Of a stretch of 64,000 nt of DNA, positions 1 through 64,000 are shown one piece after another. The stretch comes from Gammaproteobacteria bacterium. Lineage in GTDB: Bacteria; Pseudomonadota; Gammaproteobacteria; Pseudomonadales; Halieaceae. The position numbers and the translations under genes were made by a program. Under the pieces are notes generated by a model. The model was not told the DNA's origin and did not search any database. It was given only the letters and a program-made list of their open reading frames with translations. How positions within the stretch are numbered: the stretch's first letter is position 1; each line of letters opens with the position of its first letter. The DNA is taken from contig JAUIMF010000009.1 in assembly GCA_030433415.1 (NCBI GenBank), positions 1 through 64,000 on the forward strand, given 5' to 3'.

Positions 1-716
<716 letters not shown>

Positions 717-762
717 GGAAGTGTCTCTTCTCTATGAATTCGGGGGGCTGGGGCGGGGTGCC

Positions 763-1179
<417 letters not shown>

Positions 1180-1204
1180 TTACGGCGTTCGCGCAAGAGC
1201 TTTC

Positions 1205-1220
1205 AGCAATGGCTATGCCA
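1205..1220 (-). promoter_or_regulatory. Sigma-54 promoter of glnK-amt
   Basis: Read on the minus strand the site is TGGCATAGCCATTGCT, matching the RpoN consensus TGGCAYR-N4-TTGCW at every fixed position, with GG and GC ten bases apart. Predicted transcription start is near 1194, leaving a 5' leader of roughly 90 nt before the glnK start at 1101. Confidence 0.88.
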
Positions 1221-1306
1221 GTCACAATTAATTCAAAAATTTCAGCGTGTTACGAAAATTCAGGATAAAAACCGACTGGCTTGTCTGGCGCTATCGACAA
1301 TTTCGA

Positions 1307-1354
1307 TGCACCAACATGACGCATCGCACCACCTCGGTGCACCACCGTGGTCTG
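1307..1354. promoter_or_regulatory. NtrC-like enhancer sites upstream of the sigma-54 promoter
   Basis: Three overlapping or adjacent dyads resemble the NtrC site TGCACCA-N3-TGGTGCA: 1307-1323 (left arm perfect, right arm TGACGCA), 1325-1341 (CGCACCA then CGGTGCA, two mismatches overall) and a weaker one at 1338-1354. They sit about 110-160 bp upstream of the predicted glnK start point, normal for bacterial enhancers. The 307-bp gap between glnK and ubiK otherwise shows nothing coding. Confidence 0.75.
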
Positions 1355-1408
1355 GGAACCCAGCCACCTATCCACTAGACTGCAGACTCCTCACAAACAG
1401 GTCTGAGC

Positions 1409-1681
1409 ATGGCAATCAAACCCCCTCCCATCGGTGACGTGATGCAGCAGGTCAATGATCTCGTTGGCCCCTCAGGGCTGGTCGATGAAGTCGACCGCAA
1501 CGCGCGCCAGCTCATTCAATCGGCGCTGCGTAAACTGGACTTTGTGAGTCGCGAAGAGTTCGACACGCAGACCGCCCTGCTGGAGCGGACGCGCAGCAAG
1601 GTCGCCGCCCTGGAATCTGAATTGGCGGCCATGACGACGCTCGTTGAGCAACTCGAGGCGAGGAACCGGGAGCAGAGCTGA
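1409..1681 (+). CDS. ubiK: Ubiquinone biosynthesis accessory factor UbiK (YqiC/BMFP family)
   Basis: Small membrane-associated coiled-coil protein that assists the aerobic ubiquinone synthesis complex together with UbiJ. The length of 90 residues fits the family. Seen: an amphipathic N-terminal part (VMQQVNDLVGPSGLVDEV), the conserved FVSREEFDTQTALLERTR block and a leucine-rich coiled coil over about 55-85. It is divergent from glnK and directly upstream of yifB, an arrangement common in pseudomonads and relatives. The ATG at 1409 is the only sensible start. Confidence 0.9.
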   Translation: MAIKPPPIGDVMQQVNDLVGPSGLVDEVDRNARQLIQSALRKLDFVSREEFDTQTALLERTRSKVAALESELAAMTTLVEQLEARNREQS

Positions 1682-1743
1682 CCCGCCCTCGCCCAGAATA
1701 ACGGGAGCGCAGGGACGCGCTCTTTTTGCATCAGGGATGAAGC

Positions 1744-3237
1744 ATGGACTACGCCGTGGTCCTTTCACGGGCCAATCAGGGACTCGACGCACCACTGGTG
1801 CGCGTTGAGGTTCACCTTTCCAATGGACTACCCGCCTTTACCGTAGTGGGTATGCCCGAGACCGCGGTGCGCGAGAGCAAAGATCGCGTTCGCAGCGCAC
1901 TGCTCAATTCGCATTTTGAGTTTCCGGACCGTCGCATCACGGTGAATCTGGCGCCGGCGGATTTGCCCAAGGGCGGCGGTCGCTTCGACCTGCCCATAGC
2001 GCTGGGCATTCTGTGTGCATCGGGGCAACTACCCGGCGAAGCGCTGCTGAACACTGAGTGTTTTGGTGAGCTGGCCCTGGACGGCAGCCTGCGCGGCGTA
2101 CGCGGACTGGTCGCCGCCACGCTCGCAGCTACCCAGGCGGGCCGCCGCGTGGTACTGCCACGCGAGGCTTCGGGTCGCTGCCTGCAGGTTCCCGAGGCGC
2201 AGCTGTGTTGTGCCACCGACCTGCTGAGCCTGTGCGCCGTATTGCGGGGGCGCGCAGACAGCGAGCCCATGGAGGCAACACCACCGGCGCCCGCAAGCGC
2301 CTGCCGGGACCTGTGCAGTGTTCAGGGCCAGCCGCTGGCACGCAGGGCGTTGGAGATTGCGGCTGCAGGCAGGCACCATCTACTTTTCAGCGGACCACCC
2401 GGCACCGGTAAAAGCCTGCTTGCGAGCTGCTTGCCAGGAATACTGGCTCCCGCGCGCGATGGCGAAGACTTGGAGATCGCCGCTCTGCACGACCTTTACG
2501 GCGATGCGTCGTTACCCGGCACCCGCCCCTTCCGGGCACCGCACCACAGCGCCAGCGCGGCATCGCTGATCGGCGGTGGCTCCATACCGCGCCCCGGCGA
2601 GGCGTCCCTGGCTCACGGCGGCGTGCTGTTTCTGGATGAACTGCCGGAGTTTTCGCGCCACGCCCTGGATATGCTGCGCGAGCCCCTCGAGACCGGCGAG
2701 ATCACCCTGGCGAGGGCGAACTGCCGCCTGCGCTACCCCGCCCGCTTTCAGTTGATCGCCGCCATGAACCCCTGTGCTTGCGGCTACGCCGGGGACTCCC
2801 GGCGACACTGTCGCTGTTCACCGGCGCAGCGGAGTGCCTACGCAGGCCGGGTATCAGGCCCCCTGCTGGATCGCATCGACCTGCGGGTACTGGTATCGCG
2901 CGAAGACAGCGGCGACCTCTTCAGCGCCGACCCCGGCGAAAGCTCCAGCGAGGTCCGTCAGCGGGTACAGCGCTGTGACCAGCGCCAGATACAACGCCAG
3001 GGCAAGGCCAATGGTGCCCTGCAAGCCGAAGAGTTGCTGCGCGTGTGCGCGCTTAAAAAACCGGAGCGCGATCTGTTGCGAGGGGCGATGGCACGCCTGC
3101 ATCTCTCGGGACGCGCAATTCACCGGGTATTGCGGGTGGCAAGGACCATTGCAGATCTTGCCGACGAAGATGCCGTGACACCCGAGGCCCTGCACGAAGC
3201 GCTGGCCTATCGCCTGGACTCGGGGACACCCGCCTGA
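1744..3237 (+). CDS. comM: YifB/ComM family Mg-chelatase-like AAA+ ATPase
   Basis: 497-residue AAA+ ATPase; ComM members are hexameric helicases that promote branch migration of donor DNA during natural transformation. Seen: N-terminal Lon-protease-like (ChlI) domain over about 1-170, Walker A GPPGTGKS at 217-224, Walker B VLFLDE at 294-299, and a cysteine cluster CACGYAGDSRRHCRC near 340-355. Length and domain order are complete. It follows ubiK by 62 bp. The last 20 codons plus the downstream hairpin recur imperfectly 4180 bp further on, so this 3' end is the left edge of an inserted islet. Confidence 0.94.
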   Translation: MDYAVVLSRANQGLDAPLVRVEVHLSNGLPAFTVVGMPETAVRESKDRVRSALLNSHFEFPDRRITVNLAPADLPKGGGRFDLPIALGILCASGQLPGEALLNTECFGELALDGSLRGVRGLVAATLAATQAGRRVVLPREASGRCLQVPEAQLCCATDLLSLCAVLRGRADSEPMEATPPAPASACRDLCSVQGQPLARRALEIAAAGRHHLLFSGPPGTGKSLLASCLPGILAPARDGEDLEIAALHDLYGDASLPGTRPFRAPHHSASAASLIGGGSIPRPGEASLAHGGVLFLDELPEFSRHALDMLREPLETGEITLARANCRLRYPARFQLIAAMNPCACGYAGDSRRHCRCSPAQRSAYAGRVSGPLLDRIDLRVLVSREDSGDLFSADPGESSSEVRQRVQRCDQRQIQRQGKANGALQAEELLRVCALKKPERDLLRGAMARLHLSGRAIHRVLRVARTIADLADEDAVTPEALHEALAYRLDSGTPA

Positions 3238-3298
3238 GCACGGAACTCTACAGCGACAGAAAAAAAGACAAAAAAAAGCCGCGACCGAAGCGCGGCTT
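3175..3298 (+). repeat. Left copy of the comM-tail direct repeat (islet boundary)
   Basis: 124 bp covering the last 21 codons of comM, its stop, the short spacer and a hairpin. It matches 7355-7479 with five substitutions (3210, 3216, 3241, 3244, 3245) and one extra A in the second copy. The two coding differences are synonymous (Tyr, Leu). The copies are 4180 bp apart in direct orientation, as expected for an element inserted at a gene 3' end that regenerates the tail. Confidence 0.9.
3276..3298. terminator. Hairpin terminator (left copy)
   Basis: GCCGCG and CGCGGC arms at 3278-3283 and 3291-3296 with a 7-nt loop, flanked by AA/TT. The strong U-tract is on the minus-strand side (8 A upstream on the plus strand), so the hairpin is better oriented for leftward transcripts. 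It was probably the terminator of the cytochrome c5 gene before the islet arrived. Confidence 0.75.
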
Positions 3299-3337
3299 CT
3301 CTAACAAATCCCAACGTATTCACCGGGAAATACTGCG

Positions 3338-3366
3338 TTAACCAAGCATTAACCGGTGCTTGAGTA
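3338..3366 (+). promoter_or_regulatory. Candidate response-regulator box upstream of the serine hydrolase
   Basis: Two TTAACC half-sites begin 11 bp apart (3338 and 3349), followed after six bases by GAGTA (3362-3366). Direct repeats with 11-bp period are typical of OmpR/PhoB-family operators. The same arrangement recurs at 6795-6823 before the last gene of the islet, and an OmpR-family regulator is encoded between them. The box lies 38 bp before the ATG at 3404. A TACTC at 3378 forms a dyad with the GAGTA. Confidence 0.6.
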
Positions 3367-3403
3367 CCGTGGAGCCCTACTCAATCACCCGTAGACAAGT
3401 CCT

Positions 3404-4585
3404 ATGAAAACGAACTTCAATCTTCTCCGCATCCTCGTGGTAATGACGTCTATCATCACTTTGGGAGCCTGCTCCTCAGACTCATCAAACACGCGGCCCA
3501 TCGATACCAATACTTCGCTACGCGCTCAACTTCAAACGGTGGTTGACGATGCAGTGGAGAGCGGTTTGCCCGGCGTATCACTGCACCTGCAAGACGGCAG
3601 CAAACATATTAGCGTGGTCGCAGGTGTCGTGAATAAGGAAACCGGAGAACAGATGACATCGTCGAGCATGTCACATGCTGGCAGTATCGGAAAGGCCTTC
3701 ACTGCCACGCTAGTACTCCGTCTAGTCGACATGGGGTTTTTGAGACTAGACGACCCAATCGATCTCTGGCTCGACCCTGAAATGAGCGCAATGATCACTG
3801 ACTCCGACAAGATCACGGTAAAAATGTTACTCGCGCATACCAACGGTGTTCCAAACTATTTCGAAATCCCCGCATTTCAAGTTGCCTTCCTTGAGGCACC
3901 CGGAAAAATCTGGGACCCGATGGAATTACTGAGCTACATCGCAAACACAGAAAATCACTTTCCACCCGGTTCAGAGTATCGTTACACCGACACAAGCTTT
4001 TTGTTGGCGGGCCTAGTTGCAGAGCGTGTTACGGGTGTGCCAATTGGTATGGCTTTGAGGCAATGGGTCTTTGAACCTGCTGGCCTAGAGAATTCCTTTG
4101 GACCATATGAAAACCTGGGTCAACCCGAAACGATGCGGGCATATGTCCCTATCAGCTTTTTCGAGGGCCTGGATCTGGATCTGGATTTGGATCTTCCCGT
4201 GGACGAACCCGATGTCGATACCACCGACTGGTTGAACTCTGAGGGGGATGGACATGCATCGGTGCAATCTATACCCGCGGACTTGAATACATTTATCAGA
4301 ACCCTAATCGATACTGATACTCTGGTATCCGAAGAGCTGAGAGCCGAAATGATGACCGAGTCCTTCTCTGGCGTCTCGGGATATGGGCTTGGACTGCAGA
4401 TTTTTGATGACGGCTCAATATTCGGGCATGGCGGAAAAGGTCTCGGGCTGCACTCGTTAATGCGCTACTCTCCATCTGAGAACTTGAGTCTCGCAATAGT
4501 TGTCAATGCATCATTTGGGATCTATGACGAGCTTTATAGTGAGTTTATACATCAATTGAATCTGGTTCTGGCAGGCAGGGAGTGA
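3404..4585 (+). CDS. Serine hydrolase lipoprotein, class C beta-lactamase-like
   Basis: 393-residue predicted lipoprotein of the beta-lactamase/DD-peptidase superfamily. Seen: signal peptide with lipobox LGAC (lipidated C23), nucleophile motif S94-I-G-K97, second motif Y194-T-D196 where the family usually has Y-x-N, and H342-G-G as third motif. These proteins hydrolyse D-Ala peptides, esters or beta-lactams; the substrate cannot be read from sequence. A run of alternating Leu-Asp at about 256-264 comes from a short hexanucleotide repeat at 4170-4199. It is the first gene of the comM islet, followed by a two-component system. GC is lower than in flanking genes (30 of 60 in the line starting 4441). 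Confidence 0.85.
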   Translation: MKTNFNLLRILVVMTSIITLGACSSDSSNTRPIDTNTSLRAQLQTVVDDAVESGLPGVSLHLQDGSKHISVVAGVVNKETGEQMTSSSMSHAGSIGKAFTATLVLRLVDMGFLRLDDPIDLWLDPEMSAMITDSDKITVKMLLAHTNGVPNYFEIPAFQVAFLEAPGKIWDPMELLSYIANTENHFPPGSEYRYTDTSFLLAGLVAERVTGVPIGMALRQWVFEPAGLENSFGPYENLGQPETMRAYVPISFFEGLDLDLDLDLPVDEPDVDTTDWLNSEGDGHASVQSIPADLNTFIRTLIDTDTLVSEELRAEMMTESFSGVSGYGLGLQIFDDGSIFGHGGKGLGLHSLMRYSPSENLSLAIVVNASFGIYDELYSEFIHQLNLVLAGRE

Positions 4586-4724
4586 ACGTGGTGTCTCAGC
4601 CATTCGGTACAGCAGGCCATATACCGTCGCGACAAAGGAGCCGGTATCAATGCCGAGTCATACCCGCGATAGAGAGAATACCTAGATTTTCAGGCCTTCA
4701 AGTACGTACAAAAAGACGCAAAAA

Positions 4725-5429
4725 GTGGCTGTAAATGAAAGCCCAAATGCACTGCGCCTACTAATAGTAGAAGACGATATCGCACTTGCTGCATCCATAG
4801 GAGACTGGTTTGAACTCGATGGCCATAGTTGTGACTACGCCACTGATGGTCGGATCGCCTTGGCACTGATATCCGAAGCTGAGTTCGACGTTATTCTGCT
4901 GGATGTGAGCTTGCCGCGCATTGATGGTCTCGAAGTGGCTCGGCAGATACGAAAACGGGGGAACACTACTCCAATCCTGATGCTCACTGCGCGCGACGCG
5001 ATCGAAGATCGGGTTCTTGGCCTCGACTCTGGCGCCGACGACTACGTTGTTAAACCGTTCGCTCTTGTCGAGGTCGCTGCTCGAGTTCGCGTACTGTCAA
5101 AACGTCGCACAGGAGATGTGCAGCGTTTGGTTATTGGCTCATTGGTATTATTGGTCGACGAACACCGCGTGGTAAGAGAAGAACATGAGATTAAGCTATC
5201 TCCCATTGGCTGGCGACTACTTGAAACTCTCGCTCGCGCCAGCCCGGCTTCTGTTGATCGCGACACTCTGAGATTCGCAGTATGGGGTGATGAGCCACCA
5301 CTGACGGACAATCTAAAAGTACAGATGTTTAAGCTACGGAGCGCTATTGATAAGCCGTTTAGCACTCCGATAATCGAGACTACTGCCCGCGGCTATCGTT
5401 TGCGAACGAATGGTTTATCCAACGATTGA
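4725..5429 (+). CDS. OmpR-family response regulator
   Basis: 234-residue DNA-binding response regulator: receiver domain (about 11-125) with acidic pair at 16-17, phosphoacceptor D60 in LLDVSLPRIDG and conserved K110 in DDYVVKPF, then a winged-helix domain (about 135-228) ending ETTARGYRLRTN. The GTG at 4725 is chosen because a TAG at 4683 closes the frame upstream; it has no clear ribosome binding site. The partner kinase begins 13 bp downstream. It probably acts on the paired TTAACC boxes at 3338 and 6795. Confidence 0.93.
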   Translation: MAVNESPNALRLLIVEDDIALAASIGDWFELDGHSCDYATDGRIALALISEAEFDVILLDVSLPRIDGLEVARQIRKRGNTTPILMLTARDAIEDRVLGLDSGADDYVVKPFALVEVAARVRVLSKRRTGDVQRLVIGSLVLLVDEHRVVREEHEIKLSPIGWRLLETLARASPASVDRDTLRFAVWGDEPPLTDNLKVQMFKLRSAIDKPFSTPIIETTARGYRLRTNGLSND

Positions 5430-5442
5430 AAATGGCGTTTAA

Positions 5443-6750
5443 ATGGCGATGTCGATTCGAAAATCGCTGAGCCTGGCGCTGCTGAGCATTACGCTAACTA
5501 TGGTCATAGGCTACAGTTGGTTAATGGAGGCAAACCTCGTTTCAGGGGTTTTGTTTAGCTCCGAGATTCGTCTTAATCGCGCAGCCGATGCATGGATCAA
5601 ATCGAAATCTGAACTACCTTCTTCAGATAGCTTCGCGGAAGAGGATCAGAGCACTACAATCCTAACGCCGCCACCTGACGGAACACCTATTATCTGTACA
5701 GATAGGAAGTCTCTGCCAATAGCTGTGCAAGAACATTTGCCCGAGGTGCTTGTCGATGGGCAATTCACGATAGTAGAAATCGATGAAATTGGTTTACTAA
5801 ACATCGGATACCTTCTTCATTTGTTTCGAACATCACCCGGTGGCAACGGCTTGCATGTTGTGCAACGGCTCGTGCTCGCTGATTATGAAGAGGCGCGCGT
5901 GCAGAAGCTGGATGCATTAATCAACAAGCGCTCATTGCTGCCGGCCGCTATGTTTATTCTTACCAATGTTTCCATTGTGCTGTTGTTCGGTCACTATGTA
6001 GCCAGGTCAACTTCGCGACTATTGGAATGGTGCGATAGCTTATCCCTCCAATCGCTCCCTAAGAATCCACCGCCGCTTTCTTTCCTGGAAATGCAAAGCA
6101 TCGCCGCGGGCACGCTTGCCGCGGTCCAGCGTGAACATGAGGCGATTGAGCACAGACAACGATTTCTGCGCTTCGCAAGCCATGAGCTACGTACACCACT
6201 AGCGATTGCATCTGCCAACACGGAATTGCTGACGAGGCACGGTGTAGATAGCAAAGCCAAGAGCGCGTTGACTCGACTTGAAGAGTCGCTCAAAAACATG
6301 AGCAGTTTAACAAATACGCTACTTTGGCTTGGTCGCGGTGAAATTCCTTTACCCGACCCCGAACCCGTAGACTTAACTAACCTTGTCAGTAGCATCGTCG
6401 AAGATAACCGTACGCTGGCAACAAACAATAGCGTGATCGTCGAGGTTATTGATTCGTTGAATGAACCGGTTATGCAGCCTCGGGTGTTACTAGTGATTCT
6501 GTTTTCTAACTTAATAGGTAATGCCATTCGTTATACACGGGACGGTTTCGTAGTGATCCGTATTACTACGGATACCATAGAGATCGAGAACCATGGCAAT
6601 CAAATCGGAAATGACGCGGGTGCGGGAGGACATGGGCTTGGCCTGCAGCTAGTTGAATGGGTCGTCGAGCGCGCAAATTGGCATTGGGATGAGGAAACAG
6701 GCGAGACGTATTGCCGTCATAGCATCCGCCTGAAGCGCACAAATAGTTAG
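5443..6750 (+). CDS. Sensor histidine kinase, partner of the OmpR-type regulator
   Basis: 435-residue membrane kinase. Seen: N-terminal membrane segment (about 8-28), a periplasmic sensor region of roughly 135 residues with no recognisable domain, second membrane segment (about 165-185), H-box FASHELRTPL with H247, N-box NLIGNAIRY near 352 and G-box GHGLGLQL near the end. The catalytic domain is compact but complete. One 60-base line (starting 6481) has only 23 G/C, against 42 in a comM line (starting 2641), supporting foreign origin of the islet. The signal sensed may be envelope or peptidoglycan stress given the neighbouring serine hydrolase; that is inference. Confidence 0.92.
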   Translation: MAMSIRKSLSLALLSITLTMVIGYSWLMEANLVSGVLFSSEIRLNRAADAWIKSKSELPSSDSFAEEDQSTTILTPPPDGTPIICTDRKSLPIAVQEHLPEVLVDGQFTIVEIDEIGLLNIGYLLHLFRTSPGGNGLHVVQRLVLADYEEARVQKLDALINKRSLLPAAMFILTNVSIVLLFGHYVARSTSRLLEWCDSLSLQSLPKNPPPLSFLEMQSIAAGTLAAVQREHEAIEHRQRFLRFASHELRTPLAIASANTELLTRHGVDSKAKSALTRLEESLKNMSSLTNTLLWLGRGEIPLPDPEPVDLTNLVSSIVEDNRTLATNNSVIVEVIDSLNEPVMQPRVLLVILFSNLIGNAIRYTRDGFVVIRITTDTIEIENHGNQIGNDAGAGGHGLGLQLVEWVVERANWHWDEETGETYCRHSIRLKRTNS

Positions 6751-6794
6751 CAGGTCGCAACCCCAGTGGGTAGCTCTTTTCAACAATGCATATG

Positions 6795-6823
6795 TTTACC
6801 CAGAGTTAACCGCTGTCGGAGTA
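6795..6823 (+). promoter_or_regulatory. Second copy of the candidate response-regulator box
   Basis: TTTACC at 6795 and TTAACC at 6806 are 11 bp apart, then CG, and GAGTA follows at 6819 with the same six-base gap as at 3338-3366. GAGTA pairs with TACTC at 6828-6832 as a short dyad. Located upstream of the small lipoprotein gene. Confidence 0.6.
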
Positions 6824-6959
6824 AGGTTACTCCTCCCTCACTTCCTACAGAAGGACTACTGCCTTGTTGCCTTATTTCAAATATAACTGCGTCTACGCCC
6901 TAGTGATTTTCATTGTCCGCTCGAAGCCCTGGACCGTACCTTTGGTAAAAAAATTACCA

Positions 6960-7346
6960 ATGAAACGTACAGCACACGTTTTCATGCTGTTCGTGCTTGC
7001 TACACTGGTGGGGTGTGCGTCTGGATCAGCCTTGGTTACTGGGCAGGTTCGACCACCCATCGAAGATCACAAAAATGTTTCTATCTTGACCGAGATGCCG
7101 GACGGGTCTCAACTAATCGCTATAGTGAAGGCTTCGTCAGATTCTGGGTGGACTCAACAAGGCAGTCTCGACTATGCAGTCGACGAGTTGAAAAAGCAGG
7201 CAGCAAAAGTTGGTGCAAATGCCGTTGTTCTAAGCGCTCGAGACACATCAACTCAAACTGCAGGGGTGCCCACGAAAGCTGGAGGCACATTCATTGGTAC
7301 ATTCGCAGTGGAGATCGTTCAGGGCACCGCTATCTGGGTCAACTAG
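6960..7346 (+). CDS. Small predicted lipoprotein of unknown function
   Basis: 128-residue protein with a typical lipoprotein signal MKRTAHVFMLFVLATLVGC (C19). The mature part has a helix LDYAVDELKKQAAKVGANAV followed by a strand-rich end with AGGTFIGTFAVEIV. No family is recognised with confidence. The ATG at 6960 was preferred because it starts the signal peptide; a TTG at 6864 behind an AAGGA would add 32 residues and is the alternative. It is the last gene of the comM islet and follows the second regulator box. Confidence 0.75.
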   Translation: MKRTAHVFMLFVLATLVGCASGSALVTGQVRPPIEDHKNVSILTEMPDGSQLIAIVKASSDSGWTQQGSLDYAVDELKKQAAKVGANAVVLSARDTSTQTAGVPTKAGGTFIGTFAVEIVQGTAIWVN

Positions 7347-7354
7347 CGTAGGTG

Positions 7355-7479
7355 GTGACACCCGAGGCCCTGCACGAAGCGCTGGCCTACCGCCTCGACT
7401 CGGGGACACCCGCCTGAGCAGGGCGCTCTACAGCGACAGAAAAAAAGACAAAAAAAAAGCCGCGACCGAAGCGCGGCTT
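7355..7479 (+). repeat. Right copy of the comM-tail direct repeat, with a 20-codon comM remnant
   Basis: 125 bp that repeats 3175-3298. It contains codons for VTPEALHEALAYRLDSGTPA and a stop at 7415-7417 but no upstream comM sequence, so it is a scar, not a gene. It ends in the hairpin serving the leftward cytochrome c5 gene. Confidence 0.9.
7457..7479 (-). terminator. Rho-independent terminator of the cytochrome c5 gene
   Basis: On the minus strand the hairpin (arms 7459-7464 and 7472-7477) is followed by a run of 9 U, a near-ideal intrinsic terminator 20-40 bp past the cytochrome stop at 7497. Confidence 0.85.
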
Positions 7480-7496
7480 TCTTACCCGCAGCCGAT

Positions 7497-7934
7497 TTAC
7501 TGGCTGTTGGCAATCATGTAATCGACGGCAGCGATAATGGCTTCGTCAGACAGGTCCGCACGACCACCTTTTGCCATCATGCTCGTGCCGGCCACGCCAT
7601 TGAGGCCGCTGTTGTGAAGCGCTTCAACACCTTTGGCGATACGCGGTTCCCAGGCAGCGAGGTCGCCCACCTTGGGAGCACCACCGGCACCGGTTGCGTG
7701 ACAGGCCATGCAGGCCATGTTGTAGGTACCTTCGCCATCGATGACCGCCGCCGCACCGCCTGCAGCCGCCGCCGCAGCGGGCGCTCCACCGCAGCTTTCG
7801 CCTTGCAGACAGACGTCGCCGACGGGCTTGATACGGGCTTCGATTTCGGCGCGCTGGGCATCGCTCAGGTCGACGGCGTGCGCCGCGCCAATAACGGCCA
7901 GGGCCAGGACAGGTGCTACAAACTGCTTGATCAC
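7497..7934 (-). CDS. Cytochrome c5 family protein
   Basis: 145-residue periplasmic monoheme cytochrome c. The GTG at 7934 is chosen because GGAGG lies 8 bases upstream and it opens a signal peptide (VIKQFVAPVLALAVIGAAHA); a longer reading from 8054 would destroy that signal. Seen: CMACH heme site, a second cysteine pair CLQGESC earlier in the chain as in many c5 proteins, an Ala-rich linker between them, and SMMAKGG containing the likely axial Met. A soluble electron carrier, probably to terminal oxidases. Confidence 0.9.
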   Translation of the reverse strand: MIKQFVAPVLALAVIGAAHAVDLSDAQRAEIEARIKPVGDVCLQGESCGGAPAAAAAAGGAAAVIDGEGTYNMACMACHATGAGGAPKVGDLAAWEPRIAKGVEALHNSGLNGVAGTSMMAKGGRADLSDEAIIAAVDYMIANSQ

Positions 7935-8083
7935 GGGAAAATCCTCCGTTTGGACGGCGCGCATTATAGCTTCAGGACCCCGTTCCTCAAAGTCGGCAAA
8001 TGTCCGTAACGTGCGGCTTTTGCTAGCATCCCGGTGCAATCGTTTCTCATTCACAGCCCCTGGCCCTGTTCGGAGTCCCCGTC

Positions 8084-8704
8084 ATGCATATTTATACCTT
8101 TGATTCGGCGCCCAACCCGCGTCGCCTCGGCCTGTTTATCGCCTACAAGGGTCTCGAAATACCGACCACCCAGATCGACATGCGCAGCAACGCACACCGT
8201 GATGAAGCGTTTCTGGCGATCAACCCCATGGGCACGGTGCCAGCTCTGGTGACCGACGAAGGCGTGCTACTGACCGAGGTGATCGGCATCTGCGACTACC
8301 TTGAATCGCTGTATCCGGAACGGCCACTCATGGGTCGCACGCCGCTGGAGCGGGCTCTGGTACTGAGCTGGGATCACCGCATCTATACCTCGTTGCTCGA
8401 AGCCTTTGCCGAAATGCTGCGCAATCGCAGCCCCGCCTTTGCCAACCGCGCCCTGCCCGGGCCCATTGATATCGAGCAGATTCCCGAGCTGGAACACCGT
8501 GGCCGCAAACGTTTTCGTGGCACGCTGGAACTGCTCAACGAGGAACTGGGCGACCAGCCATTCTTGTGCGGCGACAGTGTGACCGTCGCCGACATCGGCC
8601 TGCTGGTCGCCATCGAAACGGCGAGCTGGGTGAAGGAATCCCTGCCCGACAGCTGCACCAATCTGCAGCGCTGGCTACAGAGCACCCGCGCCGCCCTGAG
8701 CTGA
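8084..8704 (+). CDS. Glutathione S-transferase family protein
   Basis: 206 residues with thioredoxin-fold N-domain (MHIYTFDSAPNPRRLGLFIAYKGLE) and helical C-domain. The stretch NPMGTVPALVTDEGVLLTEVIGICDYLE carries the cis-Pro and glutathione gamma-Glu recognition site of cytosolic GSTs; the C-domain has VADIGLLVAIETA. Substrate not predictable. It is followed 13 bp later by a lipoprotein gene. Confidence 0.92.
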   Translation: MHIYTFDSAPNPRRLGLFIAYKGLEIPTTQIDMRSNAHRDEAFLAINPMGTVPALVTDEGVLLTEVIGICDYLESLYPERPLMGRTPLERALVLSWDHRIYTSLLEAFAEMLRNRSPAFANRALPGPIDIEQIPELEHRGRKRFRGTLELLNEELGDQPFLCGDSVTVADIGLLVAIETASWVKESLPDSCTNLQRWLQSTRAALS

Positions 8705-8717
8705 GTCCGCCGCGCGC

Positions 8718-9794
8718 ATGAGCCGGGGACGCCGAACGACGCTGGGTGTGCGCGGTCTGCTGGGTCTACTATTGGCACTGACGCTCAGTGCATGCGGCAG
8801 CGATGGTAATGAAGCCACGCTCAACACCTACCTCACGCGTCTGGCACGGCCTTTGGGCACCAGCGCCACCCCGGTCGCGGCGCGTGTCGATGCACCGCCG
8901 CGCGCTGAAGCGCTGATGCTGAGCATTGCGTCGGACTCCCTCGATGGCCTGGATTTTCTGCGCCTGCGCGGCTGCGCCCTGCAGGCGACGGTGGCGCGCC
9001 GCAACAGCAGCCTGGGGCGCGTTGCGCCGCCGTCCCAGCGCCTGCTGCTCGAGTTGGCGTTTTTGCGCGAAGCGCCGCCGTGCATCGACAAGCTCGACAA
9101 CGACGGTGAACGGGAACTCGCGGGTCAGTTGCGCGAGGCGATTACCCGCAAAACGGCGCAACTGCCACGCCTGATCTTCAATGCCACGCTGGCCTCGATA
9201 GAGTTTCGCGACTTCTGGCGCAGTACGCGCCTACCCCCGGATTACCCCGCCAACACCAATAGCCTGGTGGTCACCGCTCTCGAACACATCGTCAGCGACA
9301 CCGAGCGCTGGCTGGCGGGTGACTACGCGGCCGACGAGCGGCGCTTTGAACTGGCCCTGAGCACCGTTGCTCAGGGCGATGGCGGCGAACTGCTGCGTGC
9401 CCTGCAGCTGCAGCACAATGCGCTTACTCAAGCGAATCGGTTGATCGAACAACGCCAGCCACAGGGGCCACTGTGCCGGGCCGAGCTGAAGCCCGATGCC
9501 GCCGACATCTTGCGCACCGTCGCTCGCAAGTATTTTGTGGGCGAAGTGCAACGGTGGTCCGCAAACCTCAGCCAGCGCTTTCACGCCCTGAACCCGCCTT
9601 TTACGACCCTGGAAAACACGCTGAGCGGGGTGCTGCCCCCGTCCTACCGGCAATGGCAGGTGGCGCGAAACCAACTGCTCAGCGAAGGCATGGATGCACC
9701 CGCTGCCCACGTCACCCAACTGCAGAACCTTCTCGGGTCCTGCTATGCCGAGTTCGGCCCCGAGGCATCCGCCCCCGGCAGAAAGCAGCCATGA
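8718..9794 (+). CDS. DUF3080-like lipoprotein
   Basis: 358-residue predicted lipoprotein: signal peptide with lipobox LSAC (C26), then a mostly helical domain. Features such as FLRLRGCALQATVARRNSSLG and the late PPSYRQWQ...LLGSC segment resemble the DUF3080 proteins of marine gammaproteobacteria; this family call is from memory of the pattern and is moderate. Function unknown. Its last 52 bp overlap the convergent carotenoid oxygenase gene. Confidence 0.8.
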   Translation: MSRGRRTTLGVRGLLGLLLALTLSACGSDGNEATLNTYLTRLARPLGTSATPVAARVDAPPRAEALMLSIASDSLDGLDFLRLRGCALQATVARRNSSLGRVAPPSQRLLLELAFLREAPPCIDKLDNDGERELAGQLREAITRKTAQLPRLIFNATLASIEFRDFWRSTRLPPDYPANTNSLVVTALEHIVSDTERWLAGDYAADERRFELALSTVAQGDGGELLRALQLQHNALTQANRLIEQRQPQGPLCRAELKPDAADILRTVARKYFVGEVQRWSANLSQRFHALNPPFTTLENTLSGVLPPSYRQWQVARNQLLSEGMDAPAAHVTQLQNLLGSCYAEFGPEASAPGRKQP

Positions 9795-11212
9795 AAGCCC
9801 AGGGGCGTCACGCGATCCATCTCGGCCCGCATCAGCGGTCCTGACGCCAGACGCTGCGCATCGAGCAGGGCGACGCCGGTGCGTCCGGCGCGGTAGTCCA
9901 GATAGCTGTGCACCAGGTAATTGTTGCCCTTGCCGGGAACAAACAGGGGCTCTTCGACCACCACCCCGTCGCCATAGTCAAAGCGGTCCTGCTTACCGGT
10001 CAGAGGATCTACGGCCACCACGGCGGACCCTAACGAGGATTCGGAGCGCTCCTGACCGGCGGACCCATAGAGCGTCTGTGCCCGAAAAGGCTGGCGCTGA
10101 TCAAAACCCGGGAACTCCATCACCACACCCAGTGGCTCCACCCGGGCTGCGCGCGCAGGCAGATCAATGGTGTAGCGCACCAGCTCGGCCCCCGTGTGAT
10201 ACGCACCGGATTGCTGTTGCGCCAGCAGGCGCATGCCATCGCTCATGATGCGTGCATCGGGATAGGCACAGCCGGTAAAGCTGATCTCGCGCCCCTGTTC
10301 CCAGCCGTTGCCAAAATGGAACACAAAGGTCGCTGGCACTTCGATGGTCGCCTGCAGCGAGAGATCGCTGCGATCAAACACCAGTAGCTGCGAGGGCTGG
10401 GAGGGATTCCAGCGCATGCGATCCACAAAGGTGTCGCCTGCTCCCAGCACCGCCGAGTTGTTCAGCGCGACCAGGTAACGCGGCGTGAGCACAAAGTCGT
10501 GCATATAGCCGGGAAACTCGAGCTGGTGCAGCCGCGCGTTGCGCAGCGTTCCATCCTTTGCCACGTGGTAGAGCACCAGCATCGGTCGCGCACCGAAAGG
10601 CACGGAACCGATGTTCCACAGGTCACCGTTGTCGTCGAAGTGCGGGTGCGCCGAAAACGGCACGCCCTTGAGCTCATCGCTCCAGTGTTTTACACCCAGC
10701 GTCTCGAGCGTCTGCGGATCAATGCGATGGGCGGACCCCGCCTCCCACAGCGCGAGCAGCTCGCCGTTCAGGGGCTGAATGCTGATATTGGCGACGTTGC
10801 CGTCTTCGTTACTGCGCGCGGGTAGCGCATCGGCGAAATGCGTGCCGGCACCGTCAAACAGAAATCGGCCCGCCCGCTCTTCCTGCTGCAGCTTGGCGGT
10901 GCGCACCAGGCGGCCCTGATGCGTGACGCCCTTTGGCCCGAACTCGTAGCACTGGATCATGCCGTCCGGATCAAACCAGTGCTGGTACCGCCGCCCGCCG
11001 CGCTCATACAGGGCGGGACCATTGCGGTACAAACGACCGGAGAAATCCTCGGGCACCGCACCCTGAACCTTCAGCGACAGGGGTGACAGATCACCGCTCA
11101 CCCCGTCGAAGCCGAGCTTCCAGGCGGGTGAACCCGCCGCCAGGGCCATGTGTGGCAGCGCCTGCAGCGCCGGGCACGCACCCAGCGCCTGGATGAATTC
11201 GCGGCGGTTCAT
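9743..11212 (-). CDS. Carotenoid oxygenase family protein, Tat-exported
   Basis: 489-residue non-heme iron dioxygenase of the RPE65/CCD family that cleaves carotenoids, apocarotenoids or stilbene-like substrates. The four iron-binding histidines can be placed at H189 (SAHPHFDDNG), H238 (GYMHDF), H299 (FVFHFGN) and H474 (GFHGCF). The N-terminus NRREFIQALGACPALQAL looks like a twin-arginine signal, so the enzyme is probably periplasmic. It starts 2 bp after the stop of the DUF2141 gene and forms an operon with it. Confidence 0.92.
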   Translation of the reverse strand: MNRREFIQALGACPALQALPHMALAAGSPAWKLGFDGVSGDLSPLSLKVQGAVPEDFSGRLYRNGPALYERGGRRYQHWFDPDGMIQCYEFGPKGVTHQGRLVRTAKLQQEERAGRFLFDGAGTHFADALPARSNEDGNVANISIQPLNGELLALWEAGSAHRIDPQTLETLGVKHWSDELKGVPFSAHPHFDDNGDLWNIGSVPFGARPMLVLYHVAKDGTLRNARLHQLEFPGYMHDFVLTPRYLVALNNSAVLGAGDTFVDRMRWNPSQPSQLLVFDRSDLSLQATIEVPATFVFHFGNGWEQGREISFTGCAYPDARIMSDGMRLLAQQQSGAYHTGAELVRYTIDLPARAARVEPLGVVMEFPGFDQRQPFRAQTLYGSAGQERSESSLGSAVVAVDPLTGKQDRFDYGDGVVVEEPLFVPGKGNNYLVHSYLDYRAGRTGVALLDAQRLASGPLMRAEMDRVTPLGFHGCFLPGADASGPNSA

Positions 11213-11214
11213 GG

Positions 11215-11628
11215 CTAACGTACCCGCACGTCGATGCGCGTGTCGGCCTGCACCTCAACCGCCGCATCATCGAAGTCTGGCGGACCAAAACGTCCGGCGT
11301 TATTCGAAAACCCATAACCTTCAGTCGGCAGGCCCACCATATTGGTGTCGAGCTCACCGTTCTGGTTGGCATCGTGGAACAGCTTTACCGCGTAATTGCC
11401 CGGCGGAAGATCGTGCAGCGTCACGGCCATTGCATCAGCCTGCACCCGAGAGCGACCGGCGACCACCGGGTTGCGATCCGCTGCATAATCTTCGGCGGAA
11501 TCAAACACGAGCCAGCGAAGCTCTCCCTGAACCGCTTCGATGTTCGAGACGGCCAGGGTGACATCGGCGGCTGCACCGGGCAGCGCATAAAGAGAAGAAA
11601 ACAACAGACCTGCAATCGTACGTTTCAT
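11215..11628 (-). CDS. DUF2141 domain secreted protein
   Basis: 137 residues: signal peptide (about 1-20) and a beta-sandwich DUF2141 domain with the family hallmarks LPPGNYAVKLFHDANQNGEL and EGYGFSNNA. Function unknown; such proteins are periplasmic or surface. It is the first gene of a two-gene operon with the carotenoid oxygenase, which suggests a shared periplasmic role. Confidence 0.88.
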   Translation of the reverse strand: MKRTIAGLLFSSLYALPGAAADVTLAVSNIEAVQGELRWLVFDSAEDYAADRNPVVAGRSRVQADAMAVTLHDLPPGNYAVKLFHDANQNGELDTNMVGLPTEGYGFSNNAGRFGPPDFDDAAVEVQADTRIDVRVR

Positions 11629-11775
11629 GGGGTATGCCCTTGTTGGCGTGTGGCTCAGGCATAGATTGCGGTAAACCCGGGCCCTGCACAGGTGCTACAA
11701 GTCATCGTGTGCGGCACGCCAAAACATGACTTTCGGCACCCTTTCAGCAACCCCATAAACCCGTAAGCTAGGCGC

Positions 11776-12882
11776 ATGACTTCTACCCGCCTCAGCGCCG
11801 ACCAGTACCTGCTCAATCTCTCGGGGCTGCTCGCCATCGCCCTCAGCGCCTGGATCTGCATTCCGTGGGCGCCGGTCAGTGGCAGCGTGCTCTATGGATT
11901 GTTCACCACCGCCTTTCTTATACAGTCCTTCGCCGAAGCGCTGGCGGTCCCCCGGCGCGTCGCCCAGCTGTGTGTGCTGTCCATGCTCCTGTTGTCCTTC
12001 GGCGCCCTCTACACCTTTGGTGACACCATCGTTCTGGTGCTGGCCGTGGTGATCATGGCCAGTGCGCCGCACCACTTCAGCGTGCGCGCTAGTTGGATCA
12101 TGATGGGTGTGGCAAGCGTGGTGTATGCCCTGATACTGCACCTGACCACGCCATCCCTTGCGAACCATCTGTACGGGTTTCTTACGCTGCTGGCACTGCA
12201 GGCCTTTGCCCTGACCTCGAGCCTGGCCAAGGTAAGAGAGATCGATACGCAACAGGCGCTGCTGCGCAGCAATAGCGAGTTGCGGGCCGCCCGCGCCGTC
12301 ATGGCGAGGCAGAGCAAGGCCGAAGAGCGCCTGCGCATCGCCGGCGATCTACATGACTCCATCGGTCACCGACTCACCGCCCTGCAACTGCAGCTCGAAG
12401 TACTCAACCACGAAGTACCCGAGACGAACCGCACCCAGGTACAGTCGTGCAAAGAACTGGCCAGGGACCTGCTTGAAGAAGTCCGCGCGATTGTGCGCAG
12501 CATGTCGCAGGAAAAAGGCGATGATCTGCGCGAGGCCATCGCCGAACTCCAGACCCTCACGCCAGGCGTCACGCTGCAGACCGATACGGATCTGCCCGAC
12601 TTCGGCCCGGAACTCGCCCATCAACTGGTTTTTTGTATTCAGGAGGCAGTCAGTAACGCCATCCGCCACGGCAATGCGAGTACCATCAAGATCCGCTGGA
12701 GCGCGCCGTGCCTGCTGATCAGCGATGACGGCAGCGGCCTGGGCAAACGCAATGGCGAGGGTTTTGGCCTGAACAACATCAACAAGCGCCTGGCGCCGTT
12801 CAGCGGCTCCGCCAGTCTGTCGGGTGACGCGGAAGCCGGCTGCACGCTGACGCTGGCGCTTCCCCAGGTGACCGCCGCATGA
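11776..12882 (+). CDS. NarL-type sensor histidine kinase (HisKA_3)
   Basis: 368-residue membrane kinase with about five hydrophobic segments in residues 12-150, a short coiled linker, the HisKA_3 dimerisation motif RIAGDLHDSIGHRLTALQ (H193), N-box CIQEAVSNAIRHG and G-box GSGLGKRNGEGFGL. No separate sensor domain, so the membrane part probably senses the signal. The stop overlaps the start of the response regulator by 4 bp (ATGA), so the two are translationally coupled. Confidence 0.93.
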   Translation: MTSTRLSADQYLLNLSGLLAIALSAWICIPWAPVSGSVLYGLFTTAFLIQSFAEALAVPRRVAQLCVLSMLLLSFGALYTFGDTIVLVLAVVIMASAPHHFSVRASWIMMGVASVVYALILHLTTPSLANHLYGFLTLLALQAFALTSSLAKVREIDTQQALLRSNSELRAARAVMARQSKAEERLRIAGDLHDSIGHRLTALQLQLEVLNHEVPETNRTQVQSCKELARDLLEEVRAIVRSMSQEKGDDLREAIAELQTLTPGVTLQTDTDLPDFGPELAHQLVFCIQEAVSNAIRHGNASTIKIRWSAPCLLISDDGSGLGKRNGEGFGLNNINKRLAPFSGSASLSGDAEAGCTLTLALPQVTAA

Positions 12883-13505
12883 TTCAGGTGGGACTGGTCG
12901 ATGACCAACTGCTGGTGCGCGAGGGCATCGCGCGACTCATTGAACTGTCGCAGCGCGCCACCGTGTGCTGGCAGCAAGAAAACGGTGAGCAGGCGCTGCA
13001 GCAGTTGGACAAATCGCCGGTGGACATACTCGTCTGCGACATCCGCATGCCCTCGATGGATGGCATAACGCTCACCAAGCGCCTGCGCGCCCGCGGCAGT
13101 GCTCAGCCCATTCTGATGCTCACGACCTTTGACGATCACCAGCTGTTTCTGGATGCGCTGGCGGCGGGTGCCAACGGCTTTTTGCTCAAGGACGTATCGC
13201 TGGAGAAGCTCATTGAGGCCATCGAAACCGTCGCGCAGGGCGGCTTCGTTGCCGAACCCCGGCTGGTATCCCAGGTCAGCACCGGCATAGAGGATGCGCC
13301 GCCCGTAAGCACGGACCTGCTAAGCCCCAAGGAGCGCGAAGTGCTGCGCCTGGTCGCCGGCGGCCTGTCCAATCGCGAGATTGCCGACGTCATCCACCTG
13401 GCAGAAGGTACGGTGAAGAACCACGTGTCGCAGATTCTCGCCAAGCTCAATTGCCGGGACCGGACCCAGGCGGTGCTTTACGCCATTCACTGGAAGCTGA
13501 TTTGA
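12879..13505 (+). CDS. NarL/LuxR-family response regulator
   Basis: 208 residues: receiver domain with phosphoacceptor D54 (ILVCDIRMPSMDG) and K in FLLKDV, then a LuxR helix-turn-helix (about 145-205) with LSPKEREVLRLVAGGLSNREIA and GTVKNHVSQIL. Partner of the kinase upstream. Its targets may include the divergent carotenoid oxygenase operon; this is inference from position. Confidence 0.94.
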   Translation: MIQVGLVDDQLLVREGIARLIELSQRATVCWQQENGEQALQQLDKSPVDILVCDIRMPSMDGITLTKRLRARGSAQPILMLTTFDDHQLFLDALAAGANGFLLKDVSLEKLIEAIETVAQGGFVAEPRLVSQVSTGIEDAPPVSTDLLSPKEREVLRLVAGGLSNREIADVIHLAEGTVKNHVSQILAKLNCRDRTQAVLYAIHWKLI

Positions 13506-13600
13506 GCGCGCTGATCGGGTTGTTCGCAGTCACCGGGCGCCGCCTAAAACAGATGAAGTTCGCGGCCCAACGCTGTTAAACTGCGCGCCGCCCGATTATC

Positions 13601-13738
13601 GAGCAATGCAATGCATTGCGACCCCGAGCCGATCAGCGAGGGCCGGGCTTGCGGACCTTAGTCCGCAAGGAGCGCTGCAAGCGCTCTAGCCAGCGCGATG
13701 CTGGTACAATTTCAGAATTCCGCCCGTAGCTCAGCTGG
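13601..13738 (+). repeat. First copy of a 138-bp tRNA-leader repeat
   Basis: Identical to 13781-13918 except for one base (13612 T, 13792 C); period exactly 180 bp. It holds four consecutive small hairpins, a TACAAT box and the first 19 nt of the tRNA-Arg gene (13720-13738), after which the sequence diverges into GCTGATTGC, which starts another dyad with GCAATCAG. The broken tRNA piece cannot make a tRNA. Confidence 0.93.
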
Positions 13739-13780
13739 GCTGATTGCACCGCAATCAGCGACCGAGCAGGCGAGGGATGC

Positions 13781-13976
<196 letters not shown>

Positions 13977-13990
13977 CTCACAATGGGTAC

Positions 13991-15091
13991 CTATGTGTCC
14001 GAAAGCTCATCCGAAACTTTCTCCAAGAACGGCACCAACCGATACCCATCAATCACTCGCTGCGACGGCCGGTAGTGTCGCACCGTGACGTTAAACACCC
14101 CCGACGCATTCTCGATGGGAATCCGGTTTGGCGCGCCCGCCGCACACCCAAGACTCACGGTATAGGTTCCATCCGCATTCGTCGTGGCAAGGTCACTGTT
14201 CACGTTGGCGATGTCGTTGAACATGAAACCCTGCCGGTCGTACACGGTGAAAGACCAGAAGGCGTCATTCCCCGGGTCTTCAAACGTCGCCTGATAGCAG
14301 CCCTCGGCGGGCTGGTTCGGAGAGAGTTCATAGATGTTGTCACGCACCTGCGCGCCGCCCCAACCGGCGGCTGAAGCAACCTGGTGAATCTCTGGCGTAA
14401 AGTACGCTCGCGATTCATCCGTGGGCGCGGTGAACATACCCATAGACAACGCCTTTGGCCCGGCGGTTTTGAGTAACTCCATACGTTTGGCCTTGAGCGC
14501 CTTCTCTACCGCTACAAACGACTCTCGCTGCACGGGTTCGGCCGAGAACAACGTGTTGCTGCCAGCATCGATACGCATAGACGCCTGGTAGTGCTGCGCC
14601 TCTTGCGGTGAAAAGGTCGCGTCGAGGCGAACGATCACGTACACGTGTGACCCCGTATGCGTCGCCAGCTGGTAGGTACCGCCACCGTAAGACATGGGCT
14701 GCGTACGGTGATCCTCGGTAACAGGCTGCATCGACAGGTACTTGCCCTCAGGAACAGGTGGCAACGTGATCGTAGCGCCCTGCGATACGTCCACCACCAC
14801 CGAGGAATAGTACGAGTCGCGATTCATCCGCACCACAGGCTGGTCATCGGTTGGTGTGAGCTGGGGACGGTGTACAAAACGGTTTGTACCCCCGGCCAGG
14901 GTCTGGGTATTGATCATCTGGCGAGCGGTTTCGGCACGGGGATACGCAGCGGCCGTGACGACCTCACCCGATGCTGAAAAGTACGCGGCGGGCGACGTTA
15001 CGGGTTCTGCCTGCAGCGTCCACGAACCTGCCAACAGAACAACACCGATAAAACCGCGACGGGTGACTGGCAACGATCTGGGAATAGGCAT
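13991..15091 (-). CDS. DUF1254/DUF1214 domain protein, Tat signal
   Basis: 366 residues. N-terminus TRRGFIGVVLLAGSWTLQA is a twin-arginine-type signal. The first half (about 50-180) matches DUF1254 style, the C-terminal part (DAFWSFTVYDRQGFMFND ... NADGTYTVSLGC) matches DUF1214. Proteins of this architecture are periplasmic and of unknown biochemistry. It stands alone, 56 bp from the penicillin acylase gene on the same strand. Confidence 0.85.
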   Translation of the reverse strand: MPIPRSLPVTRRGFIGVVLLAGSWTLQAEPVTSPAAYFSASGEVVTAAAYPRAETARQMINTQTLAGGTNRFVHRPQLTPTDDQPVVRMNRDSYYSSVVVDVSQGATITLPPVPEGKYLSMQPVTEDHRTQPMSYGGGTYQLATHTGSHVYVIVRLDATFSPQEAQHYQASMRIDAGSNTLFSAEPVQRESFVAVEKALKAKRMELLKTAGPKALSMGMFTAPTDESRAYFTPEIHQVASAAGWGGAQVRDNIYELSPNQPAEGCYQATFEDPGNDAFWSFTVYDRQGFMFNDIANVNSDLATTNADGTYTVSLGCAAGAPNRIPIENASGVFNVTVRHYRPSQRVIDGYRLVPFLEKVSDELSDT

Positions 15092-15147
15092 TCTGTGTTT
15101 CTCCTTTCGTAGCTAAAAGCTGGTCTCTGCCGAGGACCTGGGTCGTC

Positions 15148-17574
15148 CTAATCCACTTCGGGCAGAAGCCTAAGCGTGTGCTGGGCATGGGCAGCGATCG
15201 CCTCGTCGCTGAACCACCAATGGCTGATAGAGTCCTCGCGCTGCCACAGCTGCGTCTGATCATTCAAATGGGGATTGAAGGTTCGACCCACCACACCTCC
15301 GGGCAATACGGCCCGCACCTTGTCCGGGTCGTTAAGATCGGCGGTCATGCGCAGCGATGCAAACCACTTGGTATTGAAGGGATCGTCCGGGGTATAGAGT
15401 GCCCGCAGCAGCGTCTCGCCAGAACCCGACATGGCGACGCTGCGATTGCCGGTCAGTCGCCCTATCCAGCCGCTTTGCCGCAGGGGGCCGGTAAAGTGAA
15501 TCCGGTGGACCTCGCCCCAGCGCCACGACGCCCGATCCGCACCATAAACTTTGGTGAGTCGCTCTAACGCCGCCACGCCGGCGCGGCGGATGAGCGTGGG
15601 TAGATCTTCAATCACGTCGGTACGCCTGTCGTCGAACCAGGGCGACTCTCCAGATTGCAGCATCGCATCAAAGCGCTGCTGCCAGACGTACCAGTTGGAC
15701 AGATAGGCAGCGGTCGCCTCCTCACCCAATTCATCTTCAAAGGTGGCCCACGCCAGTTGCCGGATCAACTCCTGGAACAGTGTGGGCGCCAGCAAACGCT
15801 CGTCATCGTGATGATTCCAGGACGCGAGTACATCGCCGACCTCCACCAGGTCAGTGTCATCCGCGCTTTGCAGGGCCTGCGCCAGAATAGGCGCGATATC
15901 CCGGGCAAACAGGTTGAGGTCGTCGTACTGCGCCGCCCAGACGTCCTCTGCCGACACCTGCGGCGCAGCCAGCAGCTCACCGATGCGTCGATACCGGTAA
16001 TTGGGCGATGCGTAGCTGGTGTACACCCAGGGGTAATCCGCCGGCGCGGTCATATGGTTCGCGGTACCGGTCCATCCCCGCGCCGGATCGACTTCGCCGG
16101 GCATCTCGCCCGCGGGAATACGACCACCCCAGTTGTCCACACCATCGGTCACCGCAAAGGGCGCCATACCATTGCCGCGCAGGCGAATGGGCGCGGCTCC
16201 GCTGGCGCGGCGACCGATGCGACCATGGGTATCGCCCACCACAAAGTTCAGCGATACAAAGCTGATATGCTCCACCGCGGCGAGGGCTTCGTCAACCGAC
16301 GTCGCCCGCATCAGGGCATCTACGCCAAGTTCGTCGCCCATAAACTCCGCCGCCGCCCAGCGCATCGACAGCACCGCACCGTGGCCAGCATCGGGGTGAT
16401 GGTCGGTGATGACCGGACCCCGATTGGTGAAGCGAATTTCCAGCACCTCCTCTCGAAAGCCACTCTCGGCGTCGCTGTCCTTGATACGCAGGCGTTCTGT
16501 GATCACGCGGAACGGCAATGACACCTCACCTTCGAGATAGTGATTGGGGTTTTGCGGATCCAGCGTCTCGACATACAGATCGATAGCGTCGGCATAGGCG
16601 TTCGTCACGCCAAAGGCAATGTGCTCATTGCGACCGGTAGTGATACCGGGCAATCCGATGCTCACGCCCAGGGCACGCAACTCCGGTGTGAAAATGCCAA
16701 CGGGGTGCCAGGGCCCGGGCAGGGCTCGACTGTCCAGGTGCGGATCATTGGTCACGACCGCGGCGGTCGCAACCGCCTTGGCTCCGCTGATCGCCCAGTT
16801 GTTGCTGCCACCCACGCCCATCTGTCGCCAGCCCTTGTGGGTCCAATCGCTCAGAGGCGCCGTCTGCGCAATTGTCCCTACGGGCAGCTCAGCTTGCGTT
16901 GCAAGAGTCTGGTTATCGTCCGGATTGATGGTCAGCGGGGCAATCTCGGCAAAGGCGTCGGGGCCGATCGCCTGAATAACTTCGTGGGCGACCAACTCGG
17001 CATCAAAGTTCGCCGCGCTGCCCCAGCCCATGTAGAAGGCGATAGCGAGCAGTTGGGCTTCGGTCCAGGGTTCGGGCACGATGCCCGCTAGGGCGAACTC
17101 CAGCGGGTGGGTGTCACTGCGAGTTGCGACGTAGGCATTCAATCCTTCGAGAAACACCGAGAGCTGCCTGCGCGCCGAGGCAGACAGCACGTCGAGTTGC
17201 TGCTCTGCCAGACGATAAAACCCGATGGTGCGCGCCTCGCGATCCAGATTGAGGATCACATCATCGCTGCCGGCGCCAAAGACCTCGGCGAGTCGTCCAC
17301 TGGCGGCCCTGCGCGCAGCCTCCAGTTGAAACAGGCGATCCTGGCCCATCACGAAACCCTGCACCCGCAGGGCGTCGTCCAGGGACTCGGCGTAGATATA
17401 GGGCACGCCTGCGGCGTCGCGAACCACGCGAGCCGGCGCATCGAGCACAGCCAGCTCCAGCTCTCCGTTTGTTTTGCGATCGGTAAGATGAGGGAGCCCG
17501 ATCCAGGTCAATCCGGCCAGCGCCGCAAAACAAAATCCAAGCACCAACACGTAGCGAAGAAGCGTCGACATCAA
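15148..17574 (-). CDS. Penicillin acylase family N-terminal-nucleophile amidohydrolase
   Basis: 808-residue precursor; family members self-cleave into alpha and beta chains and hydrolyse amide bonds of penicillins, acyl-homoserine lactones or other N-acyl compounds. Seen: an N-terminal membrane/signal segment (about 5-28), alpha region with RDAAGVPYIYAESLDDAL and QDRLFQLEAARRAASGRLAE, and the cleavage site GGSNNWAISG with S257 as the predicted beta-chain nucleophile. Length is typical. Substrate unknown; quorum-signal degradation is possible but not shown. Divergent from the haloalkane dehalogenase across 133 bp. Confidence 0.92.
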   Translation of the reverse strand: MMSTLLRYVLVLGFCFAALAGLTWIGLPHLTDRKTNGELELAVLDAPARVVRDAAGVPYIYAESLDDALRVQGFVMGQDRLFQLEAARRAASGRLAEVFGAGSDDVILNLDREARTIGFYRLAEQQLDVLSASARRQLSVFLEGLNAYVATRSDTHPLEFALAGIVPEPWTEAQLLAIAFYMGWGSAANFDAELVAHEVIQAIGPDAFAEIAPLTINPDDNQTLATQAELPVGTIAQTAPLSDWTHKGWRQMGVGGSNNWAISGAKAVATAAVVTNDPHLDSRALPGPWHPVGIFTPELRALGVSIGLPGITTGRNEHIAFGVTNAYADAIDLYVETLDPQNPNHYLEGEVSLPFRVITERLRIKDSDAESGFREEVLEIRFTNRGPVITDHHPDAGHGAVLSMRWAAAEFMGDELGVDALMRATSVDEALAAVEHISFVSLNFVVGDTHGRIGRRASGAAPIRLRGNGMAPFAVTDGVDNWGGRIPAGEMPGEVDPARGWTGTANHMTAPADYPWVYTSYASPNYRYRRIGELLAAPQVSAEDVWAAQYDDLNLFARDIAPILAQALQSADDTDLVEVGDVLASWNHHDDERLLAPTLFQELIRQLAWATFEDELGEEATAAYLSNWYVWQQRFDAMLQSGESPWFDDRRTDVIEDLPTLIRRAGVAALERLTKVYGADRASWRWGEVHRIHFTGPLRQSGWIGRLTGNRSVAMSGSGETLLRALYTPDDPFNTKWFASLRMTADLNDPDKVRAVLPGGVVGRTFNPHLNDQTQLWQREDSISHWWFSDEAIAAHAQHTLRLLPEVD

Positions 17575-17707
17575 GGGTCCCCTGTCAGTGTTGCCGTTTT
17601 ATCGTTTATGGTTACAGCACGTTGCCGTCTCGCAGACGATCGCCATGGTACGCGATTTCGCGAGCGAGCCGCTTTGATAAAACAACAAACACCGCAAGGA
17701 CACCGCC

Positions 17708-18613
17708 ATGCCGATTTCTACCCAACGCACCCCGGATGAGCGCTTTGACAACCTGCCCGGCTACGCTTTTGCGCCCCATTACATCGAGAACCTGCCGGGC
17801 TACGAGGGCCTGCGGGTGCACTACCTGGATGAGGGCGAAGCCGATAGCGACCACGTGTTTTTATGCCTGCACGGGCAACCGACCTGGAGCTACCTGTACC
17901 GCAAGATGATCCCAGTGTTCACCGCCAGCGGCGGTCGAGTGATCGCCCCGGACCTGCTTGGCTTTGGCAAGAGTGACAAACCCACAGAGGATTCGGTCTA
18001 CACCTTCAATTTTCACCGCGACATGCTGGTCGCCTTTATCGAACACCTGGATCTGCGCAACATCACCCTGGTCTGCCAGGACTGGGGCGGCATTCTGGGG
18101 CTGACGATTCCACCCGCGATGCCCGAGCGATTCTCGCGCCTCATCGTCATGAATACGGGTTTGCCGATTGGCGAGCCCATCAGTGAGGGTTTCGCTGCAT
18201 GGAAGGCTTTTAATGCCTCGCAGCCCGATATGGACGTCGCCGGCCTGATGCAACGCGCCGTTGCCGGCATCAGCGAAGCCGAAGCAGCCGCCTATGGCGC
18301 ACCCTACCCCGACGCCAGCTTCAAGGGCGGTGTACGCCGCTTTCCGGAGCTGGTTATGGTCGAACCCGGCATGGAGGGCATTGAGCACGCGGTGCGGGCG
18401 CGGGCGTTCTGGTCAACGGAGTGGTCAGGTCAGAGCTTTATGGGTATTGGCGTGCAGGACCCGGTACTTGGCCCGCCCATCATGCACGCGCTGCGTGAAC
18501 AGATACGCGGTTGCCCACAGCCGTTGGAGGTCGCCGAGGCCGGGCACTTTGTGCAAGAACACGGTGAGCAGATTGCTGAGGCGGCGCTGAGCCACTTTGC
18601 CCGCGCCACCTAA
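17708..18613 (+). CDS. Haloalkane dehalogenase, HLD-I type
   Basis: 301-residue alpha/beta hydrolase that hydrolyses carbon-halogen bonds of haloalkanes. Seen: oxyanion HGQPTW at 55-60, nucleophile elbow CQDWGG with D125 and halide-binding W126, second halide Trp W165 (FAAWKAF), acid D251 after the lid (GVQDPVLG) and base H280 (EAGHFVQEHG). The acid after strand 7 and two Trp halide ligands fit subfamily I (DhlA/DhmA-like). The Asp nucleophile excludes an ordinary serine esterase. Confidence 0.92.
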   Translation: MPISTQRTPDERFDNLPGYAFAPHYIENLPGYEGLRVHYLDEGEADSDHVFLCLHGQPTWSYLYRKMIPVFTASGGRVIAPDLLGFGKSDKPTEDSVYTFNFHRDMLVAFIEHLDLRNITLVCQDWGGILGLTIPPAMPERFSRLIVMNTGLPIGEPISEGFAAWKAFNASQPDMDVAGLMQRAVAGISEAEAAAYGAPYPDASFKGGVRRFPELVMVEPGMEGIEHAVRARAFWSTEWSGQSFMGIGVQDPVLGPPIMHALREQIRGCPQPLEVAEAGHFVQEHGEQIAEAALSHFARAT

Positions 18614-18620
18614 TCGTAAC

Positions 18621-19235
18621 CTACGGCGAGGTGTGACTGGCGTGATCCTTGAGCGTGAGCAGGAAAAATGCGAGCAACACGGTCGCAACAACGCCAGATC
18701 CGCCGGCCAGTGGTAGCTCACCAAACACATCGCGACCGGCAGTCATCGACGCCGCATTGCTGAGCATTGCGACGAGGCCAGTCACCGCACCCGCCCAACG
18801 GATGACTACCGCACCCGAGCGCAGCCGCTCAAGGGCAAAGCCGACAAGCGCCAGGGCAAGCAGCATTTTCGCGGCGTTATAGACCATAAAAGAAAACGCG
18901 ACGACAGCGCGAGCCGTCGGGGTAAGACCATCGACGTCTGCCGCAGCCTCAAAGAAAGGGCCGAACATCGTCAGCCCAACGCCGACCTGTACCACGTTGA
19001 GGACCGCCGCTGCGGTAATCGCCGACCAGGCGAGATGCTGGCCCCGGGTCTGTACCAACGCCGAACCGGCAACTGCGGCCATGAATACGAACAGGATCGC
19101 CTCGGTGCCCCAAAGAAGCTGCCTGGGTACGTCTGCTCCCGTGGTGTACAACGCGGTGTAGATCGCCTGCGTGACCGCCGCCAACAAAAGCAGCAATCCG
19201 GTTCCTCGTGCTGCCTGGGTGTAGGTAAGTTGCAT
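18621..19235 (-). CDS. Membrane protein of unknown function, about six helices
   Basis: 204 residues, almost all hydrophobic, with about six predicted membrane helices. Start at 19235 is chosen because TAGGAG lies 7 bases upstream; the open frame extends to 19502 but the extra part is basic and unlike the rest. No family recognised. It ends 7 bp from the convergent dehalogenase stop. Confidence 0.75.
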   Translation of the reverse strand: MQLTYTQAARGTGLLLLLAAVTQAIYTALYTTGADVPRQLLWGTEAILFVFMAAVAGSALVQTRGQHLAWSAITAAAVLNVVQVGVGLTMFGPFFEAAADVDGLTPTARAVVAFSFMVYNAAKMLLALALVGFALERLRSGAVVIRWAGAVTGLVAMLSNAASMTAGRDVFGELPLAGGSGVVATVLLAFFLLTLKDHASHTSP

Positions 19236-19384
19236 CGATGTGCTCCTAATTCGTATTCGCTGTGTGAGCTGTAGGACCGCACCAAGTCGCGCGCAGTTCC
19301 CAACATCGTACAGATGAAAGGACAAAGCCAGCGCTGTGCTGAAGATACCTCGTCGAAAAACCCCGTCCTTCTGAGCTCTGACCC

Positions 19385-19390
19385 TATAAT
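19385..19390 (+). promoter_or_regulatory. Perfect -10 hexamer before the SDR gene
   Basis: TATAAT lies 40 bp before the GTG start of the SDR gene. No matching -35 box is obvious, so this is only a probable promoter. Confidence 0.4.
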
Positions 19391-19429
19391 GGCGAACACC
19401 AATTCCCCGTATGTCAGGAGCAGTGCAGC

Positions 19430-20209
19430 GTGAGCAAACGACTGGAAAACAAGGTGGCCCTGATAACCGGCGCCGGCGCTGGCCTGGGCGAAGCAACGGC
19501 AAAGCGTTTTGCCGAAGAAGGCGCCTTCGTAGTTGCCACGGATCTGAATCTCGACGCGGTGACGCGCGTGGTCGACGAGATAGCCGCTGCAGGTGGGCGC
19601 GCCGAGGCCCGACAGCAGGATGTTACCGACGAAGCGCAGTGGGCGCAGATCGTGCAGAACATCGCCAACGATCATGGCGGTTTACACGTGCTGGTGAACA
19701 ACGCTGGTATCGCGATTCCCGGTACCGCCGAAGACACCTCGCTTGAGGACTGGCGAAAAACCCAGGCGGTCAACGGCGAGGGCGTGTTCCTGGGCACGCG
19801 GGCGGCGATTGGCGTGATGAAGAATGACGGCGGGTCCATCATCAACATCTCGTCCATCGAAGGGATCATCGGCGAGCCCCAAACCGCCGCCTATAACTAC
19901 AGCAAAGGTGGCGTGCGTATCTTTACCAAATCGGCGGCGCTGCACTGCGCCGGCGAGGGTTATCCCATCCGGGTGAACTCGGTGCATCCCGGGTTTATCG
20001 GTACGGCCATGGTGCTTGACGGTATCGCGTCGATGCCCGCCGAGGTGCAGGAAGAAATCCAGGCCAGACTGGCCCGCGAAATCCCCATGGGAGGCAGCAT
20101 GGGAGAACCTCTGGATATCGCCAACGGCTGTCTGTTTCTCGCCTCTGATGAGTCCCGGTATATGACCGGGTCTGAGTTGGTGATCGATGGTGGCTATACC
20201 TGTCACTGA
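19430..20209 (+). CDS. Short-chain dehydrogenase/reductase (SDR)
   Basis: 259-residue classical SDR: nucleotide motif TGAGAGLG (13-20), NNAG near 90, catalytic Ser in INISSIEG and YNYSK as the Tyr-Lys pair, C-terminal SELVIDGGYTCH. Begins with GTG at 19430 behind CAGGAG. Closest in style to cyclopentanol/hydroxysteroid-type dehydrogenases; substrate unknown. Followed by an MFS transporter on the same strand. Confidence 0.93.
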   Translation: MSKRLENKVALITGAGAGLGEATAKRFAEEGAFVVATDLNLDAVTRVVDEIAAAGGRAEARQQDVTDEAQWAQIVQNIANDHGGLHVLVNNAGIAIPGTAEDTSLEDWRKTQAVNGEGVFLGTRAAIGVMKNDGGSIINISSIEGIIGEPQTAAYNYSKGGVRIFTKSAALHCAGEGYPIRVNSVHPGFIGTAMVLDGIASMPAEVQEEIQARLAREIPMGGSMGEPLDIANGCLFLASDESRYMTGSELVIDGGYTCH

Positions 20210-20305
20210 TAGCGTACGTATTCTCCCGATCCATTTTTCCTTCACGCCGAGAGCCCTGCCCTGAATCAGCCCAATCACAACTCCCTCTCTGACCGCGGTG
20301 TCATC

Positions 20306-21469
20306 GTGCTGGCGATTGCCGCGGCCATCGTCACCGCCAATGCCTACTACATCCACCCGATCATTGGTCGAGTGGCCGACAGCTTTGGTATATCCCACGC
20401 CCTCGTCGGCGCGGTACCCGGACTGAACCAGATCGCCCTGGCACTGGGCGTACTGCTGCTCTTGCCTCTGGGTGACCGCATGAGCAATCGCCGCCTGATA
20501 ATTCTTTGTCTACTGATGCAGGTGGCGGCCCTGGCGCTCATGGCCTTCGCCCAGGATTTCGCGCTGTTTGTGCTCGGCTCGACGCTGCTGGGGTTTTTTA
20601 CTATTACGCCTTATCTACTACCGGCCTACGCATCCAAACGGGTTGCCCCGGCGCGGCTGGGGTTTGTCACCGCTGTGCTGACCACCGGTGTGGTGGCCGG
20701 TGTACAGATATCGCGACTGTCGTCCGGCGCCATCGGCGAGTACTTCGGCTGGCGTGTCGTGTACGTGCTCGCAGCAGGACTCATGCTTGTCTCGGCAATC
20801 GTGGTGCCCATGCTGATGGACGAAGACTCACCCCAGCAGGACCCGAGCACGGCCTACGGCCAACTGCTGGCCTCGCTTCTGCCGCTGGCACTGGCCCATC
20901 GCCGCGTGCTGGTCTCGGGCGTCATCCAGGGCTTGAGTTTTGCGATCTTTCTCACCGTTTGGCTGGGCATCGGATTACACCTGATTGGCCCGGAGCTGAA
21001 TCTGGGCACCGATACCGTAGGCTACCTGGCCGCATTCTCGGCGCTGGGCTTACTGGTCACACCGCGACTTGGCCGCTGGGCCGATGGGCGCGGCGCCGAA
21101 CCCGCGCGGGCGCGCTTTGCCATTTTGCAGTTCGCCGGCGTGCTGACACTCTTTCTCGTGCACTACCAGTGGTGGTGTCTGCTGCTGCCGATCTTCATCT
21201 TCAGCGTGTCTGGCCCCCTTATCGATGTGACGGGACGCATGATCGCCCTGCGGGAAAGCAGCGCGGTGCGCACGCGGCTCATGAGCCTCTACATCACCCT
21301 GATGTTTGTTGGAGGAGGCCTTGGCAGTTGGGGCGGCACCCTGGCCTACGATCTTGCAGGGTGGACCGGTACCGTCGTGCTGGCCGGGCTCATGTCGGCG
21401 ATTATCTGCCTGTTATCGATATCGCAGACCGCCCCGCCCGCTGTCGATACCGCCGTATCAGAAGCCTAG
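20306..21469 (+). CDS. MFS transporter
   Basis: 387 residues from GTG 20306, with about 12 membrane helices and the signature loop PLGDRMSNRR between helices 2 and 3. Resembles the group of drug/metabolite exporters with NAYYIHPIIG in helix 1. The coding frame continues upstream without ATG/GTG/TTG to a CTG at 20261 preceded by GAGAG, which would add 15 residues (LNQPNHNSLSDRGVI) and give a normal cytoplasmic tail; the true start is uncertain. Confidence 0.9.
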   Translation: MLAIAAAIVTANAYYIHPIIGRVADSFGISHALVGAVPGLNQIALALGVLLLLPLGDRMSNRRLIILCLLMQVAALALMAFAQDFALFVLGSTLLGFFTITPYLLPAYASKRVAPARLGFVTAVLTTGVVAGVQISRLSSGAIGEYFGWRVVYVLAAGLMLVSAIVVPMLMDEDSPQQDPSTAYGQLLASLLPLALAHRRVLVSGVIQGLSFAIFLTVWLGIGLHLIGPELNLGTDTVGYLAAFSALGLLVTPRLGRWADGRGAEPARARFAILQFAGVLTLFLVHYQWWCLLLPIFIFSVSGPLIDVTGRMIALRESSAVRTRLMSLYITLMFVGGGLGSWGGTLAYDLAGWTGTVVLAGLMSAIICLLSISQTAPPAVDTAVSEA

Positions 21470-21492
21470 CAGCGGGGCATGCTGCCCTCGAC

Positions 21493-22989
21493 TCAATTGC
21501 TGACCTGCAGCATGTACTCGGCGACGGCCAGTCGCACTTCTTCAGACAGATAGTTCTGCGGCGGCATCTCGGGATAATCCTCACGCTTCTTGATCGGCGC
21601 CGCGATGTACTCTGCCAGGCCTTTGGGGTTATCCATGTACAACGCCTGAATGACCTGCACGGGCGGCCCAATCATGCGACCGGTATAGGTATGACAGCCG
21701 GTGCAGATACCGAGATAGGTAATCTTGCCCTGCTCGGACTGGTCGATCTCCCGCGCGGCAACGGGCTCTGGCAGCAGGTAGGTATCGATGGCGTCTGTGT
21801 TGTCAAAGTCACAGTCCGCAAAATCCTTTACGCCCACTACAACATAGCGGTGGCGGTCTGAAATGCAGCCGTCGCGCGCATCACCGGCGCGCACAATGTC
21901 GGGGTTGCCGGTCTTGAACTCGGTGAGCATCAGCGCCTTGACCTCGTCGATGGTGTCAAAGCCGTTGTTCATCATGAAGTTGTTCAGGATCGCGACCTTG
22001 TCGGGAACCGGGTCTGACTCAGGATCGATGGTCACGTTCGACGCATTCTGGTGATCGACCACCAGCACGCCGGCGGTCTTGTTGCCGGTGATGATGTTGT
22101 CGTGGATCACCACCTCGTCCGCCGCCATGATCAGTATGCCGGTGCCCGCGGGAATACCCGACACCGTGGAACCCGGTGCGCCAAAGTTCGCCGTGTTGTT
22201 ATCCACAATAAAGTTGTGGCGGATGATCACGTCGCGCGTCGTCTTGATGGGCAGCCCCGGCGTGATAAACGCGAGAATGCCGCCCGTATTGTTGTGCACG
22301 TAATTGTTTTCGACAATCGCGTGACGGGAGTTCTCGATTTCGATACCGGCCACACTGTCGAACACCTCGTTGTGCGCCACATGCACGTTGTCACTCATGC
22401 CCACGTAGATCGCCGCATCCTCGATCCCCGAGATCACGTTACCTTCAACAATGCCGTTCTGCCCGAGTTGGGGGAATACGCCATAGACCCCGGTATCAAC
22501 GATGAGGTTGTTGCGGATTTCGAAGTTGTTCCCCGCCTGCCCCATGATCGCGTTGCCCTTGTAGTGGGTGATCTTGAGGTTCTCAACCACGATATTATTG
22601 CCGGAGTACAGCACCGCATCATTCAGGCGTCGCTCGCCCTCGAGCGTGGGCCAATTACCCTGCTCGATAACACCGATCAGGCGGATGCCATCTTTGTCGA
22701 TATAAACGGTCTCGATGTAGGTGCCGGGCATCACACGGATCGTATCGCCCGGCTGCGCGGCGTTCACCGCTACCTGGATCGATTCGCCATCCTTCACCAC
22801 GTGCACGGCACCCCCCTCGTACACCGCCGCCGCGCCGCCGGTCGTGACCGTGTCAGCTCTAAAACCGCCCTCGTAACTTGTGTTGCGTGTACCGTCACTG
22901 ATGACGGTTTTGTCGCCCTGACCTCCGATCCAGAGGCCGCCGGCAAATGCTCCTGCTACAAGGACCGTGGCGATAAGTTTGGCGTTCAT
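21493..22989 (-). CDS. Right-handed beta-helix protein fused to a cytochrome c domain
   Basis: 498 residues. Seen: N-terminal hydrophobic anchor or signal (5-24), a parallel beta-helix of the NosD/CASH type over about 75-330 with repeated short turns such as NNIVVENLKITHYKGNA and DNVHVAHNEVFDSVAGIEI, a linker with two extra Cys, then a class I cytochrome c domain with heme site CTGCH at 429-433 and probable distal M475 (YPEMPP). Such a fusion suggests an extracytoplasmic carbohydrate- or polymer-binding scaffold tied to electron transfer. It overlaps the peroxidase gene by 4 bp as the last gene of a three-cytochrome operon. Confidence 0.88.
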   Translation of the reverse strand: MNAKLIATVLVAGAFAGGLWIGGQGDKTVISDGTRNTSYEGGFRADTVTTGGAAAVYEGGAVHVVKDGESIQVAVNAAQPGDTIRVMPGTYIETVYIDKDGIRLIGVIEQGNWPTLEGERRLNDAVLYSGNNIVVENLKITHYKGNAIMGQAGNNFEIRNNLIVDTGVYGVFPQLGQNGIVEGNVISGIEDAAIYVGMSDNVHVAHNEVFDSVAGIEIENSRHAIVENNYVHNNTGGILAFITPGLPIKTTRDVIIRHNFIVDNNTANFGAPGSTVSGIPAGTGILIMAADEVVIHDNIITGNKTAGVLVVDHQNASNVTIDPESDPVPDKVAILNNFMMNNGFDTIDEVKALMLTEFKTGNPDIVRAGDARDGCISDRHRYVVVGVKDFADCDFDNTDAIDTYLLPEPVAAREIDQSEQGKITYLGICTGCHTYTGRMIGPPVQVIQALYMDNPKGLAEYIAAPIKKREDYPEMPPQNYLSEEVRLAVAEYMLQVSN

Positions 22990-24179
22990 GGCGTATCTCC
23001 TGCCTGTGGGGCAGCAGCGAACTGCCCTGCCCTGTGATGGGAATGATTGATGGGGGTAAGCCCCGACGGAACGCGCTCGGGCACGACGGGTTTGAAGCGC
23101 TCGTCGGTCAGCGTGCCCAGGAACGCGACCAGTAGATCGAGCTCATGCTCTGCCAACTGCGGATCCCAGATATGCCAGTGCAATTGCAGTTCGACATTGT
23201 CGGGCACCGCATGACCCCGGCCCCCGTTGTAGAACGCCACGGCATCGCGCAGCGTCGCGAAGCGCCCGGAATGCATATAGGGCGCCGTCTTTGCAATGTT
23301 CCGCAGCGTCGGCACCTTGAACCCACCGCGCAGCTTTGCCTCACCAAAGCTCTGCTGGGCGCCGACATCCAGTGGCAGACCCTCGGGTTCTGGGCTACCG
23401 ATCACAGCGATCTGCTGATTGGTGAACAGGGGTGGCGTATGGCACTCGGCGCAACGGGCAACAAACGAGCGAAACACGTTCAAACCGGCGATTTCGTCGT
23501 CGGTCAGGGCGTCGTGATAGCCGTGGGCGTAATGGTCGTAACGACTGTTGAGAGAAATCAGGGACGCCTCGAAGGCCGCGAGGGCGGTGTACACCATAGG
23601 CAGTTCGATACGCTCAGCGCCGGGGAAGGCCTGGGCAAACAGATCGGCATACGCGGGGCTTCCGCGCAAACTGGTCAGCAGTCCCTGGGGCGTATTGCCC
23701 ATTTCGTCCGGGGCGTAGAGTGGTCCCTGGGCCTGCGCTTCGAGGGAGCTGGCGCGGGCATCCCAGAACAGGCGGCGCAAGAAAGCACTGTTCCACAGCG
23801 TGGGCGCACCGCGGCGCGTCTCGGTACCGGCAATTCCGATACTGCGCCCCAGGCCATCACCAAAGCCTTTGTCCGGATCATGGCAGCTTGCGCAGGACAG
23901 TGTCTGATCGGCCGACAGCAGAGGATCAAAGAACAGGTAACGCCCCAGGTCGATCTGCCGGGCGCTGAAGCCGTCCCGCCGCGGTGGCAGCGCGGTCGTG
24001 GTGCCGCCGACGCCCTGCCCCTGCAGAGAATCGTACTGATCGTAGCGGGTTACCAGGTGGCAGGTGCCGTTATCAAGTTGCTCGAAACCCGGCGGACACT
24101 GAGTCGACAAAACAATGGGCGTCTCGGCGAACCCAGGCACCGGGATCAACGCCAGCGTCAGCAGCAGTCGCGATATCAC
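22986..24179 (-). CDS. Diheme cytochrome c peroxidase / MauG family protein
   Basis: 397-residue periplasmic diheme protein. Signal peptide 1-19; heme sites CASCH at 96-100 and CAECH at 243-247; conserved GAPTLWNSAF and WDARASSLEAQAQGP typical of bacterial cytochrome c peroxidases and MauG-like enzymes. An N-terminal pair of cysteines (QCPPGFEQLDNGTC) is an addition not usual in plain CcpA. Members reduce H2O2 or oxidise protein side chains. Overlaps both neighbours by 4 bp. Confidence 0.92.
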   Translation of the reverse strand: MISRLLLTLALIPVPGFAETPIVLSTQCPPGFEQLDNGTCHLVTRYDQYDSLQGQGVGGTTTALPPRRDGFSARQIDLGRYLFFDPLLSADQTLSCASCHDPDKGFGDGLGRSIGIAGTETRRGAPTLWNSAFLRRLFWDARASSLEAQAQGPLYAPDEMGNTPQGLLTSLRGSPAYADLFAQAFPGAERIELPMVYTALAAFEASLISLNSRYDHYAHGYHDALTDDEIAGLNVFRSFVARCAECHTPPLFTNQQIAVIGSPEPEGLPLDVGAQQSFGEAKLRGGFKVPTLRNIAKTAPYMHSGRFATLRDAVAFYNGGRGHAVPDNVELQLHWHIWDPQLAEHELDLLVAFLGTLTDERFKPVVPERVPSGLTPINHSHHRAGQFAAAPQAGDTP

Positions 24180-24820
24180 GGCGCGACGGTCTCGACACCA
24201 GCCAGTGAAGCCACGTAGGCCAGCACATCGGCAATGGACTGTTTGTCGGTGAGCGTGCCCGCCATCATCGCCATCTGCCGTCCCGGCCGGTCGCCGGGAT
24301 CGGTGCCCCGCAGCCCATTGCGGTAGTGGGTCAACTGGCGGGTGAGGTAAGCCGGGTCCAGACCCGCCAGACGCGGCGCCTTGAGCGCAGGATTCCCCTG
24401 GGCCTGGCCACCGTGACAGGCACCGCAGTTACCGTTGTAAAGGCTCGCACCGCGGCGGGCATCTCCTTGGCCAACCGCCACCGAGGGATTGGGCGGCAGT
24501 GCAGACACCCAGGCGACCACGGTCGCTACCGCCGCATCATCGGCAAGCATTGCGGCAAAGGGGGCCATCTGCGCGCCAAAGCTGTCGCCTTCCACAGCAC
24601 CGCGCTGACCGTTGCGAAACAGCATCAGTTGGCGAGCCAGGTAATCCGCATCCTGCCCTGCCAGTGCAGGCGCCCCCAGCGCGGAGTTACCCCGCGCGTC
24701 TGCACCGTGGCAGGCCACGCAGGGGGCAAAGAGATCGCGGCCGTCCTGTGCCGAACTCGACAGCGGTATTGTCACTAGGCACAGCACGCAGAGTGACAAC
24801 AGTAATTGGCGATGCTCCAT
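24176..24820 (-). CDS. Diheme cytochrome c4-type protein
   Basis: 214 residues from the ATG at 24820 (CAGGAG ten bases upstream; a start at 24850 would add ten residues before the signal peptide). Signal peptide to about 24, then two homologous c4 domains with CVACH (34-38) and CGACH (132-136), each followed by APALAG/APRLAG and LARQL/LTRQL repeats. Likely the electron donor or acceptor of the peroxidase and beta-helix cytochrome downstream; first gene of the operon. Confidence 0.93.
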   Translation of the reverse strand: MEHRQLLLSLCVLCLVTIPLSSSAQDGRDLFAPCVACHGADARGNSALGAPALAGQDADYLARQLMLFRNGQRGAVEGDSFGAQMAPFAAMLADDAAVATVVAWVSALPPNPSVAVGQGDARRGASLYNGNCGACHGGQAQGNPALKAPRLAGLDPAYLTRQLTHYRNGLRGTDPGDRPGRQMAMMAGTLTDKQSIADVLAYVASLAGVETVAP

Positions 24821-24915
24821 TTTTCTTATGCTCCTGAGCGGGTGTCGCAAAACCGTCTACGCCCAGTGTAAGCCATCGTCCCGCGTAGAGCCTTACTCCA
24901 GCCTCCCTGCGACAA

Positions 24916-24993
24916 GACGTCACGCCAGGACGTCACGCCAGGACGTCACGCTAGGACGTCACGAGAGGACCTCACAATAGGACCTCACCACAC
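24916..24993. repeat. Six tandem 13-bp iteron-like repeats
   Basis: Units begin at 24916, 24929, 24942, 24955, 24968 and 24981. The first two are GACGTCACGCCAG; later ones drift (GACGTCACGCTAG, GACGTCACGAGAG, GACCTCACAATAG, GACCTCACCACAC). Each of the first four contains the palindrome GACGTC. Located about 100 bp upstream of the cytochrome operon and 75 bp upstream of cysteine synthase, so it may be an operator array for either side. Confidence 0.85.
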
Positions 24994-25067
24994 GGCGCCC
25001 CAACACAGTCCTCGCGAAGATGCGTGAGCAGTGCTAGCTTTAGAAAAAAATCGATAAGGACAATGCC

Positions 25068-26138
25068 ATGAGCATTCGCAGCACCGAAGGGCGCGGTCAG
25101 CGCTACGACTCCATTCTGGACACCATCGGCAACACGCCCTGCATTCGAATCAATCGCATCGCGCCGGATCACGTCACGGTGTATGTAAAAGCAGAGGCTT
25201 TCAATCCGGCAGCGTCGGTCAAGGACCGCCTGGCTCTGAACATCATTGAAGCCGCCGAGCGGGACGGCCGCCTGGCCCCGGGGCAAACCGTCGTCGAAGC
25301 CACCTCAGGCAATACAGGCATTGGCCTGGCCATGGTCTGCGCGGCCAAGGGCTACCCCCTGGTGGTCACCATGGCAGAGAGTTTCTCCATAGAACGGCGA
25401 CGTCTCATGCGTTTTCTTGGCGCCCGCGTGGTACTCACACCCAAAGAAGAAAAAGGCCTGGGCATGTACCGCAAGGCGAAGGAACTCGCCGAAACCCATG
25501 GCTGGTTTCTTGCCAGCCAGTTCGAGACCGCCGACAACGCCGATATTCATGAGCACACGACGGGCCCCGAGATCATTGCGGACTTCGCCGGTGAACGCCT
25601 GGACTACTGGGTAACCGGCTACGGTACGGGTGGGACCGTCACGGGCGTTGCCCGCGCTTTACGCCGGGAACGTCCGGAGACGCGCATTGTGCTCACGGAG
25701 CCTGCCAATGCGGCCATCGTGAGTTCCGGTGTCGGGCAGGAGCGTGACGGCATGGGGGCGCCGGCGCTGAGCCACCCTGCCTTTGAACCCCATCCCATCC
25801 AGGGCTGGACGCCGGACTTTATTCCCCTGGTGTTGCAGGAGTCGCTGGACAACGGTTTTTACGATGAACTGATTCCCGTCGCTGGCCCGGACGGCATGGC
25901 CTGGGCACGACGCTTGGCCGCCGAAGAAGGCATCTTTACCGGAGTCTCCGGTGGCTCCACCTTTGCCGTCGCGATGCAGGTCGCCGAGCGGGCGGAACCG
26001 GGCTCTGTGATTCTGGCGATGCTTCCAGATACCGGGGAGCGCTACCTGTCTACGCCGCTGTTCGAGAACATCGCCGAGGGCATGAATGACGAAGAAGAGG
26101 CGCTCTCGCGCTCTACACCGGGTTACCAGATCGGCTGA
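25068..26138 (+). CDS. Cysteine synthase family PLP enzyme
   Basis: 356-residue fold-type II PLP enzyme, O-acetylserine (thiol)-lyase-like: PLP lysine K52 in PAASVKDR, phosphate and substrate loop SGNTG at 80-84, GTGGTVTG phosphate cup, and the C-terminal LPDTGERYLSTPLF typical of CysK. Slightly longer than CysK (about 310-320) with an extra segment around 215-245. It makes L-cysteine from O-acetylserine and sulfide or a related reaction. SD-like AAGGA precedes the ATG. Confidence 0.9.
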   Translation: MSIRSTEGRGQRYDSILDTIGNTPCIRINRIAPDHVTVYVKAEAFNPAASVKDRLALNIIEAAERDGRLAPGQTVVEATSGNTGIGLAMVCAAKGYPLVVTMAESFSIERRRLMRFLGARVVLTPKEEKGLGMYRKAKELAETHGWFLASQFETADNADIHEHTTGPEIIADFAGERLDYWVTGYGTGGTVTGVARALRRERPETRIVLTEPANAAIVSSGVGQERDGMGAPALSHPAFEPHPIQGWTPDFIPLVLQESLDNGFYDELIPVAGPDGMAWARRLAAEEGIFTGVSGGSTFAVAMQVAERAEPGSVILAMLPDTGERYLSTPLFENIAEGMNDEEEALSRSTPGYQIG

Positions 26139-26750
26139 TCAACCCCCAAAATAGCGGCGCAGCGCCCGCAGCGCACCCTTGGGGGTTTCGAGTACCCGGG
26201 CATTGGCCAGCGCGGGACTGATGTTGCCGCCGGGGTCGAGGTGGAACTCCCAGCGAACCGCGGTACCGCCGTCCACCGCATGCATATGCCAGAACCCCGA
26301 GGCCTTGCGGATGCGCACCACGCGACGGGTTTCGGGGACAACGTCGGGATCGGCCACGATCTCGACGCGCAGGCCGTCGTCACGACGTACAAGGCGATTG
26401 CGGTAGACCGTGTCCCGGTCCTTCACTGGCCAGGGCACATCGGTACGCAAGTAGTTGAACCAGACCGTGTCGTCGACGGCGCTCGCGCCGACAGGAAACA
26501 CCTGCCGTGCTTCGGGTGTGTCGGGGAACCACTGGGTATAACTGTCGATATCGCGCAGCCGCTTCAGTACCGCCTCGGGGGCGGCCGGCAGCGTCGTCGT
26601 CGCAAGAAACGCGTGGTATCGGGAGCTCTCCACCTCGCGCGTCTGCACCTTCACGCCGTCCTCGTGAAACCGCGTTGTCCAGTCGCTGGCCAGCGCCGGT
26701 GCCGCGAGCAGCACCCACGCCAGCAGCGAGCGGTGGACGACGGCAATCAC
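26139..26750 (-). CDS. START domain lipid-transfer-like protein
   Basis: 203 residues with a signal peptide (to about 21, ALAS) and a START/Bet v1-like fold: DSYTQWFPDTPEARQV, YLRTDVPWPVKDRDTVY and GGTAVRWEFHLDPGG are typical of bacterial START proteins. Probably a periplasmic lipid-binding protein. Its start overlaps the stop of the YghU-type GST by 4 bp, so it is the second gene of that operon. Confidence 0.88.
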   Translation of the reverse strand: MIAVVHRSLLAWVLLAAPALASDWTTRFHEDGVKVQTREVESSRYHAFLATTTLPAAPEAVLKRLRDIDSYTQWFPDTPEARQVFPVGASAVDDTVWFNYLRTDVPWPVKDRDTVYRNRLVRRDDGLRVEIVADPDVVPETRRVVRIRKASGFWHMHAVDGGTAVRWEFHLDPGGNISPALANARVLETPKGALRALRRYFGG

Positions 26751-27589
26751 CGATCCAGGTCTGATGCCGAGTGGCGTTCGTGCACCTGGTCTTCTTCGGG
26801 CCCCCAGGCGCGATTCACGCGGCGACCACGCACGACACCCGGGCGCTCGAAGATTTCGCGGGCCCAGCGCAGCACGTGGGTGTAGGACGTCACGTCAAGG
26901 AACTCCCCGGCCTCGTACAGCTTGCCCATGACCAGGGCGCCGTACCAGGGGAACGTGGCGATATCGGCAATGGTGTAGTCATCGCCACACAGGAAGCGCC
27001 GCTCGGAAAGATTGCGATCGAGCACGTCGAGCTGGCGTTTGACTTCCATCGCGTAGCGGTTGATGGGGTATTCCCATTTCTCTGGTGCATAAGCGTAGAA
27101 GTGCCCGAAGCCACCTCCCAGGAACGGCGCGCTACCCATTTGCCACATCAGCCAGGAATAGCACTCGCCGCGACCGGCAAGGTCCCGGGGCAGAAAGCGG
27201 TCGAACTTGTCGGCCAGGTACATGAGGATCGCCCCGGACTCAAACACGCGTACGGGCTGATCACCGCTGCGGTCCACCATGGCGGGAATCTTCGAGTTGG
27301 GATTGATATCGACAAAGCCGCTACCAAACTGCTGCCCTTCTTCGATATTGATCAGCCAGGCGTCGTACTCCGCCTCGCTGATACCCGCGGCGAGCAACTC
27401 CTCGAACATGACCGTCACCTTGACCCCGTTGGGCGTCGCCAGGGAGTACACCTGGAACGGGTGCTCGCCCACGGGTAACTCGCGGTCGTGGGTAGGCCCG
27501 GCGATGGGACGATTGATCTTTGCGAACTTGCCGCCGCTCTCAGCGTCCCAGGTCCAGACCCGGGGTGGGGTGTAACTGTCGTCACTCAT
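26747..27589 (-). CDS. yghU: YghU-type glutathione S-transferase
   Basis: 280 residues. The long N-terminal extension YTPPRVWTWDAESGGKFAKIN and the core VYSLATPNGVKVTVMFEE, FVDINPNSKIPAMVD and CGDDYTIADIATFPW match the YghU/YfcG branch (nu-class GSTs with disulfide reductase or organic peroxidase activity). Overlaps the START gene downstream. The ATG at 27589 is well placed. Confidence 0.92.
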   Translation of the reverse strand: MSDDSYTPPRVWTWDAESGGKFAKINRPIAGPTHDRELPVGEHPFQVYSLATPNGVKVTVMFEELLAAGISEAEYDAWLINIEEGQQFGSGFVDINPNSKIPAMVDRSGDQPVRVFESGAILMYLADKFDRFLPRDLAGRGECYSWLMWQMGSAPFLGGGFGHFYAYAPEKWEYPINRYAMEVKRQLDVLDRNLSERRFLCGDDYTIADIATFPWYGALVMGKLYEAGEFLDVTSYTHVLRWAREIFERPGVVRGRRVNRAWGPEEDQVHERHSASDLDR

Positions 27590-27634
27590 GTTTTGTCAGT
27601 CCTTCGGATTTTCTCGTTTTTCTAACAGCAAAAC

Positions 27635-28444
27635 TCACGCTGCGTCTGCATGGACCTGAAATCGGGACCAGGCCTCTCTGCCGACCGCATCATACGCGAG
27701 CATCATCTCGTGCATGGCACGACGCGCCGCCGCATCGATCATTTCGTCGGGCAGCAGGGGATCGGCATTGATCTGGCGGATCACCGCTTCGCCAAGCAGA
27801 AAGGTCTCGCGGGCGGCCTCATCATGCTCAAGGTCGCCAATTCCCTGCATGCTGTCATCCATCGCCTTCACGAGCTGGTGATAGCGACGCTCGAGGTCCG
27901 CCACGGGCCAGAGCTGTCGGGGGTCGGAATTCGTGCCCAGAATCCGGTCTGCGCGCAACACCAGCCCCTGGGCTTCGAGTCCCAGCGCCAGCATTCGTTC
28001 CCGGGTGGCGGCCGTGGGCTCGCGATAGTTTGCCGGGCGGCACCACAATCCGGCTTCCAGCTCGGCAAAGCCCTCAAGGCGAAGAGCGCGCTCCCGTGTT
28101 CGCAACACAGTTCGGTTGCGCCGCCCCAGATGCGCGGTGTGTACGAGCAACCAGCGCCCTTCCCAGGGACCGACGCGCGCCTCGGCGCTCACCCAACTGC
28201 GGGCCTTATCGCTCAGGCTGCGGCCGGCGGGCCCGATGCCGTAGACGCCGCGGCGCAGCGTCACCACCAGATCGTCGCGCACCATACGTCCCAGGGCGAC
28301 GCGCAGGGTTGCCGCATCAATCCCAAACAATGCTCCCCAGCGGGCGAACTGGCGAGCCGTGATCTCGTCGAGATTCGGTGCGCTGAGCAGCGACAGCACC
28401 AGACGCTTGGCCGTGGGAGGTGTGTAGACGGTCAGGTCAGGCAT
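27635..28444 (-). CDS. PaaX-family transcriptional repressor
   Basis: 269 residues: N-terminal winged helix with TPPTAKRLVLSLLSAP and TLRVALGRMVRDDLVVTLRRG, a central ferredoxin-like domain, and the C-terminal PaaX domain with LPDEMIDAAARRAMHEM. PaaX proteins bind CoA-thioesters of the substrates they control. The gene is divergent from a fatty acid desaturase and begins 22 bp from a perfect inverted repeat, so it likely represses itself and the desaturase in response to an acyl-CoA. Confidence 0.88.
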   Translation of the reverse strand: MPDLTVYTPPTAKRLVLSLLSAPNLDEITARQFARWGALFGIDAATLRVALGRMVRDDLVVTLRRGVYGIGPAGRSLSDKARSWVSAEARVGPWEGRWLLVHTAHLGRRNRTVLRTRERALRLEGFAELEAGLWCRPANYREPTAATRERMLALGLEAQGLVLRADRILGTNSDPRQLWPVADLERRYHQLVKAMDDSMQGIGDLEHDEAARETFLLGEAVIRQINADPLLPDEMIDAAARRAMHEMMLAYDAVGREAWSRFQVHADAA

Positions 28445-28466
28445 ACACCGATCTTAGCATCGAATT

Positions 28467-28506
28467 AAGTAACACAAACTTGTATTAAGCAATATTTGTG
28501 TTACTT
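28467..28506. promoter_or_regulatory. 12-bp inverted repeat, probable PaaX-type operator
   Basis: AAGTAACACAAA at 28467-28478 and its exact complement TTTGTGTTACTT at 28495-28506 flank a 16-bp AT-rich spacer. The dyad is centred in the 82-bp gap between the divergent repressor and desaturase starts, where it can block both promoters. Confidence 0.85.
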
Positions 28507-28526
28507 TTAGTTCAGGAGGCACACCC

Positions 28527-29465
28527 ATGAAAGCATCGGACTACCTGAGCCGCTACGAACTGCGCTATTTCACGACCCGCAGCGATCTGCACGGCGCATG
28601 GCTTATCGTCGCCAACTGGCTGATCATCGCCGCCGTGTTCGCTGGCGTTGCCCTGTGGACCAATCCGCTGTCGATTGTGCTGGGCGTGATCGTACTCGGT
28701 GGCAGGCAGCTCGGCCTGGCCGTGCTGATGCATGAAGCGGGACACAAGACGCTGTTTCGCACGCCTGCGCTGAACGGCGCGCCCGCGCAATGGCTCGCGG
28801 CGTTTCCGATACTTGGCGACTGCGATGCCTACGGCGCATCGCACCGCGAGCACCACCGACTTGCGGGCACCGAAACGGACCCGGACCTACCCAACTACCG
28901 CAGCTATCCGGTCTCGGCCGCGAGTTTTCGACGCAAAATCCTGCGCGACATCACGGGCCGCACGGGCATGAAGCTGCTGCTCGGCACCCTCAGTGGCGCT
29001 GGCAATCGCATCATGATGCGCGATGGCGAAGGAACCAGCCGCGTTCCCCAGGGGCTCATTGCCAACGCCGTGCTCTTCGGCCTGCTCTGGCTCGCGGGGC
29101 AACCCCTGCTCTACCTGCTGTGGGTGGCCGCCTACCTCACCAGCTATCCCCTTGTTGCGCGGATTCGTCAGGTCGCCGAGCACGGCAATGTACCGGCGCT
29201 GTACGAACTCGACCCCCGCGGCAATACCCGCACTACCCGCGCGAACCTGCTGGAGCGGTTGCTGCTCTGCCCCAACAACGTGAACTTTCATGTCGAGCAT
29301 CACCTGCTGGCCAGCGTTCCCTGCTGGCGCCTGCCCGAACTGCATGACACGTTGGTGGAGCGGGGCTTCTACGCTGATCACCCCAATGCCATTGCGTCGG
29401 GGTACTGGGATGTGATCCGGCGCGCGGTGCCGGAGCTCGATCGCAGGACGACGGCTGCGGCCTGA
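28527..29465 (+). CDS. Membrane fatty acid desaturase
   Basis: 312-residue integral-membrane diiron desaturase with the three histidine boxes HEAGH (69-73), HREHH (106-110) and HVEHH (255-259), and four hydrophobic helices grouped in two pairs. Introduces double bonds into acyl chains or lipid head-group-linked acids; regiospecificity not predictable. SD AGGAGG eight bases before the ATG. Likely controlled by the divergent PaaX-like protein. Confidence 0.92.
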   Translation: MKASDYLSRYELRYFTTRSDLHGAWLIVANWLIIAAVFAGVALWTNPLSIVLGVIVLGGRQLGLAVLMHEAGHKTLFRTPALNGAPAQWLAAFPILGDCDAYGASHREHHRLAGTETDPDLPNYRSYPVSAASFRRKILRDITGRTGMKLLLGTLSGAGNRIMMRDGEGTSRVPQGLIANAVLFGLLWLAGQPLLYLLWVAAYLTSYPLVARIRQVAEHGNVPALYELDPRGNTRTTRANLLERLLLCPNNVNFHVEHHLLASVPCWRLPELHDTLVERGFYADHPNAIASGYWDVIRRAVPELDRRTTAAA

Positions 29466-29634
29466 CCCCGGGGGACTGGGGTCTAAAGCTCGGTAACTCC
29501 CGCCCGAGTCAACCCTGGCACCGATCCGTGCTGGGCTATTCCTTAACGGGCCGATCATTTTCTATACTGCTCGTTGACGCGTTGGCTCAGGTCATCGCGA
29601 CAACTCATGATCACGCTATATAAGGATAACCATC

Positions 29635-31626
<1,992 letters not shown>

Positions 31627-31659
31627 ACTGAATGAAAACTGTATGAGGACTGTATGAGG
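31627..31659 (+). repeat. Three tandem 11-bp units containing the ribosome binding site
   Basis: ACTGAATGAAA, ACTGTATGAGG, ACTGTATGAGG in a row directly after the hppA stop. The last two each supply a GAGG Shine-Dalgarno core for the amidohydrolase start at 31671. An overlapping ATG at 31663 opens a 7-codon frame that ends across the true start. Confidence 0.7.
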
Positions 31660-31670
31660 ACAATGCCGCC

Positions 31671-33002
31671 ATGCGCGATGTAGATCTTGCTATCACGGGC
31701 GGCGAAATCCTCACCATGACCGACGCGGGAACGGTGCCTCAGGGCACCGTTCTCATTTCTGGCCAGCGCATTGTGGCGCTGGGCAGCGACGCGGAACTGG
31801 GTCCTTACCAGGCCAGACAGACCCTGGATGCAAGAGACCAGGTGATCATGCCCGGTTTCTCGAACTGCCATACGCATATCGGCTCCAACGTGCTGCTGCG
31901 CGGCCTGAACGAGGACGCCCAGCTGTTTGAGTGGCTGCAGTACATGTGGCAACTCAAAGAGAACTTCGACCACGAGACGCTACGCCTGGCGAGCCTGGCC
32001 GGACTGGCAGAGATGGCACTGGCGGGCATCACGTCCTTTAACGAACACTTTGACGCCTACGCCGTCACCCCCGAGATCAAGGCCCTGGGTACGATTCCCC
32101 TGCGCGCCACCCTGGGCTATGGCTTTGCCGACGTCGGACTGTATGCCAGCGTGGGCCCCTGGTCCTACGAGGCCCTGGACAACTTCGCGCTGATTGTTGA
32201 TGAGCACCACAACGGCATGAATGGCCGACTGCGCGTCGCCCTGTCTCCCCACGCCACCTACTCATGTACGGAACATCTATGGCGTCGCTGCGCCGAGGTG
32301 GCAGGAGAGCATGGTCTGACGATTCACACGCACCTGTCTGAAGGCGAACAGGAGCATCGCTTTGTGGCCGAGCACCAGGGTTCGACGCCGACGGAATGGC
32401 TGCACCACATGGGCCTGTTGGCACCAAATCTTACGGCGGCGCACTGCACCACACTCACCGACGGCGACATCGCGTTGATGGCCGAGCACCAGGTGAAGGT
32501 GGCGCACTGCCCCATCAGCAACGCCAAGCTCTGCAGCGGCATCATGCCGGTGCGCAAGCTGCGCGAAGCCGGTGTAACCGTAGGCCTGGCCACCGACGGC
32601 CCCGCCAGCCACAACACGCTGGACATGTTCCAGGAGATGAAGTTTGGCGCCATCACCCACAAGAATCACCACCTCGACCCGGAGCTGCTGACGGTAAACG
32701 AGATGCTCGCGATGGCCACCCGCGATGCCGCGCTGGCCATGCATCTGCCAGAATGCGGCACGCTGGCAGTGGGCCAGTTGGCGGACGTGATTGTGGTGGA
32801 CCTGAATAAACTCCACTGCGCGCCGCGCTACGATGCCGCAGCGGCCCTGGTGTATTCCAGCCGCGCCGACGACGTGGTGCACACCGTGGTCGACGGCCAG
32901 GTCGTTGTTGAAAACGGCAGGCTCAGAAACATCGATCTTTTCTCGCTGCTCGGGGAACTGCGCGAACGCGCCGGCGCCCTGCGTCAACGAAGCGGAGTCT
33001 GA
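31671..33002 (+). CDS. Amidohydrolase, nucleobase/nucleoside deaminase-like (ATZ/TRZ family)
   Basis: 443-residue metal-dependent hydrolase of the chlorohydrolase/SsnA/MtaD group. Seen: H67 and H69 in [20 protein letters not shown] near 225, [10 protein letters not shown], and the catalytic D in ATDGPASHN near 306. Known members deaminate S-adenosylhomocysteine, 5'-methylthioadenosine, guanine or related rings. It overlaps the RBS of the NCS2 permease gene and is probably co-transcribed with it, supporting a purine or pyrimidine substrate. Confidence 0.92.
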
Positions 33003-33006
33003 CACC

Positions 33007-34317
33007 ATGCAGAATGAACAGGCCGTGCACGCGGTCGACGAATGGCTGCCCCTGCGCTGGAGCATTCCCCTGGGTTTTCAGCAGCTGCTGGCGGCCTACG
33101 CGAGCATCATCATTGCTCCCCTGGTGCTGGCGTCGGCGCTGGACTGGCCCCAGGAGCAGACCACCTACCTGCTCGCCATGGGTTTGCTGGGCTCAGGGAT
33201 CGCCACGCTGATTCAATGCCTGGGTATCCGGGGCCTGCCCATCGGTACCCGTCTGCCCGTTGTGCAGGGCACCACCGTTGCGGTCATTCCACCGCTCATT
33301 GCCATCGGCGCCAATGGCGACCTCACCACCATGTTCGGCGGCACCATCGTGGCCGGTCTGGTATGCCTGCTGCTGGCCGGTTACTGGAGTCGCCTGCTGC
33401 GGTTTTTTCCGCCGCTCGTCACCGGCACCGTGATCACGGTAATCGGCGTCAGCCTCATGCCGGTGGCGGTGATGTGGTTGTCGGGTGGTCGCGGCTTTGG
33501 CGCCCAGGACACGTCGACGTCCGAAGTCATGCTGGGTCTGGGCACGCTGCTGTTGGTGTTGCTGGTCATGCGCCTGGGCAGCGATTTCTTGTCGCGTATC
33601 GCGATTCTCGTGGGCCTGGTGGCCGGGAGCGTCGCCGGTGCCTTTATGGGGATGTCGGATTTCTCTGGCCTGGGCGAAGCGAGCTGGGTCGCCCTGCCCC
33701 TGCCCTTTGCCTTTGGTGCGCCGAGCTTCACAGTCGCCGCCTGCGCCACCATGACCGTCACCATGCTGGTGACCATGGTGGAATCCACCGGTGACTATCT
33801 GGCGATTGGCGAAGTCTGTGACCAGCATGTGGACGAAAAACGGCTGGCGGCGGGCCTTCGTGCCGAAGGTCTGGGCACCCTGATCGGAGGTCTGCTCAGC
33901 GCGTTCCCCTTTACTACCTTCTCGCAGAACATCGGCGTCATCCGCGTCTCGGGCGTACGCAGCCGCTACGTGGTGGCCATCACCGGCGTGATGCTGATTA
34001 CCCTGAGCCTGGCACCCAAGGCGGCGGCGCTGGTCGCAAACATTCCCACCCCGGTGCTCGGTGGCTGCGGTCTGGTGCTGTTCGGCAGCATCGCGGCAAC
34101 CGGTATTCAGACCCTGCGCAAAGTGGATTTTGAGCACACTGGCAACGTTCTGACCGTGGGCATCAGCCTCGGCGCCGCCATGCTCGTGGTCGCCAACCCG
34201 ATCTACTTCTCGGCGCTGCCCAAGGCCGTGGCAGATATTCTGAACAATCCCATAACGCTGGGAGCGACGAGTGCGGTGTTGCTCAATCTGGTGTTCAACA
34301 GCAAGCGCGCTGGCTGA
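33007..34317 (+). CDS. NCS2 family xanthine/uracil permease
   Basis: 436-residue nucleobase:cation symporter-2. ATG at 33007 follows GGAG of the preceding gene by a normal distance; an upstream in-frame extension inside the amidohydrolase gene is rejected. Seen: GFQQLLAAYASIIIAPLVLASAL in helix 1, the QGTT segment, ESTGDYLAIGE in helix 8 and TTFSQNIGVIRVSG in helix 10, the substrate-binding region. Imports uracil or purines in exchange for protons. Coupled to the amidohydrolase and near two phosphoribosyltransferases. Confidence 0.93.
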   Translation: MQNEQAVHAVDEWLPLRWSIPLGFQQLLAAYASIIIAPLVLASALDWPQEQTTYLLAMGLLGSGIATLIQCLGIRGLPIGTRLPVVQGTTVAVIPPLIAIGANGDLTTMFGGTIVAGLVCLLLAGYWSRLLRFFPPLVTGTVITVIGVSLMPVAVMWLSGGRGFGAQDTSTSEVMLGLGTLLLVLLVMRLGSDFLSRIAILVGLVAGSVAGAFMGMSDFSGLGEASWVALPLPFAFGAPSFTVAACATMTVTMLVTMVESTGDYLAIGEVCDQHVDEKRLAAGLRAEGLGTLIGGLLSAFPFTTFSQNIGVIRVSGVRSRYVVAITGVMLITLSLAPKAAALVANIPTPVLGGCGLVLFGSIAATGIQTLRKVDFEHTGNVLTVGISLGAAMLVVANPIYFSALPKAVADILNNPITLGATSAVLLNLVFNSKRAG

Positions 34318-34328
34318 ATCCGCAGGGT

Positions 34329-35951
34329 TTATCCGGTAACCGAATCGCGAACAAGCGTCGGCGCGGCACTGACCACCTGGTTGCGGCCCTGTTTTTTCGC
34401 AAGATAAAGCGCCTGATCCGCCTCACGAACGAGGTCGCTGGCAAGCTCTGTGGTGCGAGGTGTACGCGAGGCGACGCCGACGCTGATGGTGAGCTGCCCG
34501 GAGCAGAGGGAGTCGTTGTGAGGAATCTGTAACGCCGCTACCGCCCGCAGCAGTTCCTGCGCAATCCGCATCGCGCCATCGAGGTCCGTTTCTACCAGAA
34601 GCACAACGAACTCCTCACCACCGTAGCGAAACAGCGCATCGACGGCCCGGCGCAGGGTTGCCTGAAGCGCCCCGGCAACTTTCTTCAGCGCTTCATCGCC
34701 TTCGGGATGACCATAGCTGTCGTTAAAGTTTTTGAAGTAATCGATGTCGACCATCAAACAGGATAGAAACGTGCCGGACCGCTGCGCGTGCAGCCAGTCT
34801 CTCTCGATAATCTGTTCGAATGCGCGTCGATTACCGGCGCCGGTCAACGCATCCCGCTCTGAGAGCAGAGTCAGCGCCTTGTTTCGCTCCCGGAGCTCGG
34901 CATCTTTGGTCTCGACAAGCTGCAGCATTTCGTTGATCGATGTTGTGAGCTGGCCGATTTCATTGCTCCGATCAGTTGCGGCGCGACGGGAAAAATCAGC
35001 GCGTGCAGCCACGTCGTGGGCAAACTGTGCCAGGCCGAGCACCGGATTAACCACCCAGCGGGAGACAAGGGCTGCGATCAGCAGCAGAAGCAATGTCAGG
35101 CCCGCCGTGGCGAACAGCGTTGATGGCGCCACGAGACCATCAAAGAACGCCCGGGGACTGGTGGACTGATGCGCGACCAGGAGTGGATTCCCTTGTATAT
35201 CGTGGACCGCCCAGTGAATAACGCCATCACGGTTGCGGGTCGTCACACCATCTGGCTGCGAGCGAATTTCTTGCAGCAGCGTATCGGCACCACCCACCGG
35301 CTTAAACCTGACCGGAGCGGACCTCAATACCTCTGCAAAAAATTCATCATCGGCCACACGCCACAGCAGCAGAAAACCCACCGGTTTCTGCTTCGCTCCA
35401 TCACCCGTTATTCCCGTTGCGCCGACAAACAGAATACGGCCATTGTGGCGCATGAAGCCGGTGCGCAGGAGTCCGGGGGTTTCGACGAGGGATGCGATCA
35501 GCTCCGGTGTGGGCAACCCCGGATCGGGCAGGGGCGTCAGCGTCTGCGTATCGAATCGGGACGAAAAGACCGATGCTGCCTGGCGATCAAGATACTCGTA
35601 GCCATCGATCTTCATTACGCCGTGCATGGTTTCCTTGTAGGAAAATTCGATCTCCACGAATTCCCGGTAGCGCGCGCTGTGCTTCTCGGTCAGCACAAAC
35701 TCCCGAGCATCATCCCAGTGACCGTTGTCTACCAGCAGTTCCCGCATACGGATTTGCTCTGCATCCAGCAGCCGGCGCACGGCCTGGACAGCGGCAACGT
35801 CGTTCGCATGCTCCTGTGCATACAGCGCAGGCAATTCAAACCAGTGCCGTACCGCCAGATGAATCGCGAGCACGAGAGCGACAGCAACGGCGAACAGCAG
35901 CAAAAGCCGCGACCTTAGCGATGCGAGGGGACTGACCAATAGCCCTACCAC
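34329..35951 (-). CDS. Diguanylate cyclase with CHASE4-like sensor and HAMP
   Basis: 540 residues: N-terminal membrane helix (about 12-32), periplasmic CHASE4-like domain (about 35-265), second membrane helix near 275-295, HAMP (about 295-350), GGDEF domain (about 370-530). The active site GGEEF is at 444-448 and the RxxD inhibitory site (R435-D438) lies five residues before it, so the enzyme should make c-di-GMP and be product-inhibited. GTG start at 35951 with a weak ribosome binding site. It lies 59 bp downstream of a phosphoribosyltransferase gene. Confidence 0.92.
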   Translation of the reverse strand: MVGLLVSPLASLRSRLLLLFAVAVALVLAIHLAVRHWFELPALYAQEHANDVAAVQAVRRLLDAEQIRMRELLVDNGHWDDAREFVLTEKHSARYREFVEIEFSYKETMHGVMKIDGYEYLDRQAASVFSSRFDTQTLTPLPDPGLPTPELIASLVETPGLLRTGFMRHNGRILFVGATGITGDGAKQKPVGFLLLWRVADDEFFAEVLRSAPVRFKPVGGADTLLQEIRSQPDGVTTRNRDGVIHWAVHDIQGNPLLVAHQSTSPRAFFDGLVAPSTLFATAGLTLLLLLIAALVSRWVVNPVLGLAQFAHDVAARADFSRRAATDRSNEIGQLTTSINEMLQLVETKDAELRERNKALTLLSERDALTGAGNRRAFEQIIERDWLHAQRSGTFLSCLMVDIDYFKNFNDSYGHPEGDEALKKVAGALQATLRRAVDALFRYGGEEFVVLLVETDLDGAMRIAQELLRAVAALQIPHNDSLCSGQLTISVGVASRTPRTTELASDLVREADQALYLAKKQGRNQVVSAAPTLVRDSVTG

Positions 35952-36010
35952 TTACCACGTTATTGGTGGCATTCAACCGCTCTGTTGCCCGCTTGTCCAG
36001 CGGGTGTCAG

Positions 36011-36580
36011 TCAGCCGGTAGTCAGGCAGGACTCGATGATCCGGTAGAGTTCCGGTCGATGCGCCGCAACCTCGTCAGGGGCCAGCCCCTCAAGGGAGTG
36101 GGGGTACTTCAGCCACTGCGTGGTTTCGTGCAGAAAATAATCGGGCTCGCGATCCGTCAGGTTTCTCGTTGGTTTGAAATACGGCACCGCCACGCGAATA
36201 TCGTGCGGTGTGTTCAGGCGCGCACGCTCTTCGAGCGTATTGATCACCGCATCGATAGTGCTACCCGTATCAAACACGTCATCCACAATCAGTAGGCGGT
36301 CCTCATGGGTGACCTTTTTTACGAGGTAACCCAACCCGTGAATGCGGATCTCGGAAGAACGGCCATCGATGCCTTGGTAGGACGACGTGCGAATCGCAAT
36401 GTGATCCGCTTCAATGCCGCAGTAGGCAAGATACTCTTGCACGGCCACCCCGATGGGTGCACCTCCGCGCCAGATCGCAATCATGATACTGGGCCTGAAA
36501 CCGCTTTCGACCACCTGCGCCGCAAGACGAAAGGAGTCCTCCAGCAGGTTCTGGGCGGTGAGGAACACTTTGTCGGCCAT
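36011..36580 (-). CDS. Purine-type phosphoribosyltransferase
   Basis: 189-residue type I PRTase, hypoxanthine phosphoribosyltransferase-like. PRPP loop VDDVFDTGST at 99-108 is canonical, with the catalytic Asp at 104, and the PPi loop region is IWRGGAPIG (37-44). Transfers ribose-5-phosphate from PRPP to a nucleobase, probably hypoxanthine/xanthine/guanine. Divergent from a paralogue (36712-37308) with which it shares LLEDS(FY)RLA, ESGFRP and HIAIRTS; upstream of the diguanylate cyclase. Confidence 0.88.
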   Translation of the reverse strand: MADKVFLTAQNLLEDSFRLAAQVVESGFRPSIMIAIWRGGAPIGVAVQEYLAYCGIEADHIAIRTSSYQGIDGRSSEIRIHGLGYLVKKVTHEDRLLIVDDVFDTGSTIDAVINTLEERARLNTPHDIRVAVPYFKPTRNLTDREPDYFLHETTQWLKYPHSLEGLAPDEVAAHRPELYRIIESCLTTG

Positions 36581-36711
36581 GGGGGATTCCCGCTACATCT
36601 CAGGCGCCCAGTGTAGCGAATCTACCGCCCTTTGGATGAAGCTGCCCTGCAAATGGCACGCCTGAGCGCTACTGGCTGTACACTGTGGCAAACCCCGGAC
36701 CGCTACGGACC

Positions 36712-37308
36712 ATGACCGACATCGAACTGCCAACGAACAAAGTGTTTGTCGAAGAACAGACGCTTCTTGAGGACAGCTACCGGCTGGCGGTGCGCGTCTT
36801 CGAGAGCGGTTTTCGGCCAAACTTTATCGTGGGCATCTGGCGCGGCGGGTCCACTGTTGGCATTTACGTTCAGGAATGCCTGCAGTATCTGGGCGTAAAA
36901 ACCGACCACATTGCGATTCGCACGTCGTACCGCGGCATGGAGTCCTACCTGCAGGACGTCGACCGACCCGAGCGCATACGCGTGCATGGTCTTGAGTATC
37001 TCTACGAAGCGATGAATCGCGATGATCGCCTGCTCATCGTGGACGATGTGTACAGTTCGGGGCAGAACATCCAGGCGGTCATTCATCGCCTTGAGACCAA
37101 GACCAAGCGCAATATGCCCCACGATGTGCGTGTCGCGGTGCCCTTCTACAAACCCGCCAGGAACCGTACAGGGCGCGTGCCGGATTTCTATCTGCACGAG
37201 ACCGATGACTGGCTGGTTCTGCCTTACGAGCTCACAGGGCTGACGACCGAGGAGATTAGCCGGCACAAGAGTTGGTTGTTGCCGATTATTCAACGGGACT
37301 CTCAGTAA
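36712..37308 (+). CDS. Phosphoribosyltransferase paralogue with altered catalytic loop
   Basis: 198 residues, clearly homologous to the divergent PRTase. The PRPP loop reads VDDVYSSGQN (110-119): the catalytic Asp is replaced by Ser at 115 and the following Thr by Ser, while the DD pair and the IWRGGS PPi loop remain. It may bind PRPP without efficient transfer or act on another base. ATG 36712 is preferred; a GTG at 36685 would add nine residues without a better ribosome site. Confidence 0.82.
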   Translation: MTDIELPTNKVFVEEQTLLEDSYRLAVRVFESGFRPNFIVGIWRGGSTVGIYVQECLQYLGVKTDHIAIRTSYRGMESYLQDVDRPERIRVHGLEYLYEAMNRDDRLLIVDDVYSSGQNIQAVIHRLETKTKRNMPHDVRVAVPFYKPARNRTGRVPDFYLHETDDWLVLPYELTGLTTEEISRHKSWLLPIIQRDSQ

Positions 37309-37703
37309 GACTAACGTGACTAGGCTCGGTGCCGGGTGAGAACGCTGAGGTTGTTGGGGCTCGGTGCCGGGTGAGACAGCCGCCATTGCTTTGGGCTGCT
37401 CGCGTATCTCCATCGGCGCTTCAGCACTGATTGGGCGCGCTCGACGGACGCCCAAAGCAATGACGCCCGCCTCACCCTACCGCCGTGCCATGGAACCTGG
37501 AGCTGTTCGGCCTGCACCAGTCCGTGCCAAGACTCGAGCGTCCGGGTTGAAGGTCAGCCCAGCGAGGCGTTGTCGCGGAGTGAGCGTCCCCCCTCCACAG
37601 CGAGCGCAGCGATAGCGCCTCGTTGGGCTGACCGCCACCCACCCCGAATGCCCGAGCCAAGGCACGGTGCAGGTCACAGGCACGTGAGGAAACTGGAAAA
37701 CGA
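37309..37703. repeat. Non-coding stretch with large imperfect inverted repeats
   Basis: About 395 bp without a credible gene. A 19-bp direct repeat (GGCTCGGTGCCGGGTGAGA) lies at 37323 and 37358. Perfect 13-bp arms CATTGCTTTGGGC and its complement are at 37384-37396 and 37450-37462, with further pairing outside (GGGTGAG/CTCACCC). A second hairpin pairs 37552-37569 with 37616-37633 (17 Watson-Crick plus one G-T) and extends imperfectly to about 37511 and 37680. It may be a miniature mobile element or a structured RNA. Confidence 0.75.
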
Positions 37704-37705
37704 AA

Positions 37706-37733
37706 AGGCCGGCGCTGTCACCAACGCCGGCCT
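37706..37733 (-). terminator. Intrinsic terminator of the sortilin-like gene
   Basis: AGGCCGGCG (37706-37714) pairs with CGCCGGCCT (37725-37733); on the minus strand the hairpin is followed by TTTTCGTTTT. It lies 22 bp past the stop of the 1086-residue gene. Confidence 0.85.
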
Positions 37734-37754
37734 GAATACTGCGGGTGGGAGCTT

Positions 37755-40700
37755 TTAGCTCATGGGAATCGACTGACCCCGCCCCCAGGGTGCTCCGGCG
37801 TTGAGAAGCGCCTTGCGCAGCGCGGGCAGATCGGACTCGATGATCGCGTTCAGGCGCTCGCGAATGGGCGCGAACGCATCGCGGGCGAATCCAAGGCTGC
37901 GTTTGTGTGCAGGCGTGGGACCGTAGCTGGCACTGGATACGCCGCTGTAGGCATGAGACAGCCAGTTGCCGACATTGTGCACATCGTAGTCACCGATGGC
38001 CGCGCGGGATTTGTCACCAGTCAGGGCCTGGTCCAGATCGTAGAGCTCCTGACGCAGGGTGTGCAGTCGCTTGTCGATGTCACCGGGAGCCTGGGCCGTG
38101 ACCGCGAGCATTTGTTGCAGGGTCTCGACGTCTTCGACGGCATCATCCAGTGCGTAGCGCGCCGCGCTGACTTGACCTGACAGGCCCGCGTAGGACTTCC
38201 AGAACGCGTCCACTTCTTCCAGCGGGGCTCCCTTCAGGGAGGGCTCGTAGAGTCGCTTGACGGTGAAGCTCACGGGATCATCCAGGCGACGGCTGACGCC
38301 ATCTTTGACGAGCACCAACTCGGCGCTGTAGGTGCCCGGCATCGCCATGAACCCGCTGGGCGACAAGCCCTGCCAGTTCGGCGGCGTCTCTATGGAACCG
38401 TAGTACGGATGGCGCAGGTCCCAGGCAACGCGGTGGAAGCCTTTTTCTGCGGGCGCATCGATGCGGCGCACCACGCTGCCTTCGCTGTCGCGAATCACCA
38501 GCTTCAACGCCGGCGCGGCCTCGCGGCGCTCCGCTTCCACGGCCTCCCAGCCGGCGAACTTCACCGCTTTGTCCGCGTCCATCGCTTCTTTTTCACGATC
38601 CTGGCGCTGTTTTTCGAGCGTCGGAAAGCCCTCGCCCAGGTGGTAGGTGAGCACCGCTCCAAAGGGCGGGTTCTCGGCGACATACAGTTGATCACCCTGG
38701 GAGCCGCGCTTTGTCGCACCCAGCACTTCGCGCTGGAAGTACCAGTGGGCGTCGCGGGTTTCGAACAGCACGGCTTCCTGCCCCAGTGTATCGGCGGTGA
38801 GTTCGCGCAGCGCTGAGTAGTCGTCCAGCACAAAGAATCCACGGCCGAAGCTGGCGGCGACAATATCGTTCTCGCGACGTTGAATGGTGATGTCCCGAAT
38901 CGAAATCGTCGGTATACCCGCGCTGAATTTGCTCCAGCGCTCGCCGCCGTTGAGCGTCATGAACACGCCAAACTCCGTTGCGGCAAACATGAGATCGGCG
39001 CGTTCGTGGTCCTGCACCACACGCCACACCAGATGCCGGTCGGGAATGCCGTCGGTAATCGCGCTCCAGCTGCGGCCACGATTACGACTCACCAGCAGGT
39101 AGGGTTTGAAGTCTCCGTACTTGTGATTGTCCAGGGCCACGTACACCGTGTCGGCGTCGTGCAGATCGGCGCGGATGTCGTTGACGAAGGCTGTAGCGGG
39201 AACGCCCGGCAGGGAGCCGACTTCAATCTTGCGCCAACTGTCACCGCCGTTCTGCGACACCTGGATCAAACCGTCATCGGTGCCGGCGTAGAGCAGGCCT
39301 TCTACCAGCGGCGATTCCGCCAGTGAGGTGATGGTGTTGTAGTCCGACATGGCATACATGTCCCAGGGCGCATCCCAGCTCCAGGTCTGCTCCATCAGTG
39401 GCAACTGCATACGATCCTGGTTGCGCGTAAGGTCGCCAGAAATCGCGGTCCACTCATCGCCACGGTTGTCGGATCGCCACACGCGCGATGACGCAAAGTA
39501 CAGGCGCGCAGGATCGTGGGGGCTCACCAGAATCGGCGAATCCCAGTTGTAGCGCTCTGCGGGATCACCGGCGGCGGGCTGGGGTTTAATGTAGACAGAC
39601 TCGCCGGTGGGTACGTCTACCCGCGTGAGGTTGCCCCGCTGCCACTGTGCGTACATCACGTTCGGGTTGCCCGGCTCTGTCGCCGGCTGGTGTCCATCGC
39701 CGCCGAGCACTACGCTCCAGTCCGCCGTGCGAATGCCGTGCACATTGTCGGTACGCGACGGTCCGCCCTGCGTATTGTTGTCCTGCGTGCCGCCATAGAT
39801 CGTGTAGAACGGCTCGGAGTCGTCCACCGCGAGCTTGTAGTACTGGGTGACGGGCAGGTTTTCCATAAAGCGCCAGGTCGCACCCAGGTCAAAGCTCTCG
39901 TACAGACCCCCGTCGGTGCCCATCATGATGTAGTCGGGATCCGTCGGGTGAAAGACGATGGCGTGCATATCGCCATGCTGCGCGGGGTGGGCCATGGGCT
40001 CAAAGGTCTTGCCGCCGTCCTCGGACTTCTGCACCGTGGGACCGACCAGGTAAAGACGGTCAAACGCATGGGGGCTGGCGAAGATCTCCTGATAGTAGTG
40101 GGGACCCGTACCGCCACCGACGGCATCGGCACCTTTCTCCCAACTTGCACCGCGGTCCGCGGAACGCCAGACACCGCCCTCACGGCGGTTGAGCTCGATC
40201 GCCGCGTAGACCACATCGGGATTCTGAGTCGAGATCGCCAGACCGATCTTGCCGAGATTTCCCGTGGGCAGGCCCGTCGATAGTTGGGTCCAGCTCCGCC
40301 CACCATCGGTGGACTTGTGCAGGCCGCTCTCGGGACCACCGCCCATATAGGCCGCCACGGTACGGTGATGCTGCCAGGTGGCGGCGTAGAGCACGTCGGG
40401 ATCGCGAGGGTCGATCACCACGTCGGTCACCCCGGTCCACTCACCACCACCGAGGGTTTTCGTCCAGGACTCACCGCCATCGGTGGTCATGTACAGACCG
40501 CGCTGACCACCCTTGCTCCACAGGGGACCCTGCACCGCCGCCCACACCGTATCGGAATCTTCCGGGTGCACGATGATGGTCGAGATATGCTGGGATTCCG
40601 TGAGGCCCTTGTTGGTCCAGGTCTGGCCGCCATCTTCCGAGCGATAAATGCCATCTCCAAAGCCGACGTGGCGACCACCTACGTCCTCACCGGTACCGAC

Positions 40701-41015
40701 CCACACGATGTGGGGATTGGAAGGGTCGACGGTGACATTGCCGATCGAGTACGACGTCTGGTCATCGAAGACCGGCGCAAAGGTCACTCCGGCGTTTTCT
40801 GTTTTCCAAACGCCTCCGGAGCCCACCGCCACGTACCAGACGCTGTCATCGGTAGGGTCCCAGTCGATGTCGGAGATGCGGCCCGACATGAAGGCCGGAC
40901 CGATGTTGCGCCACTCCAATCCGGCATAGGGGTTTTCGGGTTTGTCGTCCGCCGCCAGGGCAAAGGGCGCCAGGGTGATACCGGCGACGAGCAGGGTGTT
41001 ACGCAAAAAATTCAT
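37755..41015 (-). CDS. Secreted sortilin/VPS10-like beta-propeller protein
   Basis: 1086 residues: signal peptide to about 21 (ALA), then many BNR/Asp-box repeats (SEDGGQTWTNKG, TTDGGESWTKT, STDGGRSWTQL, SEDGGKTFEP) forming two beta propellers over about 30-740, followed by a helical C-terminal region. Annotated in many bacteria as glycosyl hydrolase or VPS10-domain protein; no catalytic residues are evident. Possibly binds or degrades extracellular polymers. Single gene with its own terminator. Confidence 0.9.
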   Translation of the reverse strand: MNFLRNTLLVAGITLAPFALAADDKPENPYAGLEWRNIGPAFMSGRISDIDWDPTDDSVWYVAVGSGGVWKTENAGVTFAPVFDDQTSYSIGNVTVDPSNPHIVWVGTGEDVGGRHVGFGDGIYRSEDGGQTWTNKGLTESQHISTIIVHPEDSDTVWAAVQGPLWSKGGQRGLYMTTDGGESWTKTLGGGEWTGVTDVVIDPRDPDVLYAATWQHHRTVAAYMGGGPESGLHKSTDGGRSWTQLSTGLPTGNLGKIGLAISTQNPDVVYAAIELNRREGGVWRSADRGASWEKGADAVGGGTGPHYYQEIFASPHAFDRLYLVGPTVQKSEDGGKTFEPMAHPAQHGDMHAIVFHPTDPDYIMMGTDGGLYESFDLGATWRFMENLPVTQYYKLAVDDSEPFYTIYGGTQDNNTQGGPSRTDNVHGIRTADWSVVLGGDGHQPATEPGNPNVMYAQWQRGNLTRVDVPTGESVYIKPQPAAGDPAERYNWDSPILVSPHDPARLYFASSRVWRSDNRGDEWTAISGDLTRNQDRMQLPLMEQTWSWDAPWDMYAMSDYNTITSLAESPLVEGLLYAGTDDGLIQVSQNGGDSWRKIEVGSLPGVPATAFVNDIRADLHDADTVYVALDNHKYGDFKPYLLVSRNRGRSWSAITDGIPDRHLVWRVVQDHERADLMFAATEFGVFMTLNGGERWSKFSAGIPTISIRDITIQRRENDIVAASFGRGFFVLDDYSALRELTADTLGQEAVLFETRDAHWYFQREVLGATKRGSQGDQLYVAENPPFGAVLTYHLGEGFPTLEKQRQDREKEAMDADKAVKFAGWEAVEAERREAAPALKLVIRDSEGSVVRRIDAPAEKGFHRVAWDLRHPYYGSIETPPNWQGLSPSGFMAMPGTYSAELVLVKDGVSRRLDDPVSFTVKRLYEPSLKGAPLEEVDAFWKSYAGLSGQVSAARYALDDAVEDVETLQQMLAVTAQAPGDIDKRLHTLRQELYDLDQALTGDKSRAAIGDYDVHNVGNWLSHAYSGVSSASYGPTPAHKRSLGFARDAFAPIRERLNAIIESDLPALRKALLNAGAPWGRGQSIPMS

Positions 41016-41249
41016 TCTGGTGTCCTGAAATCAGCCAAGCGGGGCAGCTTAGCATCTGCTACGGGCGTCGCAATGAGTCGGACTACCGCTTCAGGGGGAG
41101 CACACGGTGCTGTTATCGCAATGGTCTGGTCGCCACCGCGCTGTTGCGACGGGTGCAGTCACGGCGCGGGTGTGTACAATCCGCTGGCAACCGGTGGGCA
41201 TCCCTGATCTCGATGCGCAGCCACCGCCACGCCCTCAGGAGCCGATACC

Positions 41250-42263
41250 GTGACCTCACGCCGCCCCGCGCCGCCACCGCGCTTTGTCCTCGCGCTGATG
41301 TTGTGCCTGTGGGCGAGCCTGGCGTCAGCGGACATCTTCCGCCCCGCCTATCTGGAAATGACCGAGCTGGAAAACGGCGCTTACTCCGTGCTCTGGCGCG
41401 TGCCTATGCTGCCAGACCAGCGCCGTCTGCGCGCGACGCTGCGCTGGCCCGATGGCGTCCAGGTTCCCGACGAGTTTCTGGCTACACGCGCTGGAGACAG
41501 CTGGGAAGAACGCTACACGATTAACACCACGGTCAGTCTCGTGGGACGCGAGATCGCCATCGACGGCCTGCTCGGTGGCGCCACCGATGTGATCGTGCGC
41601 GTGCAAAGGGCGGACGGCACCACCCAGCTTGAGCGCCTCACGCCGGATCGGGCACGCTTTACCCTCACCCACTCGCCAGGACCGGGTGAGATCGCCTGGG
41701 ATTACCTGATTCTGGGCATCGAACATATTCTCGCGGGCCTGGACCACCTGCTGTTCGTACTCGGACTCCTGCTACTGGTGCGCAATCTCAGGCGGCTCAT
41801 CGCCACCATCACCGCCTTCACCGTCGCCCACTCCATCACCCTGGTCGCGGCGAGTCTGGGCTGGCTGCACGTGCCGGGGCCACCCGTTGAGGCGATCATT
41901 GCGCTGTCCATAGTCTTTGTTGCCGCCGAAGTACTGCGCGACCTTCAGGGTCACTCGTCGCTGGCCGCCCGGGCGCCGTGGATCGTGGCCTTTGCCTTTG
42001 GACTGCTGCACGGCCTGGGCTTCGCCGGCGCCCTGGAAGAAGTGGGTCTGCCCGAGACGGCGATCCCCGTGGCGCTGCTGATGTTTAACGTGGGAGTAGA
42101 AGTCGGCCAGCTACTCTTCGTCGGCGCGGTGGTAACGCTGGGACTGCTGCTTAAACGCCTGACACCCCTGCCGTTCGCTACCACGGCACGGCTGCTGAGC
42201 TACGGCATCGGCACGATCGCCGCCTTCTGGACGATCGAACGCGTGGTGTCATTTGCCGCCTGA
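41250..42263 (+). CDS. HupE/UreJ family membrane protein
   Basis: 337 residues, GTG start at 41250 behind TCAGGA. Signal peptide to about 27, an extracytoplasmic beta domain (30-145), then a HupE/UreJ_2 membrane domain of six to seven helices starting at LGIEHILAGLDHLLFVLGLLL and containing AFTVAHSITL and GLLHGLGFAGAL. Such proteins are linked to nickel/cobalt handling or hydrogenase accessory roles, but no hydrogenase or urease genes are near. Overlaps the convergent DUF4124 gene by 15 bp. Confidence 0.9.
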   Translation: MTSRRPAPPPRFVLALMLCLWASLASADIFRPAYLEMTELENGAYSVLWRVPMLPDQRRLRATLRWPDGVQVPDEFLATRAGDSWEERYTINTTVSLVGREIAIDGLLGGATDVIVRVQRADGTTQLERLTPDRARFTLTHSPGPGEIAWDYLILGIEHILAGLDHLLFVLGLLLLVRNLRRLIATITAFTVAHSITLVAASLGWLHVPGPPVEAIIALSIVFVAAEVLRDLQGHSSLAARAPWIVAFAFGLLHGLGFAGALEEVGLPETAIPVALLMFNVGVEVGQLLFVGAVVTLGLLLKRLTPLPFATTARLLSYGIGTIAAFWTIERVVSFAA

Positions 42264-42731
42264 CCGCCGGCGCGACGAAACCACAGGCCGCATCAGCTGT
42301 TCGTTGCCTGGCTGCATCACCGACCACCCCGGGGGCGCAGCGGGTAGCGGCGTGGGGCGCGGATGTCCTGGGCGCAACGGCGGCCTGGGCCGCACCGGGG
42401 ATCTGTAGGCGGGCCAGTAATTCCCCGCCCACACCGGCACGGGCTGCTGGATTACCTGGGGTTCGGGGGACTGTTCACGCAACTCGGCGCGATGGCGTTC
42501 ACGCTCGCGGCGATCCTCAGCCATGCGGTCCGTGGTTTCGCGCATCTGCGTCAGACGTTCTTCGAGCAGCCCGTCATCTGCCGCCGGTGGTGTGTCGATG
42601 GTCAAAGTCTCTACCGACGCCGTGTCTTGCGGCGGCGTGTCACTGAAGGAAGTGACCCCGTTCTCGACGGATTTGTACACGGTCTGTGCAAAGGCAGGCG
42701 CGACAACGATCAGCAGCAACAACACTCTCAT
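42249..42731 (-). CDS. DUF4124 domain protein
   Basis: 160 residues: signal peptide MRVLLLLIVVAPAFAQ, then the short DUF4124 motif TVYKSVENGVTSFSDTPPQD, a charged helical segment rich in Arg and Glu (about 53-90) and a Pro-rich basic tail. Common small periplasmic protein in gammaproteobacteria, function unknown. Confidence 0.88.
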   Translation of the reverse strand: MRVLLLLIVVAPAFAQTVYKSVENGVTSFSDTPPQDTASVETLTIDTPPAADDGLLEERLTQMRETTDRMAEDRRERERHRAELREQSPEPQVIQQPVPVWAGNYWPAYRSPVRPRPPLRPGHPRPTPLPAAPPGWSVMQPGNEQLMRPVVSSRRRSGGK

Positions 42732-42807
42732 GGCCGAAGTATAGACCGGGCATCAACGCGTGCTATCGTAAATCGGTGCCGCCCCCCTATCGATGAGGAA
42801 CCTGATC

Positions 42808-42942
42808 ATGGACAGCACCGCTATCGCCATTGCCGTGGGTGGCACCGTGATATTTGTCGGCGTTCTGGTGTGGAAGGGCCTGTGGCTGTTGCGCAAGATT
42901 CGCGAGTCGGAGCCAGAGCAGGACGCCACTCCCGAAGAGTGA
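42808..42942 (+). CDS. Small single-span membrane protein, 44 residues
   Basis: Encodes a 44-residue peptide with a short start, one hydrophobic segment (AIAIAVGGTVIFVGVLVW), a basic stretch KGLWLLRKIRE and an acidic tail ending TPEE. A GAGGA lies 8 bases before the ATG and the inside-positive pattern is that of a real membrane peptide. It sits in the gap between DUF4124 (divergent) and a convergent secreted-repeat gene. No family recognised. Confidence 0.7.
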   Translation: MDSTAIAIAVGGTVIFVGVLVWKGLWLLRKIRESEPEQDATPEE

Positions 42943-42959
42943 CGCCCGCATGACACCTG

Positions 42960-45101
42960 TCAGCGACGGCGACCACCGCGAGCAGGCCGTCGCATTTCAC
43001 GGGACGCGCCCATGCTACGGGCCCGGTGCGCGCGGTCAAAATCGTTCCGGTTAAAACTGCTGCCCCGATGGCTACTTTGCAGATTACCCGTTGACGGCCT
43101 GGACACCGACGCACCGCCCGATCGATTCTGGTTCACGCGATCCGACAGTCCCTGGGAGCTCCACTGACCGTTGTTGCGCGTCTGCCAGCCATTGTCGACG
43201 CGCCGGGCGACGTTACCCTGACGATCCGCAAAGACATTGTTGGCGCGCGTTGTGGACGGCCGGGCCTTGCGCAGTTGATCCCGCTGTCCGCGACTTGCCA
43301 GGCGATCGCGATTGCCGCCGTCGTTGTAGATATTGCGCGCGCGATCACCGACATTCAGCTTGTTGTCGCCGATGCGATTGCGGATCTCGGTGCGATTGCC
43401 AATATTCACCGTGTTACCGATATTGATATCGCCGGTATTGATAATCGTCGGTCCGCGATAGCCGCCGCCGTACCAGCCGCCTCCGCAACAGCCCCAGCCG
43501 CCGCCCCAATGGATACCCATACTGAAGAAGCCGTTACTCCAGCTCACGCCGAAGTTCCAGCCGGTCCAGGGGTTATAGCCCACATGAAAACCCCAGGTCG
43601 GGGGTCGCGGGTAGTAAAAGCCGCCCCAGTACGGGGGGTAGTACCAGCCGGTGCCGTACACGGGCACGCCATAGTAGGGGAACGACCAGAGGTAGCCGGG
43701 CGTATAGCCGACATACACCACCTCGGGCGTCGACTCGTACACATGCACGTGGGTCACGTTGTAGACCGGCGACGTGGGCGGGATTCGCGCGATCTCATCT
43801 TCGGGTACCCAATCCGCTACGGCCCAGGGGCCCTTCGCACTGGCTGACGTGAACCACACGCCGTTATCCACGGCATAGTACTTGCCGTCGATCTTCAGCA
43901 CCTGGCTCGCCGTGTTGACCGCGTAGGCAACAGAAGTGCCATCGATCTTCCTGAATTCCGGTTTGCCATCGTAGCTGACCGTCAGGCTGGCCTCTGACCG
44001 GTCAATCGCAGCAGTCTGGGGTATCGCAGCATCGAGCATGGCCTGCTCTGCTTCCTCCGTACCGGCGACGGACGTGCGCAGCCCACCGATATCCGATGCG
44101 GGTGGAATCTTTGCGAAGGACTCGGGCAGATCCGTGGCCGGCACAAAGTGCCAGGGGCCGGACTGGGAGCCCGCCCGGAACCAGCGCCCCGAGAGCAGCA
44201 GGTACATGTTGCCCGTCGGCAAGTGACGTAGCCACGGCGTTTCGGTATTGCGGGCATAGAGAATCTCGCCACCCTCTAGGGACTGCCAGTCAGGCTTACC
44301 CTGGGTAACCACGAGTTCCGTAGGCTCAGTGGCAACGACTATCGCCGGTGCCGGCCCGGCGTTGGGCGCAACATCCGCATCGCTGGCGGCCTCGGCCACC
44401 ATCTTCGCCAGATCCGCCGGGGGTGTGCTGGTCACCACCCAGGGTCCCAGCGCATCGCGGGCGCTGTACCAATGGCTGCCGTCACTCAGATAGAACTCGC
44501 TACGTCCTTTGCGTGCCACCAGAAACGGTGTGTTCACGGCGCGCTCGTAGGGAGAGTTCTCGACCTGCTCGAACTGCGGTTTACCGTCATAGAGCAGCAG
44601 CACCGCGAGGGATTCGCTGAACTCGATTATCGGTGGCTCATCATTCAGGTTCTCGAGGCTGCGCCGCTCGATGTTGGCCGTCTCCAGTGAGGCGGACAGG
44701 CGTTCCAGGGAGATATCCAGCCCATGCACCGGAAACGCATTCTTGACGACCTGCATCAGCCGCTGCTCACCCGTGTCACGCGAGTCGGGCCAGCCCGCTT
44801 TCGTCACTTCGATGTCGAGCACCCGAGCCGTACCGGCATCCTGGTCTGTCTCGATGCGCGCCGTAAACCACATGGCGCCAAAGATCGGTTCATCCCTGTT
44901 ATCGAGCTCGATCGAGATGGCGGCCCGCGCCTTCAGCCGGTTGCCGTCGAGCCCCTCGGGCTGGGGCTGGTAGATCACCAGGGTACCCTCGTTACCCACA
45001 ATCTCCTGGGGCCAGGCCAGGCTGGCTTCTTCGGCTGTCGCCATCGTAGCCGCGAGCGTCCCGAGCGCTGCCAGCAACAGTAAGCCCAATCTGCATACCA
45101 T
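42960..45101 (-). CDS. Large secreted protein with repeated YDGKP/GPW units
   Basis: 713 residues: signal peptide to about 23, then at least four imperfect units with a strand pattern such as YDGKPQFEQVENSPYERAVNT, SHWYSARDALGPWVV, GRWFRAGSQSGPWHFV and GVWFTSASAKGPWAVA, a Tyr/Trp/Gly-rich centre (YYPPYWGGFYYP, GGGWGCCGGGW) and an Arg/Asn-rich disordered C-terminus. Resembles proteins sometimes annotated as carbohydrate-binding family V/XII; true function unknown. Probably surface or periplasmic. Confidence 0.82.
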   Translation of the reverse strand: MVCRLGLLLLAALGTLAATMATAEEASLAWPQEIVGNEGTLVIYQPQPEGLDGNRLKARAAISIELDNRDEPIFGAMWFTARIETDQDAGTARVLDIEVTKAGWPDSRDTGEQRLMQVVKNAFPVHGLDISLERLSASLETANIERRSLENLNDEPPIIEFSESLAVLLLYDGKPQFEQVENSPYERAVNTPFLVARKGRSEFYLSDGSHWYSARDALGPWVVTSTPPADLAKMVAEAASDADVAPNAGPAPAIVVATEPTELVVTQGKPDWQSLEGGEILYARNTETPWLRHLPTGNMYLLLSGRWFRAGSQSGPWHFVPATDLPESFAKIPPASDIGGLRTSVAGTEEAEQAMLDAAIPQTAAIDRSEASLTVSYDGKPEFRKIDGTSVAYAVNTASQVLKIDGKYYAVDNGVWFTSASAKGPWAVADWVPEDEIARIPPTSPVYNVTHVHVYESTPEVVYVGYTPGYLWSFPYYGVPVYGTGWYYPPYWGGFYYPRPPTWGFHVGYNPWTGWNFGVSWSNGFFSMGIHWGGGWGCCGGGWYGGGYRGPTIINTGDINIGNTVNIGNRTEIRNRIGDNKLNVGDRARNIYNDGGNRDRLASRGQRDQLRKARPSTTRANNVFADRQGNVARRVDNGWQTRNNGQWSSQGLSDRVNQNRSGGASVSRPSTGNLQSSHRGSSFNRNDFDRAHRARSMGASREMRRPARGGRRR

Positions 45102-45259
45102 GGTCGTTCTCCTCCTCGTTGCTCACCCAGGGGCAAGCGTCGCTACCTGTCGCTCGATGTTACACGACCCCGGCGGCCAGACGACCAGCGGACCGCAGGC
45201 ATAGAGTCACAATGGTACGCTTGCAGCCTGGCAAACCGACGTCCACGGCAGGAGCTTTC

Positions 45260-45811
45260 ATGTCGAATTTAACGCAAGGCCACTCCAACCGAACCGCAAG
45301 GCGGGTGCCCACCGCCGTGCTGGCTGTCGTGCTGGCCGGGTTGCTGGCGAGCGTACCGCTGAGCGTACGAGCCGATGACTCTGCGGCCCGAGTGCGAATT
45401 GCGGCGGTGCTGGATGATTTTCATGCGGCGGCCGCCGCGGGAGACCGCGACCGCTATCTCGGACACTTTGCCCCGAACGGCGTGTTTATGGGCACCGACG
45501 ATTGGGAGCGCTGGCCCCTCGACGAGTTCACCACTTATGTCACGCAGCGCTTTGAAGAAGGCGGGGGGTGGACCTACACATCCGAGCAACGCCACATCGC
45601 TTTTTCTGCCGACGGCGACACCGCCTGGTTTGACGAAATCATGCTCTCACCGCGCTGGGGCCGATTCCGCGGCACCGGCGTGCTGACCCTCACCGATGGG
45701 ACGTGGAAGCTGGCGCACTACTCCCTGACCGCTCTGGTTCCCAACGAGCGCTTTGAAGACGTATCGGCCATCGCAACCGAAGGCTTCGCCCAGCGCAAGG
45801 AGCAGGAATGA
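45260..45811 (+). CDS. SnoaL/DUF4440-like NTF2-fold secreted protein
   Basis: 183 residues from ATG 45260 (CAGGAG just upstream; a longer reading from 45119 lacks a ribosome site). Signal peptide to about 38 (VRA), then a SnoaL-like fold with VLDDFHAAAAAGDRDRYLGHFAPNGVFMGTD and GTGVLTLTDGTWKLAHYSLT. Binding role or enzymatic activity unknown. Its stop overlaps the thioesterase start (ATGA). Confidence 0.87.
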   Translation: MSNLTQGHSNRTARRVPTAVLAVVLAGLLASVPLSVRADDSAARVRIAAVLDDFHAAAAAGDRDRYLGHFAPNGVFMGTDDWERWPLDEFTTYVTQRFEEGGGWTYTSEQRHIAFSADGDTAWFDEIMLSPRWGRFRGTGVLTLTDGTWKLAHYSLTALVPNERFEDVSAIATEGFAQRKEQE

Positions 45812-46383
45812 GCATCGAAGGACATCCGGTCCGCTATTCCCAGTCGACGATCACAGAACTGATGGTGCCGGCCTACGCCAATTTCGGCGGCAAGATTCAC
45901 GGTGGCACGCTGTTGTCGCTGATGGACAAGGTCGCCTATGTCTGCGCCAGCAAGCACGCGGGCAACTACTGCGTAACCCTGTCGGTCGACAACGTACATT
46001 TTCTGCAACCGGTCGAGGTCGGCGACCTGGTGTCGATGATGGCGTCGGTAAACTACGTGGGGCGCACGTCCCTGGTTGTCGGCATTAAAGTCATTGCAGA
46101 GAACGTGCAGACGGCAACCGTGAAACACACCAATACCTCGTATTTCACCATGGTGGCCAAAGGCCCCGACGGTATGAAAGCCGAAGTGCCGCCACTGATT
46201 CTGGAAGACGAGGAAGCGATTCGTCGCTTTGCCAGCGCCCTGCGCCGCCGCCGGTTACGAGCCTATGCCGTCAAGCGCATGGAGAATTACAAGGCCAGCT
46301 TCAGTGCCGACGACAACGTGCGTGCTTTTCTTGCCGGCGAACGCTGCGAAATCCGGCTTGGCGTAAACAATCATCGGACCTGA
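45808..46383 (+). CDS. Acyl-CoA thioesterase, YciA/hotdog family
   Basis: 191 residues with a single hotdog domain: FGGKIHGGTLLSLMDKVAYVCA is the active-site helix, followed by SVDNVHFLQPVEVGDLV and VKHTNTSYFTMVA. Typical of cytosolic acyl-CoA thioesterases, here with a C-terminal Arg-rich extension (RRRRLRAYAVKRM). Coupled to the SnoaL-like gene and 1 bp from the nucleoside hydrolase. Confidence 0.9.
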   Translation: MSIEGHPVRYSQSTITELMVPAYANFGGKIHGGTLLSLMDKVAYVCASKHAGNYCVTLSVDNVHFLQPVEVGDLVSMMASVNYVGRTSLVVGIKVIAENVQTATVKHTNTSYFTMVAKGPDGMKAEVPPLILEDEEAIRRFASALRRRRLRAYAVKRMENYKASFSADDNVRAFLAGERCEIRLGVNNHRT

Positions 46384-46384
46384 C

Positions 46385-47347
46385 ATGAAACGCGTGATTT
46401 TTGATACGGACATCGGCATCGACGACGCCATGGCCCTGCTGTTCCTCCACTACGCCCCGACGGTGCAGATCGAGGCGATCACGACGGTGTCGGGCAACGC
46501 GAGCATTGCCAACACCACGCGCAATGCACTGTATGTTTGCGAGCGCTTTGGAATCGACGTGCCCGTTTACCGTGGCGCGTCGGGCCCCATCGGCCAGGCC
46601 CTGGGATCCGGACATCCCGATTTCGTGCACGGCGCGAATGGCCTGGGCAATATTGAGTTTGCCGACCCGACAAAAACCGCGGAGCTCAAAGGTGCCGCCG
46701 AGGCCATCGTCGAACTTGCCGAGGCGCACCCCGGAGAAATCAGCGTGGTAGCCGTGGGGCGCCTGAGCAATCTCGCCAAGGCCCTGTCCCTGAACCCCCG
46801 CCTGCCGGAACTGCTCAAGGAGGTCGTGGTGATGGGCGGCGTATTCATGCGCCGCAATCACGGCGGCAACGTCTCACCGGTTGCCGAGGCAAATATGGCC
46901 GGTGACCCCAGCGCGGCAGACCGGGTATTGGGCTGCGGCCTACCGGTCACGGTGGTGGGTCTGGACGTCACGCAAGAGACAACCATGGACGAGCAGTTTA
47001 TCGACACGCTACAGGCCAACGCCGGCGATGCGGGGCGCTTCATTCATGACATCACGCGTTTCTACTTCGATTTTTATGCAGGGGTCGACGGTGTGCGCGC
47101 CTGCCCCATCCACGACTCCAGCGCGGTGGCGTATTGGCTGGCACCGCATCTGTATACGGTAGAAGAAGGTCCCGTGCGCGTTATCGCCGAGGGCATCGCC
47201 ATGGGCCAGACGATCCTGGGGCTGACTCCCGATCGCTATGAGAGCGATGCCTGGCTCGACAGGCCTGCGTGCAAGGTATGTATCGACGTGGACGCCGACG
47301 CCGTGAAGGCACTGTATCTCGAGACGCTGGCCCTAGCGGGCCAGTAG
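46385..47347 (+). CDS. Inosine-uridine preferring nucleoside hydrolase
   Basis: 320 residues with the Ca2+-binding N-terminal signature FDTDIGIDDAMALL (D7, D9, D13, D14) and later MGGVFMRRNHGGNVSPVAEANMAGDPSAA. Hydrolyses the N-glycosidic bond of ribonucleosides, releasing bases that the NCS2/PRTase genes 10 kb away could use. Ends inside the convergent 2OG oxygenase gene (15-bp overlap). Confidence 0.94.
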   Translation: MKRVIFDTDIGIDDAMALLFLHYAPTVQIEAITTVSGNASIANTTRNALYVCERFGIDVPVYRGASGPIGQALGSGHPDFVHGANGLGNIEFADPTKTAELKGAAEAIVELAEAHPGEISVVAVGRLSNLAKALSLNPRLPELLKEVVVMGGVFMRRNHGGNVSPVAEANMAGDPSAADRVLGCGLPVTVVGLDVTQETTMDEQFIDTLQANAGDAGRFIHDITRFYFDFYAGVDGVRACPIHDSSAVAYWLAPHLYTVEEGPVRVIAEGIAMGQTILGLTPDRYESDAWLDRPACKVCIDVDADAVKALYLETLALAGQ

Positions 47348-48181
47348 GTCGAGGCGCTCCTTGAGGTAGCTGCCCGCGGTGTAGCGCGAAGACAGGGGTA
47401 GATCCAGCCGCGGAGCCATGAAATACGGTATGGCAATGCGCGAGCGATTGGCCTCGGCGCTTGGTGGATTGACCACGCGGTGCGAGGTGGACGGAAAATA
47501 ACGGGACGTTGCCTCCTGCAACATATCCCCTGCGTTGATGACGATGTCCCCCGCCTGACCGGGCACCGCCTCCCATTCCCCCGCCTTGGTGAGCACCTCG
47601 AGCCCTGGCTCGGCTGAGACCGGCAACAGGGTCAACAGGTTGATGTCTTCGTGCGCGGCGGCGCGCACCGCTCCGGCCGGCTCATCGCCTTTGAGCGGCG
47701 GGTAATGCAGCACGCGCAACAAGCTGTCGTCGGCTGACAGGCTGTCCGCCAGCGTGCCACGCAGGGCGTCGGGGAGCACCTCGCCACAGCGATCGTCGAG
47801 CCATTGAAGTAACTGCTGCCCCAGGGCAAAGGCGTCGCGCAGGTGATCGCGGGCATCGGACTCCAGGAACTCCGGCATCTGCGTGCCCGGCACAATGTGA
47901 AAAAACTCCTTGAGGTCTTTTACGTCGTGCCCCACGGCGGTCTCGGATACATCCGGGGGGATATAGCCACTCGTGTTCCCCGAGGGGACTTCGTGTGCCA
48001 GGTAGTTCCATTTTTCATCGCTGGCGAAAAAGGCACACCAGTCCCGCGCCATGCGCTGCAGGCGCTCGGCCGATAACGGCGCATTGCGCAACACCGCAAA
48101 GCCCGTTTCGCGCAGGGTACGAACAAAGGCCGCATCCGCATCGGCGGCGCTCATATCCACAATGGCAACGGATCCCGTCAT
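47333..48181 (-). CDS. 2-oxoglutarate/Fe(II) oxygenase, isopenicillin-N-synthase-like
   Basis: 282 residues of the IPNS/flavanone hydroxylase group. Iron ligands H177 and D179 in AHEDINLLTLLP and H234 in STSHRVVNP, with R248 in the usual 2OG-binding position (SRIAIPYF). The N-terminal DIOX_N region starts GFAVLRNAPLS. Substrate unknown. Downstream of the MFS gene on the same strand (16 bp), so probably one operon. Confidence 0.9.
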   Translation of the reverse strand: MTGSVAIVDMSAADADAAFVRTLRETGFAVLRNAPLSAERLQRMARDWCAFFASDEKWNYLAHEVPSGNTSGYIPPDVSETAVGHDVKDLKEFFHIVPGTQMPEFLESDARDHLRDAFALGQQLLQWLDDRCGEVLPDALRGTLADSLSADDSLLRVLHYPPLKGDEPAGAVRAAAHEDINLLTLLPVSAEPGLEVLTKAGEWEAVPGQAGDIVINAGDMLQEATSRYFPSTSHRVVNPPSAEANRSRIAIPYFMAPRLDLPLSSRYTAGSYLKERLDLLAR

Positions 48182-48197
48182 TACGCTCTCTGCTTAT

Positions 48198-49394
48198 TCA
48201 CGATTTGCTGATTGGTGCCGTGCGGCGATGCTGGATCAGCCAGGCGATGCCCACCAGCACGGCCAGCACAAAATAACAGACCGAACCCAGCTGCAACACG
48301 CTGCGTACACCGCTGAACTCGGCCACTGCAGCGGTAACCACCGGACTGATCGCCGTACCCGAGGTGGCACCGAACAGCAGCGCCGCGACCAGTCGGGGGC
48401 TTGGGTGGTCCACCGCCAGCGTCGCAAAAGCAATAACAACTTTCAGCAGGCCGAGATTCGCCACGCCCCACAGGAGCGCCAGCCAGGGTAGAAGCTCCAG
48501 ACTCGCCACGGTCCACAGCGGTAGTGATCCGAGGAACGCACCCAGCACACTCAACAGAACAAGGCGTCGCGCGCCGATGCGCAGCACCCACCAGGCAACC
48601 AGTAACTGGGCGATGAACATGCCCGTCCAGAATCGCGCCACGACAACGCCCGCGTTGTCCCGGCACGCGCCAAGGGCCGTTTCGAGATAGGTGGGCAGCC
48701 ACCAGAGCAGCGAGTACTGGCCCAGGGTGTAGAGAAACAGCGCGACCACACACAGCCAGACCGGGGCAGGCCAGGAACGCGCGACGCCGTTGGGTGCGGC
48801 GTGCTGGTGCGAGGGGAACCCCGCACTCAACACCAGCACGCAAATCACGACCGCCACTGCCGCGACCGCCAGATAAGCAGATGCCCAATGCCAGGCAGCC
48901 GCCACAAAGCCCACGGCCAGGGACGAAATGACGATGCCCGCAATACTGAAGGAGCCGTCGGTGATCACCAGCATCGATGCACGACGGTCTTCGTGGTAGA
49001 GGGACGCGATGGTGCTGGCGGCTGCCGCAAGGCCGATGCCGCAGGCGGTACCGACCACGCCGAGGCTGATACGCAGTACCCAGAGCGCCTCGGACAGACG
49101 CAACGCCAGCAGGCTGATGGCTATGGCCAGATACAGCACCAGCATCCACCACCGCGGTGCCAGCACGTCGAACACTACCAGCGCCAGGGCGGAGCCGACA
49201 AAAATTCCCATGGTGAGCCAGCTGAACAAAGGCGCGACTTCCGCCGGCGTACGCCCCAGGTAGTCCGCCAGCGGCGGCATCACGATGCCGATCGGCGACA
49301 ACATGCCAGACATCACAAAATAGGCCAGAAAACAGGCCAGCGTGACGCGTGCGTCATTACCGAGCCAGCGGTGGCCTGCGCTCGAAGTGTTCAG
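48198..49394 (-). CDS. MFS transporter, TsgA-like, probable CTG start
   Basis: About 398 residues if started at the CTG at 49394, 372 if started at GTG 49316. The shorter form cuts helix 1 in half; with the upstream part helix 1 reads VTLACFLAYFVMSGMLSPIG, aligning with TsgA-type proteins, and GAGGAG lies seven bases before the CTG. No ATG, GTG or TTG occurs in frame between. Twelve helices, with PLADYLGRTPAEVAPLF after helix 1. Exporter or sugar/nucleoside porter of unknown substrate; upstream of the 2OG oxygenase. Confidence 0.8.
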   Translation of the reverse strand: MNTSSAGHRWLGNDARVTLACFLAYFVMSGMLSPIGIVMPPLADYLGRTPAEVAPLFSWLTMGIFVGSALALVVFDVLAPRWWMLVLYLAIAISLLALRLSEALWVLRISLGVVGTACGIGLAAAASTIASLYHEDRRASMLVITDGSFSIAGIVISSLAVGFVAAAWHWASAYLAVAAVAVVICVLVLSAGFPSHQHAAPNGVARSWPAPVWLCVVALFLYTLGQYSLLWWLPTYLETALGACRDNAGVVVARFWTGMFIAQLLVAWWVLRIGARRLVLLSVLGAFLGSLPLWTVASLELLPWLALLWGVANLGLLKVVIAFATLAVDHPSPRLVAALLFGATSGTAISPVVTAAVAEFSGVRSVLQLGSVCYFVLAVLVGIAWLIQHRRTAPISKS

Positions 49395-49513
49395 GAAGGG
49401 GCTCCTCGCGGGGACTTGACGTCCCTAGTGACGACAATTGATGCTTCGGAGCTTACCAGCGGCCAAGCTCGCTTCGCCAGCGTGACGACGGGCAGACATA
49501 AAAGGAGTTCATT

Positions 49514-50377
49514 ATGCAGAGCGTTGTAATCACCGGTGTGTCCACCGGCATCGGCAGGGCCACCGCCGAGGTACTGGTGGGCGAGGGATACCGGGTGTTT
49601 GGCTCCGTGCGTAAAGCGGCGGATGGCGAAGCCCTGCAGCAGGCCTTGGGAGCGCAGTTTGTGCCGCTGCATTTTGATGTCACCGATGAGGCGGCGATCA
49701 ACGCGGCGGCGGCCGAAGTCCGGGAGCAACTGCAGGGTCAAACGCTGGCCGGACTGGTGAACAATGCGGGCATCGCGGTCTCGGGACCGCTGCTGGAGGT
49801 ACCCACCGAGGACTACCGGCAGCAGTTGGAGGTCAACCTCGTGGGCCCATTTCTGGTGACCAAGGCCTTCGCGCCGCTGCTGGGGGCCGACGAGAGTCTC
49901 TCTGGCAAACCGGGTCGCGTCGTCAACATCAGCTCCGTAGCCGGCATTCGCGCCATGCCGTTCCTTGGCCCCTACGCCGCCTCGAAGTTCGGCCTCGAAG
50001 GCTACTCCGAAGCCCTGCGCCGGGAGCTGATGCTCTTTGGCATCGACGTGGTCGTGATCGGTCCTGGCCCGGTAAAAACCGCCATCTGGGACAAGGCCGA
50101 AGACATTGATATTGCACCCTACGCCGACTCTCCCTACCGCCCGATTCTGGAGCGTTTTCAAAAGGCGTTTATCCGCCAGGGTCGCGACGGCTACCCCGCT
50201 GACCGGCTGGGCAGACTGATTCTCAAGGCCCTGACCACCCGCAACCCACAGGTTCGCTACGCTGCGGTGAAGGGACGGCTGGTAGAAAAACTGATGATGC
50301 GCGTCGCGTCGGATCGTGCCCTGGACCGCATGATCGCCGGCATGCTGGGACTGCGGCCACAGGCCCGTCGCCCGTAA
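49514..50377 (+). CDS. Short-chain dehydrogenase/reductase
   Basis: 287-residue classical SDR with TGVSTGIG (7-14), NNAG near 82, ISSVAG and PYAASKFGLEGYSEALRREL as the Ser/Tyr/Lys part. The longer C-terminus (VRYAAVKGRLVEKLMM) fits the group acting on lipids or retinal-like substrates. SD AAGGAG before ATG. Stop and the ATG of the acyltransferase gene overlap (TAATG), so the two are coupled. Confidence 0.92.
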   Translation: MQSVVITGVSTGIGRATAEVLVGEGYRVFGSVRKAADGEALQQALGAQFVPLHFDVTDEAAINAAAAEVREQLQGQTLAGLVNNAGIAVSGPLLEVPTEDYRQQLEVNLVGPFLVTKAFAPLLGADESLSGKPGRVVNISSVAGIRAMPFLGPYAASKFGLEGYSEALRRELMLFGIDVVVIGPGPVKTAIWDKAEDIDIAPYADSPYRPILERFQKAFIRQGRDGYPADRLGRLILKALTTRNPQVRYAAVKGRLVEKLMMRVASDRALDRMIAGMLGLRPQARRP

Positions 50378-51300
50378 TGCGATTCCTCCTCGCCCTCATC
50401 GGGCGCCTGCCCGAGGGCATCGCCTACGGGCTGGCAAGGCTGCTCTATATGCTGTTGTTCCACGTGTTTCGGTACCGTCGGGCCGTCGTGCAAGACAACC
50501 TGACGCACGCGTTCCCCGACGCCTCGCCAGCGGCGCTACGGGAGATGGAACGCAATGCCTACCGGCACCTGTGCAATCTGGCGGTAGAGGTGTTGCGTGC
50601 CCCCTACCTGCCCAGGGCGTTTTTTGAGCAGCGTGTCACGCTGCGCAACCCTGAGCTGTTGAAGGACGCCACCGACAACTATGAGCGCCAGGCCATCATA
50701 CTGTTGATCCATCAGGGCAACTGGGAGTGGCTGCTGCACGGCGCCATGGCGCAGCTACCCATCTCCGTCGACCCGGTCTACAAAAGCCTGCACAGCGAGT
50801 TCTGGAACGACTACATGCTCCATGCCCGCTCCCGCTTCGGCGCCACCCCCATGACCATCGAGACCATCGGCAGGGAGGTGATTCGTGGCCGGCGCAAGAA
50901 GCGGATCATTGTGATGCTCGCGGATCAGGCGGGACCGAAGCACGGTGGCTACTGGACCCGGTTCCTGCATCGCCCCGCCGTGTTTTTTCGTGGCGCCGAC
51001 AAGCTCGCCCAGGCGCTGGAACTGCCCGTGCTGTTCGCGCGCTGCCATACGCCGTCCCGCGGTCACTATGAAGTCGAGTTCCAGCCGCTCAGCCTGCCGC
51101 CTCACGAACAGTCGGACGCGATTCTTCCAGCCTACGTGGCCGCCGCCGAGGCCGCCATACGCGACGATCCCGCCCGCTATCTCTGGACCAATCGGCGGTG
51201 GAAGAAAGTGCCTCCGGAGGGAGTGGTGGTGGCGAACGGTGATCACCACCCTGATATCGACGACCCGATTCAGGTCAACCAACCGTCGAGCAGGCTCTGA
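50377..51300 (+). CDS. LpxL/HtrB-type lipid A acyltransferase family protein
   Basis: 307 residues of the lysophospholipid acyltransferase superfamily, lauroyl/myristoyl transferase branch: N-terminal membrane helix, HQGNWE (112-117) as the H-x4-E catalytic motif, and conserved DQAGPKHGG near 185-193. Adds secondary acyl chains to lipid A or transfers acyl groups to phospholipids at the inner membrane. Coupled to the SDR gene upstream. Confidence 0.9.
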   Translation: MRFLLALIGRLPEGIAYGLARLLYMLLFHVFRYRRAVVQDNLTHAFPDASPAALREMERNAYRHLCNLAVEVLRAPYLPRAFFEQRVTLRNPELLKDATDNYERQAIILLIHQGNWEWLLHGAMAQLPISVDPVYKSLHSEFWNDYMLHARSRFGATPMTIETIGREVIRGRRKKRIIVMLADQAGPKHGGYWTRFLHRPAVFFRGADKLAQALELPVLFARCHTPSRGHYEVEFQPLSLPPHEQSDAILPAYVAAAEAAIRDDPARYLWTNRRWKKVPPEGVVVANGDHHPDIDDPIQVNQPSSRL

Positions 51301-51303
51301 ACG

Positions 51304-52134
51304 TCAGGCGCCCCGCCGCCCCGTACGCAGACGCAGACGAAACGCAAACAGCGAATCCTTGCCACTGACCTTGACGCGCTTAAGCTCCAGCGCATCCCGC
51401 CCGGGGTCCGTCGAGATGCCTTCGTGGGTGGTCACGGCCGTGCGATAGCCGGCGTCGCGTGCCGCCGCCACATCGTCGGGGCCATAGATCCCAAACGGAT
51501 AGGCAAAGGTGTCGAGCGCCACATTAAAGCGGGCCGCCAGGGACTCGCGCGCCCCCGCGATCTCTGCGCTGCGCTCCTCGGGGGACGCCGTGGACAGATT
51601 GGCGTGGGTGCGCGTGTGCCCGCCCAGCTCCCAGCGTCCGCTGGCAACCATGGCTTCGACCTGCTCGTCAGTCAGCTTGGGCTCGTCCCGCAGCTCGCCG
51701 CTGTCGTGATGTGCCTTCTTGCTGGTGGACCAGTCCCGATCAAAGCGATCCTCTACCAGATACAGCGTCGCCCGGGCGTCGTAACGCTGCAGTACCGGGT
51801 CGGCATTCAGCAGGTTGTCAGCGTAGCCATCGTCGAAGGTCAGGACGACGGATTTTGCAGGCAGCGCCACACCGCTGCCCAACTCAGCCATGGTGGCGAA
51901 GTACCAGCCGTCGCTCTTCAGCCAACGCACCTGTGCCTCGAAATCCGCCGGTGATACGCGCAGCTTGTTGAAGGTCGCCCCGGCCACGGGCTCGCGCACC
52001 ATGTGGTACATGAGCAGGCGGGGATAGCGATAGGGCACGGTTCTGCGCCACCAGGCAAAGCGGTGACTGAACACCAGCAACGCCAGCGCCGCAATCACCG
52101 TGATCAACAGAAGCCAACCGTTCATGCCAGCCAC
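51304..52134 (-). CDS. Polysaccharide deacetylase (NodB domain)
   Basis: 276 residues: N-terminal membrane anchor (about 6-24), then a CE4 deacetylase domain with VVLTFDDGYADN (D101, D102) and metal-binding GGHTRTH (H173, H177). Acts on N-acetylated sugars of peptidoglycan or exopolysaccharide outside the cytoplasm. Overlaps the ELM1-like gene by 13 bp on the same strand, an operon partner. Confidence 0.92.
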   Translation of the reverse strand: MAGMNGWLLLITVIAALALLVFSHRFAWWRRTVPYRYPRLLMYHMVREPVAGATFNKLRVSPADFEAQVRWLKSDGWYFATMAELGSGVALPAKSVVLTFDDGYADNLLNADPVLQRYDARATLYLVEDRFDRDWSTSKKAHHDSGELRDEPKLTDEQVEAMVASGRWELGGHTRTHANLSTASPEERSAEIAGARESLAARFNVALDTFAYPFGIYGPDDVAAARDAGYRTAVTTHEGISTDPGRDALELKRVKVSGKDSLFAFRLRLRTGRRGA

Positions 52135-53012
52135 CGTGAATCAAGCAGACGCTGTGCCAGCCGATTCGCTTCTGCCAGGACCGGTTGCGCGGACTGTAGG
52201 GTGCTACCGGGGGCAAACTCACAAAAATGTGTCACCAGGCCCCGCTGCTGCAGGTCTGCCATGGCACCGGCAACCCGACTGCCTTTTTGTGGCGCCAGGT
52301 CCATAAGGCCCACACCACAACCCGCCGTCATCGCTTCGTAGACCATCGACGCACTGTCGGGTGTCACCCAGCATTGCGCAGCCTGCGCCAGCGTTGTGCC
52401 CAGCCACCCAGGTGATAGCTCTGCCACATCGTGAAGCGTCAGGTTCGGCAGCGAAAGGGATCGCGCGGCGGGTAAAAATGAAACGGGCGTACGCCGTGAC
52501 GTGCTGAGTTGCCAACGTCCCTGTGCGGCAATGGTTTGCAGTTGCGTCAGCACGGCGTCTTCATCCCAGATGAAATGAGGTGACGGACCACCCACCAGAA
52601 TCACACCCTCTTCACACTTCTCACCGGGGATCAGGCGATTCATGGGCCCGTCCGATAACCAGCATCGCTCGTCTTCAGCCACGCCATCGTGGCGGGGCAC
52701 GATGCACAGGTCGAACAGACGGCGCGGCAGGCTCGGACGCATGATGACCACCGTGGGGCAGGCACAGGCTCGGCCCAGCGCCAGCAGCGTCAGATGGGTC
52801 CCGTGACCCGCACCAATCAGCAGATCGTATGCTTCGCCCTGACTGTCCCGTCGCAGCAGCGCACGCAGCGCCGCCCCACGAGCCATCGCCGATATCTGGC
52901 AAACCTGCACTTCAGGACGCAGGCGCTGCAATGCCTCCGCCAGACCCAGGCTCTGATTCAGATGCCCGGCTTTGCCGTCGCTCACCACGCCGATGCGCAG
53001 GGCATGTCCCAT
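52122..53012 (-). CDS. ELM1/GtrOC-type putative glycosyltransferase
   Basis: 296 residues of the mitochondrial-fission ELM1 (DUF1022) family, which has a GT-B-like fold: GVVSDGKAGHLNQSLGLAEAL at the start, LILVGGPSPHF-like GGPSPHFIWDE in the middle and TPDSASMVYEAMTAGCGVGLM near 225-245. Bacterial members occur in envelope polysaccharide clusters. Co-transcribed with the polysaccharide deacetylase, so an envelope glycan role is likely. Confidence 0.85.
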   Translation of the reverse strand: MGHALRIGVVSDGKAGHLNQSLGLAEALQRLRPEVQVCQISAMARGAALRALLRRDSQGEAYDLLIGAGHGTHLTLLALGRACACPTVVIMRPSLPRRLFDLCIVPRHDGVAEDERCWLSDGPMNRLIPGEKCEEGVILVGGPSPHFIWDEDAVLTQLQTIAAQGRWQLSTSRRTPVSFLPAARSLSLPNLTLHDVAELSPGWLGTTLAQAAQCWVTPDSASMVYEAMTAGCGVGLMDLAPQKGSRVAGAMADLQQRGLVTHFCEFAPGSTLQSAQPVLAEANRLAQRLLDSRWLA

Positions 53013-53078
53013 AGGGTCACTTTTCGTTAATCGCTCAGGCGGTATAGTAATGCCCGGGGGAACTCAGGGGTATCTGCG

Positions 53079-53951
53079 ATGACCGACGCAGGTTCGACCA
53101 GTTCGCGGAGTCTGGAGGGACACCGCATCGTGCCCGTGCTCGCCGGTGGCGGAGCGCGCCTGCCCGCGCACATCGGCATTCTGGCAGCGCTGGACGAACT
53201 ACGCGTCGAGTACAGTGAACTGGTGGGTGTCTCGGGTGGTAGCATCGTCGCCGCACTACTGGCCACGGGCTACCCCCTGGACGCGATTCGTGGCATCGCC
53301 CAGGAAACGGATTTCTCCCAGTTCCTGGGGCAGAATCTGTTCTCGCTACTGCGCACCGGCGGCCTGTCGAGTGGCGACCATTTTCAGCGCTGGATGGACG
53401 AAAAACTCGAGGGCCGCTGTTTTTCGCAACTCGAACGGCATTTGCATGTGGTGGCCACCGACGTGCGCACGGGCAAGCCCGTGGTATTCAGCTCGGCGAC
53501 GACGCCGGAGATGCCCGTGTCGCTCGCCGTCCGATATTCCATGTCGGTACCGCTGCTCTTCAGCTTCAAGAATCACGGCGACATGGTCATGGCCGATGGC
53601 AGCATTTTGTCAGAAGAGTCCCTGCGCCGGGACTGGTCCGGCAACGGTACCCCGGTCGTGGTGTTCAAACTGCGCGGCAGTGGCGGACTCCAAATACCCG
53701 GGCGCAAGCCACTGATCCCCCTGCGCCAGTATCTGGGCATGCTCCTGCACACCTTCATGACCACGTTGGCACACGAGTACATCAACGAGGACTTCTGGCT
53801 GTCTACCATCGTGGTGGATACGGGCGACATCTCGCCCGTGGCGTTCTCGCTGGGACCAGAGCTCAAGGACCGCCTGTATGAAACCGGCTATCGCAGCACC
53901 CTGGACTATCTGCCACAAAAGCTCTCACGCAAGAACAACGGCCCCGCCTGA
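53079..53951 (+). CDS. Patatin-like phospholipase
   Basis: 290 residues with glycine-rich oxyanion loop GGGARLPAHIG (23 on), nucleophile elbow GVSGGS with S52, and the dyad Asp in MADGSILSEE (about 171). Intracellular lipid acyl hydrolase, not exported (no signal peptide). Convergent with the YidB-like gene across a hairpin. Confidence 0.92.
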   Translation: MTDAGSTSSRSLEGHRIVPVLAGGGARLPAHIGILAALDELRVEYSELVGVSGGSIVAALLATGYPLDAIRGIAQETDFSQFLGQNLFSLLRTGGLSSGDHFQRWMDEKLEGRCFSQLERHLHVVATDVRTGKPVVFSSATTPEMPVSLAVRYSMSVPLLFSFKNHGDMVMADGSILSEESLRRDWSGNGTPVVVFKLRGSGGLQIPGRKPLIPLRQYLGMLLHTFMTTLAHEYINEDFWLSTIVVDTGDISPVAFSLGPELKDRLYETGYRSTLDYLPQKLSRKNNGPA

Positions 53952-53953
53952 GA

Positions 53954-53990
53954 GCTCGGAGCGAACGTTAAAGCGGCGCTCGCTCCGAGC
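53954..53990. terminator. 11-bp hairpin between convergent genes
   Basis: GCTCGGAGCGA (53954-53964) pairs perfectly with TCGCTCCGAGC (53980-53990), loop 15 nt. No U-tract on either side, so termination may rely on Rho or be partial; it serves both patatin and YidB-like genes. Confidence 0.6.
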
Positions 53991-53998
53991 GAGAGGCA

Positions 53999-54415
53999 TC
54001 AACCAAAGAGCGACTTGGCGGCGCCCAGCAATCCCGAGGCACCGCCAGCCATGTCCAGCAGACTGCCGCCGGAGCTGGCCTTGTCCATGACCTGGGGAAG
54101 CACATCCGCCAGGCCGTCCGCCGCCGTGCCGGTGTCCACGCCCACCTTGCTGGCGAAAGCGCCAACGCGATCGCTGCCGAACAGGTCCATAATGCTGTCG
54201 GCCGAGATGGACTGATTGGCGCCGTCACCCAGCCACGAACCCAGTACCGCACTCAGATTGCCACTACTGGCCATTTTGGTAGCAAGGCCGGCGAGATCCA
54301 CCTGCCCTGATTCATTCGCCAGCAGGCCGCCAAGCGCCGAGGCGATGGTATCGGTATCGATGTTCAGGCCCAGTTTCTGGGACAGCAACTGTGCGCCCAT
54401 CTGTAGTAAATCCAT
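53999..54415 (-). CDS. YidB-like DUF937 protein
   Basis: 138 residues from ATG 54415 (AGGAGAA just upstream; a start at 54514 has none). Gly/Ala/Ser-rich helical repeats with LGSWLGDGANQSISAD and QVMDKASSGGSLLDMAGG are typical of DUF937/YidB proteins. Function unknown; a structural or stress role is often assumed. Confidence 0.88.
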   Translation of the reverse strand: MDLLQMGAQLLSQKLGLNIDTDTIASALGGLLANESGQVDLAGLATKMASSGNLSAVLGSWLGDGANQSISADSIMDLFGSDRVGAFASKVGVDTGTAADGLADVLPQVMDKASSGGSLLDMAGGASGLLGAAKSLFG

Positions 54416-54582
54416 GGTTCTTCTCCTGTCACGTAACCAGCAAATATGCTGCATGGGGACAGGGAGTATAGGCGGGAATTGGGAGGTTCGCGCTGCCTTG
54501 TGCACAAAATCCACCGCACGCGGTGCCGGCGGGGCTTGCCAACACCGTTACGTCCAAAATCTCGCGCGCGCGTATACACACC

Positions 54583-55935
54583 ATGCACGCAACCGACGCT
54601 ACCGCCCCTGGCGTGAATCCCCGGGAGCAGGACCTTTCCGCGACCCTGCTCGCCGTCTACGGGTCCCTGGCCTTTCCCCTTGCAGCAGCCTTCATCGCGT
54701 TGCAGGTGATCGTGCCCACGTTTTACGCCCAGGCTCTGGGTCTCAGCCTGTCCGCCGTGGGCACCATTCTCTTCGGTGCCCGGCTGTGGGACCTGGCCAC
54801 GGACCCGGTGGTGGGATACCTGTCAGATCGCACACCGGCGCACTGGGGGCGGCGCAAGATCTGGGTCGTGGCCAGCGCACCCCTGGTTGCGGCATCTGTG
54901 TGGCTTCTGTTCCATCCGCCCGATGATGCGAGCCGGGGGTTTCTGCTGCTGACGACGCTGGCCATCTACGTGGCGGGAACCATGAGCATTGTGCCGCTCA
55001 ATGCCTGGGGCGCCGAGCTGAGCGAGTGCTACCACCAGCGTAGCCGGGTCAGCGGTGCTCGGGTGGTGTTTGGGCTGCTGGGTACGCTCGCGGCGCTATT
55101 GCTGGTCGACAACCGGGATAACGCCAGTCTGGCTGGCTCATTGCATGCCATTGCCCTGCTGACGCTGGCGGGCCTGGCCATCACGGTCCCCCTGGCGGCG
55201 TTTCGCGTACCAGACCGCAGTCACCCGGCCACCGACGGCACAAGCCTGGCGGGTGCGCTGGCACTGTTAATGCGTCCGTCGCCATTCCGTCGCCTGCTGG
55301 GTGCCTTTCTACTCAATGGCCTTGGCAACGCGATTCCCGCCACCCTGTTCCTGCTGTACGTGACCCATGTACTCGACGCTCCGGGATCTGCCGGCCCGCT
55401 CCTGTTCCTCTACTTCGTGGCCAGTGCCCTTGGGGTGCCGCTGTGGGTGGCCCTGTCGCGTCGCTGGGGCAAACATCGAAGCTGGTGCGTTGCCGTGGTG
55501 GGATCCTGCCTGTGTTTCAGCGCCACACCGTTTCTGGGCGCGGGTGACACACCGCTGTACACCGCCATCGTGGTAGCGACGGGGCTGATGATCGGCGCCG
55601 ATCTGGCTCTGCCCAGCGCGATCAACGGCGATCTCATTGAGTGGGATGCGTGGCACAACGGTGAGCGCCGCCCGGGCCTGTTCTTCGCCCTGTGGGGCAC
55701 GGCATCCAAGCTTGCCTTCGCCCTGGCCGTCGGACTCATGTTTCCACTGCTGGACTTCTCGGGCTTTGACGCCGCCTCCACCAATTCACCCGAGGCGGTG
55801 CGATTGCTGGCCATCTACTACGCGGTACCCAGCCTGCTGTGCAAAGCGGTGGCGGTCGCGCTGATGTGGAACTTTCCTATCGACGAGGCCGAACACGGGC
55901 GTATTCGGCTCCAATTGGCGCAGCGCGAAACCTGA
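54583..55935 (+). CDS. GPH-type sugar:cation symporter family (MFS_2)
   Basis: 450 residues from ATG 54583; the frame is open to 54523 but no ribosome site supports that. Twelve helices, with FGARLWDLATDPVVGYLSDRTPAHWGRRK after helix 2, the hallmark of glycoside-pentoside-hexuronide:cation symporters (MelB-like), and LNAWGAELSECYHQRSRV. Substrate unknown. Confidence 0.9.
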   Translation: MHATDATAPGVNPREQDLSATLLAVYGSLAFPLAAAFIALQVIVPTFYAQALGLSLSAVGTILFGARLWDLATDPVVGYLSDRTPAHWGRRKIWVVASAPLVAASVWLLFHPPDDASRGFLLLTTLAIYVAGTMSIVPLNAWGAELSECYHQRSRVSGARVVFGLLGTLAALLLVDNRDNASLAGSLHAIALLTLAGLAITVPLAAFRVPDRSHPATDGTSLAGALALLMRPSPFRRLLGAFLLNGLGNAIPATLFLLYVTHVLDAPGSAGPLLFLYFVASALGVPLWVALSRRWGKHRSWCVAVVGSCLCFSATPFLGAGDTPLYTAIVVATGLMIGADLALPSAINGDLIEWDAWHNGERRPGLFFALWGTASKLAFALAVGLMFPLLDFSGFDAASTNSPEAVRLLAIYYAVPSLLCKAVAVALMWNFPIDEAEHGRIRLQLAQRET

Positions 55936-55975
55936 TCCGTGTCACGCTACACTGGCGGCTTCGGCAAGGGAGAAT

Positions 55976-56791
55976 GTGGTGGCGCAGCGCGACTGGGACT
56001 CGGGGCTCTACGATCGCTTCGGTGATGAGCGACAACGGGCGGCTGCCGATCTGCTCGCCGCGATTTCCGGGCACGCCTTCTCCCGCATCACCGATCTCGG
56101 TTGTGGGTCTGGCCTGTCCACGGCACTGCTCGCCAGGCGGTGGCCCGAGGCCGCGATCACGGCCATCGACACCTCCGCAGACATGCTGGCCAAAGCACAC
56201 GAGCGCCAGCCTGGACCGCGTTACCTGCAGGGAAACATCGCAGAATTTAACCCCGAAACACCCCAGGATCTGCTGTTTGCCAACGCGAGCCTGCACTGGC
56301 TGGGAGATCACGACCGGCTGATGCCGCAATTGCTGTGCGGCCTGAATCCCGGCGGCGTACTGGCGCTGCAGATGCCGGACAATCTCGATGAGCCCAGTCA
56401 CCGACTGATGGACGACGTGGCCCGTGAGCAGCCCTTTGCCGAGGCGATCGGCACGGCCCCACCACGGCGCCATGAGTTGCTGACACCCGAGGCGTACTAC
56501 GACGCGCTCATTCCCCACTGTGCGTCGATCAACCTGTGGCGTACGCGGTATCTGCACCGGTTGCCCAACGTCGATGCAATCGCAGACTGGTTTGCCAGCA
56601 CTGGCCTCAAGCCCTATCTGGACGCCTTGCCGGATTCGCAGCGCACCGCGTTTCGCTCCCGCTATGTTCAGCGCCTTGCGGACTGCTATGGGGTGCGCGC
56701 TGATGGTAGTGTGCTGTTGGCAATGCCACGGCTGTTTATTGTGGCGACAACCAGGCCCCGGACAACAACGACAGGAGCACTTACACCGTGA
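55976..56791 (+). CDS. Trans-aconitate 2-methyltransferase-like SAM methyltransferase
   Basis: 271-residue class I SAM methyltransferase: motif I DLGCGSG (40-46), AITAIDTSADMLAKA motif II, and FANASLHWLGDHDRLMPQLL typical of Tam proteins. GTG start at 55976. The C-terminus runs into the thioesterase GTG start (overlap of 4 bp). Confidence 0.88.
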   Translation: MVAQRDWDSGLYDRFGDERQRAAADLLAAISGHAFSRITDLGCGSGLSTALLARRWPEAAITAIDTSADMLAKAHERQPGPRYLQGNIAEFNPETPQDLLFANASLHWLGDHDRLMPQLLCGLNPGGVLALQMPDNLDEPSHRLMDDVAREQPFAEAIGTAPPRRHELLTPEAYYDALIPHCASINLWRTRYLHRLPNVDAIADWFASTGLKPYLDALPDSQRTAFRSRYVQRLADCYGVRADGSVLLAMPRLFIVATTRPRTTTTGALTP

Positions 56792-57195
56792 GCTTCAGTG
56801 AAACCCTGACCGTGCGCTTTCGTGATACGGACTCTCAGGGTCATATGTTCTTCGCCAACTACCAGGTCTTCGCAGACGAGGTCGCGGGCAACTACATGAA
56901 GACCCTGGGCTTCGACTGGAGTGATCCTGCGAATCTGCCCACCTACGTCTTCACCGCCAACGCCACCTGTGACTACATCCATGAATGCCTCGCCGGTGAC
57001 CGGGTGCGCGTGGACGTTGCCTATCGGCGCCTGGGCAATACCAGTGCCACGCTCGGTTTCACGCTTACCCGGGTGAGTGATGATCAACTGCTGGCGAAGG
57101 GCAGCTTCGCCCAGGTGTTTGTGGATCCGCAAACGCGCAAGCCCACTCCGGTACCAGAATCCGTGCGGGCCGCCGTCGAGGCGACCCTGGCCTGA
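56788..57195 (+). CDS. YbgC/4-hydroxybenzoyl-CoA-type thioesterase
   Basis: 135-residue hotdog thioesterase: active-site stretch RFRDTDSQGHMFFANYQVF with D15 and the helix DEVAGNYMKTLG. Hydrolyses short or aromatic acyl-CoA. GTG start overlaps the stop of the methyltransferase gene. Confidence 0.92.
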   Translation: MSFSETLTVRFRDTDSQGHMFFANYQVFADEVAGNYMKTLGFDWSDPANLPTYVFTANATCDYIHECLAGDRVRVDVAYRRLGNTSATLGFTLTRVSDDQLLAKGSFAQVFVDPQTRKPTPVPESVRAAVEATLA

Positions 57196-57198
57196 TAC

Positions 57199-60100
57199 TC
57201 AGCGCGCCGGACGATAGCGCGTCGCCGCGCCCAGCAAACTGATCACCAGCAGCAGCAGAAGCTCCTTCGGCATTACCGGCACCGGCGCGACCCGGAACGT
57301 ACCCGCAGGCTGCGCCGCGCAGGCGGTTGTCGCCGGCGGATAGGTAATGGTGATACTCGCCGTGGGGTTGAAGGAGACCTCAAATTCCAGGTCGGGAATA
57401 CGGTCATCGGGGATTTCTACCCACTCACCATCCACAAAGGCCCAGCCGGGCCAGCCCGTGCCGTTGCCCGAGCCATCAACGGTGGCGCCCGGCCAGAGCA
57501 GGCGGCCGCTACCGGGCTGGTTGGTCAGTTGCTCGGCCACGCGGGCACCGGCAAGCCAGGTGACCGTGACCACGGGTGATGATGCCCCGGCAAAGCCAGC
57601 CAACCGGTAATCCACATAAGGCACATCGTTCACGCATACCGGCTCAGCAATCACCACGAAGCTCACGGGGGCGACTTCACCAAAGTTATAGTCGATACCC
57701 GAGTCGCCAGGTCCAAGCACAATCGCCGAGATCACATCGTTCAGGGAATCATCGCCCACGGGTGTTCCATCGACGGTGCCGCGCGTGTCCTGCCCATCGT
57801 CCCAGCCGCCGGGCTGAACTTCTGTCACGGTGTAGTCCCCTGGTGGCAGGCCGCTAAAACTCCAACTGCCGTCTGCAGCGGTGGTTGTGGTGAGAGTGAC
57901 GGGGCCTGACAGCTCAATGGTCACGCCACCGATTCCGTTCTCACCGCCGTCGAATACGCCATCGTCATTGGCATCAAAGTACACGTTGCCCGACAGCGAC
58001 GCGGACAGCACTTCCGAAAAGTTGTTGTCCGGAGAGCCGCTCACCTCGTTGGCGTTCCCGTTGTCGTTGAGCACGATGCCAATGACCTGGCTGCTGGTCG
58101 ACGTGGGATTGGAGGCGACACCCACCGTACCCGTGCTGCCTGCGTAGGGTTCAATGCTGCCCTCGGTCGTCACGCTGTTGAGCGTACCGCTGGGCTGGGC
58201 CGGCTGGCAGACCGAGTAGGTTCCGGCGCTCAGTTCTGCAAACAGGTAGTTACCCTGCGCGTCGGTCGTGGTGGTCGCCAGCAGTGCTCCACTGCAGTTC
58301 GAACCCGCGCGCAACTCCAACGTATCGCCAGCTATCGGCGTGGAATCGCCAGGGATAAAGGCCCCGTCGGGAACGGTCTGGTTGTCGAGGAACACCTTGC
58401 CCGAGATGTAGCCCAGCGTCGACAGCTTCAGCGGTGCGTCGGTGGGGGTATCGTTAGGCCCGAGGGTTGTCTGCAATGCACCCACGGGGATTGTGTTCAC
58501 ATAATCGCCGGGGTCCGGTGCGGTAACATCCAGCGTCACGCTACATCCACCCGCGGGAATCACGGCACCGCTGGCAATGGTGACGGAGGCGGCGCCCGCC
58601 CCTGCGGTGACAATACCCGTACCGCCGGGGCAGTCTGTGGCGACGTTTGGCGTCGGCGCGACCACCATGGCGCCGGGAAGCACTGGCAAGGTGTCGACCA
58701 GATTTGCCGTCAGGGTACCGTCAACGTCGTTGTCGTTGCCCAGGGTGATGCGCAGCTGCGCCGTCGCACCCGGTGCGATCACCGGCGGCAGGAACTCCTT
58801 GCTCACGGTAGGTGGCTCGCTCACCACCAGCTGCGCCTGGGTGCCTGGATCGTTGTCGACACCTTCAAAGCTGGTGACTTCGCCAGCAGCGATTTCGTTG
58901 GTGTACACACCGGGAACATTACTCACCACATCGACCGTAACGGTACAGATGGCTCCTGCCACGCCGGTCTCGGCCAGCGTCGCGCCGGCGAGAGAGACCT
59001 CGCGACCATTCGCGACACCCGTGACCACGCCGTCGGTGCAGGTGGTCGCGAGGTTGGTCGGTACCGCCAGCGTCAGTCCGTCGGGCAGTTCGTCGGCAAA
59101 GGCCACCTGCGTCAGCGGAATCTCGTTGGGATTCTCGAGACGGATCGTCAGCGGCGCCACCACGCCCGGCAGGCGCACGGCATTGCCGGTGGTGAACCCG
59201 TTGGGATCACCGGCATCAAGGGTCAGGTCGTCAAAGGCCTTGTTGATGACGATACGCTCGCGCACCTGCAGTGTGTTCTCGGTTGGAGGATGGGGGATCG
59301 GCAATCCCTCTACCGTCAGCACATCGGCGGGAATCGTATTGCGATAGGCACCCTCAGCCGAGGCCACCACGTCCACCTCGACGGTACAGCTCGCCGCGAC
59401 TTCACCCGTGGCGGCAGCGATGGATCCACCCTCGATGCGGATGCTGCTTACCGTTGGAAACGACAACACCGCACCGCCACCACAGCTGGTGATGGCATTT
59501 GGCGTCGGTGCATTTTCGAGACCTGCAGGGTAGGTGTCGGTGAGCGCAAAACCCGTGATCGCCGTGGTACCGCCATTGAAGAATTCGATCTTCAGCCGCG
59601 AGGGCTCACCCACGCCCACTACCGACGGTGTAAACAGTTTGGATATACCAACATCGCTGGTTGTACTCAGGCTGCTCTCGGCGAAGGAGGTCGTGTTGGT
59701 CGCCCCCTGATCGGACGAAATACTGTCCATGGGAATGCGGTTGACGATGGTACCCACGCGCTCGGAAGTGACCTGGGCCTCAAAGGTACAGCTGTCACCC
59801 GAGACCAGACTGGCCCCCGACAGCCGCAGGCTGTTTCCTCCGGCCATGGCGGTCACCACACCGCCCGGACAATCCGTACTGGCCAGGGGCGTGGGCGCAA
59901 TCAGCATGCCGTTGTCGTCACCCGCAGCGGTGCCGTCCAGCGTGAACCAGTCCACCAGGCCGAGGTTGGTGAGGTCCTGGGCGCCATTGGTGATCGTGAC
60001 TTCCAGTGTGGCGGACTGCCCCGGCGCTATGGTGCCTGGCGTAATGGACTTGGAGATCAGCGGCACACCCGGCGGCACATAGGTAAGTGTTGCCGTGACC

Positions 60101-62727
60101 GGCGTGGTATTGACGATGCCATTGTCGGCGGTGATCGCCCCGGCAGGAATGGTATTGACCCAGTTGGAGGTGCCGGTGACAAATACATCCACCAGCACCG
60201 CGCAGTTGCTCGACGGTGCCAGCGTCGCGCCGCTGACCGAAATCGACGAAGCGCCCTCGGTGGCAGTCAGTACCACGGGGCCCGCGCAAGTTGTGTACGC
60301 GTTCGCCGGGGTGGCCACGACCATATCCGCAGGCAGCGAATCCGTGGCCGAAATCCCGGTGATGGGCTGACTGCCATCCACGTTTTCGAAGCGGATTTCG
60401 AGGGTACTCGTGCTGTTGGAGCCCGTGCTGTCGGGCGTGAACAGCTTGGAGCTCTGCAGTGCCGGTGTGTAGTTGATCGTCGCCGAGTCCTCCAGCACAC
60501 CGAGTGAGGTGTTTGACCCGTCGGCGTTGGGGCGATTGCCCGTCGCCTGCGCCGTATTGGGGTAGCTGCCCGCTGGACCGATAATGTCCACCTCGATGGC
60601 GCAGACACCCTGAACACCACCTACGTAAGCAGCGACGGTTCCGCCATTCAGCGCCAGCGACGTAGAACCAGCGACTGCCGTTACCGTACCGCCACAGGAA
60701 TTGCTGACGTTCGCCGGCGTCGCGATACGCAACTGCTGGAAAGGACCCGCCGAAGGCAGCGTGTCAGAGAAAGCGACGCTGTCCAACGGAGCATCCGCGC
60801 GATTCTGGATCTCCAGACGCAGGCGCGCAGGCACGCCTTCGAGACGGCTCGCGTTGTCAGTGCCGTCGATGGATTTGAGGAAGCTGACCGGTGAACGCAG
60901 GGATGTCCTGACGGTATTTGACGAGCCACCGTTGCAGATCTCGCCGCCCCCGGGGTTGAAACACACATCGCCCGCCCCCAACACGTTCTCGGTGGCCGTC
61001 GTGGCCAGCGGGTCGATCATCACCCAGAACGATACGGTGCACTCACCGGGGGAGCTTGCGCCGGTGCGAGCCGGCAGGGTGGGAATCGTGAAATCGATGG
61101 CCGTATCGCCCTGCACCGCGCCATTGGTCTGCAGTGCACCACAGGCCGCACTGAGCGTCGGGTCAAAGGCACCGCCCAGCAGCAGGGTGGAACCGTTCTG
61201 CAAGGTATCGGCTACCGACACATTGCTGATCGGACTGGCAGAGAAGTTCTGCACCGTAATCTGGTATTCCACCGCCTGGCCGGGCGCTGCGCCACCGGGG
61301 TTGCCGCTCTTGAGAATGCGCAACCGGTCCGCGACGATCACCGTGGCGGATTCCTGTTCGCTCACGATGCCGGTTACGTTGCTGATCTGCACCGCACCCT
61401 GGGGGATGCTGTTGGTATAAACCACAGGCGTTTCGGACGTGCCCACCACGCCGGTATAGGTCACGGTGATCGTACAGCTGCCACCCCCTGGAATCGTAAA
61501 GCCCGACACCGAGAAGCCCTCACCTCCGCTTTCGAGCGCCGAGCTGCCGCCACAACTGTTGGCGATATCGCCGGTGCCGCCAATGCTGAGATTGCCCGCG
61601 TCAGGGGTACCAATGGGGTCATCGACAAAGGAAGAGACATCCAGGCCAACGCTGCCATTGTTGGTCATGGTGATGGTGAACTGCCCCTGCTCGCCACTGG
61701 CGAGTATCACGGGACTGAAGCTCTTCTCGATCGCCAGGGGTGAACGCACACGCACCGATGCGGTCGCATCATTGGCGGGTGTCAGGCCCTGGTCCGAAGT
61801 GACGCTGGAGGCTTCAATGCGGTTGGTCTGGTTTGACTGGTAGACACCGTTGGAGTGACGGGCCTGCACTTCGACGTCGATCACGCAGCTGCTACCGGCC
61901 GAGACGCTGATATTGTTGGCGTCTACCCGCGCCGCGACTCCCTGAACGAGAATCACACCGGCTCCACCGGTGACACAACTGCCGGTGGCCGGCGTTCCCG
62001 TAGGCTCCATAACCGCACCATCCACACCCGCGGTGGGAAACACATCACTGAGCGTAACGCCGGTGAGGTCGACGTTGCTGTCGGTGTTGGTGACGGTCAG
62101 GCGCAGGGTGCGCGCGGCACCGCCAATGATCAGCAGATTATTGGGCGTGAAACTCTTGGCGATGGAAGGTCGACTGGCGGCGCGCAGGGTGATCGCCTGA
62201 TTGCCCCCCGTGGCATTACCACCGCCCGTGGCACTGACTTCGTCGGCGGCGATGGCGTAACTCAGCGTTGTGCTCTGGCCGTCGGTGGAGACACCGCGCA
62301 CCGGCAGATCGATGTAACACTCACCGCTACCCGCCACGATGGGGTCGCGCACGGGAATCGTAATACCCGAGAAATCCACTGCGGAGCTGCCGGGCGTCGT
62401 CGTGATGCTGCCACCACAGGCTCCGGGACTGATGGTGCTCACCCCGTCGACCACGAGGCTGGCATTGGCTCCCACGGGAAGACTGCCCGAGTAGCTCACG
62501 TTGGTGATGGGCGAGACGATGGAGTTGTTACTCAGGGTCACGCGCAGGCTGGTGCTCTCGCCGGGGTAAACCGTCGCCGCATTCGGTGCCACAGGACCGG
62601 TGTTCACCGTGACGTTGAAGTCCGCGTTGGTCTGGGCGAACGCCGTCACCGGCAGATTCAACAGTCCGACAACCACCAGCGGAAGAAAGCGAAGCAAACG
62701 GGAGAGGGCTGCAAAACTCATCGGCAT
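57199..62727 (-). CDS. Giant DUF11/SdrD-repeat surface protein with C-terminal sorting-like tail
   Basis: 1842 residues. Signal peptide to about 31, then about ten DUF11-type beta repeats of roughly 120-140 residues, most starting with K-S/L/E-F-x-P (SIAKSFTP, AIEKSFSP, LISKSITP, GISKLFTP, TVSKEFLP), each holding a conserved Cys pair. Next two SdrD B-like/Cna-B domains (ISGKVFLDNQTVPDGAF and SGNVYFDANDDGVFDGG), a unique domain, and a tail VPVMPKELLLLLVISLLG then RYRPAR: short Pro motif, hydrophobic helix, basic end, as in IPTL/PEP-CTERM-like sorting signals. Probably an exported adhesin or matrix protein. Confidence 0.9.
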   Translation of the reverse strand: MPMSFAALSRLLRFLPLVVVGLLNLPVTAFAQTNADFNVTVNTGPVAPNAATVYPGESTSLRVTLSNNSIVSPITNVSYSGSLPVGANASLVVDGVSTISPGACGGSITTTPGSSAVDFSGITIPVRDPIVAGSGECYIDLPVRGVSTDGQSTTLSYAIAADEVSATGGGNATGGNQAITLRAASRPSIAKSFTPNNLLIIGGAARTLRLTVTNTDSNVDLTGVTLSDVFPTAGVDGAVMEPTGTPATGSCVTGGAGVILVQGVAARVDANNISVSAGSSCVIDVEVQARHSNGVYQSNQTNRIEASSVTSDQGLTPANDATASVRVRSPLAIEKSFSPVILASGEQGQFTITMTNNGSVGLDVSSFVDDPIGTPDAGNLSIGGTGDIANSCGGSSALESGGEGFSVSGFTIPGGGSCTITVTYTGVVGTSETPVVYTNSIPQGAVQISNVTGIVSEQESATVIVADRLRILKSGNPGGAAPGQAVEYQITVQNFSASPISNVSVADTLQNGSTLLLGGAFDPTLSAACGALQTNGAVQGDTAIDFTIPTLPARTGASSPGECTVSFWVMIDPLATTATENVLGAGDVCFNPGGGEICNGGSSNTVRTSLRSPVSFLKSIDGTDNASRLEGVPARLRLEIQNRADAPLDSVAFSDTLPSAGPFQQLRIATPANVSNSCGGTVTAVAGSTSLALNGGTVAAYVGGVQGVCAIEVDIIGPAGSYPNTAQATGNRPNADGSNTSLGVLEDSATINYTPALQSSKLFTPDSTGSNSTSTLEIRFENVDGSQPITGISATDSLPADMVVATPANAYTTCAGPVVLTATEGASSISVSGATLAPSSNCAVLVDVFVTGTSNWVNTIPAGAITADNGIVNTTPVTATLTYVPPGVPLISKSITPGTIAPGQSATLEVTITNGAQDLTNLGLVDWFTLDGTAAGDDNGMLIAPTPLASTDCPGGVVTAMAGGNSLRLSGASLVSGDSCTFEAQVTSERVGTIVNRIPMDSISSDQGATNTTSFAESSLSTTSDVGISKLFTPSVVGVGEPSRLKIEFFNGGTTAITGFALTDTYPAGLENAPTPNAITSCGGGAVLSFPTVSSIRIEGGSIAAATGEVAASCTVEVDVVASAEGAYRNTIPADVLTVEGLPIPHPPTENTLQVRERIVINKAFDDLTLDAGDPNGFTTGNAVRLPGVVAPLTIRLENPNEIPLTQVAFADELPDGLTLAVPTNLATTCTDGVVTGVANGREVSLAGATLAETGVAGAICTVTVDVVSNVPGVYTNEIAAGEVTSFEGVDNDPGTQAQLVVSEPPTVSKEFLPPVIAPGATAQLRITLGNDNDVDGTLTANLVDTLPVLPGAMVVAPTPNVATDCPGGTGIVTAGAGAASVTIASGAVIPAGGCSVTLDVTAPDPGDYVNTIPVGALQTTLGPNDTPTDAPLKLSTLGYISGKVFLDNQTVPDGAFIPGDSTPIAGDTLELRAGSNCSGALLATTTTDAQGNYLFAELSAGTYSVCQPAQPSGTLNSVTTEGSIEPYAGSTGTVGVASNPTSTSSQVIGIVLNDNGNANEVSGSPDNNFSEVLSASLSGNVYFDANDDGVFDGGENGIGGVTIELSGPVTLTTTTAADGSWSFSGLPPGDYTVTEVQPGGWDDGQDTRGTVDGTPVGDDSLNDVISAIVLGPGDSGIDYNFGEVAPVSFVVIAEPVCVNDVPYVDYRLAGFAGASSPVVTVTWLAGARVAEQLTNQPGSGRLLWPGATVDGSGNGTGWPGWAFVDGEWVEIPDDRIPDLEFEVSFNPTASITITYPPATTACAAQPAGTFRVAPVPVMPKELLLLLVISLLGAATRYRPAR

Positions 62728-62977
62728 ACTCTGTACTCAGACCGGGAACACCACCGCGGGGATAGCGCTAAAAAGCGCCCGAATTATCCAATAATTCAAC
62801 AAGTTAAGCGACACTTTACTGCCGGAAAGTGAGGATCTGGCAACAATTTGGGAGATTTTGCTGCCTTTAAAACGCCTTTGTACGATTCTCAACCAAATTG
62901 GAAGGTCCATCGTCTGCCAGAGCACCGATCCGCCGTGCTACGCTGGCATCCTCAACGAGGCATCCAAACAGATTTTT

Positions 62978-64000
62978 ATGAGACCGCTGCTAACGTTCAT
63001 CGTCGCTTTCAGCCTTGGCACCGTCGCTGCCACGCTGGTTTTCAACCCGGAGCTGCGCCAGCGTCTGGGGATTGGTCGCGCCGATGCCGCCGGTGACCTC
63101 TATGCGCCGAGAAACTGGGATCGAGGCAGTCCCTCGTCGCTGAACATATCGGTGTTCGCGTTCAGCGACCGCAACCGCAATGGCGAATACGACCTGGGCG
63201 ACAAGCCAATGAACCGGGTGGCGTTTCGCCTGACGCGCCCCAATGGCAGCAGCCGCATCGAACGCTCCAACATCAATGGCTACACCAACTTCGGTATGCA
63301 TCTGGGGGCGGATGACGCCGACATTGTCGACGTCGGCAAACGCTACGACTTCGACGTCATTGCCCCGCCGCATTGGTCCGTGACCACGGGCAATGAAGAA
63401 CAATCCACCCAGTTCAGGGCCATCGAAGGCTCCATAGCTGGCATGGGTGCCGTCACGCCCCCGGGCGTTGTGGGTCTGGCACCGGCACCGACGCTTCACG
63501 GCCGGTGGCCGGCGCACGCCGGGCAGTTCCTGATAGCCCGGGGCGAGGCCGGCAGACAAACGCGCATTGGCCTGGATGAGCAAGGCAGCTTCAGCACCCG
63601 CCTGTCGCCCGGGAACTGGCGCATTGAGACGGAAGATGGCGCTATCCAGCGTCAGATCGACATGGGGTTTGCGCCCATCATGCTCGCTGCGCCCCTGCCC
63701 CCGGCAGCGGTAAAGCGTGACCGACGCGCACGCCCCCGCATCACCGTCGATTTTGACGACCTGAATCGCTCCTTCATCGAGAAACTACCGGCGGGCTACG
63801 CGGGTCTGGCCTGGGATTACCTGCTGGCGGTGGACAACCAGTTCTATAAGGGGCCGGGCTACGTCAATGGCCTGATGAGCGGCGCCAATGTGGCCTACAA
63901 CAGCTCGGGCCATCCGGTCACCGTCGGCGCCCTGCCCCCGCAAACCCACTTCGATTTTCTCGGCGGTCACTTCTCCATCGCCTGGCACAACGCCGAGGGC
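62978..64000 (+). CDS. Secreted protein with SdrD-like N-terminal domain, 3' end beyond window
   Basis: Frame open from ATG 62978 to the window end (341 residues seen). Signal peptide or anchor to about 23, then ISVFAFSDRNRNGEYDLGDKP, an SdrD/Cna-B-like beta domain as in the divergent giant protein, followed by a Pro-rich region and FDDLNRSFIEKLPAGYAGLAWDYLLAVDNQFY of unrecognised type. It is divergently arranged with the DUF11 protein and probably belongs to the same surface system. Confidence 0.8.
   Translation, partial: MRPLLTFIVAFSLGTVAATLVFNPELRQRLGIGRADAAGDLYAPRNWDRGSPSSLNISVFAFSDRNRNGEYDLGDKPMNRVAFRLTRPNGSSRIERSNINGYTNFGMHLGADDADIVDVGKRYDFDVIAPPHWSVTTGNEEQSTQFRAIEGSIAGMGAVTPPGVVGLAPAPTLHGRWPAHAGQFLIARGEAGRQTRIGLDEQGSFSTRLSPGNWRIETEDGAIQRQIDMGFAPIMLAAPLPPAAVKRDRRARPRITVDFDDLNRSFIEKLPAGYAGLAWDYLLAVDNQFYKGPGYVNGLMSGANVAYNSSGHPVTVGALPPQTHFDFLGGHFSIAWHNAEG

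Follow-up and report, generated by a model that had tools for sequence, protein, structure and literature searches.

The window, i.e. the 64,000-nucleotide stretch that was analysed (locus L001), carries on its minus strand three consecutive genes encoding a c4-like diheme cytochrome, a MauG-like diheme protein and a β-helix protein fused to a CTGCH heme domain. Both gene junctions are 4-bp overlaps in the coordinates, in agreement with the operon described in the earlier note:

24820..24176, minus strand: c4-like diheme cytochrome c, 214 aa, with an ATG start, two CXXCH motifs and a signal peptide recognised by eye
24179..22986, minus strand: MauG-like diheme enzyme, 397 aa, with a GTG start, CASCH and CAECH motifs and a PF03150 score of 178 bits
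23229..23231, minus strand: codon of Tyr317, aligned with the axial heme ligand Tyr294 of MauG
23172..23180, minus strand: His334-Trp335-His336 (HWH), a subfamily-specific motif according to alignment and counts
22989..21493, minus strand: β-helix/cytochrome c fusion, 498 aa, with a TIGR03805 score of 177.1 bits and an AlphaFold2 mean pLDDT of 86
21955..22806, minus strand: right-handed β-helix part of the fusion, residues 62-345, with conserved Y169, D191, Y195, E217 and E219
21496..21741, minus strand: C-terminal cytochrome c domain of the fusion, residues about 417-498, with CTGCH at 429-433 and invariant Met475

The distribution of the genes was followed in 390 genomes of the order, scanned for the MauG-like subfamily and the β-helix gene, in 54 loci from the taxonomic family of the window and in the best 80 of at least 410 named relatives. 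The latter two sets overlap at nine loci, leaving 125 distinct loci of 134; pooled counts refer to the 125, while distance correlations and the aldehyde dehydrogenase count used all 134. L081, a β-helix gene without heme motif, was retrieved and then excluded, and the class-a loci L002-L031 (n = 30) served only for the locus survey, family scoring (three of them) and the comparison of TIGR03805 subclasses. The MauG-like subfamily is present in 55 of the 390 genomes, always with the β-helix gene on the same contig (55/55); conversely, 55 of 56 genomes with the β-helix gene have the MauG-like subfamily, the 56th being apparently truncated at a contig end. The two genes adjoin in 54/54 family loci, and the MauG-like gene lies directly upstream of the β-helix gene in 78 of the best 80 of at least 410 named relatives, with contig ends at the remaining two (adjacency at L185 was accepted by inspection after it failed the adjacency filter). 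Such adjacency indicates that the arrangement is not due to chance. The c4 gene is less constant, being present at 49 of 54 family loci (not found beside five) and at 71 of the best 80 of at least 410 named loci; among the nine misses in the latter, at least L191 and L194 have no upstream sequence. The named relatives listed include strains of Thalassotalea, Bowmanella, Paraglaciecola, Steroidobacter and Rheinheimera. The co-occurrence that the earlier note had proposed to look for exists, and the three genes are a putatively periplasmic redox set retained together across many gammaproteobacteria. The earlier note knew of no described pathway with this set, and the portion of the literature covered by a search aimed at it likewise yielded no published description; one paper matches the terms but, in the part available, applies them to unrelated genes (PMC8756737). 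Distances between β-helix proteins correlate with those of the MauG-like protein (0.79), c4 (0.70), AraC (0.77) and TonB (0.56; 134 loci, duplicates kept), which is not counted as evidence of contact because gene and species history also drive correlation.

The c4-like protein matches PF00034 in two stretches (84.8 bits), and candidate Met ligands are found at M85 (50/50 aligned proteins) and M183 (49/50), so that it has the two heme-c domains with Met ligands of a cytochrome c4. Since no NCBIfam model scores above its cut-off, "c4-like" is the safe wording. An alternative TTG start is possible 30 bases upstream of the ATG.

In bacterial cytochrome c peroxidases a Met is the second ligand of the high-potential heme. 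By contrast, the position of MauG Tyr294 is occupied by Tyr in all 55 aligned MauG-like proteins, whereas the separate peroxidase of the same genome (L211) has Met where the MauG-like protein has Tyr317. "MauG-like", as used in the earlier note, is therefore the better label. The HWH motif is present in 121 of 121 distinct MauG-like proteins (drawn in part from the best 80 of at least 410 named relatives), a set without L053, L185, L191 and L194, each a piece shorter than 330 aa, an over-extended frame or a contig end; it occurs nowhere in any of 21 comparator proteins. His323, His334 and His336 are invariant in the alignment. The additional N-terminal Cys pair that had been noticed is real (C28 and C40) and kept in 53 of 55 aligned proteins. 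W139, Q149, P153 and E159, kept in 53-55 of 55, are each numbered 46 higher than MauG W93, Q103, P107 and E113, respectively, a correspondence drawn by spacing without a printed alignment, for which the MauG positions were taken from titles (a reference for W93, PDB entries for the others). In a tree of all 134 loci (duplicates kept, including the best 80 of at least 410) the subfamily forms one branch with a support of 100/100.

Structural matches of the MauG-like protein comprise MauG, MbnH and bacterial cytochrome c peroxidases, the last being the top relatives by single sequence and by fold, and level with MbnH 6e1c in a profile search; its own predicted model is only moderate (pLDDT 76). 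This ranking, together with donor cytochromes encoded within the same operon, would fit reduction of periplasmic H2O2, in which electrons pass from c4 via the β-helix heme to the diheme enzyme, while the β-helix only anchors or localises it. Supplied with an electron source, the Tyr-ligated relative BthA turns over H2O2; according to its authors, reactivity depends on more than the ligand environment of the six-coordinate heme (PMC6405878), so that a Tyr ligand is compatible with a plain peroxidase. Nevertheless, we regard peroxide reduction as rather unlikely, since Tyr replaces the Met of L211 and detoxification needs no strict pairing with a β-helix bearing conserved surface-type residues.

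By family cut-offs, the MauG-like protein is neither a true MauG (TIGR03791, 184 bits versus a cut-off of 443.85) nor a true MbnH (TIGR04039, 209.6 versus 362.85 bits), and because none of 249 genomes of the phylum passes the TIGR03791 cut-off, the comparators L213-L232 are likewise MauG-like only. With MauG it has the diheme fold and the Tyr294 position in common, as well as counterparts of Q103, P107 and E113 by spacing, but adds the HWH segment and the N-terminal Cys pair. MbnH is the best NCBIfam match and likewise has a Tyr-type position and a partner gene alongside; however, 6e1c is devoid of HWH in its aligned part, and the partner at our locus is a β-helix cytochrome. Neither methylamine dehydrogenase (PF02975) nor MbnP (TIGR04052) matched in the window's genome, which is 89.5% complete and in which the controls of these searches were silent too.

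The fusion is a continuous 498-aa frame without a stop between the β-helix and heme parts, as had been supposed, and exactly one CXXCH is found in the β-helix proteins of all 134 loci (125 distinct, including the best 80 of at least 410). The C-terminal domain scores below the cut-offs of PF13442 (20.9 bits) and PF00034 (18.0 bits), its phmmer matches are small c cytochromes (best E 0.0013), and C429, C432, H433 and M475 are kept in 55/55 aligned proteins. The N-terminus forms a hydrophobic helix in the AlphaFold2 model, without an obvious cleavage site by eye.

With 177.1 bits against a cut-off of 141.5, the β-helix is, judged by family scores, a subgroup of NCBIfam TIGR03805, although a distant copy of the subgroup (L065) reaches only 119.8 bits. 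The other form of TIGR03805 in these genomes is fused to (L020, L015), or adjoins, an SO2930-type diheme cytochrome (TIGR03806; in L247 the next gene, 371 versus 313 bits), and thus the combination of β-helix and heme is not unprecedented. The new part is the MauG-like partner and c4 beside a TIGR03805 β-helix. Both systems couple this β-helix family to c-type heme and have 39 highly conserved positions in common, but the other form has the SO2930 partner and, by eye, a lipoprotein-type start, whereas our operon has a single fused heme, the MauG-like enzyme and usually c4. TIGR03806 matched none of the three operon proteins nor anything else in the genome, where the controls were silent but whose relatives the model does score. 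In the accessible parts of two papers, TIGR03805 is simply the label of one protein of a Burkholderia cenocepacia exopolysaccharide cluster (PMC3584217), and SO_2930 and SO_2931 are placed at the edge of the Shewanella electron-transfer network (PMC4837345). Y169, D191, Y195, E217 and E219 are kept across both TIGR03805 subclasses, which suggests a putative ligand site. A resemblance of E217-x-E219 to a calcium site of PL6 lyases would be no more than conjecture and is set aside.

The NosD/CASH-type assignment of the earlier note holds for the broader Pfam NosD family (PF05048, 50 bits, gathering score 23.6), but NosD proper is ruled out (TIGR04247, 57.3 bits, cut-off 300). By sequence, the helix alone matched no solved structure (best E 0.11); by fold, the model ranks AlgE mannuronan C-5 epimerases (Z about 32, 2.3 Å over 284 residues, ~18% identity) above NosD (Z 27.9), from which it also differs by carrying heme. 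The catalytic His154 of AlgE (PMC7385640) has no invariant counterpart in the β-helix, in which no His is invariant (best column 107/125 distinct proteins, including the best 80 of at least 410). Profile comparisons for AlgE Tyr149, Asp152 and Asp178 are weak, with a probability of 6% in one and conflicting alignments in the other. A match to the AlgE4 active site via a common YGxxP stretch was dropped, as profile comparison gives different helix registers, and therefore no residue equivalence is drawn. A NosD-like role, in which the β-helix would bind copper or another metal whose redox state is set by the heme proteins, could draw on the Pfam score, the NosD fold match, the invariant His323, His334 and His336, which might bind metal, and the link of MbnH to copper homeostasis in the title of structure 6e1c. 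The low TIGR04247 score, the variable helix His and the better fit of AlgE speak against it, as do two sampled TonB neighbours, whose siderophore-type scores are below cut-off and one of which is also weakly of copper type (32.7 versus 472), making it highly improbable.

MauG oxidises residues of pre-methylamine dehydrogenase to a protein-derived cofactor, and MbnH acts likewise on MbnP. By analogy, the MauG-like enzyme might oxidise residues of the β-helix protein itself; the one-to-one pairing of the genes, the Tyr-ligated, MauG/MbnH-type enzyme and the invariant tyrosines Y91, Y169, Y195, Y435 and Y451 are consistent with this. However, the TIGR03806-joined sister class likewise retains Y169 and Y195, and Trp is found in 51/125 distinct β-helix proteins at its best column (including the best 80 of at least 410) and in 2/50 c4 proteins, so that such maturation is unlikely. 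A Trp-based form of it is not supported by the 51/125 column.

Near the 125 distinct loci (including the best 80 of at least 410), a TonB receptor is found at 52, an AraC-type regulator at 42 and either at 66, names being taken from scanned representatives; both are absent at 59, where some stretches are short, and neither adjoins the window's own operon. SDR (16), acyl-CoA dehydrogenase (8) and CoA-transferase (7 of the same 125) look like adjacent catabolic genes. Coupling to an aldehyde dehydrogenase is not pressed (7/134 loci, including the best 80 of at least 410, in two lineages with enzymes only 38-41% identical).

We tentatively favor a periplasmic oxidation module, in which a Tyr-ligated diheme oxidase acts on a ligand held by the β-helix and is wired via its heme and c4. 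The proteins would be exported and anchored and form a complex, and the MauG-like enzyme, with a Tyr/His-ligated and an open heme, would use peroxide or oxygen to reach a high-valent diheme state and oxidise a ligand, small or polymeric, that the membrane-anchored β-helix holds on its conserved face. The β-helix heme and diheme c4 would transfer electrons between the oxidation site and the respiratory chain, in a direction that is likewise conjectural, and in many relatives the AraC-type regulator may control entry of the ligand through the neighboring TonB receptor. The observed gene set and heme motifs underlie this proposal; counted in its support are the gene pairing, Tyr317 at the ligand position, the residues at MauG-like spacing, the conserved helix residues, the TonB/AraC neighbors and the N-terminal hydrophobic helix. 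Counted against it are the absence of TonB/AraC at our operon and at 59/125 distinct loci (including the best 80 of at least 410), the c4 gaps, the reported H2O2 turnover by BthA, and the moderate MauG-like model.

A more specific and doubtful version of the oxidation module is a new MauG-family class, a Tyr-ligated diheme oxidase with a three-His HWH site, obligately paired with an epimerase-like heme-bearing β-helix, that would oxidise either a helix tyrosine or a ligand or polymer taken up via TonB, with electrons passing via c4. We know of few MauG-family enzymes with a known target, and to our knowledge this would be the first diheme oxidase with a target presented by a β-helix. The distinct MauG-like subfamily, with its constant partner and clear signature, makes its function and that of TIGR03805 directly testable.

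The three genes run on the minus strand from 24820 to 21493, and each junction reads as a 4 bp overlap in the window:

First gene of the set, minus strand: c4-like diheme cytochrome (reading frame)
Second gene, minus strand: diheme protein of the CCP/MauG family (Pfam PF03150, 178 bits)
Third gene, minus strand: beta-helix protein with a terminal CTGCH heme domain (Pfam Beta_helix and NosD; NCBIfam TIGR03805, above cut-off)

The operon is flanked upstream by a divergent cysK-like gene and downstream by a convergent MFS transporter, in a draft genome of 167 contigs with a completeness of 89.5%. No stop separates the helix part from the CTGCH domain, so that the fusion reported in the earlier note stands as one uninterrupted protein. 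Its cytochrome domain scores 20.9 and 18.0 bits in Pfam, both under the cut-offs, and the residues C429, C432, H433 and M475 of this heme domain are invariant (55/55 aligned proteins). Elsewhere in the window, a DUF1254/DUF1214 protein (13991-15091, Pfam) is adjoined by an 808-aa frame that by eye resembles penicillin-acylase-type hydrolases.

The C-terminal part of the MauG-like protein aligns best with MauG and places Tyr317 opposite Tyr294, the second ligand of the six-coordinate heme in MauG. Since a Tyr-ligated relative performs peroxide reduction, the operon might equally serve to reduce peroxide, and this has to be weighed as a serious rival explanation. The sole other PF03150 match in the source genome (L211) carries at the Tyr317 position a Met, the residue used as heme ligand by bacterial cytochrome c peroxidases. 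Among 20 MauG-like comparators (L213-L232) the ligand position is occupied by Tyr in 19 and by Phe in one. In the subfamily itself, residues that correspond by constant spacing to MauG Q103, P107 and E113 are kept in 53-55 of 55 sequences. According to one study, the difference between MauG and the peroxidases has long been ascribed to the ligand environment of the six-coordinate heme, which is not its sole determinant (PMC6405878). Alignment with the comparators identifies W129, H323 and an HWH motif (residues 334-336) as subfamily-specific positions; HWH is present in all 121 distinct subfamily members and in none of 21 comparators, and the aligned portion of MbnH (6e1c) lacks it too. Of 55 sequences, 53 keep the N-terminal Cys pair, and in a tree of 34 rows, MbnH not being among them, the 13 sampled members form a single branch (support 100/100).

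Of 140 genomes belonging to the taxonomic family of the source genome, 106 have a TIGR03805 match, which is above cut-off in 101; the matches fall into two score classes. For the lower class 54 loci were fetched, and in every one the MauG-like gene adjoins the beta-helix gene. A further fetched locus, L081 (G043:C76), encodes a 405-aa beta-helix protein (99.5 bits, below the TIGR03805 cut-off) and was excluded because it has no heme motif. In an order-wide draw of 390 genomes, with thresholds of 551 bits or more for the beta-helix subclass and 512 bits or more for the MauG-like subfamily, the former was found in 56 genomes, the latter in 55 and both in 55, always on a shared contig and within 300 bp of each other in 53 (339 and 1136 bp in the remaining two). 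The only beta-helix genome without a partner, G183, is taken as cut, since its match starts at residue 86 and L194, a named locus agreeing with it in length and match, begins at base 1 of a 4599-base contig. Homologues co-occur elsewhere, as the earlier note required of its reading, with MauG-like and beta-helix genes paired in 55 genomes of the order and c4 located in 49/54 loci of the family. In wider draws, beta-helix matches above 650 bits were seen in 3/368 other genomes of the class, and matches above 700 bits in 6/397 other genomes of the phylum; one of these six belongs to another class and has an HWH-type MauG-like gene beside the beta-helix gene, but no c4 among its frames of at least 180 aa. 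Among the best 80 named relatives are Colwellia, Thalassotalea, Paraglaciecola, Bowmanella, Shewanella, Rheinheimera, Arenicella, Steroidobacter and Povalibacter, and the MauG-like gene lies directly upstream of the beta-helix gene in 78 of the 80, the other two being contig ends.

Divergent copies were also observed. G014, a genome of the same genus, carries two copies of the system, L035 (G014:C59:13100-26000) and L034 (G014:C24), the second being divergent (148.5 bits) and ordered MauG-like, beta-helix, c4. In L242 (G311, 2710-6997) the MauG-like gene is separated from the beta-helix gene by one for a 356-aa protein, and an integrase-like frame (by eye) follows immediately downstream.

The high-scoring TIGR03805 class includes fusions to TIGR03806 (2/2 long members scanned), and the two occur as adjacent genes in the locus L247; by eye, these proteins have lipoprotein-like starts. 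The joining of a beta-helix to heme, which the earlier note had singled out, is thus partly accounted for, since c-type hemes recur as partners of TIGR03805 proteins. The novelty lies in the partner set: where the sister class has the SO2930-family diheme cytochrome TIGR03806, this operon has one heme fused to the helix, a MauG-like enzyme and, in most loci, c4. No paper describing this gene set was found among those listed, as judged by title and opening of the abstract, subscription papers being mostly outside reach.

The beta-helix model (mean pLDDT 86) finds its closest fold matches among AlgE epimerases (Z 32, 2.3 A over 284 residues, ~18% identity), with NosD also among the matches (Z 27.9); such likeness does not establish the function. 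Conserved in both TIGR03805 classes (30 + 55 sequences) are 39 positions, including Y169, D191, Y195, E217 and E219, which the strand pattern of the model would place on adjacent turns of one sheet, where sugar chains are bound in related enzymes. An AlgE-type reaction is disfavoured, since no helix position has His in more than 107/125 distinct proteins. A maturation pair, for which MbnH-MbnP chemistry is a known case, is possible, yet tyrosine would have to serve; a Trp-derived cofactor is disfavoured because, over the full length of the protein, even the position richest in Trp has it in only 51/125.

Flanking reading frames of the 125 distinct loci were clustered and named from scanned representatives. 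A TonB-dependent receptor is nearby in 52/125, a regulator with an AraC-type DNA-binding domain and an N-terminal membrane part (by eye) in 42/125, one or the other in 66/125 and both together in 28/125; neither adjoins the window operon. For two sampled receptors a siderophore-receptor model was the top match, at 170.5 and 109.4 bits and below its cut-off of 223.5. The receptors form a loose cluster with a median identity of 35%, in which 45 are linked into one subgroup at 40% or more, so that a common ligand for all receptors does not follow. Further neighbours are a histidine kinase downstream of the operon in 11 named loci, chiefly from Colwellia and Thalassotalea relatives (L137:7533-9113 and 10 more; the one scanned has a CHASE5 sensor), and a small bacterial-globin-like protein (one scanned) upstream in 8 distinct loci, e.g. 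L068:11734-12114.

No result here decides among oxidation, peroxide reduction, maturation and metal handling, the last being the least supported. The most economical account of the operon is a dedicated oxidation module, in which the Tyr-ligated diheme enzyme would act on something presented by the beta-helix, while the helix heme and c4 would provide the wiring toward the respiratory chain, and which would often be accompanied by genes for uptake and sensing.
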